A DNA stretch of 64,000 bases from Bacteroidota bacterium (GTDB lineage Bacteria; Bacteroidota; Bacteroidia; Chitinophagales; Chitinophagaceae). Under the pieces are notes generated by a model, which saw nothing but the letters and a program-made list of their open reading frames with translations, had not been told where the DNA came from and did no database searches. Positions 1 through 64,000 of the stretch are shown in pieces. The first letter of the stretch is position 1, and the number at the start of each line of letters is the position of its first letter. Where the stretch lies: positions 1-64,000 of the forward strand of contig JAGWVE010000005.1 of the NCBI GenBank assembly GCA_018971025.1, in the 5' to 3' direction. The translations under genes and the position numbers were made by a program.

Positions 1-1715
1 GTAGCAGAACTATCAAAACTTCTGATACTATCTTGTGTTCCAGAAATACCAAACCTCTGTAATTGGTTTTGAGCCCAACGTGTACCCACCGTAACACGTG
101 CATTAAACTTGCCAAAAGTTTTTTTGGCAGTTGCAGTAATGGTGTGGTTATAGTTGTTTGCTTTAACCCAGTAGTTATCGAGTTGACCTTTGTTAGCCAT
201 TGAAGACTGAGACGCAGATTCTGGATCACGGTACTGGAAACCAGATGTCGTATAATAGTTATAACCAAAACGACCAGCAACAGTTAACCACTTTAAAGGA
301 TTGTAGTTGATAGACATGTTAGCCGTATAGTTATTTGTTCTATCCACAGACTCGTTTCTGTTTACTGCAAAAAACGGATTATCTGTTTCAGAAGTAGTAC
401 CTAAAAATGCATCATCAGCAGCATTGTTTGCAGCAATTAAATAACGCTTATGACCATTTGGCAATAAATAGTTTTTTGCGTTATCGGTAGCTGGCCATAA
501 AAATAGGTTTAACAAATAGCCACCCGCTCCTTTCATTGCCTTATCGTTAATGCTATTGCTGTATGCAATAGATGGAGAGATTTCTAAATTCTTACCAATT
601 TTTGTAGTATTGGTTAATCTGAAGTTAGTACGTTGTAATCTTGTGTTTGGAACAACACCAGATTGATCGTAATAAGATCCACTTGCACGGTAGCTAGATG
701 TAGCAGTACCAAAATCGGCACTTAAATTTTGTGTTGTACCAACCGCTTCTCTAAAGAAATTTCCAACGTTATCATAGATCGCAATATCAGGTCTCATAGC
801 AGGACCAAATGCAGAAAAAGTACCAGCACTTGCTATACCATTAGAACCTTGTTGGAATCCTGTATAAACAGAAGGAATATTTTGAAGTGATTGAAAACGG
901 AAAGAGTTATCGTAACTTAAATTGATTTTTTTACCAGCAGTAATTTTTGCTTTTTTAGTAGTAATGATAATTGCACCATTACTCGCAGAACTACCATATA
1001 GTACTGTTGCCTCTGGACCTTTCAACACGGTTACGTTTTCAATATCATTTGGGTTCAAATCTGCAATACGGTTTGTAAAGTCGTTTGAAGTATTGTTTTG
1101 CCCAGCAGCACCCGGAACCGTTTCTGCAGCGTTGATAGCTGAGTTGTCCATGATGATACCATCCACCACAAATAAGGGTTGGTTGTTTAATGACATAGAG
1201 TTAAAACCTCTTAATACAATGGTTGAAGACGCACCAGGCACACCTGATGTTGCAGTGATTGTTGCACCCGCAATTCTACCTTGCAATCCATTTAAAAAGT
1301 TTTCACGTTGTGTTTCTTTTACATCATCACCTTTTACAGTTTGCGCAGAATAACCAAGATCTCTTGGCTTTTTCTTAATGTCCATCGCAACAGTAACTTC
1401 TTCAAGTTCTGTTACAGAGGCGCGCAATGAAACAGTTGCAGTTGCACCAGTAACGGTTACACGCTGGCCATCATAACCAATGTAACTTACTAGTAAGGTT
1501 TGACCCTTATTAGCCTTAATGGTGAACTCACCTTTTTCATTTGACTGTGCGGCAGATGTGGTACCTAACACTTTTACAGTTACACCTTGAAGTGGTGTTT
1601 TTTTGTCGGCATCAATGACTTTACCAGAAACATTCTGGCTTTGAGCCATAGATGGTAACGAGAAAATGAGAAGTAGTAACGTAACTACTTTCATCAAAGA
1701 AGCAATTTTTCTCAT
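1..1715 (-). CDS. SusC/RagA-family TonB-linked outer-membrane receptor, 5' part
   Basis: I translated this by hand from an ATG at 1713-1715; 571 codons stay open to the window edge, so the C-terminal barrel is missing. The product opens with a signal peptide (MRKIASLMKVV, then a leucine run ending SMAQ). A carboxypeptidase-regulatory-like domain follows (NVSGKVIDADKKTPLQGV at about residues 26-43), then a plug domain with LRGFNSM and VDGIIMDNSAI, and the start of the barrel. This order is typical of SusC/RagA proteins, which pair with a SusD lipoprotein to import oligosaccharides or peptides. The substrate cannot be told. A susD partner would lie downstream, to the left of the window, and is not visible. 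The upstream region holds repeated CGGG boxes. Confidence 0.9.
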   Translation of the reverse strand, partial: MRKIASLMKVVTLLLLIFSLPSMAQSQNVSGKVIDADKKTPLQGVTVKVLGTTSAAQSNEKGEFTIKANKGQTLLVSYIGYDGQRVTVTGATATVSLRASVTELEEVTVAMDIKKKPRDLGYSAQTVKGDDVKETQRENFLNGLQGRIAGATITATSGVPGASSTIVLRGFNSMSLNNQPLFVVDGIIMDNSAINAAETVPGAAGQNNTSNDFTNRIADLNPNDIENVTVLKGPEATVLYGSSASNGAIIITTKKAKITAGKKINLSYDNSFRFQSLQNIPSVYTGFQQGSNGIASAGTFSAFGPAMRPDIAIYDNVGNFFREAVGTTQNLSADFGTATSSYRASGSYYDQSGVVPNTRLQRTNFRLTNTTKIGKNLEISPSIAYSNSINDKAMKGAGGYLLNLFLWPATDNAKNYLLPNGHKRYLIAANNAADDAFLGTTSETDNPFFAVNRNESVDRTNNYTANMSINYNPLKWLTVAGRFGYNYYTTSGFQYRDPESASQSSMANKGQLDNYWVKANNYNHTITATAKKTFGKFNARVTVGTRWAQNQLQRFGISGTQDSIRSFDSSA

Positions 1716-2026
1716 ACTTATTTTGGTTTCTATGAACAATTAATAATTATCCGGCAAGCATTTTTTCGAGTAGAAGCCGTAATAATCAACGCAATGTTAA
1801 AATTTGTTACGCATATTTCAAGAACTATTTCTTTATTAAACGGGGTTATTAACACCCTTTCGGGATAAAATAGAGGTAATTCGGGTTATTATTCGGTGAA
1901 TACCCATTTTTTGTTCGACATGTGGGAATTATTAGTATCCTTTTATTATACATATATTAATTTATTTTAATTTGTTTCCGTTAATTAAATTATATTTCAA
2001 CCGGTTCTATTAACTTCGTAACCGCA
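1716..2026. promoter_or_regulatory. Divergent intergenic region between susC-like gene and dnaG
   Basis: This 311-bp AT-rich gap holds the start regions of two divergent genes. I see no ORF of note. CGGG-centred boxes occur at 1841-1851, 1861-1870 and 1882-1891, about 20 bp apart; the first and third share GGGTTATTA. The stretch 1842-1857 is also nearly palindromic. No perfect TAnnTTTG box is present in either direction; a one-mismatch version (TATATTTC) lies about 30 bp before dnaG. Confidence 0.4.
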
Positions 2027-3952
2027 ATGATTTCCCCTAATACCATACAACAAATCACCAGCCGCATCGATATCATTGATATTGTGGGTGAGTTTGTGAA
2101 ACTTAAAAAAAGGGGGACCAATTATTTAGGCAATTGCCCTTTCCACAACGAAAAATCTCCATCTTTTACCGTATCTCCTGTAAAAGAAATTTACAAATGT
2201 TTTGGTTGTGGTAAAAGCGGCAACTCCATTACATTTTTAATGGAGCATGAAAAATATAGTTATGTAGAAGCGTTAAGATGGCTCGCTGCTAGATACAATA
2301 TTGAAATTGAAGAAACAGAAACTTCGCCTGAGCAAAAAATATTAGTACAAACATCGGATAGCTTATATGCGATCAATCATTTTGCGCAAAAGTTTTTTAG
2401 CACCCAATTACTAGATACCGAAGAAGGAAAAAATATTGCACTCTCCTATTTGCAAGAAAGAGGATTTAGAAAAGAGATCATTGAAAAATTTCAGATTGGA
2501 TATAATCCAGATCATAGAACTGCATTAACAGAAGCACTACTTGCCAATCAGTTCAATCCTACCCTGCTTCCAAAAACCGGACTTGTTGCAAATAGAAATG
2601 GCGACGAACTCGTAGACAATTATAGAGGTCGAATTATTTTTCCCATTCATGGCAACACCGGAAAAGTGATTGGATTTGGAGCGCGCGTTATTGGAAAATC
2701 TGATAGAGGTCCTAAATACATCAATACCCCCGAAAACGAAGTATACAGCAAGAGTAAAATTTTATACGGATCCTACTTTGCAAGAATGGCCATTGATAAG
2801 GCTGATGAGTGTTTACTGGTTGAAGGCTACACCGACGTTGTGAGCTTACACCAAGCCGGTATCGAAAACGTAGTAGCAAGTGGAGGTACTTCACTAACCA
2901 CCGAGCAACTGAGGCTCATTAAAAAATATACCCAAAACCTAACCATTATTTATGATGGGGATAGTGCCGGTGTTAAAGCAGCCCTTCGAGGTCTTGATAT
3001 GGCACTGGAAGAAGGGCTTAATGTTAGGCTTGTGCTTATCCCCGACAACGAGGATCCGGATAGTTATGTCAATAAAGTTGGCACAACTGCATTCAATGAA
3101 TTTGTAGCGACGGCTAAAAAAGACTTCATCATTTTTCAACTTGAAGTCATGCTTCAAGAAGCTGGCGGAGACGTGAGCAAAAAAAGTGCGGTTGTCAATC
3201 AAGTAGCAGAAACACTGAGTAAAATAAATAAGGCCGAAGATTTTACCAAGCAACAAGATTATATTAGAAAATGTGCAAGCCTACTTCGCATAGATGAAAC
3301 GGGGCTCACCAACCTTGTCAATAAATTTAAACGCGACATTCTTGTTAAGCAAGAAAAAAAGATGCCGTTTGATGAGGCACAACAAATACTTGAAGGTCAG
3401 CAAGCGCCTGAATTTGACGAAGGTGCTGCACTCGTTAATCAAGACGATATTTATGAGAAGAATTTAATACGCGTATTACTCGATTACGGCTTATTAAAAT
3501 TTGATGAACATAAAACAATGGCCGATTATATTTTTGAAGAATTAGAGCAATTTGATTTTGACAATGAACAGTATGTTCAGCTCTATCAAATTTATAAAAG
3601 CTGGTATGACAAAGGATTAGAGCCTACTTCTAAAACCCTACTCTACCACGATGATGAAAATATTAGAAACATGGTGGTCAACTTAACCGTATCACCACAC
3701 GAACTCAGTTTAAAATGGGATACCATTTTAGAAGGTATGAATATCGTTAATAGAGACACTTCTATGGAAGACGTAACCATGAGTGTCAATTATTTTAAAC
3801 TTCGGAAAATCAAAAAGATGTTTGACCAAAACCAACAAGACATGGAAAATGCAGGTTTTGAAGAACAAATGAGGCTTATTGAATTACACAAACACCTCAA
3901 AGACATTGAAAGAGAGATAACCAAAAAAATTGGAACGGTTATCATCAAATAA
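2027..3952 (+). CDS. dnaG: DNA primase DnaG
   Basis: Synthesises RNA primers at the replication fork together with DnaB helicase. The N-terminal zinc-binding domain is visible (C37, H40, C58, C61 in CPFH...CFGC). The core carries a TOPRIM fold with EGYTD (E266, D270) and the metal-binding pair D310/D312 in YDGDSAG. RGRIIFPI and GFGAR are typical of the catalytic core. The 641 aa is normal for Bacteroidota primases; the C-terminal helicase-interaction region is divergent, as usual. It stands alone on the plus strand and ends at a hairpin terminator shared with the convergent small gene. Confidence 0.97.
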   Translation: MISPNTIQQITSRIDIIDIVGEFVKLKKRGTNYLGNCPFHNEKSPSFTVSPVKEIYKCFGCGKSGNSITFLMEHEKYSYVEALRWLAARYNIEIEETETSPEQKILVQTSDSLYAINHFAQKFFSTQLLDTEEGKNIALSYLQERGFRKEIIEKFQIGYNPDHRTALTEALLANQFNPTLLPKTGLVANRNGDELVDNYRGRIIFPIHGNTGKVIGFGARVIGKSDRGPKYINTPENEVYSKSKILYGSYFARMAIDKADECLLVEGYTDVVSLHQAGIENVVASGGTSLTTEQLRLIKKYTQNLTIIYDGDSAGVKAALRGLDMALEEGLNVRLVLIPDNEDPDSYVNKVGTTAFNEFVATAKKDFIIFQLEVMLQEAGGDVSKKSAVVNQVAETLSKINKAEDFTKQQDYIRKCASLLRIDETGLTNLVNKFKRDILVKQEKKMPFDEAQQILEGQQAPEFDEGAALVNQDDIYEKNLIRVLLDYGLLKFDEHKTMADYIFEELEQFDFDNEQYVQLYQIYKSWYDKGLEPTSKTLLYHDDENIRNMVVNLTVSPHELSLKWDTILEGMNIVNRDTSMEDVTMSVNYFKLRKIKKMFDQNQQDMENAGFEEQMRLIELHKHLKDIEREITKKIGTVIIK

Positions 3953-3962
3953 AACCATACAT

Positions 3963-3995
3963 AAAAAGGGCCTCATATACATGAAGCCCTTTTTA
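3963..3995. terminator. Bidirectional hairpin terminator
   Basis: An inverted repeat (AAAAAGGGCCTCAT / ATGAAGCCCTTTTT, one mismatch) with a short loop, A-rich on one side and T-rich on the other. It lies between the convergent ends of dnaG and the 67-aa gene and could end transcription from both sides. Confidence 0.8.
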
Positions 3996-3999
3996 TTTT

Positions 4000-4203
4000 T
4001 TAGAAGTTTCTATTGGATCCAGCCCTTGTAGGCTTTACATTTTTTCTGATGGCCCACAAATCTGTAATTCCAAAAGACTTACGCGTTTGTGCATTGTTTA
4101 CACCAATTACGGCGTCTGCCACTGTTTCTTTAACCTCTGTTGTCAACTTCTTTAAGTTGTCTGCATCGATTTGTACGATAGCAGGCATAGCATTACTGTT
4201 CAT
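4000..4203 (-). CDS. 67-aa protein of unknown function
   Basis: Not recognised. The 67-aa product has a helical, charged N-terminal half (DADNLKKLTTEVKETVADAV) and a basic C-terminal part with FGITDLWAIRKN. I recall DLW-x-I motifs in other short Bacteroidota proteins but cannot verify that here. The minus strand is preferred over the overlapping plus-strand ORF because its composition is protein-like, it ends right at a terminator, and a TACCTTTG promoter box lies upstream. The ATG at 4203 is the first candidate; a second ATG at codon 6 is possible. The leader would be unusually long, about 140 nt. Confidence 0.6.
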   Translation of the reverse strand: MNSNAMPAIVQIDADNLKKLTTEVKETVADAVIGVNNAQTRKSFGITDLWAIRKNVKPTRAGSNRNF

Positions 4204-4351
4204 TGTATATATATTTAAAATTTGTGTCGTTAAGATTGAACAAGTAAATTCAAATGGCTGCCTGGCGGGCTATAATCGTAAAGTAAACCTTAAAAAATCA
4301 AGTGCTACAAGAGCAGATAGGTGTTATTAGGGTTGTTGTTCAATGCTAATG

Positions 4352-4359
4352 CAAAGGTA
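4352..4359 (-). promoter_or_regulatory. Candidate -7 promoter box (TACCTTTG) for the 67-aa gene
   Basis: Read on the minus strand this is a perfect TAnnTTTG box. It lies about 150 bp upstream of the 67-aa start codon, which would give a long untranslated leader. I see no clear -33 TTTG. Confidence 0.4.
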
Positions 4360-4436
4360 ACACATTTAGACGAGAACCTAACAACTATTAGCAAAATGAT
4401 TGTTAAAATGAGGCCTTTAAATAGTACTTTTATAGC

Positions 4437-4823
4437 ATGAAAACCATACCCACATTGCTGTTTGCATTACTTATTGGTTGCACCAACTCTATCAAAAGTT
4501 TTCCTCCTGCCACAACCCCTATAGAAGCTGGCCGCAACTATATAGAAGCCTGTTTACAAGGAGATTTTGAAAAAGCAAAGGCCTATGCTGCTGCTAATGA
4601 AGCCATGCAATCCTACACTACATCCACCGAAAAAACATATAGAAACTTGGATAAAGAAGGTCGCTCAAATTATAGACAAGCATCCATTATTATACTAGAC
4701 ATCACAGACCAAGACAGCTTACATACCCTAATCCATTATAGGAATTCAATGGACAATACGCCACACCAAATTGCTATAGAAAAAGCAAAAGGCAACTGGC
4801 AAGTAACATCTATAACACCATAA
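4437..4823 (+). CDS. Small lipoprotein, NTF2-like/DUF4878-like
   Basis: A 128-aa predicted lipoprotein. The N-terminus MKTIPTLLFALLIGC is a lipoprotein signal with the lipobox cysteine at residue 15. The rest (EAGRNYIEACLQGDFEKAKAYA, then ...HQIAIEKAKGNWQV at the end) has the layout of the DUF4878/NTF2-like lipoproteins common in Bacteroidota: a helix for 'a pool of steps', then strands ending with a W. No catalytic residues are evident and the role is unknown. It is followed after 10 bp by the fluoride channel gene, so the two are probably cotranscribed. Confidence 0.75.
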   Translation: MKTIPTLLFALLIGCTNSIKSFPPATTPIEAGRNYIEACLQGDFEKAKAYAAANEAMQSYTTSTEKTYRNLDKEGRSNYRQASIIILDITDQDSLHTLIHYRNSMDNTPHQIAIEKAKGNWQVTSITP

Positions 4824-4833
4824 ATCAAATAAG

Positions 4834-5196
4834 ATGGATGTAAAAAATTTTATCTGGGTAGGCATCGGGGGTATGTTGGGCGCCGTAGCAAGGTATTTGT
4901 TTGGGTTCATCATTAAATCGATAAGCTTTCCATATGCAACAGGCCTCGTTAATTTATTGGGAGCTTTGATCATGGGTATCGTAATGGGACTGGCCATTAA
5001 AGGCCAAATAAGCCCTTCCCTTCGCCTATTTTTAGCCACCGGTATTTGTGGTGGTTTTACCACATTTTCGGCATTTGCCTGGGAAAACCTAGAACTGTTG
5101 CAACAGCAACGCTACGGCAGTTTTTTGGTGTATACATTGGGTACTTTAGTGCTTGGAATAATCGTGGCGGCTATTGGATATTTGTTGGCTAAATGA
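4834..5196 (+). CDS. crcB: Fluoride channel CrcB/Fluc
   Basis: Small dual-topology membrane channel that exports fluoride. The 120 aa carry the family signatures GIGGMLGAVARY near the N-terminus, VNLLGALIMG in helix 2, and GICGGFTTFSAF in helix 3, the last holding the pore phenylalanine and central sodium site. Four hydrophobic segments fit a Fluc monomer that works as a dimer. A single copy is present, so a homodimer is expected. I saw no fluoride riboswitch in front of the lipoprotein-crcB pair. Confidence 0.95.
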   Translation: MDVKNFIWVGIGGMLGAVARYLFGFIIKSISFPYATGLVNLLGALIMGIVMGLAIKGQISPSLRLFLATGICGGFTTFSAFAWENLELLQQQRYGSFLVYTLGTLVLGIIVAAIGYLLAK

Positions 5197-5207
5197 TTTA
5201 CGAGCCT

Positions 5208-5215
5208 TATCTTTG
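5208..5215 (+). promoter_or_regulatory. Candidate -7 promoter box (TATCTTTG)
   Basis: A perfect TAnnTTTG element ends 14 bp before the ATG of the 50-aa gene. A TTGG/TTTG -33-like tetramer lies within the end of crcB (5181-5188), about 19-23 bp upstream. Confidence 0.5.
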
Positions 5216-5229
5216 CAAAAATTATTTAC

Positions 5230-5382
5230 ATGGAAGCAAATAAATCAACTGCAAAATATTGGGCTATCTGTTTTTTCTGGTTAGCTGTAATGATCACTTT
5301 ACTCGTTGTATACCGTGAATTCTTTTGGTTAGCGTTACCTGGTACCGTTACCTATTTTGCAAAAGCAATGGACTTAATGTAA
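5230..5382 (+). CDS. 50-aa single-pass membrane protein
   Basis: Short gene found by direct reading. ATG at 5230, TAA at 5380-5382, 50 codons. The product has a soluble N-terminus (MEANKSTAKY), one hydrophobic segment at about residues 11-28 (WAICFFWLAVMITLLVV), a charged YRE turn and a second moderately hydrophobic stretch. Support: a perfect TATCTTTG promoter box 14 bp upstream, an in-frame start, and a strong terminator 50 bp downstream. I do not recognise a family. Confidence 0.6.
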   Translation: MEANKSTAKYWAICFFWLAVMITLLVVYREFFWLALPGTVTYFAKAMDLM

Positions 5383-5416
5383 GTGATGTGTAAGTGATGT
5401 GTAACTGAATGTGTAA
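5379..5416 (+). repeat. Imperfect 11-12-bp tandem repeat
   Basis: Three copies of GTAAGTGATGT-like sequence (the third is GTAACTGAATGT), beginning within the stop codon of the 50-aa gene. Each copy carries TAA or TGA in several frames. Confidence 0.6.
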
Positions 5417-5431
5417 TTCAAACTTTACTAT

Positions 5432-5463
5432 AAAAAAAAGCAGCACTTGTGCTGCTTTTTTTA
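5432..5463. terminator. Bidirectional hairpin terminator
   Basis: Perfect stem AGCAGCAC/GTGCTGCT with a 2-nt apex, preceded by an A run and followed by a T run. It separates the plus-strand crcB/50-aa unit from the convergent NlpC/P60 gene and should work in both directions. Confidence 0.9.
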
Positions 5464-5479
5464 TGCCTTCTAATAAATA

Positions 5480-6232
5480 TTATAGTATAATTCTTCGGAT
5501 GGTGCGGAGTTGATGCGTACGCAGTCCTGTGCTACTGCTAACGATACCCGCTTGATCGATAGGATCTATGCGTACCATAGCAGACGCATGAATAATTAGA
5601 TTAGGTGCTAATAAAATACCTACATGTGTAATGTTACCTTGCTCATTATCAAAAAAAGCTAAATCGCCGGGCTTGGCTTCGGCTAAAAAACCAATTGGCT
5701 CTCCCATTTCCGCTTGCTGATAAGCATCACGAGGCAACTTACAATTAAACAATTTAAAAACCATTTGCACAAACCCACTGCAATCAATTCCAAACACAGA
5801 CCTCCCACCCCACAAATAAGCGGTGCCTAAAAATTGTTTAGCTAAGTTTTGGAGTGCATCCGGGGTGTATGCATTGTTTGCTGCATCCAACATGGCACCT
5901 GTGTAAGCCAACTCAAAATTGGTATGCTTATAAGAAACAATGGGTGTACCAAGGGGTAGTTGAATGGCTTGCCCATTAAACTCCGCATTATTGACCCAGT
6001 TAGCCGCGTATCGGGTAGTAGTAACACTTGCCCCTTCTGCTACCAATTGCAATTGCAATTTCTGACACCAACCTTCATACCCGTCTTGGTGCATTTGAAT
6101 TTGATAAAAATCTTTGGTTTCACTCAGCACTTGTGCTGTTTCGCCAAATAACATTTGAGAAACCATTTCTGCTCTATGTGAACCCTCTGCTCTTAATGGT
6201 GCAACAGGAACCACACAAATCACTTCAACCAT
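5480..6232 (-). CDS. NlpC/P60 cysteine peptidase with SH3-like N-terminus
   Basis: The C-terminal half (about residues 125-220) is an NlpC/P60 domain with the catalytic cysteine in GIDCSGF (C151), histidine in HVGILL (H203) and a third polar residue H215 in IIHAS. The first 120 residues resemble bacterial SH3 domains (FYQIQMHQDGYEGW). There is no signal peptide. This layout matches cytoplasmic gamma-D-glutamyl-diamino-acid endopeptidases of the YkfC/dipeptidyl-peptidase VI type, which recycle murein peptides. That assignment is inference from architecture. It stands alone, convergent with the crcB unit and divergent from the sigma factor. Confidence 0.88.
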   Translation of the reverse strand: MVEVICVVPVAPLRAEGSHRAEMVSQMLFGETAQVLSETKDFYQIQMHQDGYEGWCQKLQLQLVAEGASVTTTRYAANWVNNAEFNGQAIQLPLGTPIVSYKHTNFELAYTGAMLDAANNAYTPDALQNLAKQFLGTAYLWGGRSVFGIDCSGFVQMVFKLFNCKLPRDAYQQAEMGEPIGFLAEAKPGDLAFFDNEQGNITHVGILLAPNLIIHASAMVRIDPIDQAGIVSSSTGLRTHQLRTIRRIIL

Positions 6233-6304
6233 GCTTTAAAATTTGAAGTAAGTTATGGAATTTAAAGAGTTTAGCATCTGTTTTAAAAGAAGTATTTTTA
6301 AGTT

Positions 6305-6868
6305 GTGCAACATTCCAAATTTGACCATATTACTACAGAGGCCCTACTCGAGCGCTACTACGAGAGCCGGGATCCCCATTGGATAGGCCTTGCACTAGAA
6401 AGGCACACGTATTTATTATTGGGGCTTTGCATGAAATATTTAAAAGAGGAAGAAGCTGCCAAAGACGCTGTGCAACAGGTGTTTTTAAAAGCGATTGTAG
6501 AATTAGAAAAATACAAAGTCACCTATTTAAAAAGCTGGCTGTACATGATTTGTAAAAATCATTGCTTGGTGCTTTTAAGACAACAAAATAAAATGGTGGA
6601 CGCAAGCAGTTTAGAGCAATTGGCTAGTTCCGAATCAGATAAAACAGAAGCCTTACAAAAAGAACAATTGGCATCTTTGTTAGAACAAATGCTTCCTAAA
6701 TTAAATGATGCACAAAAAAATTGCATCACGTTATTTTACCTCCAAAAAAATAGCTACCAAAACGTTGCATCCATCACTGGCTTAACATTATTAGAAGTTA
6801 AAAGCCATATACAAAATGGAAAAAGAAATTTGAAATTATTAATTGAAAAGCATTTAGATCATGAATGA
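6305..6868 (+). CDS. ECF-type RNA polymerase sigma factor
   Basis: The 187-aa product has sigma region 2 at about residues 25-95 (YLLLGLCMKYLKEEEAAKDAV, then LKSWLYMICKN) and region 4 near 130-180 (LNDAQKNCITLFYLQ, then SYQNVASITGL). The start is GTG at 6305; no ATG precedes the conserved region. A TATTTTTA -7-like box at 6293-6300 would make the transcript almost leaderless. It overlaps the next gene by 8 nt, so the two are translationally coupled. Target promoters are unknown. Confidence 0.9.
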   Translation: MQHSKFDHITTEALLERYYESRDPHWIGLALERHTYLLLGLCMKYLKEEEAAKDAVQQVFLKAIVELEKYKVTYLKSWLYMICKNHCLVLLRQQNKMVDASSLEQLASSESDKTEALQKEQLASLLEQMLPKLNDAQKNCITLFYLQKNSYQNVASITGLTLLEVKSHIQNGKRNLKLLIEKHLDHE

Positions 6869-7208
6869 CCTTCTCGACATATTAGACCAGGATATTTTGG
6901 TAAATGAGCAGGTATTGGAAAAATATGTTGCCGGTACCGCCACCCCCCAGGAGCAACATGAAATTGAAAAATTGATGCTTCAATCCGAATACTTTGAAGC
7001 AGCTGTAGAAGGGCTTTCAGCATTTAAAAACAAAGACGAGCTTGCCGCCTATAACCAAATGCTCAAAAAAACGGTGCGCGAACTAACACAAAAAAATAAA
7101 CAAAAAAAGAAACGTAAATTATTAGACACCGAACCTTGGACCATTGCAGCCGTTGCCATTATTTTACTTTTATGTATTGTTTGCTATTTGGTGATCAAGC
7201 TGATTTAA
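6861..7208 (+). CDS. Probable single-pass membrane anti-sigma factor
   Basis: A 115-aa protein starting inside the last codons of the sigma gene. Residues 1-75 are acidic and helical (ILVNEQVLEKYVAGTATPQEQHEIEKL, quoted in part, resembles the zinc-free anti-sigma helices of Bacteroidota). A basic linker (KNKQKKKRKLL) is followed by one transmembrane segment at about 93-113. I see no FecR or zinc-finger domain. Anti-sigma function is inferred from the overlap, topology and N-terminal pattern. There is little sequence beyond the membrane, so it has no large periplasmic sensor. Its 3' end overlaps the convergent acyltransferase gene by 14 bp. Confidence 0.7.
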   Translation: MNDLLDILDQDILVNEQVLEKYVAGTATPQEQHEIEKLMLQSEYFEAAVEGLSAFKNKDELAAYNQMLKKTVRELTQKNKQKKKRKLLDTEPWTIAAVAIILLLCIVCYLVIKLI

Positions 7209-8241
7209 AATACGCCTTTAATGCCAATGCCTTTTTTTCAATCAATATCCAAGACAAATAGCCAAATGCAAATGCGCCAATGGTACTTATCACAAAAAGA
7301 GTAAGCGTAGAAGGCTTGTACAAATAAATGATGAACTGCTGTAATGGAAATGCGTATAGGTAAATACCGTATGACGGATCACCTAATTTTTGATGCACCC
7401 ATGCAGCCAAACCAGAGGTTTTTTTACCCAAATAAATAACAAGGTAAGGAAGCGTAAAATATACCACCGTATGCCCTACATGCATATAAGTGCCTACTAG
7501 TAGCGCCGATAATAAAAATACTGCGATCACATTTTTTGCAGGCAATTGATCTAGGTCATAACAACTTAACAAAGCCCCCATTAAAAAATAAGGACCCAAA
7601 TCAAACATAGATTCTAAAGGAATAAAAAAATGTGTTTGTACCGTCCAATTGTAAAAAAACAACCGAACAACTAAAAAGGCAGCCACGCTTAGTCCCAATA
7701 AAATCGTAAGTAATTTTTTATTTGACCGGACAAAAAAGAAGCCCAATATAAATAGATAAAAGAAAAACTCATATTCGATGGTCCATAAAGATCCATTGAT
7801 AGCAGGCGACATTAAATTTGAAAAAACACCCGTTATAAAAAAGTGTGGCTTAAACAAAATAAGATTTCCTATAAAATAAGCATACACTTCTTTGTTGTAA
7901 AAAAACGGCGTAATGCCTGCCGGATAAATAAAAAATACGGCTACCAAGGTAACAAGCAATACCACCGCCAATGCTGGAAATATGCGAAGGGTTCTTTTTA
8001 TCAAATACTCAGGAATAGACTTACTCACCATCATACTTTTAAAAATTAAGTACCCGCTGATAATAAAAAAACCCTTTACTCCAATAAATGAAAATAAAAA
8101 TGTTTGGTTGGTAGCCTCAAAAAGTGGATCGGTAGCCCCTAGCCCATTTAATACATAAGAATGCGAAATTATCACAAACCAAGCAAACAGAATACGCAAT
8201 AGATCAAAATTATTGGCAGGACGAGGGGGTAATTGAACCAT
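7195..8241 (-). CDS. Acyltransferase family 3 (OafA/YrhL-like) membrane protein
   Basis: A 348-aa integral membrane protein of the acyltransferase-3 family, which moves acyl groups onto cell-surface sugars or glycolipids. Family hallmarks are NNFDLLRILFAWFVIISH at the N-terminus with the catalytic histidine of the R-x10-H motif, GVKGFFIISGYLI, and NGSLWTIEYEFFFYLF in the middle. About ten hydrophobic helices are visible and no SGNH domain is fused. The acceptor is unknown. A TATATTTG promoter box lies 26 bp upstream of the ATG, next to a perfect palindrome. Confidence 0.9.
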   Translation of the reverse strand: MVQLPPRPANNFDLLRILFAWFVIISHSYVLNGLGATDPLFEATNQTFLFSFIGVKGFFIISGYLIFKSMMVSKSIPEYLIKRTLRIFPALAVVLLVTLVAVFFIYPAGITPFFYNKEVYAYFIGNLILFKPHFFITGVFSNLMSPAINGSLWTIEYEFFFYLFILGFFFVRSNKKLLTILLGLSVAAFLVVRLFFYNWTVQTHFFIPLESMFDLGPYFLMGALLSCYDLDQLPAKNVIAVFLLSALLVGTYMHVGHTVVYFTLPYLVIYLGKKTSGLAAWVHQKLGDPSYGIYLYAFPLQQFIIYLYKPSTLTLFVISTIGAFAFGYLSWILIEKKALALKAYFKSA

Positions 8242-8266
8242 TGCGCGCTTGAATTGTTTTGTAGCA

Positions 8267-8274
8267 CAAATATA
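8267..8274 (-). promoter_or_regulatory. Candidate -7 promoter box (TATATTTG) for the acyltransferase
   Basis: A perfect TAnnTTTG on the minus strand, ending 26 bp before the acyltransferase ATG. The palindrome at 8284-8306 covers its spacer and -33 region. Confidence 0.5.
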
Positions 8275-8283
8275 TCTTTAATC

Positions 8284-8306
8284 GGTAAATAGTAACGATA
8301 TTTACC
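8284..8306. promoter_or_regulatory. Perfect 8-bp inverted repeat, operator-like
   Basis: GGTAAATA (8284-8291), a 7-nt spacer, then TATTTACC (8299-8306). It sits between divergent acyltransferase and nitroreductase genes and has no T tract, so it looks more like a protein-binding site than a terminator. Confidence 0.5.
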
Positions 8307-8331
8307 ACTTCAACATAAAGTGAAATAACCC

Positions 8332-9057
8332 ATGTCATTAAGCAGCAGTTTTGAGGAAATCATACAACGCAGACGTTCTAACAGAAAATTTGATGAAAAT
8401 ATAGAAGTACCAGACGATGTTATCAAGCGTAGTTTAGAGCGCAGCATTCTGTCTCCCAATAGTAGCAACATGCAACTCTGGGAATTTCAATGGATTAAAA
8501 GCCCCGCTTTAAAAGAGCAATTTACCGCTCTTTGTCTAGACCAAAATGCTGCACGCACAGCCAAACAATTGGTGGTTTTTGTAACCAGAAAAGACCTCTG
8601 GAAACAAAGAGCAGCCTGGAACTACAATAAAATTAAAGAAGGTATTTCTGGCGAACCCAATACCGCACAAAAAAGAGGACTCGATTATTATGGCAAACTA
8701 ATGCCACTTGCTTACCGCTCTGATATTTTTGGAATCTTTACTTTAATTAGAAGATTACTTTGCTTTTTTATGGGGCTTCAAAAACCATTTATGCGTTTTG
8801 GTGGCAACGCAGACCAGCGCGTTACCGTACATAAATCTTGCGCACTTGCTGCACAAACATTTATGCTATCTATTGCAGCAGAAGGTTTTGAATCTTGTCC
8901 CATGGAAGGCTTTGATGCCGTTCGCGTAAAAAAGGCTTTACAATTACCAGCGGGTGCAGAAATCAATATGATTATTGCTGTTGGTAAAGGAACAGAGGCT
9001 GGCGTTTGGGGACCAAGGTTTAGAGTACCATACAACGAGGTTGTTGTTGAAAGATAA
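8332..9057 (+). CDS. Nitroreductase-family flavoprotein
   Basis: 241-aa member of the FMN-dependent nitroreductase superfamily. RRRSNRKFDENIEVP near the N-terminus is the typical FMN-phosphate-binding start (RRS-x-R-x-F/Y), SILSPNSSNMQLWEF is the next conserved block, and the C-terminal part has the usual GFESCPMEGFD and AVGKGTEAG. The insert around residues 100-160 is longer than in small NfsB-type enzymes. The physiological substrate is unknown. It lies alone, divergent from the acyltransferase, and ends at a hairpin shared with tmRNA. Confidence 0.88.
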   Translation: MSLSSSFEEIIQRRRSNRKFDENIEVPDDVIKRSLERSILSPNSSNMQLWEFQWIKSPALKEQFTALCLDQNAARTAKQLVVFVTRKDLWKQRAAWNYNKIKEGISGEPNTAQKRGLDYYGKLMPLAYRSDIFGIFTLIRRLLCFFMGLQKPFMRFGGNADQRVTVHKSCALAAQTFMLSIAAEGFESCPMEGFDAVRVKKALQLPAGAEINMIIAVGKGTEAGVWGPRFRVPYNEVVVER

Positions 9058-9073
9058 TGACAATTGAAATGAT

Positions 9074-9107
9074 AAAAAAAGCCACCCTAAACAAGGTGGC
9101 TTTTTTT
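9074..9107. terminator. Bidirectional terminator between nitroreductase gene and ssrA
   Basis: Stem GCCACC/GGTGGC with an 8-nt loop, flanked by A and T runs. It ends the nitroreductase transcript on the plus strand and the tmRNA transcript on the minus strand. Confidence 0.88.
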
Positions 9108-9108
9108 G

Positions 9109-9477
9109 TGGAGTCGAGGGGAGTCGAACCCCTGTCCAAACATCGTGACCATTAGCTTTCTACATGCTTATTTCGATATTCATTGTAGACGAAAGGCCGG
9201 GAACGAACAAACCAACCTAACGCTTAGCTGGATAATCTTAAGCAATAGTCACAGCCTTCTATTGCAGCATCTTATTTTGTTTTGAGTCGGCGGCGGCACA
9301 TGGAAATAAGCGAACCTGTGCGGCGGCCCAAATGGTTACTTAATCACTGATTAAGCAGCCATGGCATACTGAGTATTGCCATTTGAAGTTTGAGTATTCA
9401 GATTGAAGTGCTAATTACACAACGCACTGCATGCTTACACCAACAATAACCTATGCTGTCAAAACCAGTACGACCCC
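9109..9477 (-). ncRNA. ssrA: Transfer-messenger RNA (tmRNA)
   Basis: Rescues stalled ribosomes together with SmpB. The 5' end GGGGTCGTACTGGTTTTGAC and the 3' end GGGTTCGACTCCCCTCGACTCC-A are classic. The first seven bases pair with the last seven (one G-U) to form the acceptor stem. The T-arm GGGTTCGACTCCC is intact. CCA is not encoded. The tag reading frame lies at 9351-9380 (minus strand) and reads GNTQYAMAA followed by TAA, with several later pseudoknot-like G/C-rich stems. The mature ends are set from the acceptor stem. Confidence 0.97.
9351..9380 (-). other. tmRNA proteolysis-tag reading frame
   Basis: Codons GGC AAT ACT CAG TAT GCC ATG GCT GCT TAA give GNTQYAMAA. The glycine first residue and the A-A end match the tag type I know from Bacteroidota (for example GETNYALAA). 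The resume codon is inferred from that comparison. Confidence 0.85.
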
Positions 9478-9507
9478 ATAGCTATGCGGTTAGCAAAAAG
9501 CCAATTG

Positions 9508-9515
9508 CAAAGGTA
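9508..9515 (-). promoter_or_regulatory. Candidate -7 promoter box (TACCTTTG) for ssrA
   Basis: A perfect TAnnTTTG on the minus strand, about 31 bp upstream of the mature tmRNA 5' end, leaving a short leader for RNase P to remove. The -33 region is TTTA-like only. Confidence 0.5.
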
Positions 9516-9530
9516 ACACTATTTAAACAC

Positions 9531-10880
9531 TTATTTAAATAATCTCCAAAAGTCGAGGCCTAAGGCGTACACCATTAAGCTCAATAAAATAACCATACCC
9601 ACCATTTGTGCGTATTCCATAAACTTATCGGAAGGTTTACGTTTGGTGATCATTTCATAGAGTGTAAACAGTGCATGTCCCCCATCAAGCGCAGGGATAG
9701 GCAAAATATTCATAAAGGCGAGTATAATAGAAAATATACCCGTTAAAGTCCAAAAGCGTTCCCAATCCCAAGTACCCGGAAAAGTATTGCCAATACTAAT
9801 CACACTTCCTAACGAATCACTTGCTGCTACTTTACCCGTAAAAATTTGTTTGATGCCCGTAACATAGCGGTCTAGTGTTTCCCATGTTTTATTAAAACCT
9901 ACCGGAATAGATTCTATAAAACTATAGGTTTGCGTTTTAGTGCCAAATATTTTTAATGGGCTTCTACCAAAAAATCCAAGTTTTCCTTTTTCATTTATTT
10001 TAACACGAACATCTACGGTATCCATTCCGCGAAGCACTGTTAAACTCACAATAGAATCTTCGTAACCTTTTTTTAGTTGCTCAAATTCGTAATAAAATAA
10101 AAACGGCTTATTGTTAATAGCAATCAATTGGTCATTTTTCACAAGCTCATTTTTTGTGAATACAGCAGTGCTCGCAACTGAATCTATAATGGCCGGATAA
10201 CGCGGCATCACAAGTGATGTTTCATTGGCCACTTTTGCAAGTTTTGCATTAAACCCTGCAGGTACCTGCAAATCAAATGCCGAATCGTTTCTAGTAATTT
10301 GTAAAACTTTGGCATCGTTTAAAACCATTTCTGCTTCAAGTGTACCAAAAACTTCGAGTGGCTTACCATCAATGCCAACCACATTATCTCCATCCTGAAT
10401 ACCAATTGATTTAGCTAAAGAATCAACAACAAGTCCTTGCTTAATATTTTTAACAGGCAAATATTCTTCACCCCATACCCAAGTAATACCAATAAAAATT
10501 ACAATAGCGAGTAACACATTTACAAGTACACCCCCAATCATAATGATTAAGCGCTGCCAAGCTGGTTTAGACCTAAACTCATAGGGCTCTGCGGGCTTAC
10601 TCAACTGCTCTTTATCCATGCTCTCATCAATCATGCCGGCAATTTTCACATAGCCCCCAAAAGGCACCCAGCCAATACCATATTCTGTTTCCCCTTTTTT
10701 CTTTTTCCAAATACTAAACCAAGGATCAAAGAATAAATAAAATTTATCTACCCTACAGTTAAATAATTTGGCAGGAATAAAATGACCCAGCTCATGCAGG
10801 GTAACCAAAATGGAAAAAGATAAAATAAACTGTCCAGCTTTTACGCCAACACTTAACCAATCGATCGCTAATAATGTCAT
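9531..10880 (-). CDS. rseP: Site-2 intramembrane metalloprotease RseP
   Basis: Membrane zinc protease that cuts transmembrane anti-sigma factors and leftover signal peptides. The zinc motif HELGH (H29, E30, H33) is in the first helix. PDZ-like domains occupy about residues 110-330, and the second active-site motif NILPIPALDGGH is near residue 400. 449 aa with about four helices is normal. It follows dxr by 21 bp, the common Bacteroidota order dxr-rseP, and probably forms one transcript with GH3-dxr. Anti-sigma factors such as the one at 6861-7208 are possible substrates (inference). Confidence 0.95.
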   Translation of the reverse strand: MTLLAIDWLSVGVKAGQFILSFSILVTLHELGHFIPAKLFNCRVDKFYLFFDPWFSIWKKKKGETEYGIGWVPFGGYVKIAGMIDESMDKEQLSKPAEPYEFRSKPAWQRLIIMIGGVLVNVLLAIVIFIGITWVWGEEYLPVKNIKQGLVVDSLAKSIGIQDGDNVVGIDGKPLEVFGTLEAEMVLNDAKVLQITRNDSAFDLQVPAGFNAKLAKVANETSLVMPRYPAIIDSVASTAVFTKNELVKNDQLIAINNKPFLFYYEFEQLKKGYEDSIVSLTVLRGMDTVDVRVKINEKGKLGFFGRSPLKIFGTKTQTYSFIESIPVGFNKTWETLDRYVTGIKQIFTGKVAASDSLGSVISIGNTFPGTWDWERFWTLTGIFSIILAFMNILPIPALDGGHALFTLYEMITKRKPSDKFMEYAQMVGMVILLSLMVYALGLDFWRLFK

Positions 10881-10901
10881 AAATATATATTGAACTACTT
10901 T

Positions 10902-12062
10902 TTATAAATGGATGAGTGACGCTGCAAAACTTCTTGCTTCTCCGTCACTTTCAAAATATTCTTCGAGGGTTGGATTTTGTATGAATGGCATTTTTTGCAT
11001 GGTTTGTTCCACCACTTCTGTCATATCTAAAAATCCAATTCTGTTTCTTAAAAATGCATACACTGCAATTTCATTGGCTGCATTTAAAATACAAGGTAGG
11101 TTACCGCCTTTGTGTAAGGCGTCTATTGCAAGCGCTAAATTTCTAAAGGTTTTAGTATCCGGCTCGTCAAAAGTTAAGGTATTTGGTTTTTTAAAATCAT
11201 AGCGCGGAAAATGATTGGCAAGGCGCTGCGGAAAACCAAGTGCATACTGAATAGGAAGTTTCATATCAGGAAGTCCCATTTGCGCTTTGATACTTCCATC
11301 GTCAAATTGCACCATGCTATGAATTATACTTTGCGGATGAATCACTACTTCAATTTGTGATGGCTGCAAATTAAACAACCACTTGGCTTCAATCATTTCA
11401 AGCCCTTTGTTCATAAGGGTTGCCGAGTCTACGCTAATTTTTGCACCCATACTCCAATTGGGGTGTTGTAATGCATGATCGCGTTTTACATTCACCAAAA
11501 AGTTAGGCTTTTTACCTAAAAATGGGCCACCACTTGCGGTTAAAATAATGCGTTCTATTTTATTGCGACCTTCTCCTACTAAACATTGAAATATTGCAGA
11601 GTGCTCCGAGTCTACCGGAATAATAGGCACTCTTTTTTCGATAGCCATTTGCATTACAATATCACCTGCAACAACCAGTGTTTCTTTGTTGGCAAGCGCA
11701 ATGGGCTTACCACATGAGATAGCTTTTAGTGTTGGCTTTAATCCTGCATACCCCACAATGGCTGCAAGCATCATATCGTAACAATCAAGTGCAGCAACTT
11801 CCACAAGTGCTTTTTCTCCGGCAAAAACTTTAATGTCTGTTTTTGCAAGGGCCTCTTTTACGGTAAGGTATTTTTTTTCGTCCCCAATAACAACCACATT
11901 AGGATTAAACGCTAATGCTTGTTCAATTAAGAGGGTATCATTGTTTTGAGCCGTTAATACTTCGGCACTAAATAATGTTGGGTTGGCTGCAATCACTTCA
12001 AGCGCTTGCGTTCCTATCGAACCTGTAGAGCCGAATATGGCGATCCTTTTTTGACTACTCAT
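10902..12062 (-). CDS. dxr: 1-deoxy-D-xylulose-5-phosphate reductoisomerase
   Basis: Second enzyme of the MEP isoprenoid pathway, turning DXP into MEP with NADPH. The nucleotide-binding start IAIFGSTGSIGTQALEVI, the ALANKETLV motif, the metal site VDSEHSAIFQCL, the substrate loop TASGGPFLG and the HPNWSMGAKISVDSATLMNKG block are all present. 386 aa is full length. It lies between GH3 (60 bp upstream) and rseP (21 bp downstream). Confidence 0.97.
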   Translation of the reverse strand: MSSQKRIAIFGSTGSIGTQALEVIAANPTLFSAEVLTAQNNDTLLIEQALAFNPNVVVIGDEKKYLTVKEALAKTDIKVFAGEKALVEVAALDCYDMMLAAIVGYAGLKPTLKAISCGKPIALANKETLVVAGDIVMQMAIEKRVPIIPVDSEHSAIFQCLVGEGRNKIERIILTASGGPFLGKKPNFLVNVKRDHALQHPNWSMGAKISVDSATLMNKGLEMIEAKWLFNLQPSQIEVVIHPQSIIHSMVQFDDGSIKAQMGLPDMKLPIQYALGFPQRLANHFPRYDFKKPNTLTFDEPDTKTFRNLALAIDALHKGGNLPCILNAANEIAVYAFLRNRIGFLDMTEVVEQTMQKMPFIQNPTLEEYFESDGEARSFAASLIHL

Positions 12063-12122
12063 TTTTTATATGGGTATTTCCAACCCTCGTTTTTTACTGC
12101 CACAAGATAAGATAAAAATAAA

Positions 12123-13631
12123 CTACAATTTGGGGGCAAGGTAGTTTGAAAGCGCCTGGGCCAGCACCCTGTCATTACTAAGCCTTGGCACTTTATTTTG
12201 ACCTCCCAATTTGCCAATAGAGCGCATGTACTGAACAAAAGCATCTTTTTGAAGCGGCCTTATTTTTAAGGGTTCTAAAATGGCGCCTTTAATGAGGTCG
12301 TCATAATATACATTTTGTTGGCGCATGGCATTATCTAACTGGGCAGCAAAATCTGCTATATTAGAAGGCGCTTTTTCAAATGCAATAAACCATTCGTGGT
12401 AACTTTTTCCGGCAGCATCTACCCCAGCCACAAACGGTGCCACAGTAAATTCAGTAACACTTGTATTTGTTTGAGCCGTTACTTGTAACAGTGCCGATTC
12501 TACTTCTTCACCAATCACGTGTTCTCCAAATGCAGAAATAAAATGTTTGATACGGCCCGTTACCACAATTTTATAGGGGTCGAGACTTACAAATTTTATC
12601 GTATCGCCAATATTATAACCCCAAAGTCCAGCATTGCTATTGATGATGAGCGCATAATTTTTACCCAGCTCAACCTCCTGTAAACAAAGACGTGTAGGGT
12701 TTTCAGCAAAAATTTCTTCGGCAGGAATAAATTCAAAAAAGATCCCGCTGTTGGTGTTTAACAATAACCCAGATTCTATTTGCGTATTTTGAAAAGCAAA
12801 AAATCCTTCACTTGCAGGAAAGAGTTCTACAGTATCAATTTTTCTACCAATGCTTTCAAAAAGTTTGGCTTTGTAGGGTTCAAAATTGACACCCCCTTGC
12901 ACCATCACATTAAAATTGGGAAAGAGTTCGCCAACTTTTTTATTTGTGGTGGCTTCTAATTTATCAAAATACATTTGCATCCATGGTGGTATGCCACTAA
13001 TTAGTGTCATATCCTGATCTATAGTTTCTGCAACAATAGCGTCTAATTTTTGCTCCCAATCTTCAATGCAATTGGTTTCGTAACTAGGTAATTGATTGGA
13101 ACGTAAATACGCCGGCACGTGATGGTTAACAATACCACTTAACCTTCCAGTTGCAATACCTCCTACTCTTTCTAATACCGGTGAGCCACTTAAAAATATC
13201 AATTTGCCAGAGGCAAAACCCGTATTTCCTGTTTCGGCCATATAACATAGTAATGCATTACGGGCCGTGTTAATATGGTTATCGATAGAGTCTTTGGTGA
13301 TAGGAATATATTTTACACCACTGGTGGTACCGCTCGTTTTTGCAAAATAAATGGGAAGGCCTTTCCACAATATATTGTGTTTGCCTTCTTTAATCATATT
13401 GATATAAGGCACAAACTGCTCGTAATCTCGAATGGGAACTGCTTTTTTAAAGCCTTCATAGTCCTGCACCTTGTCTAGCCCATGGTCTTTACCAAACTGG
13501 GTGTTTTTACCCACTTTTAATAAAGCCTTAAATAGAATGTTTTGGTCCCCTACGGCCTGCTGCGCCTCTTTTTTTACCTTATTGGCTATATAATGAGCAA
13601 AGGGCTTAGCGAGTAATGATTTTAGATTCAT
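12123..13631 (-). CDS. GH3 auxin-responsive-promoter family protein
   Basis: A 502-aa acyl-acid-amido-synthetase-like protein of the ANL adenylating superfamily. The ATP-binding motif KTSGTTSGVKYIPI, the middle block QGGVNFEPYKAKLFESIG, and the FISAFGEHVIGEEVESAL hinge are as in the GH3 family. In plants GH3 enzymes join amino acids to hormones; the bacterial substrate is unknown. I use the ATG at 13631 rather than the upstream start at 13661, because the extra ten codons run into the TATTTTTG promoter box at 13659-13666. The family is widespread in Bacteroidota. Confidence 0.9.
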   Translation of the reverse strand: MNLKSLLAKPFAHYIANKVKKEAQQAVGDQNILFKALLKVGKNTQFGKDHGLDKVQDYEGFKKAVPIRDYEQFVPYINMIKEGKHNILWKGLPIYFAKTSGTTSGVKYIPITKDSIDNHINTARNALLCYMAETGNTGFASGKLIFLSGSPVLERVGGIATGRLSGIVNHHVPAYLRSNQLPSYETNCIEDWEQKLDAIVAETIDQDMTLISGIPPWMQMYFDKLEATTNKKVGELFPNFNVMVQGGVNFEPYKAKLFESIGRKIDTVELFPASEGFFAFQNTQIESGLLLNTNSGIFFEFIPAEEIFAENPTRLCLQEVELGKNYALIINSNAGLWGYNIGDTIKFVSLDPYKIVVTGRIKHFISAFGEHVIGEEVESALLQVTAQTNTSVTEFTVAPFVAGVDAAGKSYHEWFIAFEKAPSNIADFAAQLDNAMRQQNVYYDDLIKGAILEPLKIRPLQKDAFVQYMRSIGKLGGQNKVPRLSNDRVLAQALSNYLAPKL

Positions 13632-13658
13632 TGAATGACCTATGGGTGTTGGACCTGG

Positions 13659-13666
13659 CAAAAATA
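13659..13666 (-). promoter_or_regulatory. Candidate -7 promoter box (TATTTTTG) for GH3-dxr-rseP
   Basis: A perfect TAnnTTTG on the minus strand, 27 bp before the chosen ATG at 13631. It argues against the longer reading frame starting at 13661. Confidence 0.5.
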
Positions 13667-13786
13667 GAGAATTGTGGGCTTCAGATTTATTTCTTATTGT
13701 TAAGATATTAATGCATTGAAAATCAATGATTTAGTATTTTTTCGCAAGAAGAAGCAGAATTTTATATGATTTTCGCTTCAAAACCC

Positions 13787-13794
13787 TACCTTTG
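13787..13794 (+). promoter_or_regulatory. Candidate -7 promoter box (TACCTTTG) for rplU-rpmA
   Basis: A perfect TAnnTTTG followed by C, 21 bp before the rplU ATG. The upstream -33 element is weak. Confidence 0.5.
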
Positions 13795-13815
13795 CCGTCC
13801 TAATTTTGGATAGCT

Positions 13816-14121
13816 ATGTTAGCAGTTGTAAAAATCGCAGGTCAACAATTTAAAGTGCAAGCAGGACAGAGCTTGTACGTACCTCACCTGCAAGGTAAAA
13901 CCGGAGACAAAGTTGAGTTCTCTGATGTATTAATGGTTGATAATGACGGTAAAATTGCCTTAGGCAGTGCCGTTAAAGCAGTCGTTAAAGCAGAAATTCT
14001 CAGCGACCTAGTACAAGGTGAAAAAGTGATCGCCTTTAAAATGAAAAGAAGAAAGGGCTTCCGTAAGAAGCACGGTCACAGAACGCATTATACGCGTATT
14101 AAAATAGAAAGCATCGCTTAA
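13816..14121 (+). CDS. rplU: 50S ribosomal protein L21
   Basis: Primary 23S rRNA-binding protein of the large subunit. MLAVVKIAGQQFKVQAGQSLYV at the N-terminus (quoted in part: AVVKIAGQQFKV) and the basic C-terminus KMKRRKGFRKKHGHRTHYTRIKI are diagnostic (core GFRKKHGHRTHYT). 101 aa is complete. It precedes rpmA by 19 bp, the universal order. Confidence 0.98.
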   Translation: MLAVVKIAGQQFKVQAGQSLYVPHLQGKTGDKVEFSDVLMVDNDGKIALGSAVKAVVKAEILSDLVQGEKVIAFKMKRRKGFRKKHGHRTHYTRIKIESIA

Positions 14122-14140
14122 TTTAAAATAGTATTATACC

Positions 14141-14407
14141 ATGGCACACAAAAAAGGTGAAGGTAGTGTAAAGAACGGCCGCGACTCACAGAGTAAGCGT
14201 TTGGGCGTTAAGATTTATGGTGGCCAACCAGCCATCGCAGGCAATATCATTATTCGCCAGAGAGGTACGCAATACCATCCTGGTAAAAATGTTGGCGTTG
14301 GTTTAGACTTTACTTTATTCGCGTTGAAAGACGGCGTTGTAGAGTTTAAAAAAGGTAAAAATGACAGAACAACTGTCTCTGTAGCTACCCCAACTCAAAC
14401 AGCCTAA
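14141..14407 (+). CDS. rpmA: 50S ribosomal protein L27
   Basis: Contacts the peptidyl-transferase centre of the ribosome. [20 protein letters not shown] and [20 protein letters not shown] are characteristic, as is [17 protein letters not shown]. 88 aa is full length. It begins directly with MAHKK, so there is no Firmicutes-style cleavable N-terminal extension. Cotranscribed with rplU. Confidence 0.98.
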
Positions 14408-14418
14408 AAAAATATTTT

Positions 14419-14448
14419 TTTGTAGTTTGAAATAATTTTTTACTTTTA
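14419..14448 (+). promoter_or_regulatory. Candidate promoter for the H1-like gene
   Basis: TTTG at 14419-14422, an 18-bp spacer, then TACTTTTA at 14441-14448 (one mismatch to TAnnTTTG). The ATG follows at 14483. Confidence 0.5.
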
Positions 14449-14482
14449 ATGTATTATTTACTAACCATTAAATCAAAAAAAC

Positions 14483-14752
14483 ATGGCAACTGCAAAAAAA
14501 GCTGCTAAGAAAGCTGCTCCTAAGAAGGCTGCTGCTCCTAAAAAAGCTGCTAAAAAAGCTGCTCCTAAGAAGGCTGCTAAGAAAGCTGCTCCTAAGAAAG
14601 CTGCTAAAAAAGCTGCTCCTAAGAAGGCTGCTAAAAAAGCTGCTCCTAAGAAAGCTGCTAAAAAAGCTGCTCCTAAGAAGGCTGCTAAAAAAGCTGCTCC
14701 TAAGAAAGCTGCTAAAAAAGCTGCTCCTAAGAAAGCTGCTAAAAAGAAGTAA
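14483..14752 (+). CDS. Histone H1-like Lys/Ala/Pro repeat protein
   Basis: An 89-aa protein built from only five amino acids (M, A, T, K, P). After MATAKKAAKKAAPKKAAAPK, a nine-residue unit AAPKKAAKK runs to the end in about eight copies. Such tails resemble the C-terminal domain of histone H1 and bacterial HC1/HC2-type proteins, which bind and compact DNA through charge. It has its own promoter-like sequence and a strong terminator, so it should be a single-gene transcript. The DNA repeat means copy number may vary between strains. The antisense serine-rich ORF is a shadow. Confidence 0.88.
   Translation: MATAKKAAKKAAPKKAAAPKKAAKKAAPKKAAKKAAPKKAAKKAAPKKAAKKAAPKKAAKKAAPKKAAKKAAPKKAAKKAAPKKAAKKK
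14510..14752 (+). repeat. 27-bp coding tandem repeat
   Basis: Units of GCTGCTCCTAAGAA(A/G)GCTGC plus TAAAAAA repeat about eight times inside the H1-like gene. Copies differ mostly by AAA/AAG and spacing is kept in frame, so gain or loss of units would only change protein length. Confidence 0.85.
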
Positions 14753-14783
14753 TCTTAGTTTAGCTTTAGCTAAAATAGATTTA

Positions 14784-14814
14784 GAAGTCCCGCAATCCTG
14801 CGGGACTTTTTTTT
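14784..14814 (+). terminator. Hairpin terminator of the H1-like gene
   Basis: Perfect stem AAGTCCCGCA/TGCGGGACTT with a 4-nt loop and a run of eight T. It is the strongest hairpin in the window. Confidence 0.93.
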
Positions 14815-14843
14815 GTGCTATATTGAGACCCAATTTCATACTC

Positions 14844-16520
14844 ATGACCAACGAAGCGATTGCAGATAATTTCTCCCTCCTCTCCAAATTAATGGACATA
14901 CATGGCGACGATGCCTTTAAGGCCAAATCCTATGCCAGCGCGGCTTTCACGATAGACAAACTAGAAACAGAATTGTCTACCCTAGACCCGCAAACCATTT
15001 TCTCACAGCGTGGCATTGGTGCAACAACGGGTAAAAAAATTATTGAACAATTAGAAACAGGACAGCTCGAAATATTAGACGACTATATCCAAAAAACGCC
15101 AGCAGGTATTTTAGAGATGCTGCGCATTAAAGGTATCGGTCCAAAAAAAATAGCAACCATTTGGAAAGAATTAGAAATTGAAACACTGGGTGAATTATTG
15201 TATGCTTGCGAAGAAAACAGATTAACACTTTACAAAGGCTTTGGCGAAAAAACGCAGGGCAACATCAAAGCGTCTATCGAATTTTATTTAAACGCGCAGG
15301 GTAATTTTTTATACGCGCAAATGGAACCCGTGGTAGAACTTTTGCAAGAGAAATGGACCGAACATTTTAGTGACGCTAGCTTTTTTGTAACGGGTGCTTT
15401 TAGACAGCAGCAGGAGGTTATTACCATTTTGGAGTGGGTAACGGACCAAGCATTAGCCCCCCTAGAAAGTTTTTTTGAAGAAAATAATTTCGAAATTCAG
15501 TCCAGTACCCCAAATTATTTAGAAGTCACTTCACAAGAAAATAGCACCCTCGGTTTTCATATCGTAGACACTAAAAATTTAGTGACGACCCTATTTAAAA
15601 CCAGTTGCGCACCTGGTTTTTTAGAAAAAATAAACGAAAGGGTGCCCGGAGGGCTTTTACAAAGCTATATTTCAGAAAAAGACATCTTTGCGGCAGCCAA
15701 TATCCCGTATATCGAGCCTTATTTAAGAGAAGACGCTAGCATTATTGATTTGGCGACTAGTAAAAGCCTACCTACCGTAATTGTACCCTCCGATATTAAA
15801 GGCATTATTCATAGCCATAGTAAATGGAGCGATGGCTCTAACACCCTTTTAGAAATGGCTACGGCTGCCAAAGCAAAAGGGCTCGAATATTTAGTGATTA
15901 GCGATCACTCTAAATCGGCATTTTATGCAAGTGGTTTACAAGAAGACCGCATAACCGCTCAGCACAAAGAAATAGATCAGTTAAACGTAGCGTTGGCCCC
16001 TTTTAAAATATTTAAAAGCATTGAGAGCGATATTTTAAATGACGGAAGCCTCGATTATGCGCCCGCTATTTTACAAAGTTTTGATTTAATTATCGCATCG
16101 GTGCATTCGAATTTAAAAATGCAGGAAGAAAAAGCCATGCAAAGGCTTATTACTGCCATCGAAAATCCGTACACCAATATTTTAGGTCATTTAACCGGCA
16201 GATTATTATTGAGCCGTAAGGGCTACCCCGTTGATCATCAAAAAATTATTGATGCCTGCGCTGCAAATAATGTTGTCATAGAATTAAACGCCCATCCGCG
16301 CCGCTTAGATATTGATTGGCGCATGATTGGAAAAGCACTAGATAAAGGCCTACTTATTTCCATTAATCCGGACGCACATGCCATAGAAGGCTTTGAAGAT
16401 TGCAAGTATGGCGTTTTAGTTGCTCAAAAAGCGGGTGTAACCAAAGAAAACAACCTTAGTAGCTACACGCTGGATGCCTTTGAAAAATGGGTTGCTACGC
16501 AGCAAGCGAAAAGAAAATAG
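14844..16520 (+). CDS. PolX-like protein: HhH plus PHP domain, decayed polymerase palm
   Basis: 558 aa from the ATG at 14844; the longer frame begins at a TTG inside the terminator region. Layout: 8-kDa-like and helix-hairpin-helix parts (RGIGATTGKK at 56-65, IKGIGPKKIA at 95-104), a family-X palm region (about 155-265), and a C-terminal PHP phosphoesterase domain from about 315. The PHP metal ligands look intact (HSHSKWSD 323-330, SDH 353-355, ESD 394-396, VHS 420-422, NPDAH 508-512). In the palm, the GSxRR...DxD signature is replaced by GAFRQQQEVITILEWV (184-199). It therefore probably keeps 3'-5' exonuclease or AP-endonuclease activity but not DNA synthesis. Confidence 0.88.
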   Translation: MTNEAIADNFSLLSKLMDIHGDDAFKAKSYASAAFTIDKLETELSTLDPQTIFSQRGIGATTGKKIIEQLETGQLEILDDYIQKTPAGILEMLRIKGIGPKKIATIWKELEIETLGELLYACEENRLTLYKGFGEKTQGNIKASIEFYLNAQGNFLYAQMEPVVELLQEKWTEHFSDASFFVTGAFRQQQEVITILEWVTDQALAPLESFFEENNFEIQSSTPNYLEVTSQENSTLGFHIVDTKNLVTTLFKTSCAPGFLEKINERVPGGLLQSYISEKDIFAAANIPYIEPYLREDASIIDLATSKSLPTVIVPSDIKGIIHSHSKWSDGSNTLLEMATAAKAKGLEYLVISDHSKSAFYASGLQEDRITAQHKEIDQLNVALAPFKIFKSIESDILNDGSLDYAPAILQSFDLIIASVHSNLKMQEEKAMQRLITAIENPYTNILGHLTGRLLLSRKGYPVDHQKIIDACAANNVVIELNAHPRRLDIDWRMIGKALDKGLLISINPDAHAIEGFEDCKYGVLVAQKAGVTKENNLSSYTLDAFEKWVATQQAKRK

Positions 16521-16549
16521 AAATTCGCAGCTGAAAAATACATTTGGAT

Positions 16550-17314
16550 TTATTTTGTTTTGGCTTCGTTCCAAAGAACGTCCATTTCTGAAAGCGTCAT
16601 ATCCCCTAAACTTTTACCCTGAGCGGTTGCCTGCGCTTCCATGTACATAAAACGGGTTCTAAATTTTAGGTTGGTTTTTTCAAGTGCCGATTCTGGATCT
16701 ACACCCACAAAACGTGCATAATTTACGAGACTAAATAGTACATCCCCAAACTCGTCTTCTATTTTTGAAACATCGTTACTGGCAACCGCTTCTTTTAACT
16801 CTCCTATCTCCTCGTCTACTTTATTCCAAACTTCTGAAGCTTCTTTCCATTCAAATCCAACCTGCTTTGCTTTTACTTGCATACGCGTTGCTTTTACAAG
16901 TGCCGGCAAGGATACAGGCACACCACTTAGTACAGAGGTTTTCCCTTCTTTTAATTTTAATTTTTCCCAGTTACGTTTAACGTCTTCTTCATTCTCCACT
17001 TTTACATCGCCATAAATATGTGGATGCCTGTCAATTAATTTTTTGGCGATGCCATCAATCACTTCTTGTAATTGAAATTTATTTTCTTCTTTCCCAATGC
17101 GCGCATAAAATAAAATATGCAGGAGTACATCTCCAAGCTCTTCTCTAATGCCATTCCAATCTTTGCTCGTAATTGCATCGGCTAACTCATAGGTTTCCTC
17201 GATGGTCATAGATCTAAGCGTATCAATGGTTTGCTTTTTATCCCAAGGGCACTGCTCCCTTAATTCATCCATGATGGTTACAAGTTTCAAAAAACTAGAA
17301 GCGAGCGGATTCAT
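16550..17314 (-). CDS. mazG: Nucleoside triphosphate pyrophosphohydrolase MazG
   Basis: House-cleaning enzyme that hydrolyses NTPs to NMP and pyrophosphate. Two MazG domains are visible: residues 10-120 with LREQCPWDKKQT, EETYELADAI and REELGDVLLHI, and 150-245 with EEIGELKEAV and EDEFGDVLFSLVNYAR, both showing the EExxE...ExxD metal motifs. 254 aa is normal. It is the third gene after smc and the small membrane protein (9 bp gap). Confidence 0.95.
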   Translation of the reverse strand: MNPLASSFLKLVTIMDELREQCPWDKKQTIDTLRSMTIEETYELADAITSKDWNGIREELGDVLLHILFYARIGKEENKFQLQEVIDGIAKKLIDRHPHIYGDVKVENEEDVKRNWEKLKLKEGKTSVLSGVPVSLPALVKATRMQVKAKQVGFEWKEASEVWNKVDEEIGELKEAVASNDVSKIEDEFGDVLFSLVNYARFVGVDPESALEKTNLKFRTRFMYMEAQATAQGKSLGDMTLSEMDVLWNEAKTK

Positions 17315-17323
17315 AAAATAAAT

Positions 17324-17761
17324 TTAGTCGTTGTATTTACGTTTTTTTTCAGGCTCGTAACTGAGCTGATCCTGCATTGATTGTGCATTTGGATTGGTGG
17401 TAACCGAATACGCAATTTGTAATAATAGCACATAGCCTATTACCGAAAATAAGAGTTCGCCCCATCCCAGCCAATAACCCCAAAAGGTATATACAGCAGC
17501 CGTTTCGGGCGTTGCAGTTTCGTAAATAACAGTTACTCTTTTTCCTAAAACAACAGGCCTCAAAAAATAACGCGCATCGGTGTGGTGCCAGTTCCCTCCT
17601 GCCTGATATACAGCAGCAGGAATGGTTTGCTTAACTACAGAATCGTATACGTTTTGAATAGTTGCAGGCGCTTTTTCTCCATCAAAATAATCTGGCTGGC
17701 GTGTAAATAAGATATAACACCCAAAACAAATTAAGTAGAGTATGAAAACCGACCTTAACAA
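17324..17761 (-). CDS. Small membrane protein, possibly DUF3592-like
   Basis: A 145-aa protein with a hydrophobic segment at each end: VFILYLICFGCYILF at about residues 5-19 and WGELLFSVIGYVLLLQIAY at about 100-118. The middle (residues 30-95) is extracytoplasmic and contains VTVIYETATPETAAVY, which recalls DUF3592 proteins; this link is tentative. The only usable start is a TTG, 5 bp after the smc stop, so translation is probably coupled to smc. Placement between smc and mazG suggests cotranscription, not function. Confidence 0.65.
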   Translation of the reverse strand: MLRSVFILYLICFGCYILFTRQPDYFDGEKAPATIQNVYDSVVKQTIPAAVYQAGGNWHHTDARYFLRPVVLGKRVTVIYETATPETAAVYTFWGYWLGWGELLFSVIGYVLLLQIAYSVTTNPNAQSMQDQLSYEPEKKRKYND

Positions 17762-17766
17762 CCGCT

Positions 17767-20700
17767 TTAATTACTGAGGCTTCTAAAGTCTACAGGGACA
17801 AGTTTACTTACACCTGGCTCTTGCATGGTTACACCATAAATAACATCTACCGCACCCATGGTTTGCTTATTGTGTGTTACAATAATGAACTGTGAGTTGT
17901 CGCTAAATTTCTTAATCATCTGTGTAAACTTACCTACGTTGGCATCATCTAATGGCGCATCCACCTCATCCAAAATACAGAATGGCGCTGGCTTAATTAA
18001 ATAGATTGCAAACAGTAATGCAGTGGCTGTTAAAGTTTTTTCTCCTCCACTAAGCTGTGTAATAGACGAAGGGCGTTTACCCTTAGGTTTCGCCACAATA
18101 TCAATACCCGTATCGGCTAAGTTGGTAGGATCCACAAGCACCATATCGGCGGTGTCTTCTTCGGTAAACAAAGCTTTAAATACTTTTTGGAAGTTTTCTC
18201 TTACTTTATTGAAGGTTTCTAGGAATTGTTGGTTAGCGGTTGCTTCCACTTCCTGGATGGTTTGAAGTAAAGATTCTTTTGCCGAAACGAGGTCATTTTT
18301 TTGCTCTAAAATAAACTCATAACGCTTGCGCATTTCTGTAAAGGCTTCGATGGCCGTAGGGTTTACTTCACCCATGTTTTCGAGGCGCTTACGCATACGC
18401 TCAGAAGTGTTTTGTAATTCTTCGAGTGGTATTTCGGAAGTACGTGGTTGATCTAAAATATCATCTAACTCAACTTTGAATTCTACACTTAAGCGCTCTT
18501 TCATACCCGCTAACTGTAGTTTTAAGTTGTTTAATTTGTCTTTGATTTCTGTAACCAAATGATCAATCATTTCCTTACTCTTAGACTTCAAACGAAGTTC
18601 ACTTTCTTTTTCTTGAAGTGCGTTTCTTAAGTTATAGTAAGCCTGATCTGCTTCATTTAATTTTTGCTCTTCTACTTCTTTTTGTTGCATCAGCTCAATC
18701 AATAACGATTCAGATGCAGCGAGTGCAGCAGCGCCTTCAGCGATATCGGTAGAAGCTTCAGATAATTGTGAAGTATTAGAATCAATTTGTGCTATAAGTT
18801 CACTCAACTGATTTTCTTTGAATAACAATTCTTGCTTGAGTGTCGTGATCTTACTTTGCTGACGTGTAAACGTAATGTTTGTTTCGTTATATGCAGCAGA
18901 CGCTTCGTTGTAGGCTTGTTCAGCTAATTGATAGTCCTGCTCTACCAACCTTACTTGCTCTGCGGTTGATTGTAAACTATCATTGAGTTCATGAAGCGCC
19001 GCACGTGTTTCTGAAATAGCATCATGCTCATCTCCTAAACGTGCTTCAATATCAGCTAAACGGTCCGTAGCTGTTAAGCTAGCCGCTTGTAAATTTTCGA
19101 TTCTATTTTTAGCAGCAAAAACTTCGTTGGTAAGCTGGTTAATTTCAGCTTCTGTTTGCTTGATGCTACCTTCTTTTAATTGATCATTAAAAGCAATCAC
19201 TTCATTGTGCTTGAACTGAATATCTGATTTTAATAAATTAACCACAGACTCCTGATCGGTAATATCTTCTGCTAATTTTTCTAAGTTTTTAGCACGGCCA
19301 ATTTTTTTACCTTCAAATAAACCAACACTACCACCGGTTAATGTGTATTTACCTTTTACAAATTTGCCCGTTTTTTCAAGAACGATGGCACCATTGCTGT
19401 TGTTGATAGCATCTTCGTTTTCGGCGATGTAAACATTGGATAAAAGGTACTGTGCTAATTTTTTATATTGCTCGTCTACTTCTACTACATCTAATGCAGC
19501 AAATGTGCCAGCTGGTTGTGAACTTTCTGATCTAAAATCGGCAAACTTATCCAACATAAAAAAGTTGGCTTTACCTTTTTGGTTGGCGTCTAATAAATGA
19601 ACCGCTTGTAACCCTTCTTGTAAATTATTAACAACGTAATAGTTTAGATAAGGCTCCAACACGTTTTCAACGGCTGCTCTAAATTCTTCCTTCACATAAA
19701 TAATGTCAGAAAGGATGGGTGCCGAATGATTCCAATCCGGATTGTTGTGTAAAAATTTAATGCTCTCCGGATAACCTTCCATCGAGTCCATTAAACTTTT
19801 AAGTAAGTTGTATTCGTTACGCTTAGCGTCTAATTTTCTATTTTCTTCAGCTAGTTCAGAACGAAGCACTTCAAGTGCTTGCTGTGTTTCAAAAATACTA
19901 GACTTGGTTTTTTCTTGATGCGCTTGTAAGTCCGCTAAAGCATTACGCTTGTCTACCAAGGTTTCTTCTTTTTCTACAAGTGCTTCTTGTAACTGTGTTA
20001 ACTGCTGTGCACGTTGCGACTGCTCATCGGTTAATTGTGTTTGCGCACGTTGTAAGTTTTGAATAGAAGTGTCTGCTACGGCTACCTTTTTTTCGGCATC
20101 AAACTGGTTACGTTGAATTTGTTGAAACTGACCTCTTAAAGCATCCACACCTGATCTGCGCTCGTCAAAATTGCGGCGCTTATTTTCGATGTCAAGTTTT
20201 GCGTTTTCAACGGCGTCTTGTAACTCCGCTAATTTTGCTTCTTCTTCACCAACCTGAATTTGTGTGTATTCGATCGAATCACCAATGGTTTTTACCTGGC
20301 CAGTTGCCTTGTCTAAAAACTCTTTTAAATTGGTTTCTTTTTCTTTAAGGTAATGAAGCTTTTGTGTAGCTAAGTTTTTATCGTTTTCTTTACCACGTAA
20401 ATTTTGTAGTAAGTCGTTAAAAGCCTGTTGCATGCTTTGAAGCGCACGCTCTTTTTCAATAAAGCCAACTTTCTCCTGCTCAAGCGCCGCTTCTTCTACC
20501 GCAATCTCTGCTTCTAATTGCACGCGCTTGTTAACTTCAAGGTCTTGTTGTTCGTTAAGCTCTTTGTATGTGATGTTAAAGCCTTCGAGCGCAGCTTTAG
20601 CAAGCTCGATAGATACCTCTCTAAACTCACCCTTAATTTCAAAATATTTTTCTGCTTTTTTAGCCTGATTTTCGAGGGTCTTTAATTGATTGTTGATTTC

Positions 20701-21288
20701 AAACAACAAATCTTCGATACGCGCTAAATCTTGCTCGGTAGCATCTAATTTATTTTTAGCTTCTTTTTTTCTGGTTTTGTAGATGGTAATACCTGCCGCT
20801 TGCTCTAGCATTCTTCGACGGCTATTTTCTTTATCCTTGATAATGTCATCCACCATACCTAATTCGATGATGGCATAACTATCGGTACTCACACCCGTAT
20901 CCAAAAACAAATTATGGATGTCTTTTAATCTACAGCTTACATCGTTAAGGCGGTATTCACTCTCTCCATTTTTATAAAATCGACGGGTAACGGTTACCGT
21001 ACTAAACTCGGTAGGAAGTAAATTTTTTGTGTTTTCAAAAGTCAAACTCACTTCGGCAAGTCCACTCGCACTTCTTGTTTTGCTACCATTAAAAACGAGC
21101 GCGTCGAGGTTTTCACTTCTTAGCGCCGATATTTTTTGCTCACCAATAACCCATCTGATGCTATCGATAATATTACTTTTACCACAACCATTGGGCCCAA
21201 TAATCCCAGTGATCCCTTCGTCAAATGTTACCACTGTTTTGTCAGCAAAACTTTTGAACCCTTTGATTTCTAACGATTTTAATCTCAC
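17767..21288 (-). CDS. smc: Chromosome segregation protein SMC
   Basis: ATPase of the SMC-ScpAB condensin. Walker A GPNGCGKSN lies at about residue 32, two long coiled coils (about 165-500 and 680-1020) flank a hinge with YPESIKFLH and GRAKNLEKLA, and the C-terminus has the signature LSGGEKTLTATALLFAIY and Walker B FCILDEVDAPLDD. 1173 aa is full length. The start is GTG at 21288, giving RLKSLEIKGFKSFADK immediately; no ATG is in frame nearby. Confidence 0.97.
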   Translation of the reverse strand: MRLKSLEIKGFKSFADKTVVTFDEGITGIIGPNGCGKSNIIDSIRWVIGEQKISALRSENLDALVFNGSKTRSASGLAEVSLTFENTKNLLPTEFSTVTVTRRFYKNGESEYRLNDVSCRLKDIHNLFLDTGVSTDSYAIIELGMVDDIIKDKENSRRRMLEQAAGITIYKTRKKEAKNKLDATEQDLARIEDLLFEINNQLKTLENQAKKAEKYFEIKGEFREVSIELAKAALEGFNITYKELNEQQDLEVNKRVQLEAEIAVEEAALEQEKVGFIEKERALQSMQQAFNDLLQNLRGKENDKNLATQKLHYLKEKETNLKEFLDKATGQVKTIGDSIEYTQIQVGEEEAKLAELQDAVENAKLDIENKRRNFDERRSGVDALRGQFQQIQRNQFDAEKKVAVADTSIQNLQRAQTQLTDEQSQRAQQLTQLQEALVEKEETLVDKRNALADLQAHQEKTKSSIFETQQALEVLRSELAEENRKLDAKRNEYNLLKSLMDSMEGYPESIKFLHNNPDWNHSAPILSDIIYVKEEFRAAVENVLEPYLNYYVVNNLQEGLQAVHLLDANQKGKANFFMLDKFADFRSESSQPAGTFAALDVVEVDEQYKKLAQYLLSNVYIAENEDAINNSNGAIVLEKTGKFVKGKYTLTGGSVGLFEGKKIGRAKNLEKLAEDITDQESVVNLLKSDIQFKHNEVIAFNDQLKEGSIKQTEAEINQLTNEVFAAKNRIENLQAASLTATDRLADIEARLGDEHDAISETRAALHELNDSLQSTAEQVRLVEQDYQLAEQAYNEASAAYNETNITFTRQQSKITTLKQELLFKENQLSELIAQIDSNTSQLSEASTDIAEGAAALAASESLLIELMQQKEVEEQKLNEADQAYYNLRNALQEKESELRLKSKSKEMIDHLVTEIKDKLNNLKLQLAGMKERLSVEFKVELDDILDQPRTSEIPLEELQNTSERMRKRLENMGEVNPTAIEAFTEMRKRYEFILEQKNDLVSAKESLLQTIQEVEATANQQFLETFNKVRENFQKVFKALFTEEDTADMVLVDPTNLADTGIDIVAKPKGKRPSSITQLSGGEKTLTATALLFAIYLIKPAPFCILDEVDAPLDDANVGKFTQMIKKFSDNSQFIIVTHNKQTMGAVDVIYGVTMQEPGVSKLVPVDFRSLSN

Positions 21289-21596
21289 TTTTCTATTCTT
21301 TTAATACCCGCGAACTTACATTAAAACGGGTAGAAATGATAGTAAAAATTGTAGCATTGTGAATAAGACGTGGAGAAGTATTATTTAGATGAAATTAATT
21401 CACAATAAGATAGTTGTAATTAATTGTATATTAATTATTTACAAGCTTTTGATAGAGTAAAAAATGAGGTAGGTTTAGTGGAAAAATAAGTTGCAATTTG
21501 CCCTGTAAAACACCCCGTTTGTCAACACAATTGACTCATTTTTATCCCTTTCACTGAACAATCAATGATAGCACTTGTTGTACCAGTATACCCCCT
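21289..21596. promoter_or_regulatory. Divergent intergenic region, smc and glycosyltransferase
   Basis: 308 bp, AT-rich, without a convincing ORF. It contains weak inverted repeats (TACCCG at 21306-21311 with CGGGTA at 21326-21331; GTCAA/TTGAC at 21521-21535) but no perfect TAnnTTTG box in either direction. Both start regions must lie here. Confidence 0.3.
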
Positions 21597-22757
21597 ATGC
21601 AGAGAAGCATCAATATCATATCCGGACAAATTCCTTGCCCAAATACCCCTGGCGATGCACAGCAAACCTACTGGCTTATTGGGGGGCTTTGTGCAGCGGG
21701 TATTGATGTGCACCTGTATACTTTTAAAGAAGAAGCAGCTAGCACAGAGGCTACAATGGATGGGACTATTGATCCAACCACAGATCCAAAACTTTTAGAA
21801 ATTTGCGCGTCTATAACAAGCTACCCAGTCAATAAAGGACACCGGAATTTTTCCTTTTCAGTCCCTTACGCTGCCGCACAATATCAAAATGGACAGCTCG
21901 TAAATGACCTAGCCAAAAACAACTTTCCCATCTTAATTGAAGGGATGGGCCCATGCAGCTTGGCCCTATCAAAAAAACTCACCAACAAAAAAATATGGGT
22001 GCGCCTCCTCACTTTTGCCCCCGGGTATTTTGGATACCTCCAAGAGCGGTCGAAAGCGCCATTAAAAAAACTGTATTACCAAAGAGAGGCGGTGCTTTCT
22101 AAAAAATTACTCAAAAAAATAAACCAACGGGTGCAATGGATTGTACCATCCGTTTCTGATAAAACAACACTTGAAAATGTATTTCTTGGTGGCAACATAT
22201 CTACCCTAGCCCTCTTCAATAACAACAACACCATCACTAGTAAAACAGGCCTAGGTAATTACTGTTTATTTCAAGGCAATTTAGCAGATGCAGCAACGCA
22301 TAAAACAGCTGTTTGGCTTTTAACACACGTGTTCCACAACCTAACCGTGCCTTTTGTAATAACAGGCAATAACCCTGCACCTGCATTGATTGAACTTGCC
22401 CACAAGCAGCCACACACCTGTATTGTAGCAAATCCATCTGCACCAGAAAGGATCGATATGATAGAGAAAGCTCAAATTATTTTACAGCCTTCTTTTATAA
22501 AGCATGGACCCGACGAAGCATTATTAGAGGGCATCAAAATGGGAAGACACTGCATAACAAATAGCAAAACAACTGGGAGTCCTTATGCTCCTTGCTACCA
22601 TCAAGGATCTTCTGCAAGTGCATTTCAGGAAATTATTATTCAGCTCTATCATTTTCCATTTTCTGAAGAGGAAATAGAAACAAGAAAAAAGATTATAGCC
22701 ACAGAAAAATCCAACACGGCATTAACTTCCGAATTTGCCAACATCATTTGGGGCTAA
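21597..22757 (+). CDS. GT-B-type glycosyltransferase-like protein
   Basis: 386 aa. The N-terminus INIISGQIPCPNTPGDAQQ followed by LIGGLCAAGIDVHLYTF matches the opening of family-4 type glycosyltransferases (substrate loop, then 'GLxxxGHxVHL'). The middle has VQWIVPSVSDKTTLE, like the linker before the donor domain. The C-terminal part includes AQIILQPSFIKHGPDEALLEGIKMGRHCI (core PDEALLEGIKMG), the position of the sugar-nucleotide-binding E-x7-E region. Donor and acceptor are unknown, and there is no sugar-biosynthesis neighbour. Confidence 0.65.
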   Translation: MQRSINIISGQIPCPNTPGDAQQTYWLIGGLCAAGIDVHLYTFKEEAASTEATMDGTIDPTTDPKLLEICASITSYPVNKGHRNFSFSVPYAAAQYQNGQLVNDLAKNNFPILIEGMGPCSLALSKKLTNKKIWVRLLTFAPGYFGYLQERSKAPLKKLYYQREAVLSKKLLKKINQRVQWIVPSVSDKTTLENVFLGGNISTLALFNNNNTITSKTGLGNYCLFQGNLADAATHKTAVWLLTHVFHNLTVPFVITGNNPAPALIELAHKQPHTCIVANPSAPERIDMIEKAQIILQPSFIKHGPDEALLEGIKMGRHCITNSKTTGSPYAPCYHQGSSASAFQEIIIQLYHFPFSEEEIETRKKIIATEKSNTALTSEFANIIWG

Positions 22758-22765
22758 TGGTAGTT

Positions 22766-23446
22766 TTATAAAGCGCCGCTATCAAGCACTTTACCACCTT
22801 CTGTTTTTAAAATACGAGATGGATATCTATTAATCACAATAAAATCGTGGGTAGCCATAATCACAGCAGTACCATAATCTTTTGCAATTTGAATGAGCAG
22901 TTGCATGATCTCATCACTGGTTTCAGGATCTAAATTACCAGTAGGCTCATCGGCTAAAATTAATTTAGGTGAGTTAAGTAGTGCTCTAGCAATGTCTACA
23001 CGTTGTTGCTCGCCACCACTCATCTCAAATGGCATTTTAAAGCCTTTACTTTTAAGACCCACCTTGTCTAATACGTCATTGATTTTTTCTTCAATTAAAC
23101 GCTCGTCTTGCCAACCGGTTGCTTGTAATACAAAGCGCAAATTTTCATGCACGTTACGATCCGTTAACAACTGAAAATCTTGGAAAACAACGCCTAAATT
23201 TCGGCGTAAAAATGGAACTTTTTTCCAGTCCATGTCTTTTAAGTCAAATCCAACCACAGAGCCAGTTCCATGCTGCAAAGCCAGTTCACCATAGAGCGTT
23301 TTTAACAAACTACTTTTACCGGTTCCTGTTTTTCCAACGAGGTAAACAAACTCACCTTTTTGCACGGTAAAATTTACATCATCCAATATTAAATTATTGC
23401 CTTGGTAAATTTTAGCTTGTTGTATGGATACGACTGTTTCTGACAT
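22766..23446 (-). CDS. ftsE: Cell-division ABC ATPase FtsE
   Basis: Cytoplasmic ATPase partner of FtsX, which regulates septal peptidoglycan hydrolysis. Walker [11 protein letters not shown]-loop [13 protein letters not shown], signature [15 protein letters not shown] and Walker [15 protein letters not shown] are complete in 226 aa. The QDFQLL...NV stretch and the short length favour FtsE over a LolD exporter. ftsX is not next to it; the upstream gene is purM (9-bp gap), so ftsE is probably read from the purM promoter. Confidence 0.88.
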
Positions 23447-23455
23447 AAAAATATT

Positions 23456-24637
23456 TTAGTATTCAAAATCAATAATACCTGTTGAGGTATGTAAATGTAA
23501 ACTAGACTTTTGTGCTGCTTCTACGCGGCCTACAATTTGAGCTTCAATATTAAATTCGGCAGCGGTAGCAATAAGCGCCTCTGCTGTTTTTGGATTGGTG
23601 AAAATTTCTAATCGATGCCCCATGTTAAACACCTGATACATTTCTCTGTTATCAGACCCCGCATTTTCTTGAATCAAATTAAAAATGGGTGGCGGTGTAA
23701 ACAAATTGTCTTTGATAATTTTTAATGTAGTAGGCAAATATTTCATGCACTTGGTTTGTCCACCACCACTGCAATGAATCATGCCGTGGATATCAATAAA
23801 ATGCGTATCCAATATCTTTTTTACAAGTGGCGCATAGGTTCTAGTGGGACTTAACAATAATTTGCCAATCGACATAGGCTCCGCAAAGCCTTCTATAGCA
23901 AGGCTATCCGTCATTTTATTTTTTCCTAAATAAACAACGTCTTTGTCAAGTGTAGGTTCAAATGTTTCTGGATATTTCTCGGCATAATATGTACTAAGCA
24001 CATCATGTCTAGCACTTGTTAATCCATTACTGCCAAGTCCACTGTTGTATTCTTTTTCATAAGACGCTTTCCCCGAACTAGCAAAACCAACAATTACATC
24101 ACCAGCAGCGATGTTTTGGTTGGTAATGAGTTTAGATTTTGGCCATCTACTTTGCATGGTACCATTTACAGCGATGGTTCTTACCACATCGCCCACATCG
24201 GCGGTTTCGCCACCTAAATAATGTACTAAAACGCCGTAGCTCGCAAGTGTATCAAAAAAAGATTGGGTGCCGTTGATCACCGCTTCTAAAACACTACCCG
24301 GAATTACTTTTTTATTTCGGTCAATGGTGGAAGAAAACAAAATATTATCCGTTACGCCCACACAAAGCAAATCATCTAAATTCATAGCAACGGCATCAAT
24401 GGCAATTCCTTCCCACACAGATACATCACCCGTTTCTTTCCAATATAAATACGCTAAAATACTTTTGGTACCTGCCCCGTCTGCGTGCATGATGTTCACA
24501 AAAGCGTCATCGCCCATCAAATAATCGGGATACATTTTACAAAAAGCATGCGGGTACAACCCTTGATCTAGCTTTTGTATAGCAGCATGTACTTCTTCCT
24601 TCTGAGCCGAAACACCTCGTTTAGCGTATAAAGACAT
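23456..24637 (-). CDS. purM: Phosphoribosylformylglycinamidine cyclo-ligase (AIR synthase)
   Basis: Purine step 5: closes the imidazole ring of FGAM to AIR using ATP. DGAGTKSILAYLYW, AMNLDDLLCVGV, LGGETADVGDVVRTI, GFASSGKASYEKEYNSGLGSNGL (core ASSGKASYEKEYNS) and HCSGGGQTKCMKYL are the AIR-synthase blocks in the divergent, ~390-aa form I know from Bacteroidota. Start set at the ATG 24637 (393 aa); the longer frame begins at a TTG and would cover the promoter box at 24676-24683. Forms an operon with ftsE. Confidence 0.9.
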   Translation of the reverse strand: MSLYAKRGVSAQKEEVHAAIQKLDQGLYPHAFCKMYPDYLMGDDAFVNIMHADGAGTKSILAYLYWKETGDVSVWEGIAIDAVAMNLDDLLCVGVTDNILFSSTIDRNKKVIPGSVLEAVINGTQSFFDTLASYGVLVHYLGGETADVGDVVRTIAVNGTMQSRWPKSKLITNQNIAAGDVIVGFASSGKASYEKEYNSGLGSNGLTSARHDVLSTYYAEKYPETFEPTLDKDVVYLGKNKMTDSLAIEGFAEPMSIGKLLLSPTRTYAPLVKKILDTHFIDIHGMIHCSGGGQTKCMKYLPTTLKIIKDNLFTPPPIFNLIQENAGSDNREMYQVFNMGHRLEIFTNPKTAEALIATAAEFNIEAQIVGRVEAAQKSSLHLHTSTGIIDFEY

Positions 24638-24675
24638 TGGTATATAATAAATATGAACAAAACCTGTAACGCTTA

Positions 24676-24683
24676 CAAAGGTA
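24676..24683 (-). promoter_or_regulatory. Candidate -7 promoter box (TACCTTTG) for purM-ftsE
   Basis: A perfect TAnnTTTG on the minus strand, 38 bp upstream of the purM ATG. Confidence 0.5.
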
Positions 24684-24737
24684 AGCAAAAGACAGAAAGA
24701 GTATGACCGCAAATGGCTTAAGATTGAATTTTCGGCT

Positions 24738-24745
24738 TATTTTTG
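24738..24745 (+). promoter_or_regulatory. Candidate -7 promoter box (TATTTTTG) for ribF
   Basis: A perfect TAnnTTTG followed by C, only 9 bp before the ribF ATG. If used, the mRNA would be nearly leaderless. Confidence 0.45.
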
Positions 24746-24754
24746 CCGCCTATT

Positions 24755-25699
24755 ATGAAAGTCCACTACGAACTAGCCCCGTCACTCCCTGCTTTTAGAA
24801 ATGCAGTGCTCACTATTGGCACTTTTGATGGGGTGCACAAGGGACATCAAAAAATCATTCAACAGCTCAAAGAAACAGCTACAGCAGTGAGTGGTGAAAC
24901 AGTTATCATTACTTTTCACCCCCATCCGCGCAAAATTGTTTCATCGGTACCTGGCGACGTTAAACTGCTTACCACACTACAAGAAAAAATAAGTTTACTA
25001 GAAAAAGCAGGCATCGACCATTTGGTAGTGGTTCCATTTGACCATCATTTTTCTAACCTGAGTGCCGAGGCTTATATCACAGATTTTATTGTGGCTTACT
25101 TTAAACCACATACCGTGGTAATAGGATACGATCACCGCTTTGGAAAAGGTAGAATTGGAGATTTTCAGCTGTTAGAACAGATAGGCAAGCAACATGGATT
25201 TTTGGTGAATGAAATATCCGAACAAGTATTAGAGGAATCGGTAGTGAGTTCTACAAAAATTAGAGCTTCCATTGCCATACACGATATAGAAACCGCCAAT
25301 ACTTTTTTAGGCCATCCCTATTTTTTTGACGGCCTTGTGGTAGAAGGAAATAAACTAGGCCGAACCATTGGTTACCCAACAGCCAATTTACATATTGCTT
25401 CCGAAGAAAAACTGATCCCAAGTGATGGTGTGTATGCCGTTCGCGTTACCATTAATGATGCAAACCAGGTGTATGATGGCATGATGAACATTGGTGTAAG
25501 GCCCACTATTGATGGTAAAAAAAGAGTGGTAGAAGTAAATATTTTTAATTTTGACGCCGACATTTATGGCGCACAAGTAAAAGTGGAACTCCATTATTAT
25601 TTAAGGGGCGAAGTAAAATTTGAAGGACTAGAAGGGTTAAAGGCACAACTTTTACAGGATAAAAATAGAGCAGCTGCTTTATTACAAGGTGTCCACTAA
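24755..25699 (+). CDS. ribF: Bifunctional riboflavin kinase / FAD synthetase
   Basis: Makes FMN and then FAD from riboflavin. The adenylyltransferase half has GTFDGVHKGHQKII, ITFHPHPRKIV, VVIGYDHRFGKGRIGD and SSTKIR. The kinase half has VVEGNKLGRTIGYPTANL and YDGMMNIGVRPTI. 314 aa from the ATG at 24755; a TTG four codons upstream lies inside the promoter box and is not used. Divergent from purM and convergent with holA. Confidence 0.96.
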   Translation: MKVHYELAPSLPAFRNAVLTIGTFDGVHKGHQKIIQQLKETATAVSGETVIITFHPHPRKIVSSVPGDVKLLTTLQEKISLLEKAGIDHLVVVPFDHHFSNLSAEAYITDFIVAYFKPHTVVIGYDHRFGKGRIGDFQLLEQIGKQHGFLVNEISEQVLEESVVSSTKIRASIAIHDIETANTFLGHPYFFDGLVVEGNKLGRTIGYPTANLHIASEEKLIPSDGVYAVRVTINDANQVYDGMMNIGVRPTIDGKKRVVEVNIFNFDADIYGAQVKVELHYYLRGEVKFEGLEGLKAQLLQDKNRAAALLQGVH

Positions 25700-25710
25700 A
25701 AAGTCATCAA

Positions 25711-26709
25711 CTAAGCAATCATTTTAACTGCCAATTCTTTTAATAAGCCAGCATCAGAAGTGCCTGCATCATGTACGCCAATGCTTCTTAAATTATATTG
25801 ATGGAGCAGTAGTAATACTCTTTCGATACCCTCATAATCGTAGCGACGGGCTGTAGCAATATATTCTTTTACAAAAAATGGATTCACGCCAAGTGCAGCC
25901 GCAGCAGACTGTTCTGTAATACTTGGAAGGCTATATAGCATAAATACTTTGCTAAAATAATTATAGAGCGCAGGTAATATCATTTGAATAGGCGCCGCTT
26001 TTGGATTGGCTTCAAAATAATGAATGATTCGAATGGTTTTAGCAAGGTCTCTTTTACCAAGTGCGTCTTGCAATTCAAAAACATTAAAATCTTTACTTAC
26101 ACCAATGTATTTTTCAATATCGTCTTCTGTAATATTTTTTCGGCCTGCTAAATTCACCGCTAATTTTTCAACTTCATTTTGAAGTCTACTTAAATCATTG
26201 CCAATATGATCCACCAGTAAATGAAGCGCTTTGGGTGCAATGGTTAATTGATGTGACGCCACCATTTGATTCACCCATTCAGGCAACTGACTATCATACA
26301 TTTTTTTTGTAGATAGCATCTCCCCTTTTGACTTTAAAGTTTTGGCTAATTTAGAACGGCCATCTACTTTTTTTTCTTTGTAGCTTACTACAAAAATGGT
26401 AGAGGCGAGTGGGTTGTCTATGTAAGATTCTAATTTTTCAATATCCCGCATCTGCTGCGCTTCTTTTAAAATAACCACCTGCTTTTCAGCAAACATGGGA
26501 TAGCGCATGCAGGCATTTACCACAGACGACCAATCGGCGTCTTTTCCGTAAAAAATGGATAGATTAAAACTGGCCTCTGCCTCCGGCAAAATTTTGTGCT
26601 CGGCGTAGTAAACCACTTGATCTATAAAAAAAGGCTCATCGCCCTCTAGCCAATAAATAGGCTTGAAGTTCCCTTTTTTCCAATCAGCAATGATTTTTTC
26701 GGCAGACAT
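25711..26709 (-). CDS. holA: DNA polymerase III delta subunit
   Basis: Clamp-loader 'wrench' that opens the beta sliding clamp. 332 aa with the DNA-pol3-delta pattern: IYWLEGDEPFFIDQVVYY at the N-terminus, KQVVILKEAQQM, YKEKKVDGRSKLAKTLK (core KKVDGRSKLAKTL), LVDHIGNDLSRLQNEVEKL, and the C-terminal helical collar domain. Monocistronic and convergent with ribF (11-bp gap). Confidence 0.93.
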   Translation of the reverse strand: MSAEKIIADWKKGNFKPIYWLEGDEPFFIDQVVYYAEHKILPEAEASFNLSIFYGKDADWSSVVNACMRYPMFAEKQVVILKEAQQMRDIEKLESYIDNPLASTIFVVSYKEKKVDGRSKLAKTLKSKGEMLSTKKMYDSQLPEWVNQMVASHQLTIAPKALHLLVDHIGNDLSRLQNEVEKLAVNLAGRKNITEDDIEKYIGVSKDFNVFELQDALGKRDLAKTIRIIHYFEANPKAAPIQMILPALYNYFSKVFMLYSLPSITEQSAAAALGVNPFFVKEYIATARRYDYEGIERVLLLLHQYNLRSIGVHDAGTSDAGLLKELAVKMIA

Positions 26710-26797
26710 ACTGCAAAGATGCTAGAAAATCTTATCAAATTGCTAAATCTACCTTGGTTTCAAACGATTTTATTTAATTTGCAACAAAACAAACATT

Positions 26798-27745
26798 ATG
26801 TCAACAAATAACGGTAACAGTAGCAACAATAAAGGAATTATTATCATTCTAGTTTTGGCCCTTGTGGGTAGTTGGGTATACTTCTTATATACCAATAACC
26901 AGCACCAAGACACCGTTACCCTCATGGAAACAAAAATCCAGTTTGTAGATAGCAGCAGAGGTGCTATCCAGGAAGCCTACGATTTAGTTTCTGCAAAAGC
27001 AGATTCTTTAACGCTAAACAATAGTCAGTTACAAGGAGCACTTGCAGAAAGAGGCAATGAAATTCAACAACTAAAAGCCAATATCAGCGCTATCATTAAA
27101 AACAAAAAAGCTACAGACGCAGACCTTTCTTTAGCGCGCAAAATGATTTTAGAATTAAATGGAAAAGTAGAAGGCTTATTTGCTGAAATAGAAAAACTAA
27201 AAGGAGAAAACAAGCAATTAACGGTTGCCAACGAACAATTAAATACCGAAAAATCTCAACTTACCAACGACAAACAAAATTTAGAGCAAAACTTATCTGC
27301 TACTAAAAAAGAACTCGACGAAAAAGTGGACGTAGCATCTACCCTTCATGCTTCAAATATTGGTATTGCTGCATTAAACGTTAAAAACAATGGTAGTGCT
27401 AAAGCAACCACTTCAGCAAAACGCGCCGACCTTATTCGCATCTCATTTACATTAGATCCTAACAGAATTACAGTTACTGGCACCAAAGACATTTATGTAT
27501 GTGTTACAGGCCCAGACGGCAAAGCTATTTCTGAAGGTGCTTCATTTGATACTAGAGAGGAAGGCAACAAAGCATACACCAGCAAAGTGAGTGTAAATTA
27601 TGAGCAAGGTAAAGCTAGTCAAGTAAGCTTTGATTGGAAACAAGCAGCTGCTTTTCAAATGGGTAACTATAAAATCGAAATTTATAACAACGGTTTTAAA
27701 ATTGGCGAAGGCGTTACAAGCCTTAAAAAAGGCGGCTTGTTTTAA
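26798..27745 (+). CDS. Membrane-anchored coiled-coil protein
   Basis: Not recognised. 315 aa: a cytoplasmic Asn/Ser-rich tip (MSTNNGNSSNNK), one transmembrane segment at about 13-31 (GIIIILVLALVGSWVYFLY), a long coiled coil from about 45 to 185 rich in leucine, glutamine and lysine, and a C-terminal beta-rich domain (about 205-315) with RISFTLDPNRITVTGTKDIY and VSFDWKQAAAFQMGNYKIEIY (short pieces of each quoted). The C-terminal part faces the periplasm. The stop is 6 bp before the kinase ATG, so the two proteins are made together and may act together. Confidence 0.7.
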   Translation: MSTNNGNSSNNKGIIIILVLALVGSWVYFLYTNNQHQDTVTLMETKIQFVDSSRGAIQEAYDLVSAKADSLTLNNSQLQGALAERGNEIQQLKANISAIIKNKKATDADLSLARKMILELNGKVEGLFAEIEKLKGENKQLTVANEQLNTEKSQLTNDKQNLEQNLSATKKELDEKVDVASTLHASNIGIAALNVKNNGSAKATTSAKRADLIRISFTLDPNRITVTGTKDIYVCVTGPDGKAISEGASFDTREEGNKAYTSKVSVNYEQGKASQVSFDWKQAAAFQMGNYKIEIYNNGFKIGEGVTSLKKGGLF

Positions 27746-27751
27746 TTGACC

Positions 27752-28903
27752 ATGAAAAAATTTAGGTGGTCGGGTTTTCTTTTTTTTATTGCCATACTTT
27801 TTGTGTGCGCTACCATATTTTATTCGAGTTATGTTGCAAGTAAAATTGCAATTACGGAAAGAAAATATGTAAGCGAATGGATAGAAGCGCAACAAACGAT
27901 ATTGAGTAGTAAAGACAGTAGCAATCTAAACCTTGCCGCTCAAATTAGTGCCAATAACCAAGACATCCCAATCATCGAAACCAATGAAAATGGTGTTCCA
28001 ACCGGCAACACCCTAAACATAGATACCGCAAGCATTGCAGCCGACAGCCAGTACCTTGCAAAAACGGTAGCAGACTTTAAAGATTTTTGCCAAACGCCCA
28101 TTGTACTTGTTATTAGCGATACCCCTTATGTAGCCAACCACTACTACTATGGACCTAGTAAACTTCTTAAAGAAGTGGAATGGTATCCTTATATTCAATT
28201 ATTTATCATTGCTTTATTTATTGTTATAGCCATTGCTGCAATGCGCACACGCTATAAAAATGAACAGGATAAATTATGGCTTGGTATGGCCAAAGAAACA
28301 GCCCATCAATTGGGTACACCAGTCTCTAGCCTTCAGGGATGGATTGCTTTATTAAAAGAAAAAGAGACCAAAGATCCCATTGTTTTTGAAATTGAAAAAG
28401 ACATCGAAAGACTACAACTTATTTCAGATCGTTTTGGAAAAATTGGTAGTGCTCCTGTTTTAACGCGCAACAATCCATTTATTGAAATTGAACGCATGGT
28501 TGCTTACATGAAACTTAGGTCGAGCAAACAAGTGGTGTTTGAAAGTCATTTACCCGATGAGGCTTTTGTAATGTTATCAATACCCCTATTTGATTGGGTG
28601 TTAGAAAATCTGATAAAAAATGCACTCGATGCTACAGAAGGTGCTGGAAAAATTACCATTGAAGCTTCTGTTCATAACAATCAAGTACAAATTTTAATTT
28701 CCGATACGGGTAAAGGCATGGATAGCCAAACTGCCAATCAAGTTTTTGAACCTGGCTTTACCACTAAAAAAAGAGGTTGGGGACTTGGTCTTCCACTGAG
28801 TAAAAGAATTATGGAAAGCTATCACCACGGAAAATTATTTGTGAAAAATACAGCGCCCGGAAAAGGAACAACTTTTTGTTTGCAACTACCGTTAGCCAAT
28901 TAA
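27752..28903 (+). CDS. Membrane sensor histidine kinase
   Basis: 383 aa from the ATG at 27752. Transmembrane helices at about 8-25 and 147-165 enclose a roughly 120-residue periplasmic sensor. The dimerisation box is KETAHQLGTPVSSLQGW with phospho-acceptor H185. The ATPase domain has ENLIKNALDATEGAG (N box), ISDTGKGMD (G1) and KRGWGLGLPLSKRIM (G2). No response regulator adjoins it. Its stop abuts the stop of convergent glgB with no spacer. The ligand is unknown. Confidence 0.92.
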   Translation: MKKFRWSGFLFFIAILFVCATIFYSSYVASKIAITERKYVSEWIEAQQTILSSKDSSNLNLAAQISANNQDIPIIETNENGVPTGNTLNIDTASIAADSQYLAKTVADFKDFCQTPIVLVISDTPYVANHYYYGPSKLLKEVEWYPYIQLFIIALFIVIAIAAMRTRYKNEQDKLWLGMAKETAHQLGTPVSSLQGWIALLKEKETKDPIVFEIEKDIERLQLISDRFGKIGSAPVLTRNNPFIEIERMVAYMKLRSSKQVVFESHLPDEAFVMLSIPLFDWVLENLIKNALDATEGAGKITIEASVHNNQVQILISDTGKGMDSQTANQVFEPGFTTKKRGWGLGLPLSKRIMESYHHGKLFVKNTAPGKGTTFCLQLPLAN

Positions 28904-30838
28904 TTATTTTAAAACAACTGCACTCAATGCAGGTAACTGCAATGTAAGTTCATACCAGTTATTTTGTGGATCTACGCAAACACATGGTATAGCTGGATTA
29001 TATACAACGCCGGTACCCCAAAACGCTTTGGCATCACTATTAAATATTTCTTGCCAACTCGTTTTTCCTTGCACCCTTATTTTCCAATCATTCCGAACAA
29101 CCGGTGTTGCGTTGATCACAACTACAATATCATGCAGCGGATTTTTACCCTTTCGCTTAAATGCCATCACAGACTCGGACCTATGCCCCAAATCAACCCA
29201 TTCAAAACCAGCAGGGTCAAATTGAAGTTCATATAATGCAGGTTCGGAAGTGTATAGTTCATTTAATTTTTGCACGCAATATTTCATGCCGCTATGGCTT
29301 GGAAACTGCAGCAAACTCCAAGGAAGTTCGGTTTTGTAATTCCATTCGGTGGTGGCTGCAAACTCATTGCCCATAAATAAAAGCTTGGCACCCGGATGCA
29401 TAAACATATACGCATACAAGAGTCGTAAATTGGCAAATTTTTGCCATTCGTCGCCAGGCATCTTATAAATCATAGGGCTTTTGCCATGCACCACTTCGTC
29501 ATGACTAAGTGGTAGCATAAAATTTTCATCGTAGTAGTACATCATACTAAAAGAAAATTTATCCTGCACCCCTGATCGCATGATTGGATCGGTTTTAAAA
29601 TAACTGAGGGTATCATGCATCCATCCCATCATCCATTTCATCCCAAACCCTAAACCATCCATAAAAGTAGGCTTACTTATACCTGGCCAATCTGTAGCTT
29701 CTTCGGCAATGGTTTGTATATCTGGAAAATCGCGGTAAAGCGTTTCATTTAAATCTTTAATAAATGCAATGGCTTCTAAATTGCCATCACCCCCCATTTC
29801 ATTGGGCTCCCACTCCCCTTGTTTTCTACTATAATCTAACCGGAGCATCGAACTCACCGCATCTACACGAAGTCCATCAATATGAAATGCGTCTATCCAA
29901 AAACGCGCGCTGCTAATTAAAAATGATTTTACCTCACCGCGTTTATAATTAAAGACATAAGAATTCCAATCGGGATGAAAACCTTTACGCATATCGGCAT
30001 ACTCATACGTATGCGATCCATCAAATAAATAAAGCCCATGTGCATCGTAAGGGAAATGTGAAGGCACCCAATCTAGTATGACGCCAATGCCCGCGTTATG
30101 AAAAGCATCTACAAAAGCTGCAAAATCTTGCGGATTACCAAATCTAGATGTTGGCGCAAAAAATCCAGTACCCTGATAACCCCAACTTCCGTCAAAAGGA
30201 TGTTCCATGACAGGCATGAGCTCGATATGGGTAAAACCCATTTCAAGTACATAAGGCACCAGCCTTTCTGCTATTTGTGCGTAGGTGTTATAACTTTCTT
30301 CATCGGTAGGAACCGGACGCATCCAACTTGCTAAATGCATTTCATACACCGAAATAGGTGCATCCAATGCATTTTTTTGTTTGCGATTTGCAAGCCACTC
30401 CTTATCGGTCCACGGGTAATTTGTTTGCCAAGTTATAGAAGCAGTTTGAGGTCTTTTTTCGGCGTAATGCGCAAACGGATCTGCTTTATTAAGCCTCACA
30501 CCTTCAAACCCATGAATATGGTATTTGTATATTTCACCAGCACTTACACCCGGAATAAACCCTTCCCAAATACCTGAAGCATCTGGGCGCACATACAAAG
30601 GGTGCGACAACAAATTCCAATCATTAAAATTTCCCGTAACAAAAACAGCAGTTGCACTTGGCGCCCACACAGCAAAATAACTGCCTGCTACACCATTAAC
30701 CTCCAGTTGCTTGTTGCCAAAAAAATTATAGAGTTGGTAATGCGTACCCGCCTGAAAATTGCGCACATCTGCATCTGAAAATAATGAATATTCCCAAACA
30801 GAAGTTTGTGCAGCATCTAAAGGGGTTGCAGTTGCCAA
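28904..30838 (-). CDS. glgB: 1,4-alpha-glucan (glycogen) branching enzyme
   Basis: Adds alpha-1,6 branches to glycogen. 644 aa: an N-terminal CBM48 domain (about 45-130, GNFNDWN and GVSAGEIYKYHIHG), then the GH13 barrel with GVILDWVPSHF, IDGLRVDAVSSML (nucleophile Asp), IAEEATDWPG (general acid Glu) and LPLSHDEVVHGK (transition-state Asp). Start is TTG at 30838; no ATG lies ahead of the conserved N-terminus and the upstream gene ends 28 bp earlier. Last gene of the glgA-glgC-MFS-amylase-glgB run. Confidence 0.95.
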   Translation of the reverse strand: MATATPLDAAQTSVWEYSLFSDADVRNFQAGTHYQLYNFFGNKQLEVNGVAGSYFAVWAPSATAVFVTGNFNDWNLLSHPLYVRPDASGIWEGFIPGVSAGEIYKYHIHGFEGVRLNKADPFAHYAEKRPQTASITWQTNYPWTDKEWLANRKQKNALDAPISVYEMHLASWMRPVPTDEESYNTYAQIAERLVPYVLEMGFTHIELMPVMEHPFDGSWGYQGTGFFAPTSRFGNPQDFAAFVDAFHNAGIGVILDWVPSHFPYDAHGLYLFDGSHTYEYADMRKGFHPDWNSYVFNYKRGEVKSFLISSARFWIDAFHIDGLRVDAVSSMLRLDYSRKQGEWEPNEMGGDGNLEAIAFIKDLNETLYRDFPDIQTIAEEATDWPGISKPTFMDGLGFGMKWMMGWMHDTLSYFKTDPIMRSGVQDKFSFSMMYYYDENFMLPLSHDEVVHGKSPMIYKMPGDEWQKFANLRLLYAYMFMHPGAKLLFMGNEFAATTEWNYKTELPWSLLQFPSHSGMKYCVQKLNELYTSEPALYELQFDPAGFEWVDLGHRSESVMAFKRKGKNPLHDIVVVINATPVVRNDWKIRVQGKTSWQEIFNSDAKAFWGTGVVYNPAIPCVCVDPQNNWYELTLQLPALSAVVLK

Positions 30839-30866
30839 AGTATCAATTTGCTGAAAGGTACAACCT

Positions 30867-32735
30867 TTATTTACTTAATTCAATAATCCACATTTGCTTT
30901 GCAGGAATAGAAAACTGAGTACCTACTTGATAGCCCGATACCACTTCCTTTCCACCTTTAAAACTACCTGTAATTTCTGCATAATCAGAAAACTGAACGT
31001 CTTGCGCTTTATCGTTGCTATTTACAACACACATAATAGTTTGTGTTGCAGACTTTCTGAAATAAACAAAGTAACCATCTTTAGGAACAAACATGATGGT
31101 TTTACCTGTTGTTAACGCTGAAGAACTTTTTCTAAAATTGGTAATTGTTTTTACAAAATTAAAGGCCTCATTTTCTTTTGCATTTCTACCAGCAGCTTCA
31201 AATTTATTCACTGCATCTCCCGGAAATCCTCCCGGAAAATTTAAGCGCACCATAGCATCATTTGGATTCATGAAATTTTTCATCAAAATTTCTGTGCCAT
31301 AATACAACTGAGGAATACCGCGGGTTGTATACAGCAGGCCAATACCCATTTTAAATTTATTGAAGTCTTCACCAACCATCGATAAAAAACGATTATTGTC
31401 ATGATTGTCTAAGAAAATGCAATTGTTGAATGGATTTTTATATAAAATATCTTGCGATAAGGTTACATATAATTTAGACAATCCATTGTCCCAACTAAAT
31501 GGTTGATTTACGGCGTCTAAAAAACTATAATACACAGGAAAATCTGTCACCCCTTCTACATTGTGTTTGAAGGGAACGTCCATGGTATTGCGCGTAAAAT
31601 AAGCAGTACCTGTTACGGATCTTGAAACCGTTTCACCAAAAATGGTAAGCTTAGGATATTCTAACAATAAAGCATCGTTGATACGGTTCATAAACGCTTC
31701 ATCACAATACTTATACGTATCCACTCTCCAACCATCTACACCAAAGGTTTCGGTAGTCCAAATAGCGTGCTGAATTAAATAATTAGCAACATAAGGATTA
31801 CGCTGATTTACATCTGGTAAATGCGGCACAAACCAACCATCCAACATTTTCTTTTTATCAATCGCACTTCCATTGTTCGAATACACGGTTTCTTCTCTAT
31901 GTGTACTTCCTGTGTAACTATCCCACTGATTGATCCAATCTAATGCTGGCGCATCGTGGTGCATCCAGTGCATATCCCCAACATGATTGTAGACTGCATC
32001 CTGAATTAATTTTAATCCATTTTTATGCATCGCATCTGACAATGACAAATACGCTTCGTTACCACCAAAACGTTTATCAATTTTATAATGATCGGTAAAC
32101 CAATAGCCATGGTAACCACTCATCCAACCGGGCGCTTCTTTGCTTTGCGGCATGTCATTTTCAATAACAGGACACATCCAAATAGATGTCATACCTAGCT
32201 CCTTGATATAATTCAAATGATTTTCTACCCCTTTTAAATCACCGCCATGACGCAGTAATACATTTGCATTATTAGAAACGGTATCACGCATATCTTTAAA
32301 AGCATCATTGGATTTATCAGCGTTGCTAAAACGGTCTGGCATAATTAAATAGATGGCATCTTCACTGCGTACACCTTGCGCAAACTTAGTGCCGTTTCCT
32401 TCTCTTCTATTGAGCAATGCCCAATCATACACGGTTACTTTTCCTGCATTTGTAGCGCTAATTTTTACAGTCCCTACTTTTGCTGTAGGCGCAATGGCAA
32501 CATCAAGTGCAACATATTTACCATTCGTGAATGTATGTTTTTTTGTGAGCGTGACACCTGGATACTTAACTTCAAAAGTTGCTTTTGAAAAACCAGCATC
32601 AGAGCTTCTTAATAAGATTTGCACTTTATTTAATTTCATACCAACAAACCAATTGGTAGGATACATAGTTACCTGTTGTGCAGTACCAATAATTGCGATA
32701 CAAACAAACAATACAATTGAAATAACTTTTTTCAT
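30867..32735 (-). CDS. Exported GH13 alpha-amylase / neopullulanase-like enzyme
   Basis: 622 aa from the ATG at 32735, which starts a clean signal peptide (MKKVISIVLFVCIAIIGTAQ). An N-terminal Ig-like cyclomaltodextrinase domain (about 20-115) precedes the GH13 barrel with QDAVYNHVGDMHW, DGWRVDTYKYCDEAF (nucleophile Asp), TIFGETVSRS (acid Glu) and CIFLDNHDNNRF. This resembles SusA-type periplasmic enzymes that cut maltodextrins and pullulan. The signal suggests a type I cut after TAQ and a periplasmic enzyme feeding the neighbouring transporter. The first seven codons of the longer frame start at a TTG and are dropped. Confidence 0.9.
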   Translation of the reverse strand: MKKVISIVLFVCIAIIGTAQQVTMYPTNWFVGMKLNKVQILLRSSDAGFSKATFEVKYPGVTLTKKHTFTNGKYVALDVAIAPTAKVGTVKISATNAGKVTVYDWALLNRREGNGTKFAQGVRSEDAIYLIMPDRFSNADKSNDAFKDMRDTVSNNANVLLRHGGDLKGVENHLNYIKELGMTSIWMCPVIENDMPQSKEAPGWMSGYHGYWFTDHYKIDKRFGGNEAYLSLSDAMHKNGLKLIQDAVYNHVGDMHWMHHDAPALDWINQWDSYTGSTHREETVYSNNGSAIDKKKMLDGWFVPHLPDVNQRNPYVANYLIQHAIWTTETFGVDGWRVDTYKYCDEAFMNRINDALLLEYPKLTIFGETVSRSVTGTAYFTRNTMDVPFKHNVEGVTDFPVYYSFLDAVNQPFSWDNGLSKLYVTLSQDILYKNPFNNCIFLDNHDNNRFLSMVGEDFNKFKMGIGLLYTTRGIPQLYYGTEILMKNFMNPNDAMVRLNFPGGFPGDAVNKFEAAGRNAKENEAFNFVKTITNFRKSSSALTTGKTIMFVPKDGYFVYFRKSATQTIMCVVNSNDKAQDVQFSDYAEITGSFKGGKEVVSGYQVGTQFSIPAKQMWIIELSK

Positions 32736-32763
32736 GACTACAATTTTGAAATTCAATAAATTA

Positions 32764-34143
32764 TTAACGCGCTAATTTTGAAGCGCCTGGATCATAAACA
32801 AATAAAACACTAACCGATGCACACACCATTAAAAATCCAGCCAACACAATGGCATAGATGGGTTGTCCGCCGTAGATATGTTTCACAATCCAACCACCAC
32901 AAACACCATTGATAATTTGCGGAAGTGTAATAAAGAAATTAAAAATACCCATATAAATACCAAGCTTTCCTGCAGGAATAGAGCCGGATAAAATCACATA
33001 CGGCATTGCTAAAATACTTGCCCAAGCAAGCCCTACACCTATCATTGAATAAGAAAGCATGGCAGGATCTTTAATGAAATAAATGGATATTAGCCCAATG
33101 CCTCCCGCAAACAATGAAAATGCGTGCGTGCCCTTTCGGCCTAAAAATTTAGCAACAACCGGTAAGAAAAGCGCATAAATAGCAGCAACTAAATTATAGG
33201 TTCCAAATGCAGACCCCACTTTATTACCTGCTTCATTGTAAGCAACAGATAATACATCGTCGCCAGACAATTTGTAAACGTGTGTAGCAACTGCGTCGGT
33301 GGTAAAAACCCACATACTAAAAAGTGCAAACCATGAAAAAAACTGAACGAGCCCAAGTTGCTTCATGGTGCGGGGCATTTTTTTGAAATCAATTAAAATT
33401 TCAGATAAGCCCGCTTTTTTGGTTGCTTCCGATTGTACACCATGGTACTGTTCATACTCCGCAGGTGCATATTCTTTAGAAAAAAATACCGTTACTAAAA
33501 TTGCAATCATAAATACAGCAGCGCCAATATAAAATGCATATTTAATATTGTCTGCAACGCCTGATGGGCCTGCTTCTTGTGAGAATCCAAGTTTTGCTAA
33601 CCAACCTGGTAGTTCAGATCCTGCAACGGCGCCAACGCCAATTAAAAATGTTTGAACCGCAAATCCACTGGTACTTTGAGCATCCGGTAAATTGTCGGCA
33701 ACAAGTGCTCTAAAGGGTTCCATCGCAACATTAAAAGAGGCATCCATTATCATTACGATGCCGGCACCAATCCAAAGTGCAGGAACCACAGATGCAAAGG
33801 CACCTGCATTGGGTAAAAACAAAAGCGCAACAGAAGATAACAATGCACCCGCTAGAAAATAAGGCTTTCTTCTTCCTATTCTATTCCATGTTCTATCACT
33901 GTAATGTCCAATAAGTGGTTGTACGAGCATACCCATTAACGGCGCCACAATCCAAAAAGCAGGAAGTTGATCTACATCGGCACCAAATGAACGGAGTATT
34001 CGACTCGCATTTCCATTTTGAAGTGCAAACCCAAATTGGATTCCTAAAAATCCAAAACTCATGAAAAAGATTTGGCCCAGCGTTAACCTAGGTTTAGGTT
34101 TTGTACCATGGGAAAAAGTGGCATTAGAGGCAGTATTTGACAT
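32764..34143 (-). CDS. MFS transporter, probable maltose/maltodextrin permease
   Basis: 459 aa with about 12 hydrophobic helices. FMSFGFLGIQFGFALQNGNASRI and FWIVAPLMGMLVQPLIGHYSDRTWNRIGRRKPYFL (cores LGIQFGFALQNGN and PLIGHYSDRTW) are typical of the SLC45/sucrose-maltose type MFS carriers common in Bacteroidota alpha-glucan loci. The substrate is inferred from the amylase, glgC and glgB neighbours. ATG at 34143 is used; the longer frame starts at a TTG. It follows glgC by 70 bp and precedes the amylase by 28 bp. Confidence 0.85.
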   Translation of the reverse strand: MSNTASNATFSHGTKPKPRLTLGQIFFMSFGFLGIQFGFALQNGNASRILRSFGADVDQLPAFWIVAPLMGMLVQPLIGHYSDRTWNRIGRRKPYFLAGALLSSVALLFLPNAGAFASVVPALWIGAGIVMIMDASFNVAMEPFRALVADNLPDAQSTSGFAVQTFLIGVGAVAGSELPGWLAKLGFSQEAGPSGVADNIKYAFYIGAAVFMIAILVTVFFSKEYAPAEYEQYHGVQSEATKKAGLSEILIDFKKMPRTMKQLGLVQFFSWFALFSMWVFTTDAVATHVYKLSGDDVLSVAYNEAGNKVGSAFGTYNLVAAIYALFLPVVAKFLGRKGTHAFSLFAGGIGLISIYFIKDPAMLSYSMIGVGLAWASILAMPYVILSGSIPAGKLGIYMGIFNFFITLPQIINGVCGGWIVKHIYGGQPIYAIVLAGFLMVCASVSVLFVYDPGASKLAR

Positions 34144-34213
34144 AGCAATCGTATTTAGCAAATGTGTAAAAAATACATATCCACTAAATTAGGTAAAAAA
34201 CCTATCCAAATAC

Positions 34214-35500
34214 CTACCCAATCACAAAACCGTCGGGTATAATAGCCATTTTTTTAACCACCACAATGCCGTCTTTTACAGCATATAAGGGATGATCGGT
34301 ATTGGCAAGGTTTTTCCCCCCTTTTATAATTACATCGTTACCAATACGGCAATTTTTGTCAATAATGGCAGAATCTATTGCACAGCGCTCACCAATGCCA
34401 ATGAGCGGCTTGCCTGCAGCTGTATTTTCATGTATTTGTTCGAGGGTTTCGTAGTAATCATTACCCATTACATAGGTATTGGTTATGGTTGTTCCTTTGC
34501 CAATTCTAGCACGAATCCCCACCACCGATTGTTCAATGACACTGGCATGTATAATAGAGCCTTCGGCAATGATACTTTTATCTAGCCTAGTGCCACTTAT
34601 TTTTGCAGGCGGCAACATACGCGCACGGCTATACACCGTTTTAGCATTGTCAAATAAATTAAACTGTGGCACATCATCGGTGAGGCCAATATTGGCCTCA
34701 AAAAATGAATAAATATTTCCAATGTCTGTCCAATAGCCATCGTACTGGAAACTCATTACTTTATAGGAACCAATGGCCTGCGGCATAATTTCTTTACCAA
34801 AATCGGTGGCATTGGGGTGTACTTCATTGAGTAAATGATAAAGTGCTTTTTTGCTAAAAATATAAATACCCATCGAGGCTAAATAATGTTTACCAACCGC
34901 CCCCATGGCAGCACCCGTATCACTTGTCCAATTGGGTAAAACATCCGGTGCAGGCTTTTCTATAAAAGAAGTAATTAAATTTTCTTGGTTGGTTTTTAAA
35001 ATACCAAACTCAGGTGCATCTCTACTGTCAACTGGAATAGTAGCAATTGATATATCGGCACCTTTAGCAATATGCGCTTGCCACATTTCACTAAAGTCCA
35101 TTTGATAGAGTTGATCTCCACTTAAAATTAAAATATATTCAAAATCTAAATTAGAAATATGACGCAGTGATTGACGCACGGCGTCGGCGGTGCCCTGGAA
35201 CCATCCTGGATTATCGGGTGTTTGTTCAGCAGCTAAAATATCAACAAAGCCACTGCTAAAAGCACTAAAGTGATAGGTGTTTTTGATATGCTTATTCAGT
35301 GACGCAGAATTAAACTGCGTTAATACAAACATCCGGTTGATCTGACTATTGATACAGTTACTTATGGGGATATCTACAAGTCGGTACTTTCCTGCAATAG
35401 GAACAGCAGGCTTGGATCTACTCACTGTTAATGGAAACAACCTTGAACCAGCACCGCCTCCTAAAATAACGGCTAAAACAGATTTTGAAATCGTACTCAT
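34214..35500 (-). CDS. glgC: Glucose-1-phosphate adenylyltransferase
   Basis: Commits glucose to glycogen by making ADP-glucose. 428 aa from the ATG at 35500. VLAVILGGGAGSRLFPLT is the nucleotide loop, SKPAVPIAGKYRLVDIPISN the activator/substrate region, GTADAVRQSL and LILSGDQLYQMDF the catalytic core, and FIEKP a sugar-phosphate contact. The C-terminal left-handed beta helix shows hexapeptide-like repeats. The longer frame (start 35572) would overlap glgA and is rejected; with this start the gap to glgA is 23 bp. Confidence 0.96.
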   Translation of the reverse strand: MSTISKSVLAVILGGGAGSRLFPLTVSRSKPAVPIAGKYRLVDIPISNCINSQINRMFVLTQFNSASLNKHIKNTYHFSAFSSGFVDILAAEQTPDNPGWFQGTADAVRQSLRHISNLDFEYILILSGDQLYQMDFSEMWQAHIAKGADISIATIPVDSRDAPEFGILKTNQENLITSFIEKPAPDVLPNWTSDTGAAMGAVGKHYLASMGIYIFSKKALYHLLNEVHPNATDFGKEIMPQAIGSYKVMSFQYDGYWTDIGNIYSFFEANIGLTDDVPQFNLFDNAKTVYSRARMLPPAKISGTRLDKSIIAEGSIIHASVIEQSVVGIRARIGKGTTITNTYVMGNDYYETLEQIHENTAAGKPLIGIGERCAIDSAIIDKNCRIGNDVIIKGGKNLANTDHPLYAVKDGIVVVKKMAIIPDGFVIG

Positions 35501-35523
35501 ACTTGTATTTTTTAGTATAAAAT

Positions 35524-36936
35524 TTATATCGATTTGTACACACGCGTGTAGGACTCCACTGTTTGATCCCAACTATGATTGATTTGCATCATAAACTGTC
35601 GCATCCACAACAAGTGTGTTTTGTTATCATAAACATCAATAGCTCTTCCTATTGAATCTACAATATCTTTTTCATTGGCATGCGTAAACCTAATCCCATA
35701 GCCTTCTTTATCGCCCATATCCACAACTGTATCTTGTAATCCTCCCGTGCTTCGAACCATGGGTACAGTTCCATAACGCATGGCATAGAGTTGATTTAAC
35801 CCGCAGGGCTCTACCCTAGAAGGCATGAGTAAAAAATCGGCGGAAGCATAGAGCCCGTGACTTAGTATTTCATTGTATCCAATGTATACTCTAAAAATAT
35901 GATTATACCTAGCAGCTACCTTACTTAATGCCATTTCTACAGCAGGATCACCACTACCTAAAATCATGTAAGAAGCTCTTGCACCATAGGTTTGAATGGC
36001 TTTATCCATAGCTGCTGGTAAAACGTCAGCCGCTTTTTCACCAACCAATCTACCGATAAAAACAAAAAGTGGCAGCGATGCATCTAATCCGTACTGACTA
36101 CAAATTTTTTCTTTGTTTTTTTGCTTTCCTTCCATCACCGTATTAACGGTATACACCACTTCTATATTTGTATCTGTTGCAGGATTCCAAACATCATGAT
36201 CAATGCCATTTAAGATTCCTACACATTTGTTTTTTTCTGAAGCAAATAAAGATTCGAGTCCATTGGCATGCTGCATGAGTTCACGCATATAACTAGGACT
36301 TACCGTTGTAATTTTAGAAGCACATTTAATAGCAGCAGCTAAAGGATTAATACAATTGCCCCAATCCAATAGTCCTTTTTTTGACAAGTCCCATCTGGGT
36401 ATCAGTTCTGATTGATGCCATCCCATCCAACCTTGGTATTGTGCGTTATGAATGGTGAGCACCGTTGGTACTTCTTTTAAATTTTGGTAGTCATAACAAT
36501 GCTGCATCATAAATGGAATGAGCCCTGCATGATAATCGTGACAATGCACCACCGATGGACGGTGATTCCAATGTGACATCCAGTGCACCACCGCAATTTG
36601 AAAAGCAGTAAAACGCTCTACGTCGTCGGGGTAACCATAAATTTTTTGACGATCTAATAAACCATGGATATCTACTAAATATAAATCAAACCCAAGTTTG
36701 CCCGTGGCTTCTTTAATGATGGTGTATTCAAATTCCCAGGCACCCATAAAGGCTTTTGCCTTATAATCCACCACCCAATTAGATGTATATAAAAAAGAAG
36801 TACGGTACATGGGCATCACCACTTTTGCAGTAATGCCGGCCTTATTTTGATATTTTGGGAGCGCCCCTACAACATCTCCAAGGCCGCCAGCCTTGGCTAC
36901 CGGATAACATTCCGCACTGACATGAACCACTTCCAT
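35524..36936 (-). CDS. glgA: Glycogen synthase
   Basis: Transfers glucose from ADP-glucose to the growing alpha-1,4 chain (GT5). VVHVSAECYPVAKAGGLGDV is the family's N-terminal KxGGL loop, VPTVLTIHNAQYQG and KITTVSPSYMREL are mid blocks, and PSRVEPCGLNQLYAMRYG followed by VRSTGGLQDTV is the donor site. 470 aa from the ATG at 36936, which places the conserved strand at the N-terminus; an upstream GTG would add 17 unsupported residues. First gene of the glycogen run, divergent from the MFS/ROK pair. Confidence 0.96.
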   Translation of the reverse strand: MEVVHVSAECYPVAKAGGLGDVVGALPKYQNKAGITAKVVMPMYRTSFLYTSNWVVDYKAKAFMGAWEFEYTIIKEATGKLGFDLYLVDIHGLLDRQKIYGYPDDVERFTAFQIAVVHWMSHWNHRPSVVHCHDYHAGLIPFMMQHCYDYQNLKEVPTVLTIHNAQYQGWMGWHQSELIPRWDLSKKGLLDWGNCINPLAAAIKCASKITTVSPSYMRELMQHANGLESLFASEKNKCVGILNGIDHDVWNPATDTNIEVVYTVNTVMEGKQKNKEKICSQYGLDASLPLFVFIGRLVGEKAADVLPAAMDKAIQTYGARASYMILGSGDPAVEMALSKVAARYNHIFRVYIGYNEILSHGLYASADFLLMPSRVEPCGLNQLYAMRYGTVPMVRSTGGLQDTVVDMGDKEGYGIRFTHANEKDIVDSIGRAIDVYDNKTHLLWMRQFMMQINHSWDQTVESYTRVYKSI

Positions 36937-37060
36937 AGCACTAAAAATAGGTTTACCCTCTAATGTAAGAACTAATTCTAAGCCCACAAATTCTAGTTTT
37001 ACTTTTTCGGTACCTATTTTATTATTATTTTACAGCTTACTAACAAATTAAACGATTGAT

Positions 37061-38668
37061 ATGAGCCAACCTAAACAACCCACCAACACTGGTGCACTTG
37101 CAACCCTTGTGATGGTATTTTTCTTTTGGGGATTTATTGCTGCGTCTAACAGTATTTTTATTCCTTTCTGTAAAACACATTTTAATTTAAATCAGTTTCA
37201 ATCTCAATTGATTGGTTCTGCATTTTATGGAGCTTATTTTATTGGCTCTCTCATTTTGTTTATTTTTTCCAATGTTTTAGGAAAAGATATACTCAATAAA
37301 ATCGGGTATAAGAAAGGTATTATTTACGGACTTCTTATTTCTGTGGTAGGTGCATTGTTAATTATCCCTTCTGCCAATGCCAATTCATTTCCTGCTATTT
37401 TAGCATCGTTTTTTGTAGTGGCACTTGGTTTTTCATTGCAACAAACTGCTGCTCAACCTTTTGCTATTTCATTGGGTGATCCATCGACGGGTTCGCACCG
37501 TTTAAATTTAGGCGGAAGTATCAACTCATTAGGTACCACACTTGGCCCTATTATTGTGAGCTTTTTCTTATTTGGCACTGCCGATAGTAAAGCTGCAGTT
37601 GTTACTGTTACCAACATCAATATTTTATACATGATTGTTGCGGGTGTGTTTGCAGCAGTGGCATTATTTTTTGCATTCTCTAATTTACCGGACGGCAAAA
37701 ACGATGAAGCATTTGAAAAAGCAAACAAAGCATCTTCTTCTTTACTTATGATGACACTTTTAATTGGCGCTATCATTGTGGTAGGTCAATTGACAGAAGT
37801 TCCAAAACTTACTTTATTACTACTTTCATTAGTTGCTGTTGTTGGTATTTTATTTTATTCAAACAATAGTGCAATCAAAAATAATGATGGCTGGGGTGCT
37901 ATGAAATATCCACAATTAATTTATGGTATGATTGGCATATTTGTATACGTAGGTGTTGAAGTAACCATTGACAATAACTTTGGTGCTTTACTAAAAACAC
38001 CTGGCTATTTAACAGACTTAGGACTTGATGAAAGTCAAATCTCTAAATACATTTCATTGTATTGGGGAAGCCTTATGATTGGCAGATGGACCGGTGCCAT
38101 TAGTGTTTTTAATTTAAAAGGAACGCTTAAAACCATCATGATGATTGTGGTTCCATTTATTGCATTTGGCGTTGTACTTGGCGTGAGTCAAATTTATGGC
38201 AACGATGTAAGTGACTTATATGGCTATGCTGTATTTATTGCGATCGCAGTTGCTGCATTTTTCTATGGTCAAGAAAAGCCTGTTAAAACATTACTTGCTG
38301 TATCTGTACTTGCTGCTACTTGTATGATTGTAGGTGTATTTACTACAGGTATTGTATCGGTGTATGCATTTATGGCAGGTGGATTATGCTGCTCTGTAAT
38401 GTGGCCTTGTATTTTCTCGTTAAGCGTAGGAGGATTAGGAAAATATACCAGCCAAGGATCTGCATTTTTAATTATGATGATTTTGGGTGGTGCCATTATT
38501 CCACCATTACAAGGTGCCATTGGAGATATGTCTGCGGTAGGCATGCATAAATCTTACTTATTAGCTGCTGCAGGATTTTTATTTTTAGCGTATTTAGCAC
38601 TTAAACAAAAAGCAGTATTAAAAACACAAGGCATCGATTTTGATGCGCAGGTTAGTGGTGGTCACTAA
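37061..38668 (+). CDS. Sugar MFS transporter (FucP/glucose-galactose type)
   Basis: 535 aa with 12 or more hydrophobic helices. MVFFFWGFIAASNSIFIPFCK and FQSQLIGSAFYGAYFIGSL match the fucose/glucose-galactose permease family, as do LGFSLQQTAAQPFAISLGDP (core QQTAAQPFAISLG) and LGTTLGPIIVSF. Length exceeds the usual 410-440 aa because of an expanded central region around residues 250-370. The ROK kinase follows at once, which suggests a hexose such as glucose as substrate (inference). Divergent from glgA across 124 bp. Confidence 0.88.
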   Translation: MSQPKQPTNTGALATLVMVFFFWGFIAASNSIFIPFCKTHFNLNQFQSQLIGSAFYGAYFIGSLILFIFSNVLGKDILNKIGYKKGIIYGLLISVVGALLIIPSANANSFPAILASFFVVALGFSLQQTAAQPFAISLGDPSTGSHRLNLGGSINSLGTTLGPIIVSFFLFGTADSKAAVVTVTNINILYMIVAGVFAAVALFFAFSNLPDGKNDEAFEKANKASSSLLMMTLLIGAIIVVGQLTEVPKLTLLLLSLVAVVGILFYSNNSAIKNNDGWGAMKYPQLIYGMIGIFVYVGVEVTIDNNFGALLKTPGYLTDLGLDESQISKYISLYWGSLMIGRWTGAISVFNLKGTLKTIMMIVVPFIAFGVVLGVSQIYGNDVSDLYGYAVFIAIAVAAFFYGQEKPVKTLLAVSVLAATCMIVGVFTTGIVSVYAFMAGGLCCSVMWPCIFSLSVGGLGKYTSQGSAFLIMMILGGAIIPPLQGAIGDMSAVGMHKSYLLAAAGFLFLAYLALKQKAVLKTQGIDFDAQVSGGH

Positions 38669-38707
38669 TTGGACAAAATAGTTTTGAACGAAATTGAAAT
38701 AACAAAC

Positions 38708-39685
38708 ATGTTAAATAACACGAGCGCATTAGAGGCATTAGCAATAGGCATTGACATTGGAGGAACCGGTACCAAATTTGGTATTGTAGACCGCGTAGGA
38801 AACGTTTTATTTTCCAGTGAAATAGCTACACGTAAACACAGCGATGTTCATGACTTTATTGATGAACTCTACAATGAGCTTAGTAAGTTAATTGACAATG
38901 TTGGCGGCATAGGCCGTATTAAAGGGATTGGAGTGGGCGCACCCAATGGAAACTTTTACACAGGAACCATTGAGTACGCCCCCAACCTTCCTTGGAAGGG
39001 TATTATTCCACTTGCGCGCTTGATGGAAGATAAATTTAAAATCCCTGTGGTATTAACCAATGATGCCAACGCGGCAGCTATTGGTGAAATGATGTATGGT
39101 GCCGCACAAGGCATGAAAGATTTTATCATGATTACCCTTGGCACAGGCGTGGGTAGCGGTATTGTTGCCAATGGAAAATTAATTTATGGTCACGATGGTT
39201 TTGCTGGAGAATTAGGCCATACCACCATCATACCAAATGGTAGACTACACGAAGGCACTGGTAAAAGAGGTTCGTTAGAATCTTATGCATCCGCAACGGG
39301 TGTTCGATTAACGACCTTAGAAATTCTAGAAAAAAGTAGCGAACCAAGTTCATTACGATCTATTCCATCCGATCAAATTGATTCTAAAAAAGTATATGAA
39401 GCGGCGATTGCAGGCGATGCGGTAGCTAAACAAATTTTTGAATCTACGGGTGCTATTTTAGGTGCTGCCCTAGCCAATTTTGTTATGTTTTCAAGCCCAG
39501 AAGCAATCATATTATTTGGCGGCTTAACAAAAGCTGGCGACTTAATATTAAAGCCTACCAGAGAAAGCATGGAAGCGAACCTCATTCAAATTTTCCAAAA
39601 CAAAGTGAAAATTTTAGTGAGTCATTTAAAAGAATCAGACGCTGCAATCCTTGGTGCATCAGCTCTTGCATGGGATCTCAAATAA
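38708..39685 (+). CDS. ROK-family sugar kinase, probable glucokinase, zinc cysteines replaced
   Basis: 325 aa from the ATG at 38708; a TTG 13 codons upstream abuts the MFS stop and is less likely. AIGIDIGGTGTKFGIVD is the ATP phosphate loop, TNDANAAAIGE holds catalytic D119, and GTGVGSGIVANGKL and GFAGELGH (H171) are ROK marks. The zinc motif CxCGxxGC after that histidine reads EGTGKRGS (182-189), so all three cysteines are missing. Probably phosphorylates glucose released from imported alpha-glucans. Cotranscribed with the MFS gene. Confidence 0.88.
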   Translation: MLNNTSALEALAIGIDIGGTGTKFGIVDRVGNVLFSSEIATRKHSDVHDFIDELYNELSKLIDNVGGIGRIKGIGVGAPNGNFYTGTIEYAPNLPWKGIIPLARLMEDKFKIPVVLTNDANAAAIGEMMYGAAQGMKDFIMITLGTGVGSGIVANGKLIYGHDGFAGELGHTTIIPNGRLHEGTGKRGSLESYASATGVRLTTLEILEKSSEPSSLRSIPSDQIDSKKVYEAAIAGDAVAKQIFESTGAILGAALANFVMFSSPEAIILFGGLTKAGDLILKPTRESMEANLIQIFQNKVKILVSHLKESDAAILGASALAWDLK

Positions 39686-39700
39686 GAACCTTACAAGCAC

Positions 39701-39717
39701 TTCAAATAAGATTTGAA
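39701..39717. repeat. AT-rich perfect inverted repeat between convergent genes
   Basis: TTCAAAT, AAG, ATTTGAA: a 7-bp perfect stem between the ROK gene and the phosphodiester-glycosidase-like gene. It may be a weak bidirectional terminator; there is no T run. Confidence 0.35.
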
Positions 39718-39722
39718 ATAAA

Positions 39723-40670
39723 TTAGCGAATTGTAAATACGGCTGGCACTGGACGTTGCCCTTCTTTATCTGAAGGCTTAATGGTTTCTTTTCCATTAAT
39801 CAGTAAACAACTACTTCCACCACCATCTAAATTGATGGCTTCAACACAACCTATCTCTTTTAGCAGACCTGCCATTTGGGTGAGTGTTAAACCATCGGCC
39901 CTACCCGGAAAACGGCCTTCGCAAACAAACATAATAAGTTGGTTGTTGGCCGTATAACCAACTGCTGTTCGGGGGTGCTTATCTAATATCGCTTTACCAG
40001 CAAATTTTAATTCTTCGTTGTTGGTGATTTTAAGTTCACCATCTTGTAATAAAACAGGACCACCACCAATGGCCGTTTTTATTTTCCACTTTTTAAAGTT
40101 CCCTTTCGAAAGCATCTCTTTTGCAGGAACATCTGCAACCGAATCTTTAAACATAGGAACCACCGTTTGCGATGCGTAAACATGGGCATCTGCAGTATCT
40201 GTGTACACCCATGCAACATCTGGCTTATTAGATTTTGAAATACCTAAAGCAGCACCATACACATGCCTGTAGGTAAGGGTATCTTTTCCTTTACCAGGAA
40301 GTGAATGCAAATGATAAGATTTGATTGCACCATTATCAACCACCAAATTTAAATTTGAATTGTGTGCAAATTCAAAAAAGGTTGCATTCATTACAAGTAG
40401 TGGCTTACTTAAAATAGAATCGTAATATTTTTGTGGCGTGTAACGCTTGCCATTTCCAACTGCTGTAGATAAAGCATGGGTTTTATCTTTTAAATCGAAG
40501 CTAACATAATAAGCAATATTGAGTTTGCCATCTATCGCATCCGTGGTTTTATAAACGTGCATTGAAGCTGGCAGTGGACCAAAATCTGCGTCTACATTTG
40601 TCCATTGAACTTGCGCATTTGTTATTGTAGAAAACAACAACAACAGGATTATATAGAGGGTGTTTTTCAT
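39723..40670 (-). CDS. Exported phosphodiester glycosidase-like protein (NAGPA/DUF2233 fold)
   Basis: 315 aa with a signal peptide ([20 protein letters not shown]). The body carries [10 protein letters not shown]-like sequence ([16 protein letters not shown]), [34 protein letters not shown] (core HPRTAVGYT), and [18 protein letters not shown], the hallmarks of the family of the human uncovering enzyme NAGPA. The reaction is probably hydrolysis of a sugar phosphodiester in the periplasm, but the substrate is unknown. The ATG at 40670 overlaps the lipA TGA as ATGA, so this start is favoured over 40691. Confidence 0.88.
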
Positions 40671-41593
40671 ACGCTTTTTTCGGATAACCATTTTTCTTTA
40701 CCCCAGCCCTTTATCACGTGCTTTTCACTATGGTAAGACGAGCGAACTAGTGGACCACTTTCTACATAGTCAAAACCAATTTGATAACCAATCTCTCTTA
40801 GTTCGGCAAACTCATCGGGGTGAACAAAACGTTGTACGGCTAAGTGTTTTTTTGTAGGCTGTAAATATTGACCAAGCGTTAATACATCACAACCCACATT
40901 TACCAAATCTTTCATGGATTGAACCACTTCCTCTTTGGTTTCACCAAGTCCAAGCATCATGCCTGTTTTGGTGCGCATGCCTCCTTTTTTTAAGGTTTCG
41001 AGTACCCCCAATGATCGGTGGTATTTAGCTTGTACACGCACTTGACGTGTAAGTCTTTCTACAGTTTCCATATTATGGCTAATGACCTCAGGTGCAGCAT
41101 CAATAAGTCGCTGTATTTGATCAGGAATGCCTTTAAAATCCGGTATGAGGGTTTCAAGTGTCGTGTCAGGTGTTAAAGCTTTAACGGCTTTAATCGTGTT
41201 GTACCAGATGGTAGAACCACCATCTTTTAATTCATCTCTATCTACACTGGTGATAACTGCATGCTTTACTTTCATTAAATGAATGGCTTCTGCCACGCGC
41301 TGAGGTTCGTCAAAATCTACGGGAGCTGGACGCCCGGTGGCCACCGCGCAAAATCCGCAACTACGGGTACACACATTCCCAAGTATCATAAATGTTGCTG
41401 TTCCTTCACCCCAACACTCTCCCATATTAGGACAATTGCCACTTTCGCAAATAGTATGAAGTTTATGGGTGTCTACGAGACCTCTTACGTGCTTGTAACT
41501 TTCACCAATAGGCAGTTTTACACGCAACCAGTTGGGCTTTTGTATTTTAGAAGTAGTGGGATCTATTTTAGGTACAACGGGTAATTCTTGCAT
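40667..41593 (-). CDS. lipA: Lipoyl synthase
   Basis: Radical-SAM enzyme that inserts two sulfurs into octanoyl groups on E2 subunits and GcvH. The auxiliary cluster cysteines are C49, C54 and C60 in [14 protein letters not shown]; the radical-SAM triad is C75, C79, C82 in [23 protein letters not shown] and [13 protein letters not shown] are typical. 308 aa is full length. lipB is not nearby. Pyruvate dehydrogenase, a client pathway, is present in the window (pdhB). Confidence 0.97.
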
Positions 41594-41625
41594 GAAACAG
41601 TAATTCTAAATGATTGCTTGAGCTG

Positions 41626-41633
41626 CAAAAATA
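41626..41633 (-). promoter_or_regulatory. Candidate promoter for lipA
   Basis: TATTTTTG on the minus strand, 32 bp before the lipA ATG, with TTTG (minus 41653-41650) 16 bp further upstream. The -33 element falls within the 3' end of the next gene upstream. Confidence 0.5.
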
Positions 41634-41635
41634 GG

Positions 41636-42475
41636 TCACTTTCGCTTACCAAATGTGACAGAAATATAGGCGTTAAAAAAGAGGCTTTTTTCCGGATTTA
41701 GGAGCATAATTGGCATCTTTTTGGAAAAATAAGTGGCTTTTAAACCCACTTCAAGCGCAGACACCATTTCATTGTAACGGCCATAGTCGAAACGAAGGGC
41801 GCCCTTTACATGCCCACCTGGCACAAACTGCATTTCATTGAAACCTTTTCCAAAGGATGATTTTCCTAAAATAATGGTAGGATCCAAAAATAAATTGTCG
41901 TTGTTGGCATATTTGATATCCTCTTGCTTACGCGTTGTCGGATTTTGTATTTGCAAATAATATGGTTTTAATAAACCTGCACTTACACCGCCACCATAAA
42001 TGGCAGAAACAGCAACGCCATTTTTATTTCCTTTTCCGCCAATTAATTTTTGTTGACCAAAGCCAAGCTTAACGTCATACAAATTATTTTGTTTACCATA
42101 AATATAATTGGACACAATGATAAAGCCTTGTATAGAACTTGCAGTTGGTGTTTTTTCTTCTTTAGGATGCTTGTGCTCCCCTACTTCAATCCACCACAAA
42201 TTTGTTTTAGTGATTGATTTGTATTTTCCTTTTTCATAAAATACACTCCAGCCATCGGTATTAAAATGTATACCTTGTGTTATTTGTTTTTGATAAATTA
42301 AAGCGCCCTCTTCTTCTTGCTTGATGAGTTGATTTATTTTTTCGCGGCGTTCATTTTTTAAACGAATTTTTTCTTGTTGTGCCGCAGATAATTTTTGCTG
42401 TTGGGCAACACTCATGCTTACAAAAAATAAGCTCGCAAATAGGGTAACCCCTATTTTTTGAAGGCTGGGGGCCAT
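41636..42475 (-). CDS. Predicted outer-membrane beta-barrel protein
   Basis: 279 aa from the ATG at 42475; a GTG six codons earlier is possible. A signal peptide (IGVTLFASLFFVSMSVAQ) is followed by a charged glutamine/lysine-rich helical segment (about 30-60), then strands with alternating hydrophobic residues (SIQGFIIVSNYIYG, VSAIYGGGVSAGLL, ALEVGLKATYF) and a C-terminal FFNAYISVTFGKRK. This pattern fits an outer-membrane protein of about eight strands. I do not recognise a named family. Confidence 0.7.
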   Translation of the reverse strand: MAPSLQKIGVTLFASLFFVSMSVAQQQKLSAAQQEKIRLKNERREKINQLIKQEEEGALIYQKQITQGIHFNTDGWSVFYEKGKYKSITKTNLWWIEVGEHKHPKEEKTPTASSIQGFIIVSNYIYGKQNNLYDVKLGFGQQKLIGGKGNKNGVAVSAIYGGGVSAGLLKPYYLQIQNPTTRKQEDIKYANNDNLFLDPTIILGKSSFGKGFNEMQFVPGGHVKGALRFDYGRYNEMVSALEVGLKATYFSKKMPIMLLNPEKSLFFNAYISVTFGKRK

Positions 42476-42538
42476 AAATTCTATTTTCTTCACGCTCGTT
42501 TGATTAGTTCCTTGTAAATTTAAGGCAAAATTGAACCA

Positions 42539-42949
42539 ATGACTTCACAAATTATTTATAAAACTAAGTTAAGAACCGAAGCTACACATATTCAAAGCGG
42601 CACCACCATCGAAACAGACGCCCCCACAGATAATCAGGGCAATGGCGAACGGTTTTCACCTACCGATCTAGTGGCCACTGCACTGGCTACTTGCATGGTT
42701 ACCACCATGGGAATTAAAGCGCAAAGCATGGGCATTGCACTCGATGGCACCACTGCAGATGCTACCAAAATAATGGTGAGCGACCCACGCCGTATTGGGA
42801 AAATAATTGTGCACATCAAATTCCCAGAAACCCTGCAGGTAGATGAAAAAACAAAAGAGATTTTGGAAAAAGTGGCAAGAACCTGCCCAGTAGAGCGCAC
42901 ATTACATCCAGATGTGGAACTTGAATTTAGCTTTACTTGGCCTGCATAA
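42539..42949 (+). CDS. OsmC/Ohr-family peroxiredoxin-like protein
   Basis: 136 aa. The two reactive cysteines of the family are C52 (ALATCMVTTMG) and C116 (ARTCPVERTL). GERFSPTDLVATAL is the usual lead-in. Such proteins reduce organic hydroperoxides with dithiol help; the YhfA-like subset has no proven substrate. The arginine near the active site is not obvious to me, so peroxidase activity is inferred. Alone on the plus strand. Confidence 0.9.
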   Translation: MTSQIIYKTKLRTEATHIQSGTTIETDAPTDNQGNGERFSPTDLVATALATCMVTTMGIKAQSMGIALDGTTADATKIMVSDPRRIGKIIVHIKFPETLQVDEKTKEILEKVARTCPVERTLHPDVELEFSFTWPA

Positions 42950-42992
42950 AAAACGGCACAACAAAACAACAAAACGGCAAAAAATAATATTA

Positions 42993-43559
42993 CTACAACA
43001 TTGTTTGTAGTGCCTGCATCACCCTGCTTACCGGAAGCCCCATCACATTGTAAAAATCACCTTCCACCGATTTGATGCCCACTACACCAATCCATTCTTG
43101 AATGGCGTATGCACCGGCTTTGTCGTAAGGCTTGTACTTGTCTACATAAAAAGTGATTTGTTCGAGTGTGAGGGCATGAAAATGCACCGTGGTAATATCA
43201 GAAAAAGATTTTTCATTTGCCCCATCTAATAATACCACACCCGTTATTACACGGTGCGTTTGACCGGCTAATTTTGACAATATTTGAATGGCATCTTCTC
43301 TACTTGAAGGCTTACCAATAATTTCATTTCCTAAAACCACAATGGTATCAGCAGCAATAACAAGTTCGTTGCCTGATAGTTCCGCTGCTACCCCCAGTGC
43401 TTTTTGACGTGCAATATGCACGGGCACTTCTTCTACAGCAAGATCTGCTGGATAGCTTTCATCGGTGGGTTTTACCATTACTTCAAATGAAACCTCGGCC
43501 CATTCGAGTAATGTTTTTCGGCGGGGAGAACCAGAAGCCAGTACAATTTTTTTACTCAT
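42993..43559 (-). CDS. maf: Maf-type nucleotide pyrophosphatase
   Basis: 188 aa. IVLASGSPRRKTLLEWA is the Maf signature, VIAADTIVVLGNEIIGKP the catalytic Asp region, and YDKAGAYAIQEWIGV the C-terminal block. The QEW at that place suggests the dTTP/UTP pyrophosphatase (YhdE-type) group. Role: removal of non-canonical or excess nucleotides. Last gene of the fdx-iscX-kdsC-ubiA-maf run; 5-bp gap from ubiA. Confidence 0.95.
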   Translation of the reverse strand: MSKKIVLASGSPRRKTLLEWAEVSFEVMVKPTDESYPADLAVEEVPVHIARQKALGVAAELSGNELVIAADTIVVLGNEIIGKPSSREDAIQILSKLAGQTHRVITGVVLLDGANEKSFSDITTVHFHALTLEQITFYVDKYKPYDKAGAYAIQEWIGVVGIKSVEGDFYNVMGLPVSRVMQALQTML

Positions 43560-43564
43560 ATTTT

Positions 43565-44497
43565 TTATAGATAATACCTAAAAAACACCATCGATACAAT
43601 ACCCGTAAGCATCACAATTTTAATCACGGTACTAAGTTTACCAAAATCTTTTTCAGTTTGTGCAGAAATTAATTTTACAAACACCCAAATTAATGGCGCA
43701 ATAATAGCAAGCATACAATAAACAATACTTTCCCACCAACCCATGGGTATCACATACAGCTGAACTATAATAAGCACGGCAATTAACACCACTAACCACA
43801 CTGCCACAAATACTTTAGTGGCGGTTAGCCCCCAAACAATAGGAATGGTTCGGCAACCATATTTTGCATCACCCACCCTATCTTCTACATCTTTAATGAC
43901 TTCCCTAATTAAAGAAATAATAAAAGCAAATGAGGCGTATAAAATAGTGAGTCTAAAAAAACGAATTTCGTTGGCACCTGATGCCAATACTTTATTTAAT
44001 TGAAGTGGCGCTTTTGAAAAAAACAAAATAAGCAGCACCCAGGCTGTTAAAAATGAGATCAGCAAATTGCCGATAAGCAACTGCTTTTTGAAATTGGTTG
44101 AATACACCCACAATAAAACAATGCACATCATGTTGGCGAAAACCAAATACCAATATTGTTGTATCGGAAGCGCATAGGCTGTAAAAAATAAACCCAACAT
44201 GCTTAACACCAAATGAAAAAATATAACCCAGCGTCTACTGATAGAAACATTGACCACCACTTTGCTTGGCTTGTTAATTTGATCTATGTTTAAATCAAAA
44301 TAATCATTGATACTATTGCCTGCCGCCGCTATAAGCACAGAGGCTAGTACAATCAACCAAAACTGTTGTAGTTGCGCTGGCGAAGAAGGACCATAAATTC
44401 TTTGGTAAATACAAAACTCAAATAAAAATTGAGTGAGTACAATAAACACCAAATTGCTTGCACGAATAAGCGTTAAAAAAGCAGTAATTTTTTTCAT
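43565..44497 (-). CDS. UbiA-family prenyltransferase
   Basis: 310 aa with eight to nine helices. The first Asp-rich motif is NSINDYFDLNIDQINKP and the second is DVEDRVGDAKYGCRTIPI, which bind the Mg-prenyl-diphosphate. The family includes menaquinone, heme O and geranylgeranylglycerol-phosphate synthesis enzymes. The NDYFD..ID.INKP form resembles the geranylgeranylglycerol-phosphate type often annotated in Bacteroidota, but the lipid acceptor cannot be settled from sequence. No men genes are nearby. Confidence 0.88.
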   Translation of the reverse strand: MKKITAFLTLIRASNLVFIVLTQFLFEFCIYQRIYGPSSPAQLQQFWLIVLASVLIAAAGNSINDYFDLNIDQINKPSKVVVNVSISRRWVIFFHLVLSMLGLFFTAYALPIQQYWYLVFANMMCIVLLWVYSTNFKKQLLIGNLLISFLTAWVLLILFFSKAPLQLNKVLASGANEIRFFRLTILYASFAFIISLIREVIKDVEDRVGDAKYGCRTIPIVWGLTATKVFVAVWLVVLIAVLIIVQLYVIPMGWWESIVYCMLAIIAPLIWVFVKLISAQTEKDFGKLSTVIKIVMLTGIVSMVFFRYYL

Positions 44498-44541
44498 GCA
44501 AATAATTTAATGGCATTGATAGAACACGAATAATAGAATAA

Positions 44542-45057
44542 TTATTGAGCACGCACAGCGGTATCTTCACTCCAATCGCCTCTTACACGCATAATTTTTT
44601 CAATCAAATCACGCACGCAACCTGCTCCACCATTCAGGGGTGATACATACGCTGCCAATGATTTAATTTCTACAGCAGCGTCTGCAGGGCAAGCAGGTAA
44701 TCCAACTTCTTTCATCACGTCATAATCCGGCATATCATCACCCATATAAGCAGTGTTGGCAGCTTCTACATTATTCAGGATTAGATATTCTTTTAGAACG
44801 GATAATTTATCCTGCACTTTCATATACACATCAGTGATACCTAATTTTTGAAGTCGGTCTTTGACCTCCGCAGAATCTCCTCCAGAAATTACAGCAATAT
44901 GATAGCCTTTTTTAACCGCTAATTGTAAAGCGTAGCCATCTTTGATATTCATGCGTCTTACCATCAGTCCACCCGGCATTACAAGTAATGTGCCATCGGT
45001 TAAAACACCATCCACATCAAGTACAATGGTATTTATATTTTTAAACTGATGTAGCAT
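44542..45057 (-). CDS. kdsC: KDO-8-phosphate phosphatase, HAD family
   Basis: 171 aa, C0-type HAD phosphatase. TIVLDVDGVLTDG carries nucleophile D14 and acid D16; RMNIKDGYALQLAVKKGYHIAVISGGDS has the motif II serine; YMGDDMPDYDVM is motif III. The cap-less, ~170-aa form with NIKDG fits KdsC, which dephosphorylates KDO-8-P for lipopolysaccharide. kdsA/kdsB are not in the window. Starts 5 bp after iscX. Confidence 0.9.
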   Translation of the reverse strand: MLHQFKNINTIVLDVDGVLTDGTLLVMPGGLMVRRMNIKDGYALQLAVKKGYHIAVISGGDSAEVKDRLQKLGITDVYMKVQDKLSVLKEYLILNNVEAANTAYMGDDMPDYDVMKEVGLPACPADAAVEIKSLAAYVSPLNGGAGCVRDLIEKIMRVRGDWSEDTAVRAQ

Positions 45058-45062
45058 TCAAA

Positions 45063-45302
45063 TTATTTTTGATTGTCTCTCCACTCATACACCCAAGCAC
45101 TCTGAATCATTTCTAAATGACCTTCGGTACTTTGCTCTCTGGTGCCTACAAAATTGGGTGTTTCTAAAATCCATTCTAACAAATCAGTAAAACGAATTCT
45201 ATAAATTTTTGCCTCGGTAAAATCATCACCAAAACGCTCGTATAATTTCATGGCAATATCTTCATGATCTGCCCAATGTATTGGTGGTTCAAAATGACTC
45301 AT
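45063..45302 (-). CDS. iscX: Fe-S assembly protein IscX
   Basis: 79 aa. HWADHEDIAMKLYERFGDDF, IRFTDLLEWILETPNF and EGHLEMIQSAWVYEW align with the IscX/YfhJ pattern (W-D...IA..Y...P; F.DL..W; E.L..IQ..W..E). IscX binds IscS and tunes iron supply for cluster assembly. Directly downstream of a 2Fe-2S ferredoxin, as in ISC operons, although iscS and iscU are not here. Confidence 0.92.
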   Translation of the reverse strand: MSHFEPPIHWADHEDIAMKLYERFGDDFTEAKIYRIRFTDLLEWILETPNFVGTREQSTEGHLEMIQSAWVYEWRDNQK

Positions 45303-45335
45303 AGCTGTATTTAATAAAGTAAGTTACAATTAATA

Positions 45336-45671
45336 TTATTCGCCCAAAAACTGTGTCTGGTCTGGAAGGGTAATTTCGATGGTTCCGGTACCTGCTTGTA
45401 AAACACACTGACAACCAAGCCTAGAATTAATACGAGGATTTACCGCTCTATCAATAAAATCTTCTTCTCTGTCAGACAATTCTTCTAGATGCTCCATGCC
45501 AGCATGTACGTACATATGACAAGTACTACAGGCACAAACGGCTCCGCAGTTATGATGCAGCTCAATACCATTATCCAAACATACTTCCAATAAACTTTGA
45601 TCCGGCTCAATATTCGTTAGGGTTACCGGTTCTAATCCTTTCTGTTCAAATTTTACGTGTAGGGTGTACAT
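45336..45671 (-). CDS. fdx: ISC-type 2Fe-2S ferredoxin
   Basis: 111 aa from the ATG at 45671. Cluster ligands C42, C48 and C51 (NCGAVCACSTC) and C87 (LGCQC) follow the adrenodoxin-type spacing C-x5-C-x2-C...C. EELSDREEDFIDRA is the acidic partner-binding helix. The longer frame (start 45734) would run through the promoter box at 45691-45698. Electron donor for Fe-S cluster building; lies just before iscX. Confidence 0.95.
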   Translation of the reverse strand: MYTLHVKFEQKGLEPVTLTNIEPDQSLLEVCLDNGIELHHNCGAVCACSTCHMYVHAGMEHLEELSDREEDFIDRAVNPRINSRLGCQCVLQAGTGTIEITLPDQTQFLGE

Positions 45672-45690
45672 ATATAGAGGCTTTGGAGCG

Positions 45691-45698
45691 CAAAAGTA
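45691..45698 (-). promoter_or_regulatory. Candidate -7 promoter box (TACTTTTG) for fdx-iscX-kdsC-ubiA-maf
   Basis: Perfect TAnnTTTG on the minus strand, 19 bp before the fdx ATG. Confidence 0.5.
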
Positions 45699-45776
45699 TT
45701 TCAAAAATGTGGGTAGACGCATTTCGTGGAACAATTTATGTAGCGAAAAAGGAAAAAATTATGCACGGGAGGTCAT

Positions 45777-45784
45777 TATCTTTG
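45777..45784 (+). promoter_or_regulatory. Candidate -7 promoter box (TATCTTTG) for the hydrolase gene
   Basis: Perfect TAnnTTTG followed by CA, 4 bp before the ATG at 45789. The transcript would be leaderless, or translation could begin at the ATG two codons later. Confidence 0.45.
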
Positions 45785-45788
45785 CACC

Positions 45789-46658
45789 ATGAAAATGAAA
45801 TTGGGTCAGCGCTTACTCATTGGCTATTATAAAAATAAATTAAGGACACTCAGTTATATATCTAAAGAACGTGCCGCAACGGAGGCTTTTCGCTTGTTTT
45901 GCACTCCGTATACCAGAAAAATTACGCAAAAACGACCGGCTATTTTTACAAAAGCAGAACAAAAACTGGTTCAGTTTGAAGGACTATCCATAAAAGGCTA
46001 TGGCTGGCAACCAACAAACCCCACAGGCAAAAAAGTAATGATACTGCATGGTTTTAGCAGTTATGCCTATAAATTCGAGCATTACGTCCCTCTTTTATTA
46101 CAAATGGGTTATGAGGTAATGGCTTTTGATGCTCCGGGTCATGGAGACAGTGAAGGGAAAATTGTAAACGCCCTTATTTACAAGCGTTTTATATGTCTTG
46201 TCAACGAATTGGAAAACGGCATAGATGCTTTTATTGCGCACTCATTTGGCGGACTGGCACTCTCCCTAGCCATGCTTGAACTACCAGGGGCTGCAAGTAA
46301 AAAGATGGTTTTAATTGCCCCTGCCACAGAAACAACCTCTGCACTACAGGGTTTTTATACCATGCTTCAGGTAAAACCAGATTTACAAGCGGCCATAGAG
46401 GACTATATAATAAGTATGGCTGGTAAGCCCATTACCTATTTTTCGGTAACGCAGGCACTATCGGTTTTGGATACGCCTAGCTTATGGATTCATGATAAAA
46501 AAGACCGCATTTGCCCGTTTTCTGATACATTACGGGCACAAGCAAGCGCCAAGGCCCACCAAGAATTTTTTATTACAGAAGGACTTGGACATAACAAAGT
46601 CTATAGAGATCAAGGAGTTATGAAAAAAATTGGGGCTTATTTGAACCCCCATACCTAG
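45789..46658 (+). CDS. Alpha/beta hydrolase
   Basis: 289 aa. MILHGFSSYAYKF is the oxyanion region, AFDAPGHGDSEG the strand-4 turn, and IAHSFGGLA the nucleophile elbow with S152. Other triad members are an Asp in LWIHDKKDRICP (D236 or D239) and H268 in EGLGHNKVYRD. There is no signal peptide. The general fold is clear but the ester or amide substrate is not. Single-gene unit, divergent from fdx. Confidence 0.9.
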   Translation: MKMKLGQRLLIGYYKNKLRTLSYISKERAATEAFRLFCTPYTRKITQKRPAIFTKAEQKLVQFEGLSIKGYGWQPTNPTGKKVMILHGFSSYAYKFEHYVPLLLQMGYEVMAFDAPGHGDSEGKIVNALIYKRFICLVNELENGIDAFIAHSFGGLALSLAMLELPGAASKKMVLIAPATETTSALQGFYTMLQVKPDLQAAIEDYIISMAGKPITYFSVTQALSVLDTPSLWIHDKKDRICPFSDTLRAQASAKAHQEFFITEGLGHNKVYRDQGVMKKIGAYLNPHT

Positions 46659-46699
46659 GGTTTTAGGGGTTGTTTTTACCCCATTTTGGAGTAAGTTTT

Positions 46700-46729
46700 T
46701 TTGTGTTTTCAAGGTTTCAACTAATATTG
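46700..46729 (+). promoter_or_regulatory. Candidate promoter for topA
   Basis: TTTG at 46700-46703, an 18-bp spacer, and TAATATTG at 46722-46729 (one mismatch). The topA ATG follows 7 bp later. Confidence 0.5.
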
Positions 46730-46736
46730 CAGCTAC

Positions 46737-49337
46737 ATGGCAAAGAATTTATTGATTGTTGAGTCCCCGGCAAAGGCCAAAACCATAGAGAAGATCTTAG
46801 GGTCTGATTTTGAGGTAAAAAGCTGTTATGGCCATATTCGTGACCTAGATAAAGGGGATAAGGGTATAGATATTCAGAAGCAATTTCAACCACACTATAT
46901 TGTCCCAGACGAGAAGGAAAGAGTGGTGAAAGAACTTAGACAAATTGCAAAAAAATCTGGCGAAGTTTGGCTTGCATCGGATGAGGACCGTGAAGGAGAA
47001 AGTATTAGTTGGCACCTTGCCGAAGTACTTGGTTTAAACCCGGCTACTACCAAGCGTATTGTATTCCATGAAATTACAGCACCCGCTATAAAAAAAGCAG
47101 TACAAAATCCACGTTTTATTAATATGGATTTAGTAGATGCACAACAAGCAAGAAGGGTGCTTGACCGTTTAGTAGGTTTTGAACTCAGCCCCGTTTTATG
47201 GCGTAAAATAGGCATGCAAAAAAGTTTAAGTGCAGGTCGTGTACAAAGTGTTGCTGTACGTTTAATTGTAGAAAGAGAAAGAGAAATCAATCAATTTATT
47301 CCTGAAAGTAGTTATAAAATTGAAGCCCTTTTTACTGCATTAGATGTCAACAAAAAAACGGTTTCATTTAAAGCAGAAGGACCTTCCAAAGTAAATACAC
47401 AAGAATCGGCAAACGATTTTTTATCCAGTTGCAAAGGCGCAAGCTATACGGTAGATGACGTAACAGTAAAACCCACCAAACGCACACCAGCAGCACCTTT
47501 TACTACTTCTACTTTACAGCAAGAAGCGTCTCGAAAATTAGGCTATGGTGTAAGTAAAACCATGCTACTTGCGCAAAAATTATATGAAAGTGGTAAGATC
47601 ACTTACATGCGTACCGACAGTATCAATTTAAGTGATACTGCGATGGCTGATATACACAAAGAAGTAGAAAGTAGCTATGGTGCTAATTATTATCAGCCTA
47701 GAAAATACAAGAATAAAAACGAAAACGCACAAGAAGCGCACGAAGCCATCAGACCTACCTATATGAATAACAAAACGGTAGCAGATGAAGAAACAAGACG
47801 CCTCTATGAACTGATTTGGAGAAGAACCATTGCCTCTCAAATGAGCGATGCAGCTTTTGAAAAAACAGTTGCGAAAATTAATATTTCTACCAACAAAGAA
47901 CAGTTAACTGCGTCGGGTGAAGTACTCAAATTTGACGGTTTCTTAAAAGTATATTTAGAAGGTAAAGACGACGAAGACGATGATGACACCGAAGGCATTT
48001 TACCGCCACTCGCAGCAGGTCAAGTGATTGATTTTGCAGAGATGACAGCCACCGAAAAATTTTCACGTCCAGGTGCTAGATACACGGAAGCATCGCTTGT
48101 AAAAAAGATGGAAGAATTAGGCATTGGTAGACCTTCTACCTACGCCCCTACCATCTCTACAATCATCAAACGTAATTATGTAGAAAAGAGAGATAAAGAA
48201 GGTGTTAAACGCCTTTCTAACCTGCTTATTCTGCGTAAAAATAATAACATCGAAAAAGAAATTGTTGCTGAAAACACCGGTGCCGAAAAATCTAAACTGT
48301 TCCCCACAGATTTAGGTATGGTGGTAACCGATTTTCTAAAACAGCACTTCGAAAAAGTAATGGATTACGGTTTTACAGCAAAAATTGAACAGGAGTTTGA
48401 TGAAATTGCTGCAGGTAAAACCAAATGGAAAAGCATGATAGCATCTTTCTACACGCCATTCCATGAAAATATTGAACATACACTCGAAAATGCAAATAGA
48501 GCTGTAGGTGAAAGAGAACTAGGTTTTGATGAAGCCACCGGCAAAAAAGTAATTGCCAGAATGGGACGCTACGGCCCGATGGTTCAAATTGGACATCAAG
48601 ACGAAGAGGAAAAACCAAGATTTGCTAAATTAAAAGCAGACCAAAGCATCGAAACAATTACCATGCAGGAAGCAATGGAATTATTTTCATTGCCACGCGT
48701 ACTGGGTACTTACAACGACATGGAGCTTTCTGTTAACGTTGGTAGATTTGGTCCTTATATTAAATTAGGCGAACAATTTATATCCATTCCTAAAGGCGAA
48801 GACCTCCACACCATGGATATAGATAGAGCCATTGTACTGCTTGGCGAAAAGGAATTAGCCGAAGCACCAATTGCCCACTATAAAGAACTCCCTGTAACGA
48901 AAGGAAAGGGCCGTTTTGGACCGTTTATTAAATGGGACGGCATCTTTATCAATATTCCTAGAGCCTACGATTTTGACAACCTCAGCGACGCAGATATCAA
49001 TGAGTTGATCGAAAAGAAATTAGAAAAAGAAGCAAATAGGTATATCCAAAACTGGCCTACCGAAAAAATTAGTATCGAAAATGGTAGATGGGGTCCATTT
49101 ATCAAGTTTAATAAAAAGATGCTAAAGCTTGGGCGTAAAGCAGATGGTACAAAATATGAAGCAGCAGATTTAGCCGGTGTAGACCTCGAAACGGTTAAAG
49201 CCATGATTGAACTTCAGGTACCAGGTGCATTTAGCAAGAAAGCCAAAGCTCCAGCTAAAAAATCTGCAACGAAAGCAGCTACCAAAAAGGCTGCTCCCAA
49301 AAAAGCTGCGGTAAAAAAACCTAGCACTAAAAAATAA
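46737..49337 (+). CDS. topA: DNA topoisomerase I with Lys/Ala-rich tail
   Basis: Relaxes negative supercoils. 866 aa: TOPRIM domain (LLIVESPAKAKTIEKILG with E9; LASDEDREGESISWHL), the core with SLSAGRVQSVAVRLIVERE (core SAGRVQSVAVRLIV), and the active-site tyrosine Y290 in ITYMRTDSINLS. Zinc fingers are absent; the C-terminal region has repeats of the GRFGPYIKLGEQFISIP kind. The last ~35 residues are Lys/Ala/Pro-rich (KKAKAPAKKSATKAATKKAA and on), resembling the H1-like protein at 14483. Convergent with the desaturase, 3-bp gap. Confidence 0.97.
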   Translation: MAKNLLIVESPAKAKTIEKILGSDFEVKSCYGHIRDLDKGDKGIDIQKQFQPHYIVPDEKERVVKELRQIAKKSGEVWLASDEDREGESISWHLAEVLGLNPATTKRIVFHEITAPAIKKAVQNPRFINMDLVDAQQARRVLDRLVGFELSPVLWRKIGMQKSLSAGRVQSVAVRLIVEREREINQFIPESSYKIEALFTALDVNKKTVSFKAEGPSKVNTQESANDFLSSCKGASYTVDDVTVKPTKRTPAAPFTTSTLQQEASRKLGYGVSKTMLLAQKLYESGKITYMRTDSINLSDTAMADIHKEVESSYGANYYQPRKYKNKNENAQEAHEAIRPTYMNNKTVADEETRRLYELIWRRTIASQMSDAAFEKTVAKINISTNKEQLTASGEVLKFDGFLKVYLEGKDDEDDDDTEGILPPLAAGQVIDFAEMTATEKFSRPGARYTEASLVKKMEELGIGRPSTYAPTISTIIKRNYVEKRDKEGVKRLSNLLILRKNNNIEKEIVAENTGAEKSKLFPTDLGMVVTDFLKQHFEKVMDYGFTAKIEQEFDEIAAGKTKWKSMIASFYTPFHENIEHTLENANRAVGERELGFDEATGKKVIARMGRYGPMVQIGHQDEEEKPRFAKLKADQSIETITMQEAMELFSLPRVLGTYNDMELSVNVGRFGPYIKLGEQFISIPKGEDLHTMDIDRAIVLLGEKELAEAPIAHYKELPVTKGKGRFGPFIKWDGIFINIPRAYDFDNLSDADINELIEKKLEKEANRYIQNWPTEKISIENGRWGPFIKFNKKMLKLGRKADGTKYEAADLAGVDLETVKAMIELQVPGAFSKKAKAPAKKSATKAATKKAAPKKAAVKKPSTKK

Positions 49338-49340
49338 AGC

Positions 49341-50417
49341 TTACGCTCTACCCATGTCACGTAAAAAATGTACGTGGGCTAAAACGGCTCTGCGCATAGT
49401 AGGATACTCAATGTATTGTAGATGAAACTCCGCGCATACATTTTTTACAATCTCACTAATGGCAGGATAATGCACGTGTGATATTTTAGGAAATAAGTGG
49501 TGTTCGATTTGAAAATTAAGACCTCCTACTAACCAGCTAATCAATTTGTTTTTAGTAGCAAAATTAGCCGTTGTTTTAATTTGGTGCGCAGCAAACTCGT
49601 CGGGCAATTTGTTGCTATCATCAACAACTGGAAAATCAGTGTGCTCTACGGTATGAGCCAATTGAAACACTATACTTAATACAAAGCCTGCAAAAGTTGT
49701 CATCACTAAAAACCCTACCAACCACTTCACCCAGCCCAATAAAGCAATTGGTAAAATAACAAATACAGCAGCATGGTAAAGTTTTACCACCCAAAATTCG
49801 ATATGGTCTTTGATTTCCATTTTTTTAAGTGGCACCGATCCAATTTTTTGAGAGAAGTATTTTTTATAGTCTGCAAAAAATATCCAAAAAATATAAAGCA
49901 GCATATACAAAAACCAAAAATAGATATGTTGAAATTTATGCAGGCCGTACTTTTTTTGTGTTGGTGCCATACGCATTAAAATACCCACTTCGATATCGTC
50001 ATCTACGCCATCTACATTGGTAAATGTGTGGTGGATCATTACGTGTTTCATTTTCCACATAAAACGGTTGGCGCCTAACAAGCTAATTGAAGAAGCTGCA
50101 ATTTTATTGAGCCATTTATTGGTACTAAAGCTACCGTGACTTCCATCGTGCATCACATTAAATCCTATAGCTGCTACAAGACCACCCATTACAATACACT
50201 CTACAAGTGCTACCCACCAAATTGGTGTAAAAAATACCACATGCAAATACACTACAATCAGTGCTAAAATCATGACAATGGCTTTGGTAAATAACCCAGG
50301 TGTTCCAGTGGCATCAATCCCCTTTTCGTCAAAATAAGCTTGAACGCGTTTTTTTAATTCGGCGTGCAATGAATCTTTAGTAGCAGGAAATTTAGGTGAA
50401 GTATAAGTAGTAGACAT
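49341..50417 (-). CDS. Membrane fatty-acid desaturase
   Basis: 358 aa. Three histidine boxes for the di-iron site: HDGSH (H90, H94), HVMIHH (H125, H129, H130) and QIEHH (Q303, H306, H307). Two hydrophobic helix pairs lie at about 45-90 and 165-255. The QIEHH form is typical of front-end (delta-5/6-like) desaturases, but there is no fused cytochrome b5, so the electron donor is separate. Likely adjusts membrane fluidity. Regiospecificity cannot be read from sequence. Confidence 0.92.
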   Translation of the reverse strand: MSTTYTSPKFPATKDSLHAELKKRVQAYFDEKGIDATGTPGLFTKAIVMILALIVVYLHVVFFTPIWWVALVECIVMGGLVAAIGFNVMHDGSHGSFSTNKWLNKIAASSISLLGANRFMWKMKHVMIHHTFTNVDGVDDDIEVGILMRMAPTQKKYGLHKFQHIYFWFLYMLLYIFWIFFADYKKYFSQKIGSVPLKKMEIKDHIEFWVVKLYHAAVFVILPIALLGWVKWLVGFLVMTTFAGFVLSIVFQLAHTVEHTDFPVVDDSNKLPDEFAAHQIKTTANFATKNKLISWLVGGLNFQIEHHLFPKISHVHYPAISEIVKNVCAEFHLQYIEYPTMRRAVLAHVHFLRDMGRA

Positions 50418-50646
50418 GTACGGTTTTTAAAATTGATTACACAAGTTAACACTTAATTGGTTCCCTAATGCAATGATGTGCATAAATAGCAGTGCCCCTA
50501 TAACCCATTTCCACAATTAGCTAAGGGAACGTTAAACAAAACAAATTAGTATGTCATCATAATGCGTTGTTTCCCACAGCACTGAATAACTAAATAGTGA
50601 TGGTTTGTCTAATTTTATTTTAGTTTGGGTAAGATTTAGCAGCAAC

Positions 50647-51525
50647 ATGGAGCAAACAAAAGAGATCAAAGCCCTTTTTACCCTTATTGACGATCCAGAC
50701 GAAGAAATATATTCTAGTATTTCTCAAAAAATTGTTGCCTATGGTAAAGGTATAATCCCTAACCTAGAACATTTATGGGAAACGACATTATCCGAAGACG
50801 TTCAACAAAGAATTGAAGGGATTATTCAAAAGCTCCATTTTTCTGATTTACGCCAAGATATCATTCAATGGAAAGATACTGAGCCACATGATTTATTATC
50901 AGGTGCGCTCCTATTAGGTAAATTAGAATATCCCGATTTCACAGCAACAAGTGCGCTTCAAGATTTAGAAAAAATGAGACGCAACATTTGGCTGGAGCTC
51001 AATAGTTTTTTAACACCTCTTGAACAAGCCAATGTATTAACCAGTATTTTATACAAGTATTATAAGCTAACTGGCAACGAAGTTGATTACAAAAACCCAG
51101 ACGATTTTTTTGTACATAAAGTACTTGAAACAAAAGTGGGGAACGCCATGAGTAACGGAATTATTTACCAAACCTTGTGCGAGCAATTAGACATACACGC
51201 AAAGCTTATTAATATTCCCAAACAATGCATCCTTGCATTTTATCATTCGGACTACGAAGAAACCCATTACATTGGTAACCCCCAAGATAAAATACATTTT
51301 TACATAGACGCTACCAATGGCAATGCATTTTCGCACGCCGACATTGATAGCTATTTTGAGCGTATCAATACAACACCCAAACCTTTTCACTTTAAAGCAC
51401 AACAGCCCACTAGCACACTTTCTATTTTATTAGAGGAACTTAGTAAATGCTATGGTAGAAATTCAAAAGCACACAAGCAGGCATCCATTACTGAATTGAT
51501 TGAATTACTGCAAGCAAAAAGTTAA
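50647..51525 (+). CDS. SirB1-like / transglutaminase-fold protein
   Basis: 292 aa from the ATG at 50647; the longer frame starts at a TTG inside the promoter region. LSGALLLGKLEYPDF then ALQDLEKMRRNIW and, later, VGNAMSNGIIYQTLCEQLDIHAKLI (core GNAMSNGIIYQTL) and IHFYIDATNGNAFS follow the SirB1/Transglut_core2 pattern (usually G-x-P-I-S-L...). The usual catalytic Cys/His are not clear, so it may be non-enzymatic. It is 4 bp from ogt, implying cotranscription. Confidence 0.75.
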   Translation: MEQTKEIKALFTLIDDPDEEIYSSISQKIVAYGKGIIPNLEHLWETTLSEDVQQRIEGIIQKLHFSDLRQDIIQWKDTEPHDLLSGALLLGKLEYPDFTATSALQDLEKMRRNIWLELNSFLTPLEQANVLTSILYKYYKLTGNEVDYKNPDDFFVHKVLETKVGNAMSNGIIYQTLCEQLDIHAKLINIPKQCILAFYHSDYEETHYIGNPQDKIHFYIDATNGNAFSHADIDSYFERINTTPKPFHFKAQQPTSTLSILLEELSKCYGRNSKAHKQASITELIELLQAKS

Positions 51526-51529
51526 TTGT

Positions 51530-52045
51530 ATGCAACCAGAAACAGAAATAGAGGTTGTTACATTTGCCTATTACGATAGCCCTATTGGTATTTTAAAAAT
51601 TGGTGGCACCGACTTATACATAACGGAAATTAGCTTTGCAGACAAAGAAAATGAGCCTGCTTCAAACACCGCAGAACCCTCTCCGCTCATACACCGCTGT
51701 ATCGAACAGCTCATTGAATATTTTACAGGAACTAGACAAGTTTTTGATATTCCATACCATCAATCCGGAACAGCATTTCAAGAAAAAGTATGGGCCAAGC
51801 TAGCCGAAATTAATTACGGTAACACCTATAGCTATGGCGACCTTGCAAAAAAATTAGGCGACCCAAAAGTCATTAGAGCTGCCGCAGCCGCCAACGGAAA
51901 AAATAAATTAATGATTTTGGTACCCTGTCACAGGGTTATTGGTGCTGACAGGTCGCTTGTGGGTTATGCAGGAGGCATGCCAAAAAAGAAATGGTTATTA
52001 CAACATGAATTTAGAATTAAACATGGTGTACAAACCTTGTTTTAA
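51530..52045 (+). CDS. ogt: Methylated-DNA--protein-cysteine methyltransferase
   Basis: Suicide repair enzyme for O6-methylguanine. 171 aa from the ATG at 51530. TAFQEKVWAKLAEINYGNTYSYGDLAKKLG (core YGNTYSYGDLA) is the helix-turn-helix region, IRAAAAANGKNKLMILVPCHRVIG has the arginine finger and acceptor C133 in PCHRVI, and GYAGGMPKKKWLLQHE ends the domain. No Ada-type regulatory domain is fused. Overlapping upstream frame (TTG at 51500) is inside the previous gene. Confidence 0.96.
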   Translation: MQPETEIEVVTFAYYDSPIGILKIGGTDLYITEISFADKENEPASNTAEPSPLIHRCIEQLIEYFTGTRQVFDIPYHQSGTAFQEKVWAKLAEINYGNTYSYGDLAKKLGDPKVIRAAAAANGKNKLMILVPCHRVIGADRSLVGYAGGMPKKKWLLQHEFRIKHGVQTLF

Positions 52046-52057
52046 CGCATAGTTCAC

Positions 52058-52543
52058 TTACTGCAAGTGAACACCTGAAAATCCAAAAGGAAGTAAATCT
52101 GCAGCTTTTTCTATCACATACAATTCGCCCGTTTCTCCGCCTAAAATTAGTCGTATAGACTGGTTTACGATTGATTCATATTCGGCGATGGCCTGTCTAC
52201 ACATACCACAAGGTGCAATTGGAATATTATTACCGCCTCTTTCATTGTGATAGGTAATGGCCATAGTAATGATGGGCACTTTAGATTGCAACGTAGAAGC
52301 GGTACTTAGTAAAACGCGCTCGGCACAAATACCTATTGGGTAACTCGCATTTTCTTGATTGCTGCCTTTTATGATTTCACCATTTTGTAAAACAGCTGCT
52401 GCGCCTACCTTAAATTTAGAATACGGCGCATGCGCAAGTGACAACGCTTCCCTCGCCTGGGTAAATAGCATTTGATCTTGTAAAGAAAGTGCATCAAAAG
52501 ATGCAAAAACTTGATAGGAAAATTGAACAGTTTGTTTTTGCAT
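52058..52543 (-). CDS. cdd: Cytidine deaminase
   Basis: Pyrimidine salvage, cytidine to uridine. 161 aa. Zinc site C73-x-E75 in GICAERVLLS and C112/C115 in PCGMCRQAIAEYE; YSKFKVGAAAVLQNGEIIKGSNQENASYP (cores FKVGAA and GSNQENASYP) binds the nucleoside. Tetrameric type by size. It starts 15 bp after the lepB stop, so it is likely in the lepB transcript. Confidence 0.96.
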   Translation of the reverse strand: MQKQTVQFSYQVFASFDALSLQDQMLFTQAREALSLAHAPYSKFKVGAAAVLQNGEIIKGSNQENASYPIGICAERVLLSTASTLQSKVPIITMAITYHNERGGNNIPIAPCGMCRQAIAEYESIVNQSIRLILGGETGELYVIEKAADLLPFGFSGVHLQ

Positions 52544-52558
52544 ATTGATGATTAAGTG

Positions 52559-54064
52559 CTACTGAATAAAGTTAAATAATCGCTTCCATCTTGGACCGTT
52601 TTCCCAACTAAGCCAAATTAAAGAAGCCTTTCCAACGATATGTGTTTCTGGCACAAAGCCCCAAAATCTGCTATCTTGGCTGCGATGACGGTTATCTCCC
52701 ATCATCCAATAATAATTATAGTGCGGTGTATAGGTTGTTGCTGGTTTACCGTTAATGATAAACTGTCCGTTTTGTACAGCAAATGTATTGTGCTCATAAT
52801 TTTCAATTAAACGCTGGTACATCGAAATGTTAGCAGCTGTTAATTGAATGGGCTTCCCTTTTTTGGGAATTTCAAACGGACCAAAATTATCTATGGTCCA
52901 AGGGAAATTTACTTCATCATTAGGGAATGTGATACCCGCATAATTTTCGATATACTGGGTAACAGATTTTACATTCGGTAATGTTTTTAATATAGCAGCT
53001 TCTGCAGGTGTTACATTAAATTTAAAAGAGCTGTCCGATAAAGCATCAAGCTGTCCTTTGGTGTCTTCTACATCAATGTTAAACGTTTCTTTTAAATAGG
53101 TAGGATCAAATGGCGTTTTGTTGGTAACAACAATGTATTCTGTTTGTGAAGCCGGTGGAACATAAGCGGGTTGGTTGTTTACAAATAACACACCATTTTT
53201 GATTTGCAATACATCGCCCCCAACACCTACACAACGCTTGATGTAATTGTCCGTTTTATCCATGGGATGCACCAGAATAGGAAACTCTGATTGCAACATT
53301 TCACGGTTGCCTTTAAAAGTATAACGAAGCTCATCGTAATAAGGTCGTTTACTTCCATAGTCAGGTAAATTGATAATGGTATCGCCCGTAGGAAAATTAA
53401 ATACAACTACATCGTTTCTTTTAACATCCGTAAAAGCGGGCAAACGCTTATAAGGCACTTGAATACAGGTAGAATAAGAAGGTGCCGTAACAGAAAACGG
53501 CATGGTATTGTGTACGAAAGGAAATGATATAGGTGTTTGCGGCATACGCGCACCATAACTCATTTTATTAACAAACAAAAAGTCATTAACGAGTAAGGTT
53601 TTTTCCATACTCTCTGAAGGAATTACATAGGCTTCAAAAACAAAAGTTCTAATTAGGGTTGCTGCAACAATAGCAAATACACCGGCGTCGATCCACTCAC
53701 GTGCACCTGATTTGTGATAATGTGTTAAGGCGTCTTCGCCATACCATTTGGTATTTTTAGAAAAGCCAATAAAAGGAAGATAAATGAATGGTAAAAAAAC
53801 AAGCAATGCATGATCCAATAGGCTTACTTTTTTAAAGTGCATTACATAAATAATAGTAATCCAAATCGTAATGAATTGACCAACAATAGGAATCAATTGT
53901 AACCAAAACCAATGTTTTTTAATACCGGTAAGTTCTACCATCTGGTAGGTATTGTAAAATGGCACAAAAGCCTTCCATCCTTCAATTTTTGATTTATTAA
54001 ATAAGCCATACACCCCCACATGCCAACCTAGCACACCCACAATAAATAATAAAAGTCCGGTCAT
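52559..54064 (-). CDS. lepB: Signal peptidase I, extended form with N-terminal membrane domain
   Basis: 501 aa, far longer than the usual 200-330. Residues 1-110 are a membrane module with KIEGWKAFVPFYNTYQMVEL and several helices (DUF5684-like). The peptidase starts near 122: nucleophile S152 in IPSESMEKTL and general base K276 in YIKRCVGVGGDVL. A ~90-residue insert separates them, and a second long insert (about 295-430) precedes YYWMMGDNRHRSQDSRFWG. Removes signal peptides at the outer face of the inner membrane. Followed by cdd. Confidence 0.93.
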   Translation of the reverse strand: MTGLLLFIVGVLGWHVGVYGLFNKSKIEGWKAFVPFYNTYQMVELTGIKKHWFWLQLIPIVGQFITIWITIIYVMHFKKVSLLDHALLVFLPFIYLPFIGFSKNTKWYGEDALTHYHKSGAREWIDAGVFAIVAATLIRTFVFEAYVIPSESMEKTLLVNDFLFVNKMSYGARMPQTPISFPFVHNTMPFSVTAPSYSTCIQVPYKRLPAFTDVKRNDVVVFNFPTGDTIINLPDYGSKRPYYDELRYTFKGNREMLQSEFPILVHPMDKTDNYIKRCVGVGGDVLQIKNGVLFVNNQPAYVPPASQTEYIVVTNKTPFDPTYLKETFNIDVEDTKGQLDALSDSSFKFNVTPAEAAILKTLPNVKSVTQYIENYAGITFPNDEVNFPWTIDNFGPFEIPKKGKPIQLTAANISMYQRLIENYEHNTFAVQNGQFIINGKPATTYTPHYNYYWMMGDNRHRSQDSRFWGFVPETHIVGKASLIWLSWENGPRWKRLFNFIQ

Positions 54065-54086
54065 AATGTTTTCTTTTTAACTATAA

Positions 54087-54094
54087 CAAAAATA
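54087..54094 (-). promoter_or_regulatory. Candidate -7 promoter box (TATTTTTG) for lepB-cdd
   Basis: Perfect TAnnTTTG on the minus strand, 22 bp before the lepB ATG. Confidence 0.5.
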
Positions 54095-54190
54095 TCCTTT
54101 TAGCACCCACATTGGCAATTTAACTGTTAAAACTTTGTATAAAACGTGATATTTGGTTGTGGAAGGCGAGAAAAGGCAATTTTAAGCTGT

Positions 54191-56266
54191 TTAACGGCTT
54201 TTTTTAATGAGTTGAGCAGTTATGCCAACCAATAAGCTTTGAGGGGCTGCTGGGTTGTAATAGCGCTTCCCAGCGGCATTGATATCATTACCCAAACTAT
54301 AGGCGGTATTTAACAAATTGTCAATAGCCATAAAATAACGTATGGCTTTATGATGATAAGACACACCCATTTGCACAAGTGAATACGCAGGTGCATATAC
54401 ATCATTTGCATCTGTTAGGGGTACTGCAGATAATGTTTGAAGCGTTGCAAATGCAGAGAGCTTTTTTTGGTAACTATAATCGATGGATACAACCGTTTGA
54501 TTTTTTGCGTTTCCGGTTACCTCTTTTCCATCATAGCTTATGCCAGCCTGTACATAATGCACAAAACGATAAGGCTGATAAGCGTATCCCATTTTACAAT
54601 TGAGCTGATGCAAATTGTTGGCGATTACTTTATACGTCAATTCCATTTCTACACCATTTTGCTTAACAGAACCTGCATTTACAAAATACTCGACACCACT
54701 ATTTGTATTTTGACGCACAATGGCATCCTGCACATTAAAATGATACACCGATAACGTGTAAGCGAGTTTGCCATGCGCTGCAACGCCTTTTATACCCCCT
54801 TCTATATTCCAACCAAATTCGGGCGCAAGTGTCGTGTAAAATAAACCATCGGAAGGTCTAATTTCTGCAAGTGTGGGTGGCGAAAATCCTTTTGAAATTT
54901 GCACATATATATTGGTGTGTGGCGTTAGTGCATAAGATACGCCAAGTTGCGGCGCCAATAAACCGGTATTGGCTTTAGATGCTGGAGGCAATGTATTATT
55001 AGAGGTACGAACGTAATTGTAACGCATATATGCATCACTAACGCCAAGTTCAAAAAACCATCGATTGTTTACACGAAACGAGGCATTCAAAAATAAAAAA
55101 CCTTGCTTTGTAGTTACATCATCAGCAAATTGTAAGGTATCAATGATTCCTTTTTTGTTTCCATAATTATGAATCAGCGCATGTTGCATTTGCCACTCTC
55201 CACCCATTACAATTTTTATAGTACCAAATGCTGGATGTGCATCATACGTAATATGACTGCCCGTACTTATATTTTTTTCGTTCCTTGTTTCGTAATTGGT
55301 AATAAATGGATTTTTAAAATTCGTTTGAGCTGTGAGTATGAAATTTTCCCAGGTGAGCTTTTTAGAAAACTGATACTGGTGTCGCACACTACCTAGGAGG
55401 GTTTTATTAAATACGGCTGTTTGTTGCGTAACGGCACCCGGTAGCACCGAGGTTGCTTGCCTTGCCCATGTAGGATTTTGCTGCATTTGTGCGAGCGTTA
55501 AACCGCCTGGCGTTTGGTACATGAGATTGGTAAATAACAAAGTAGTATTTAGCAATTGCTTATTGGTTGTTACACTTGTAAGCCAGGTAATATTTTTTTT
55601 ATTTGTAGCGGATTGTTCACGCCACCCCTTAGACGATTCGTTTGATACAAAAAAAGTTTGTTGTACTTTTTTGTTTTTGAATGTTACACGCAGGTCTTGT
55701 CCAAAAAGTCCAAAACTACCTCCCCTACTATTTGCAAGCACACTTGATCTTGTAAATGAATCGAGCGCAAAATTTGATTGCAGCAGCACTGCACCTCCAG
55801 TACCAAGGCCGTATGAGGCACCTACTGGACCTTTCATAATGTCGATGCTACCTATCAGCGAAGTTGGCAGGATATTTAAGTAGGTATTACCTGTTGGATC
55901 TGTAAATGGAATTTGATTCCAATAGATTTTAACATTGCGAATACCAAATGGTGATCGAAGAGAACTACCCCTAATAGACAATCTATAACTAGCTGGCGAA
56001 CGCTGTTCCATTTTAACGCCAGCAATACTATTGATTGCGGGAAGTAGGGTTGCGTTTATTTCTTGGGTTAATACTTTTGAAGATAAATGCGCAACTGAAA
56101 CTGGAATGTTTTGACTAATTGTTTTTGAACGAAAAGCAGTAACAAAGACACTGTCTAAATTACTAATGGCACTATCCTTTTGAAGGGATTGTGCCATTAA
56201 TACATGAGATATTAAACAAACAAAAAATAATAACAGATGCCTTTTCCAAAATTTGTTGAGGCACAT
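54191..56266 (-). CDS. TonB-dependent receptor (siderophore/metal type)
   Basis: 691 aa. Signal peptide (LLLFFVCLISHVLMAQ), then directly a plug domain: SVFVTAFRSKTISQNIPVSV (TonB-box-like start), LSIRGSSLRSPFGIRNVKIY and IDIMKGPVGASYGLGTGGAV (cores RGSSLRSPFGIR and KGPVGASYG). The barrel ends in QSLLVGITAQLIKKSR. There is no carboxypeptidase-like N-terminal domain and no SusD partner, so it resembles FecA/cobalamin-type receptors rather than SusC. It begins 6 bp after pdhB. Confidence 0.9.
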   Translation of the reverse strand: MCLNKFWKRHLLLFFVCLISHVLMAQSLQKDSAISNLDSVFVTAFRSKTISQNIPVSVAHLSSKVLTQEINATLLPAINSIAGVKMEQRSPASYRLSIRGSSLRSPFGIRNVKIYWNQIPFTDPTGNTYLNILPTSLIGSIDIMKGPVGASYGLGTGGAVLLQSNFALDSFTRSSVLANSRGGSFGLFGQDLRVTFKNKKVQQTFFVSNESSKGWREQSATNKKNITWLTSVTTNKQLLNTTLLFTNLMYQTPGGLTLAQMQQNPTWARQATSVLPGAVTQQTAVFNKTLLGSVRHQYQFSKKLTWENFILTAQTNFKNPFITNYETRNEKNISTGSHITYDAHPAFGTIKIVMGGEWQMQHALIHNYGNKKGIIDTLQFADDVTTKQGFLFLNASFRVNNRWFFELGVSDAYMRYNYVRTSNNTLPPASKANTGLLAPQLGVSYALTPHTNIYVQISKGFSPPTLAEIRPSDGLFYTTLAPEFGWNIEGGIKGVAAHGKLAYTLSVYHFNVQDAIVRQNTNSGVEYFVNAGSVKQNGVEMELTYKVIANNLHQLNCKMGYAYQPYRFVHYVQAGISYDGKEVTGNAKNQTVVSIDYSYQKKLSAFATLQTLSAVPLTDANDVYAPAYSLVQMGVSYHHKAIRYFMAIDNLLNTAYSLGNDINAAGKRYYNPAAPQSLLVGITAQLIKKSR

Positions 56267-56272
56267 ATTACA

Positions 56273-57259
56273 CTATTTGCGTTGGTGCATCATTTCTTTA
56301 GCAAGCTTCACAGTTCTTGAAACATCAGGAATAGCAAGTGCTGTTAAATTTGGCGCATAGTGCATAGGTGCATCGGCACTCGTAATTCTACGAATAGGCG
56401 CATCTAAATAATCAAATCCTTCTTTTTGAATGCGGTATGTAATTTCAGAAGATACAGAAGCAAATGGCCACTGCTCTTCAACAATCAATAAACGATTTGT
56501 TTTTTTAACGCTATCTAAAATAGTCATCCAATCAAGTGGACGAATGGTACGTAAGTCAACCACTTCAGCGCTAATACCTTCTTTTTCTAATTCTGCAGCA
56601 GCTCCTAAAGCAACTTTCATCATTTTATTGTAAGAAACAATCGTAATATCTCTACCAGATTTTTTTACATCGGCTTTACCAAGTGGAATATAATATTCGT
56701 CTTCAGGTACGTCACATTTATCGCCATACATCACTTCACTTTCCATAAACATCACTGGATCTTTTTCGTAACGGATAGCTTGCTTCATTAAACCTTTAGC
56801 GTCGTATCCATTAGAAGGAGATACCACTTTAATACCCGGAATATTTGCATAATAACTTTCAAAAGCAGTAGAGTGTTGTGCACCAAGTTGTCCTGCACTT
56901 CCGTTAGGACCTCTAAACACAATTGGACAACCAATTTGTCCACCACTCATCGCAAGCATTTTAGATGCTGTATTTAAAATTTGGTCCATTGCCAATACAG
57001 CAAAGTTCCAAGTCATAAATTCAACAATAGGTTTTAAACCATTTTGTGCAGCACCTACAGCAATCGCAGCAAAACCAAGTTCTGCAATGGGTGTATCAAT
57101 AACTCTTTTTTCTCCAAACTCGGCAAGCATACCTTGGCTTACTTTATATGCACCATTGTATTGAGCTACTTCTTCACCCATTAAAAAAACAAGCTCATCT
57201 CTTCTCATTTCTTCTGACATGGCCTCTCTGAGCGCCTCTCTAAAAGCTATTGAACGCAT
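56273..57259 (-). CDS. pdhB: Pyruvate dehydrogenase E1 component, beta subunit
   Basis: 328 aa. The thiamine-site start FREALREAMSEEM with LMGEEVAQYNGAYKVSQGM (core EEVAQYNGAYKVS), then IDTPIAELGFAAIAVGAA, VFRGPNGSAGQLGAQHS and EEQWPFASVSSEI are the E1-beta blocks of the alpha2beta2 pyruvate dehydrogenase. The alpha subunit gene is not adjacent. Promoter box TATTTTTG is 26 bp upstream. A branched-chain oxoacid E1 is an alternative, but the AQYNGAYKV sequence favours PDH. Confidence 0.93.
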   Translation of the reverse strand: MRSIAFREALREAMSEEMRRDELVFLMGEEVAQYNGAYKVSQGMLAEFGEKRVIDTPIAELGFAAIAVGAAQNGLKPIVEFMTWNFAVLAMDQILNTASKMLAMSGGQIGCPIVFRGPNGSAGQLGAQHSTAFESYYANIPGIKVVSPSNGYDAKGLMKQAIRYEKDPVMFMESEVMYGDKCDVPEDEYYIPLGKADVKKSGRDITIVSYNKMMKVALGAAAELEKEGISAEVVDLRTIRPLDWMTILDSVKKTNRLLIVEEQWPFASVSSEITYRIQKEGFDYLDAPIRRITSADAPMHYAPNLTALAIPDVSRTVKLAKEMMHQRK

Positions 57260-57284
57260 AGTTGTACGATTGTTAATTGAGTTG

Positions 57285-57292
57285 CAAAAATA
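57285..57292 (-). promoter_or_regulatory. Candidate -7 promoter box (TATTTTTG) for pdhB
   Basis: Perfect TAnnTTTG on the minus strand, 26 bp before the pdhB ATG. The terminator of the upstream receptor gene lies just behind it. Confidence 0.5.
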
Positions 57293-57307
57293 GAGATAAT
57301 TGGTGAT

Positions 57308-57347
57308 AAAAAAAGCCCCTTACGTAGGTAAGAGGCTTTAATTTTTT
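57308..57347 (-). terminator. Terminator of the 979-aa TonB receptor gene
   Basis: Stem of 12 bp with one mismatch (AAAGCCCCTTAC / GTAAGAGGCTTT), 4-nt loop, with a T run on the minus strand. It separates the receptor gene from pdhB. Confidence 0.85.
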
Positions 57348-57364
57348 ATGGTATACCATGGGGT

Positions 57365-60304
57365 CTAGAATACGTTATAAGCAAAGCTTACATAGTATAG
57401 ACCTCCGATAGATGGGTTACCCCAACCTGTACGGTAGTATTTGTTTAAGATATTGGTACCACCAATTTTGAATACAGACTTGATAGCAGGGAATTTGTAG
57501 CTCATCTGCGCATCGATAGTCTTGTAGCCAGGCATTTCACCAGTACCAAAAGTACCTTCGTAGTTGAAATTGCTAGTTGTTCTGTAAACAACGTTAAATC
57601 CATAACGACCGTCTTTACCAAAGCCAGTGTTAGCAAAGCTTAGGTTAGCGCGGTATTTTGAAGTATTGAAATAAGAAACAAAGCCTAAAGGCAAGTCACC
57701 AATTACATCAGAGTAAAGGTTAGCGCCTAAAGTAAAGTTTTTAGGTAACAATACGTCTGCAGATGCACCCCATCCTTTTACAGAAACTTCACCTGGTGCG
57801 TTTGTAGAAATACTATAACCAATTCTTGAAGATTCAAACAACAAGTTCATTGGATTGTAAGAACCTCTAGACTGGATTACAGTTACACCACTAATAAAGT
57901 TTTGGTATTTAGAGCTATAGATATAAGCATCTACTAATAATACTTTTGCAAATAAGCCCTTGTAACCAACCTCAAATGAAGTACTAGACTCTGGCTTGAA
58001 TTCGCCAAAGTTTTGAACTTTTAATAAAGTTGGGTTTGGAGCACCTGCTAAAGCACTTGCACCAAATGCTTGCACACTTGCAAGTGTGAAGCCTGGGTTA
58101 CCACTAAAGTTATAGTAGTCACGTAAAATAGGTAAACCACCCATTAAACGTGTTCCACCACCAATTGTTAAATTGATCCACTGATTTTGAGTGGTTGGGA
58201 AACGATACGCCGTTTGATATGACACACGAATGTTGTGGTCTTGCTTTAATTTAATTACAGCAGAAGCTCTTGGCGTAAAACGACCCGTAAAGTTGGTGTT
58301 TTTATCGTAACGACCAGAGATCGTTACTTTTAAGATATCCTTAAATAATTTTTGAGATAACTGACCATATGCACCAAATTCATTGATATTGATAGCACCA
58401 GTTGTATCAGCAAAAATGGTACCGTTAGAATTTAATTGATATTGCTTGGTGTTAAATCCAACTAAGAAATCAGTTCCTGTTTTAGCAAGACCTAATGCAT
58501 CTGTTAAGTTGTATTGAGCATCTACTACATTGAGTCTAGACTTGTCCATGAACTGACCACCTTCTAAACCATTCATGCCTTGTACTTTTTTACCAATAGG
58601 TGTTCTAACAATAGCTTGGAACAATGGATTGTTACCAATAAAGCCTGTAGGACGACCTTGATCAGCAAAAGCACGAGCACTGTTGTGCGCATAAAAACTA
58701 TTTACACCAGGTGTTGTAATGGCAGTTACATAAGCAGCCATGTACTGAGGATACCAGCTAGAGCTTGGCTTCCATGCTTCGTTAAATGTACGAGCAGCAA
58801 TGGTTGAGTTAAATGATGAACCAGAATTTTCGTGTGTAGTATATAAACGCACATACCAGTTCTTACTCTTTAATTCAAATTTGAATTGAGACATTTTAAG
58901 GTCTTTTAAAGAGTAACGATCAGAACCTGTGTAAACCGTATTACCTGTACCAAAGTTAGCACCAAAAGAGGCTTCAATTTTGTCAGTTAATTTATAGTTT
59001 AAGCTACCTGTCATTTTGAAATTAGAAGTTGTAGGATCTACCACGTCTTTTTCGGCGTAACCAGTTCTGCTCACATATTGGGCACCAAATAAATTTCTTG
59101 AAGGAGATGCACCAAATAAAATTGGAGAATATCCAGAAGTAACGAGCGCACCAGCACCTACAGCAGTTAAAAATGTATTGTAGTTTGCAAGTGTAGCAGC
59201 AGGGTTTGTTGCTAACCAAGAGTTGAATGCAGTTATAGATGCAGCAGGTAAACCCGTTGCGGCGATAACTGATGAAGCAATAGAACTTAAACTTTGTGAT
59301 GTTTCATCACCATAAAAGTTAACACCATCATAGTTTGGATCAGACTCTCTCCAACCTGGAATAGTCATACCGTTTGGTGTCCCTACGCCTCTCGCATAGT
59401 TATTGGTTTGATTTGCTAACCAATCTTGCGCTGTCATATTTTCTGCAGTAAGTTTATAAGCAAATTTGTCATTTACTTTTTTAGCCCAACGAACAGCCCA
59501 GTCGCTGTAAGGAGCTGTAGGACGTTGATCACTTCCAATATGGTTTGCACCTTGCTTGATTTGGAAGCTTAAACCTTGGTATTTGAAAGGATTTTTACTG
59601 TTGATTAAAACAGTACCGTTCATACCACCTGGTCCATATAATGCAGATGAAGCACCTGGCAATAATTCCATGTTGTCTACATCCAATTCAGTTAAACCAA
59701 TAACACTACCTACAGAAAAGTTAAGGCCTGGCGCTTGGTTGTCCATACCATCCACTAACTGATTTAAACGTGTGTTACCACTACTATTAAAACCACGTGT
59801 ACCAACAGTTTTAAAAGTTAAACTTGCTGCTACAACGTCAACACCTTTTAAGTTGGTAAGTACATCGTAGTAGTTTGTTGCAGCCGTATTTCTAATGGTT
59901 GCAGCGCTTACACGCTCAATTGATACTGGAGATTCTAAAATTCTTTCTGGTACTCTTGAAGCAGCTACTACTACTTCATCACCAAGGGTGAATGAAGGTT
60001 CTAAAGCAACTGAAACAGTTGAACTTGCAGATTGAACAGTAACTTCTTTGTTTGAAAAACCTACCGAAGAAAATACCAATGTAACTGGGAAATTCTTGAT
60101 AGAAGAAAAACGGAAATTACCTTTATCATCTGTAAATGTTCCAACAGAACTTCCTTTTACGGTTACAGAAACTGCCGAAACCAGTTCTTTTGATTTAGCA
60201 TTTTTTACACTACCTGAAACAACGGTAGAATTTTGGGCGCTAGCACTAATTGTTACAAAAGTAGCCATGGCCACAAATAAACATTTGCTGTTGAGTCTTC
60301 TCAT
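57365..60304 (-). CDS. TonB-dependent receptor with carboxypeptidase-like N-terminal domain
   Basis: 979 aa. Signal peptide (CLFVAMATFVTISASAQ), a CarboxypepD_reg-like domain (about 25-110, VSGSVKNAKSKELVSAVSVTV), plug (about 115-235) with VVVAASRVPERILESPVSIE, GTRGFNSSGNTRLNQLVDGM (core RGFNSSGNTRLNQ) and LLPGASSALYGPGGMNGTVL, then a long barrel ending in YYVSFAYNVF, a good outer-membrane C-terminal signature. No susD follows. The substrate is unknown. Monocistronic, with a terminator downstream and a TATTTTG-like box about 35 bp upstream. Confidence 0.9.
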   Translation of the reverse strand: MRRLNSKCLFVAMATFVTISASAQNSTVVSGSVKNAKSKELVSAVSVTVKGSSVGTFTDDKGNFRFSSIKNFPVTLVFSSVGFSNKEVTVQSASSTVSVALEPSFTLGDEVVVAASRVPERILESPVSIERVSAATIRNTAATNYYDVLTNLKGVDVVAASLTFKTVGTRGFNSSGNTRLNQLVDGMDNQAPGLNFSVGSVIGLTELDVDNMELLPGASSALYGPGGMNGTVLINSKNPFKYQGLSFQIKQGANHIGSDQRPTAPYSDWAVRWAKKVNDKFAYKLTAENMTAQDWLANQTNNYARGVGTPNGMTIPGWRESDPNYDGVNFYGDETSQSLSSIASSVIAATGLPAASITAFNSWLATNPAATLANYNTFLTAVGAGALVTSGYSPILFGASPSRNLFGAQYVSRTGYAEKDVVDPTTSNFKMTGSLNYKLTDKIEASFGANFGTGNTVYTGSDRYSLKDLKMSQFKFELKSKNWYVRLYTTHENSGSSFNSTIAARTFNEAWKPSSSWYPQYMAAYVTAITTPGVNSFYAHNSARAFADQGRPTGFIGNNPLFQAIVRTPIGKKVQGMNGLEGGQFMDKSRLNVVDAQYNLTDALGLAKTGTDFLVGFNTKQYQLNSNGTIFADTTGAININEFGAYGQLSQKLFKDILKVTISGRYDKNTNFTGRFTPRASAVIKLKQDHNIRVSYQTAYRFPTTQNQWINLTIGGGTRLMGGLPILRDYYNFSGNPGFTLASVQAFGASALAGAPNPTLLKVQNFGEFKPESSTSFEVGYKGLFAKVLLVDAYIYSSKYQNFISGVTVIQSRGSYNPMNLLFESSRIGYSISTNAPGEVSVKGWGASADVLLPKNFTLGANLYSDVIGDLPLGFVSYFNTSKYRANLSFANTGFGKDGRYGFNVVYRTTSNFNYEGTFGTGEMPGYKTIDAQMSYKFPAIKSVFKIGGTNILNKYYRTGWGNPSIGGLYYVSFAYNVF

Positions 60305-60440
60305 TTTGGCAAAATTTGGTTATAATTTGGAGGCAAAATAGCACATGTTAGGCTTTTGTAAAAATTTAATTTGTCCCAAAGTCATTTATGGGTGTTGAGA
60401 AAAAGCTATTTGAAAGCCTTTATTTTGAGGTTTTAGGTGC

Positions 60441-60448
60441 TATTTTTG
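60441..60448 (+). promoter_or_regulatory. Candidate promoter for purC
   Basis: TATTTTTG, 3 bp before the ATG at 60452, with TTTA (60419-60422) 18 bp upstream as a -33-like element. It implies a leaderless or near-leaderless mRNA. Confidence 0.45.
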
Positions 60449-60451
60449 GGT

Positions 60452-61384
60452 ATGCAAAGCCTTCAATTCCCCTTTCAAACTGGTATTTACCACGGAAAAG
60501 TTAGAGACGTTTATTCTATTGGTACCCAATGGCTCGTAATGATTGCCAGTGATCGGATATCTGCCTTTGATGTAATATTACCAAAAACTATACCATATAA
60601 AGGTCAGGTGCTCAATCAGATAGCAGAATTTATGCTGGATCAAACCCGAGATATTTGTCCAAACTGGCTATTGGATTCACCCGCTCCAACCGTTTCGGTA
60701 GGGAAAAAGTGCGTCCCATTTAAGATTGAAATGGTGGTACGCGGCAATTTAGTGGGCCATGCTTACAGGACCTATGCCGCTGGCTTAAGAACGCTTTGTG
60801 GGGTAAGTTTACCGGAAGGTTTAAGAGAAAATGATTTTTTCGAGGGCCCCATTATCACCCCTTCCACCAAGGCCGCAGAGGGTCATGACGAGGATATTTC
60901 TAAAGAAGACATTATTGCTACTGGACTTGTTTCTGCAGCAGATTGGGAAGTTTTAGAAAAATATGCCCTTGCCTTATTTAATAGAGGTAAAGAAATTGCT
61001 AGCAAACAAGGACTCATTTTAGCAGACACCAAATATGAATTTGGCAAAATAGGTGACACCATTTATTTAATGGATGAAGTGCATACACCAGATTCGTCTC
61101 GCTATTTTTACGCGGATGGTTTTGAAGAAAGACAAGCAACTGGTGAAAAACAAAAACAACTCAGTAAAGAGTTTGTACGCGAGTGGTTAATCCAAAATAA
61201 TTTTATGGGCAAAGAAGGACAAACCGTTCCTGAAATGACTGATGAATGGATTGATACCATTAGTAAGCGTTATATCGAACTTTTTGAAAAAGTGACCGGT
61301 AAAACTTTTGTGCCAACCACTTTTACAGAAGAACAAATCATGAATGCAGTACTTGCCTCCTTTGCAAAATTTTGTACCGATTAA
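60452..61384 (+). CDS. purC: SAICAR synthase
   Basis: Purine step 8: joins aspartate to CAIR using ATP. 310 aa from the ATG at 60452; the GTG at 60437 precedes the promoter box and is not used. [12 protein letters not shown] is the ATP loop, [28 protein letters not shown] (core [12 protein letters not shown]) the catalytic lead, [14 protein letters not shown] and [13 protein letters not shown] with [12 protein letters not shown] the substrate and metal region. Convergent with trhO (7-bp gap). Confidence 0.97.
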
Positions 61385-61391
61385 ATAATCA

Positions 61392-62432
61392 TTAGTCTTC
61401 TGGTTCATTGAGTCTTGGACGCAACCTTTTACTCTTATTAAAAATGTGTTGCCCGAGTCGTATACCCTTACGTAATTCTTTTTGGCGTTCGAGTGGCAAA
61501 TGAATGGTGTCTTGACAGCGCTTACTGCAACATCCTTCAAAAGTTGCCGCACAATCAGAACATTGAATAAAAAGCAAATGACAGCCATTGTTTAAGCAAT
61601 TGGTATGGGTATCTGCTGGTTTACCACACTGATGACAAACAGCAATGATGTCTTCTGTAATCCTTTCCCCTAGCCTATTGTCAAAGACAAAGTTTTTTCC
61701 AATAAACTTTTTTTCGATACCCGCCTCATCGGCTTGATGTGCATAATTAATAATACCGCCTTCTAAATGAAATACATTTTTAAACCCTTGGTGTAACATA
61801 TATGCACTTGCTTTTTCGCAACGAATTCCACCAGTGCAATACATGATAATATTTTTTTCTTCGTTACCCTTCATCATATCCGCAGCCATTGGTAATTGCT
61901 CTCTAAAAGTATCGGATGGGATTTCGATGGCATTTGTAAAATGCCCTACCTCATACTCGTAATGATTACGCATATCAATAACAATGGTATCCGGTTTTTG
62001 AAGTAGCGCATTCATTTGAACAGCGTTTACATACTTGCCTTTATTTTCCATGGAAAAACTAGGGTCTGTAATTCCATCTGCAACAATTTTTTCACGCACT
62101 TTAATTTTAAGTACCCAAAAACTTTTACCATCATCATCAACAGCAACGTTTAATCGAAGTCCGTTTAAATGCTCGATCGAATACAAATGATTTTTAAATT
62201 TTTCGTAATTAAAATCAGGAACACTTATTTGTGCATTGATGCCTTCTTTGGCTACATATATTCTACCAAATACCTGTAACGGAAATAATGCTTTATAAAG
62301 CTCGTCTCTAAAAACGGCTGGATTTTGAACTGGGAAATAAGCATAAAAGCTAATGGTAACGCGGTGAAAGGTTTCCGCCATCATAAGCGCCTTTAACTCC
62401 TCGTTGGAGACGCGGTTGTGTAAAACTGCCAT
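61392..62432 (-). CDS. trhO: tRNA uridine(34) hydroxylase TrhO (rhodanese-like YceA)
   Basis: 346 aa. N-terminal ferredoxin-like domain ([26 protein letters not shown]), rhodanese domain from about 135 with [21 protein letters not shown] (core [13 protein letters not shown]) and catalytic C199 in [12 protein letters not shown], then a C-terminal cysteine-rich region with nine cysteines (C266-C306). The enzyme makes 5-hydroxyuridine at the wobble base. Length and order are normal for the family. Confidence 0.93.
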
Positions 62433-62542
62433 AATTGTACTTTTTTAGACATGCACGAAAGGTTTTATCCTTTACATCCATGTTCCATTGATAATAGAAC
62501 CACTTGCAGGGTGGTCAAAATAGTATAGCAAAAATAAGTGTT

Positions 62543-64000
62543 TTATCTAAATAATACTGGAACCGTTAATCGGACACCTGTTCTTATGGGCTCACCTTTT
62601 TGAAAGCCATTCACAAGATCTACGCGCACAACTTTAAAAATATTTTCGATTCCAAAAATAGACTCGGTGTAGTTGACCATATTGTTGACGTGTAAATAAC
62701 TAACACCGCCCACTAAAAACCAATTGAGTTTTCGAAATCCAGGAATCTTATTGGTGATGAGTCCATTTAAATGGTACTCAGCAAAAACAGTCGTGTAAAA
62801 TGTTGATTGATTACTAAACGCGTAATAAGGCAATAGTTGAAAGCCTTTTAAATGATCAATAGAAAAAAAGGTTTGGTTACCAAAGTAATGCTGCGCGTCG
62901 GGGGTAAATACTTTATTGCTATTTGTGAAACCACCTGCTGTGGCCCTATATTGAAATGTACCTCCTAGTCCTAGCGGTAAATCGTCGGCAACACCCATGG
63001 ACCATTTTGCATAATCAACATCACTACCTAATAAATTAGGAATCCCTCTCTTATAGGTAAGTGTAAAAGTTGGTGCTTTGGAGCCAATACCAATTTTACG
63101 ATCTGGGAGTTCGATGTATTTACCTCCAGGCTGCCAAGTTAAAACGCCTGAAACAATGGCCGCTTGATGCTTTTCAAAATTTGTATTGGATAAAGGTGCT
63201 GGCGTGTTGGGCGTATAGCTTCTATTAATATGATCTATAAAAATAAGTGGCCTATCCAAATTAAATAAGGCCTCCCTATCTTGAAATTGAAAATTAGCTC
63301 TAAAGTTTAATCCACTACCCAGTCCAACAGCATAGCTTGCCGCAAAATATTTGGCCTGATATATTTTTAAATAATTACGTTCAAATAAAACAGTTTGAAC
63401 GGTATTTCGAGAATCTGGAATGGCTATTTCATTGTTAAACTGGAATACATTTTTGCCAACGTCAAACCCAATATTGTTGAAATATTTTTTTCCAAAATTA
63501 TAACGCACAGCTACCGAAGGTTGAAGCCTTTTATTGTTAAAGCCATAGCGAAACAATGGTTCTATAGATAAACTATTGCGTCCTTCATATCGCTTTGTCC
63601 ACCTAGGAGAAAAACTTGCATTGTAACCCTCAACGGTATTAAAATTAATAGACTTGATTAGGGGATCAAATTGAATTCTTGTTTTTTTACTTTGTTTATT
63701 AATGCTTTGACCCGTTAATAAAAAACCAGATAACTTAAATTTATTACGCACCCGATCTACCGAATCTAAATATTTGGGATTTTGTCTTATTTTTTCGAGA
63801 CTATCTTTTTTAACGTAATCCCTGGCTTCTTCTATCGCCAGCGGAACGGGTCTAATACTATCCCAGTAGGCTGCACTCTTTTTATTGGAACTATCAAAGT
63901 ATTTTAAATACGTGTTCCCAAAAAACTTTTTACCATAGGTTGGTGCTAAATTAAACTGATCATATACTTGCACAAAGCTTCCTGAAAAAGCAAAACCAAA
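62543..64000 (-). CDS. DUF5686-type outer-membrane protein, 3' part
   Basis: The reading frame is open to the window edge (485 or more codons seen); the true start lies beyond 64000, and the GTG at 63973 is internal. The visible part has an acidic/basic linker (IEEARDYVKKDSLEKIRQNP) and then many beta strands with aromatic ends (SLSIEPLFRYGFNNKRLQPS, FNNIGFDVGKNVFQF), ending in TGVRLTVPVLFR. This matches the C-terminal barrel of the DUF5686/carboxypeptidase-regulatory proteins of Bacteroidota. Function is unknown. The missing part should hold a signal peptide and a CarboxypepD_reg domain. Confidence 0.8.
   Translation of the reverse strand, partial: FGFAFSGSFVQVYDQFNLAPTYGKKFFGNTYLKYFDSSNKKSAAYWDSIRPVPLAIEEARDYVKKDSLEKIRQNPKYLDSVDRVRNKFKLSGFLLTGQSINKQSKKTRIQFDPLIKSINFNTVEGYNASFSPRWTKRYEGRNSLSIEPLFRYGFNNKRLQPSVAVRYNFGKKYFNNIGFDVGKNVFQFNNEIAIPDSRNTVQTVLFERNYLKIYQAKYFAASYAVGLGSGLNFRANFQFQDREALFNLDRPLIFIDHINRSYTPNTPAPLSNTNFEKHQAAIVSGVLTWQPGGKYIELPDRKIGIGSKAPTFTLTYKRGIPNLLGSDVDYAKWSMGVADDLPLGLGGTFQYRATAGGFTNSNKVFTPDAQHYFGNQTFFSIDHLKGFQLLPYYAFSNQSTFYTTVFAEYHLNGLITNKIPGFRKLNWFLVGGVSYLHVNNMVNYTESIFGIENIFKVVRVDLVNGFQKGEPIRTGVRLTVPVLFR

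Follow-up and report, generated by a model that had tools for sequence, protein, structure and literature searches.

The polX gene of the window (the whole stretch of 64,000 nucleotides analysed here, from a Bacteroidota bacterium of the family Chitinophagaceae) encodes a noncanonical PolX as defined by Prostova et al. in 2022. A loss of the polymerase site with retention of the PHP nuclease had been proposed in the first-pass annotation, and the proposal holds: the catalytic triad reads I-E-G, the dNTP-binding motifs are gone, and nine PHP ligands are present. Because the protein has the altered triad, the substituted dNTP residues, the intact PHP site and the 8 kDa domain that characterize the class, the observation is correct and already known; it is also ordinary for the clade. 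The protein is very probably a metal-dependent PHP 3'-end nuclease carrying a dead palm-fingers body, with synthesis done elsewhere, and this nuclease-only reading, the best of those considered, matches a published and biochemically tested class (PMC9226535). The inherited 8 kDa, helix-hairpin-helix (HhH) and dead palm-fingers body would hold gapped or broken DNA; the PHP site would trim 3' ends that are damaged or mismatched, and possibly also cut AP sites; and DNA synthesis would be left to another polymerase.

Noncanonical PolX are described as having an altered triad, a degraded dNTP site, deletions and an intact PHP domain, and they form 27.5% of the Prostova et al. collection (PMC9226535). 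Most of them fall in one cluster, mainly from Bacteroidetes and Deinococcus-Thermus; Bacteroidetes are a main holder, most Bacteroidetes PolX are noncanonical, and genomes holding canonical and noncanonical PolX together are reported (PMC9226535). The activity reported there as measured is a 3'-5' exonuclease. Two Deinococcus members, one of them the D. radiodurans PolX (2w9m), are described as Mn-dependent 3'-5' exonucleases with no polymerase activity (PMC9226535), and a 2026 survey agrees on the class (PMC12926913). Exonuclease activity of the window protein would follow by analogy with these two relatives measured by others; its substrate choice, as set out above, and a scaffold role of the dead palm are presumed.

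Sequence of the palm and of the PHP site

The polX frame runs on the forward strand, as do all features given here, from an ATG at 14844 to a stop codon ending at 16520 (558 aa plus stop). In its own genome (2.0 Mb in 117 contigs, 93% complete) the only match of the protein is the protein itself. The 8 kDa N-terminal domain (residues 1-75, 14844..15068) matches Pfam HHH_8 with 50.7 bits (cut-off 30), and the HhH region (residues 90-143, 15111..15272) matches HHH_5 with 40.2 bits (cut-off 27). The degenerate palm (about residues 151-240, 15294..15563, bounds drawn from the alignment) is recognized by alignment, strands of the structure model and dN/dS; the Pfam palm model found no match in the protein at E up to 1, and the thumb model gave 16.5 bits, below its cut-off of 25. 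The PHP domain (about residues 319-550, 15798..16493) is identified by its ligands, by superposition on YcdX (1m65), and by a Pfam PHP match over residues 323-484 (30 bits, cut-off 26.4). With the NCBIfam PolX model the protein scores 383 bits, below the cut-off of 426, and a PHROGs search returned no match. By sequence, the closest solved relative in PDB is D. radiodurans PolX (2w9m, E 4.3e-74), followed by T. thermophilus PolX (E 1.8e-60). An assembly error or pseudogene is ruled out by the open frame, by relatives at 96% and 90% identity, and by a dN/dS far below 1.

The protein was aligned with 12 live-palm PolX and with 71 distinct relatives from across the order; the 71 were picked by their similarity score to the window protein, and canonical enzymes were thereby excluded beforehand. 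Where the live enzymes have D-D-D, the window protein has I195-E197-G237. GDID is replaced by TILE, with I195 at the first and E197 at the second acid position (15426..15434), and VDxR by LGFH, with G237 at the third (15552..15554). GSxRR has become GAFRQ (residues 184-188, 15393..15407), YFTGSK has become KTSCAP (residues 252-257, 15597..15614), and the position equivalent to N279 in the dNTP site is L260. Substitution of GSxRR and YFTGSx and a hydrophobic residue in place of N279 are the published marks of a degraded dNTP site (PMC9226535). Residues 184-199 read GAFRQQQEVITILEWV, just as the first-pass annotation had them, and its statement that the third Asp and the TGSK region are unrecognizable is borne out by LGFH and KTSCAP. 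A search of the alignment for catalytic aspartates elsewhere in the palm found none; the sole acid left is E197.

None of the 71 relatives has the three triad acids, and all 71 have the full nine-ligand PHP set, so that chance or a sequencing slip is unlikely. As many as 44 different triads occur among them, positions 1 and 3 being widely variable; 64/71 retain an acid at position 2, and G184 is present in 71/71. On these last two counts the palm motif has decayed without vanishing, which qualifies the earlier claim that it was lost: the triad and dNTP motifs are altered, but remnants persist. The proposed alignment to date the loss places the same state in every inspected relative across the order; it points to no recent local loss, and a lineage-specific loss is ruled out. 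The region is also shorter. Between the GSxRR motif and the third acid position lie 53 residues, compared with 59 in four live enzymes; between that position and the first PHP histidine lie 86, compared with 101 in three live PHP-bearing enzymes. These shortenings of 6 and 15 residues were measured from motif to motif rather than within the domain bounds of Prostova et al., whose cut-offs are 77 and 55 residues.

The nine PHP ligands (HHHEHHEDH) are H323, H325, H355, E394, H421, H449, E480, D510 and H512. The seven listed earlier as intact were all correct; H449 and E480 were missing from that list. In Bacillus PolX, mutation of R469, R474, N498, R503 or K545 is reported to cripple the nuclease (PMC6616362). 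The counterparts of this basic path in the window protein, mapped by spacing and motif, are R453, R458, N482, R487 and K529, and they are kept in 71/71 relatives; at the K529 position all 75 canonical rows have R and nuclease-only PolX have K. The sixth Bacillus PHP residue, F440, corresponds to L424, and L is found there in 65/71 relatives. AP-site activity is reported for PHP domains of canonical PolX (PMC6616362), and by analogy the window protein possibly shares it.

Fold, selection and genomic setting

Structure prediction and superposition, suggested as a check in the first-pass annotation, indicate that the PolX fold is retained. AlphaFold2, given the window protein and 57 canonical relatives (27-32% identity), returned a confident model (pLDDT 93.1, pTM 0.85) with strands at the triad positions; since the alignment held only canonical relatives, the model is pulled toward the canonical fold. 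Foldseek matched it to T. thermophilus PolX 3au6_A (TM 0.83, rmsd 4.6) and to 2w9m_B (TM 0.66). With VIA-align 2, 3au6_A superposed with Z 43.6 over 543 residues (rmsd 4.5) and YcdX 1m65 with Z 28.4 over 222 residues (rmsd 1.9). According to this confident model, the protein is predicted to keep the whole PolX body, including the palm and fingers fold. The notion of a stand-alone nuclease thus survives in part: the enzyme is nuclease-only, but its 8 kDa and HhH domains match Pfam and the model keeps palm and fingers.

Selection was estimated by domain (Nei-Gojobori dN/dS, 15 pairs of nuclease-only PolX, domain bounds chosen by the analyst). Between the window protein and its two closest relatives, the values were 0.033 and 0.038 for 8 kDa plus HhH, 0.032 and 0.061 for PHP, 0.081 and 0.143 for palm, and 0.121 and 0.205 for the fingers-linker part; selection is therefore strongest on the DNA-binding and PHP parts. 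Palm dN/dS could be computed in 12 of the 15 pairs, ranging from 0.044 to 0.240, and was above that of PHP in 11 (the exception is L050-L057). Being higher than PHP yet low, it suggests relaxed selection on the dead palm with some constraint remaining, as a scaffold would show. In Thermus, Nakane et al. in 2009 reportedly found both the polymerase core and PHP to be required for the exonuclease.

The same palm values, below 0.25 in all 12 pairs, together with the position-2 acid in 64/71 and G184 in 71/71, could be taken as signs of a polymerase site with a changed but surviving activity, such as terminal transfer through the remaining acid E197. With 44 triads among 71 relatives, none having three acids, and with the dNTP motifs gone, this is highly improbable; moreover, the Deinococcus members with altered triads are reported to be polymerase-inactive (PMC9226535). 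The gene adds a further example of a PolX whose conserved function is the PHP nuclease rather than synthesis.

A terminator-like hairpin found by consensus scan (14783..14810, forward strand) ends 33 bases 5' of the polX start codon; a strong hairpin so near the start leaves little space for a separate promoter. Within the genus, rplU lies upstream of the nuclease-only polX at every one of the 18 places where 990 bases or more precede the gene (contig ends cut off five further places), so the gene occupies a conserved core position. Between rpmA and polX in the window there is an 89-aa lysine/alanine-rich gene resembling a histone H1 tail (14483-14752, forward strand), made of a 27-base unit repeated about eight times in tandem at 14531-14745. 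One assembly (G015) has two different nuclease-only PolX copies (L010 and L034), one at a contig end and the other downstream of rplU, possibly from mixed strains.

Matches to the window protein were found in 161/248 genomes of the order sample, in which the window's family accounts for 59 matches in 60 genomes; triads were read from a subset of the matching sequences, namely the 71 aligned relatives. Three of the 161 genomes have other than a full-length nuclease-only PolX: a 151-aa N-terminal frame (G033), a PHP-only frame (G034) and a canonical PolX (G186). In the larger family sample 298/324 genomes match a polymerase query at all, nuclease-only PolX included, which makes about nine in ten the better figure for nuclease-only PolX.

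That the enzyme is an end-processing nuclease of NHEJ, partnering Ku and LigD, is suggested by a report that NHEJ genes are enriched where noncanonical PolX is present (about 49% versus 19% in Bacteroidetes; PMC9226535). In the order sample the Ku association is weaker than these figures: Ku is present in 41/158 genomes with nuclease-only PolX versus 14/90 without (p 0.08, not significant; G033, G034 and G186 placed on the "without" side). Ku was found in one of the eight genomes of the genus in this sample (G246) and was not found in the window's own genome, so that the link stressed by Prostova et al. does not apply here. The NHEJ role is unlikely for the window enzyme, and a PHP nuclease conserved where Ku could not be detected speaks against the view that PolX is kept for NHEJ alone.

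PHP-less PolX and the split-enzyme question

Three members of the window's genus (G010, G003 and G021) have, beside the nuclease-only enzyme, an additional PolX of 340-350 aa with live-palm motifs and no PHP. The motifs are GSLRRKKETIGDID, GSLRRKKETVGDID and GSLRRKKDTIGDID, VDIR or VDCR, and YFTG; the genes are L031 (1756-2805, reverse strand), L032 of G003 (2307-3332, forward) and L033 (2336-3358, forward). In the G010 protein HHH_8 (45.9 bits, cut-off 30), HHH_5, palm and thumb all score over the cut-off. It ends about 20 residues past the thumb model, and five further PHP-less proteins match it in aligned length. The G003 gene (also L117) comes from a record titled Sphingobacterium thalpophilum, but its contig falls in the window's genus and a Sediminibacterium MAG carries the PolX with which it clusters; the label looks wrong.

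A strong live-palm PolX match was found in 31/324 genomes of the family sample, plus one fragment (G851). PHP is absent in 17 of the 31, intact in 13, and changed in its ligands in one (G191, locus L078, intact polymerase triad with RQRLNNECQ at the PHP site). Eight of the 13 PHP-intact enzymes have Q at the first ligand position, as in T. thermophilus. A second live-triad PolX of Niastella vici (L218) has the PHP site QHCDVHAGR, and the live-triad PolX of Chitinophaga qingshengii (L219) has QHHEHHEDR and a shortened N-terminus. Around the 17 PHP-less genes, out to 1.5 kb, no separate PHP frame of at least 100 aa was found. In a scan of named genomes, at least seven PHP-less loci (L111, L113, L115-L118 and L122) occur among the best 80 of 563 confirmed stretches, including the isolate Lacibacter cauensis, which holds both genes; the rest of these 80 keep PHP, L139 with a broken frame. 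Beyond these best 80, PHP-less PolX may occur in other phyla as well. Interrupted frames were seen in that canonical L139 copy (a Thermocrinis MAG) and in nuclease-only PolX of G200 and G182, with a TAA within the match. In the phylum sample (395 genomes) the sole live-palm PolX above 50% identity is from the window's family (G154); other classes have canonical PolX of about 570-670 aa.

The exonuclease domain has been called obligatorily present in prokaryotic PolX (PMC9226535). The Prostova et al. collection includes 10 sequences of less than 400 residues (PMC9226535), some of which could be PHP-less. No description of a PHP-less, 8 kDa-bearing bacterial PolX was found in the open-licence literature, a weak basis for such a statement.

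In a tree built from the polymerase cores of PHP-less (23 distinct) and PHP-bearing (24) PolX (47 rows, to which the mutated-PHP copies do not belong; G191 is a long branch in another tree), 22 PHP-less enzymes form one group (97/97). The G010 enzyme pairs with a PHP-bearing one, G850 (96/97), inside the same clade as the 22. The best tree thus has at least two PHP deletions, and PHP-less enzymes as one group appeared in 0% of 200 bootstrap trees. The AU test gave p 0.065 (47 rows) and p 0.15 (29 rows) against a single loss, so that a single deletion is not rejected, though narrowly with 47 rows. The G010 protein keeps a linker absent from other PHP-less PolX, which fits a separate deletion.

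The neighbourhoods of 13 PHP-less and 10 other live-palm loci, which differ in length, were compared (genomes G010, G003, G021, G232, G159, G194 and G260 among them; L068-L074, L220-L224). A baeRF family 3 gene is near 8/13 PHP-less and 4/10 other loci, and YdjM is near 9/13 versus 0/10. Universal stress, PLD, BON, HSP20 and CHAD genes occur near some live-palm loci, and such surroundings resemble a stress island. The nuclease-only gene lies apart from these loci, downstream of rplU-rpmA.

A nuclease-only PolX might act in trans with a PHP-less, polymerase-only PolX, the two together replacing one bifunctional enzyme. The coexistence of both in G010, G003 and G021, the presence of nuclease-only PolX in 22 of the 23 PHP-less genomes found, and the loss of PHP by at least two deletions in the best tree, besides the ligand changes in G191 and the second Niastella vici copy, speak for it. 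An early count, in which 7/7 PHP-less genomes were accompanied, had looked strong. However, no live-palm PolX was found in the window's own genome; in the PHP-less genome G827 (99% complete) nuclease-only PolX was not found; accompaniment in the family is alike for 16/17 PHP-less and 12/13 PHP-intact genomes (p = 1); and the AU value of 0.065 leaves a single loss standing. Such joint replacement is therefore rather unlikely, and an obligate pairing is weakened by G827 and by 16/17 versus 12/13. Since nuclease-only PolX is common in the family, accompanies 12/13 PHP-intact enzymes and was not found in G827, a division of labour is only possible. The broader proposal, that family X repair in Chitinophagaceae is split over two genes, with trimming and filling in trans (a parallel to eukaryotic Pol beta, which lacks an own nuclease), nuclease-only PolX in about nine in ten genomes, polymerase-only PolX in 18/324 and PHP lost several times independently, is put forward tentatively, as a possibility with a little more in its favour.

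Live-palm PolX that shed PHP in the same family as the nuclease-only enzymes are natural single-function halves of one enzyme. With such halves, the question of why bacterial PolX fuses polymerase and PHP becomes testable, for example in Lacibacter cauensis. This PHP-less mirror enzyme is the part worth specialist attention.

Comparison with known PolX enzymes

The closest known systems are the noncanonical PolX such as that of D. radiodurans, with which the window protein has in common the altered triad, the degraded dNTP site, the nine-ligand PHP and the 8 kDa domain. They differ in the triad itself, reported as AEE in D. radiodurans (PMC9226535) and I-E-G here, and in that Ku was not found in the genome of the window; the biochemistry of the class is known from Deinococcus members only. 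Canonical PolX (T. thermophilus 3au6, B. subtilis) have the same domain order, predicted fold, PHP ligands and basic path; they also have the catalytic triad, GSxRR and TGSK, all three of which are gone from the window protein.

Two further groups resemble one half each. The PolX-like proteins of Actinobacteria share a PolX-type PHP domain and the lack of polymerase function; as described, they are missing the entire polymerase region along with some of the 8 kDa domain (PMC12926913), both of which the window protein has. PolX2 of bacteria and viruses is, like the PHP-less relatives, a live polymerase without PHP (PMC12926913). As described there, PolX2 is without the N-terminal domain and carries an additional helical domain at its C-terminus; HHH_8 and HHH_5 are both present in the G010 protein, the one PHP-less enzyme scanned for this comparison.
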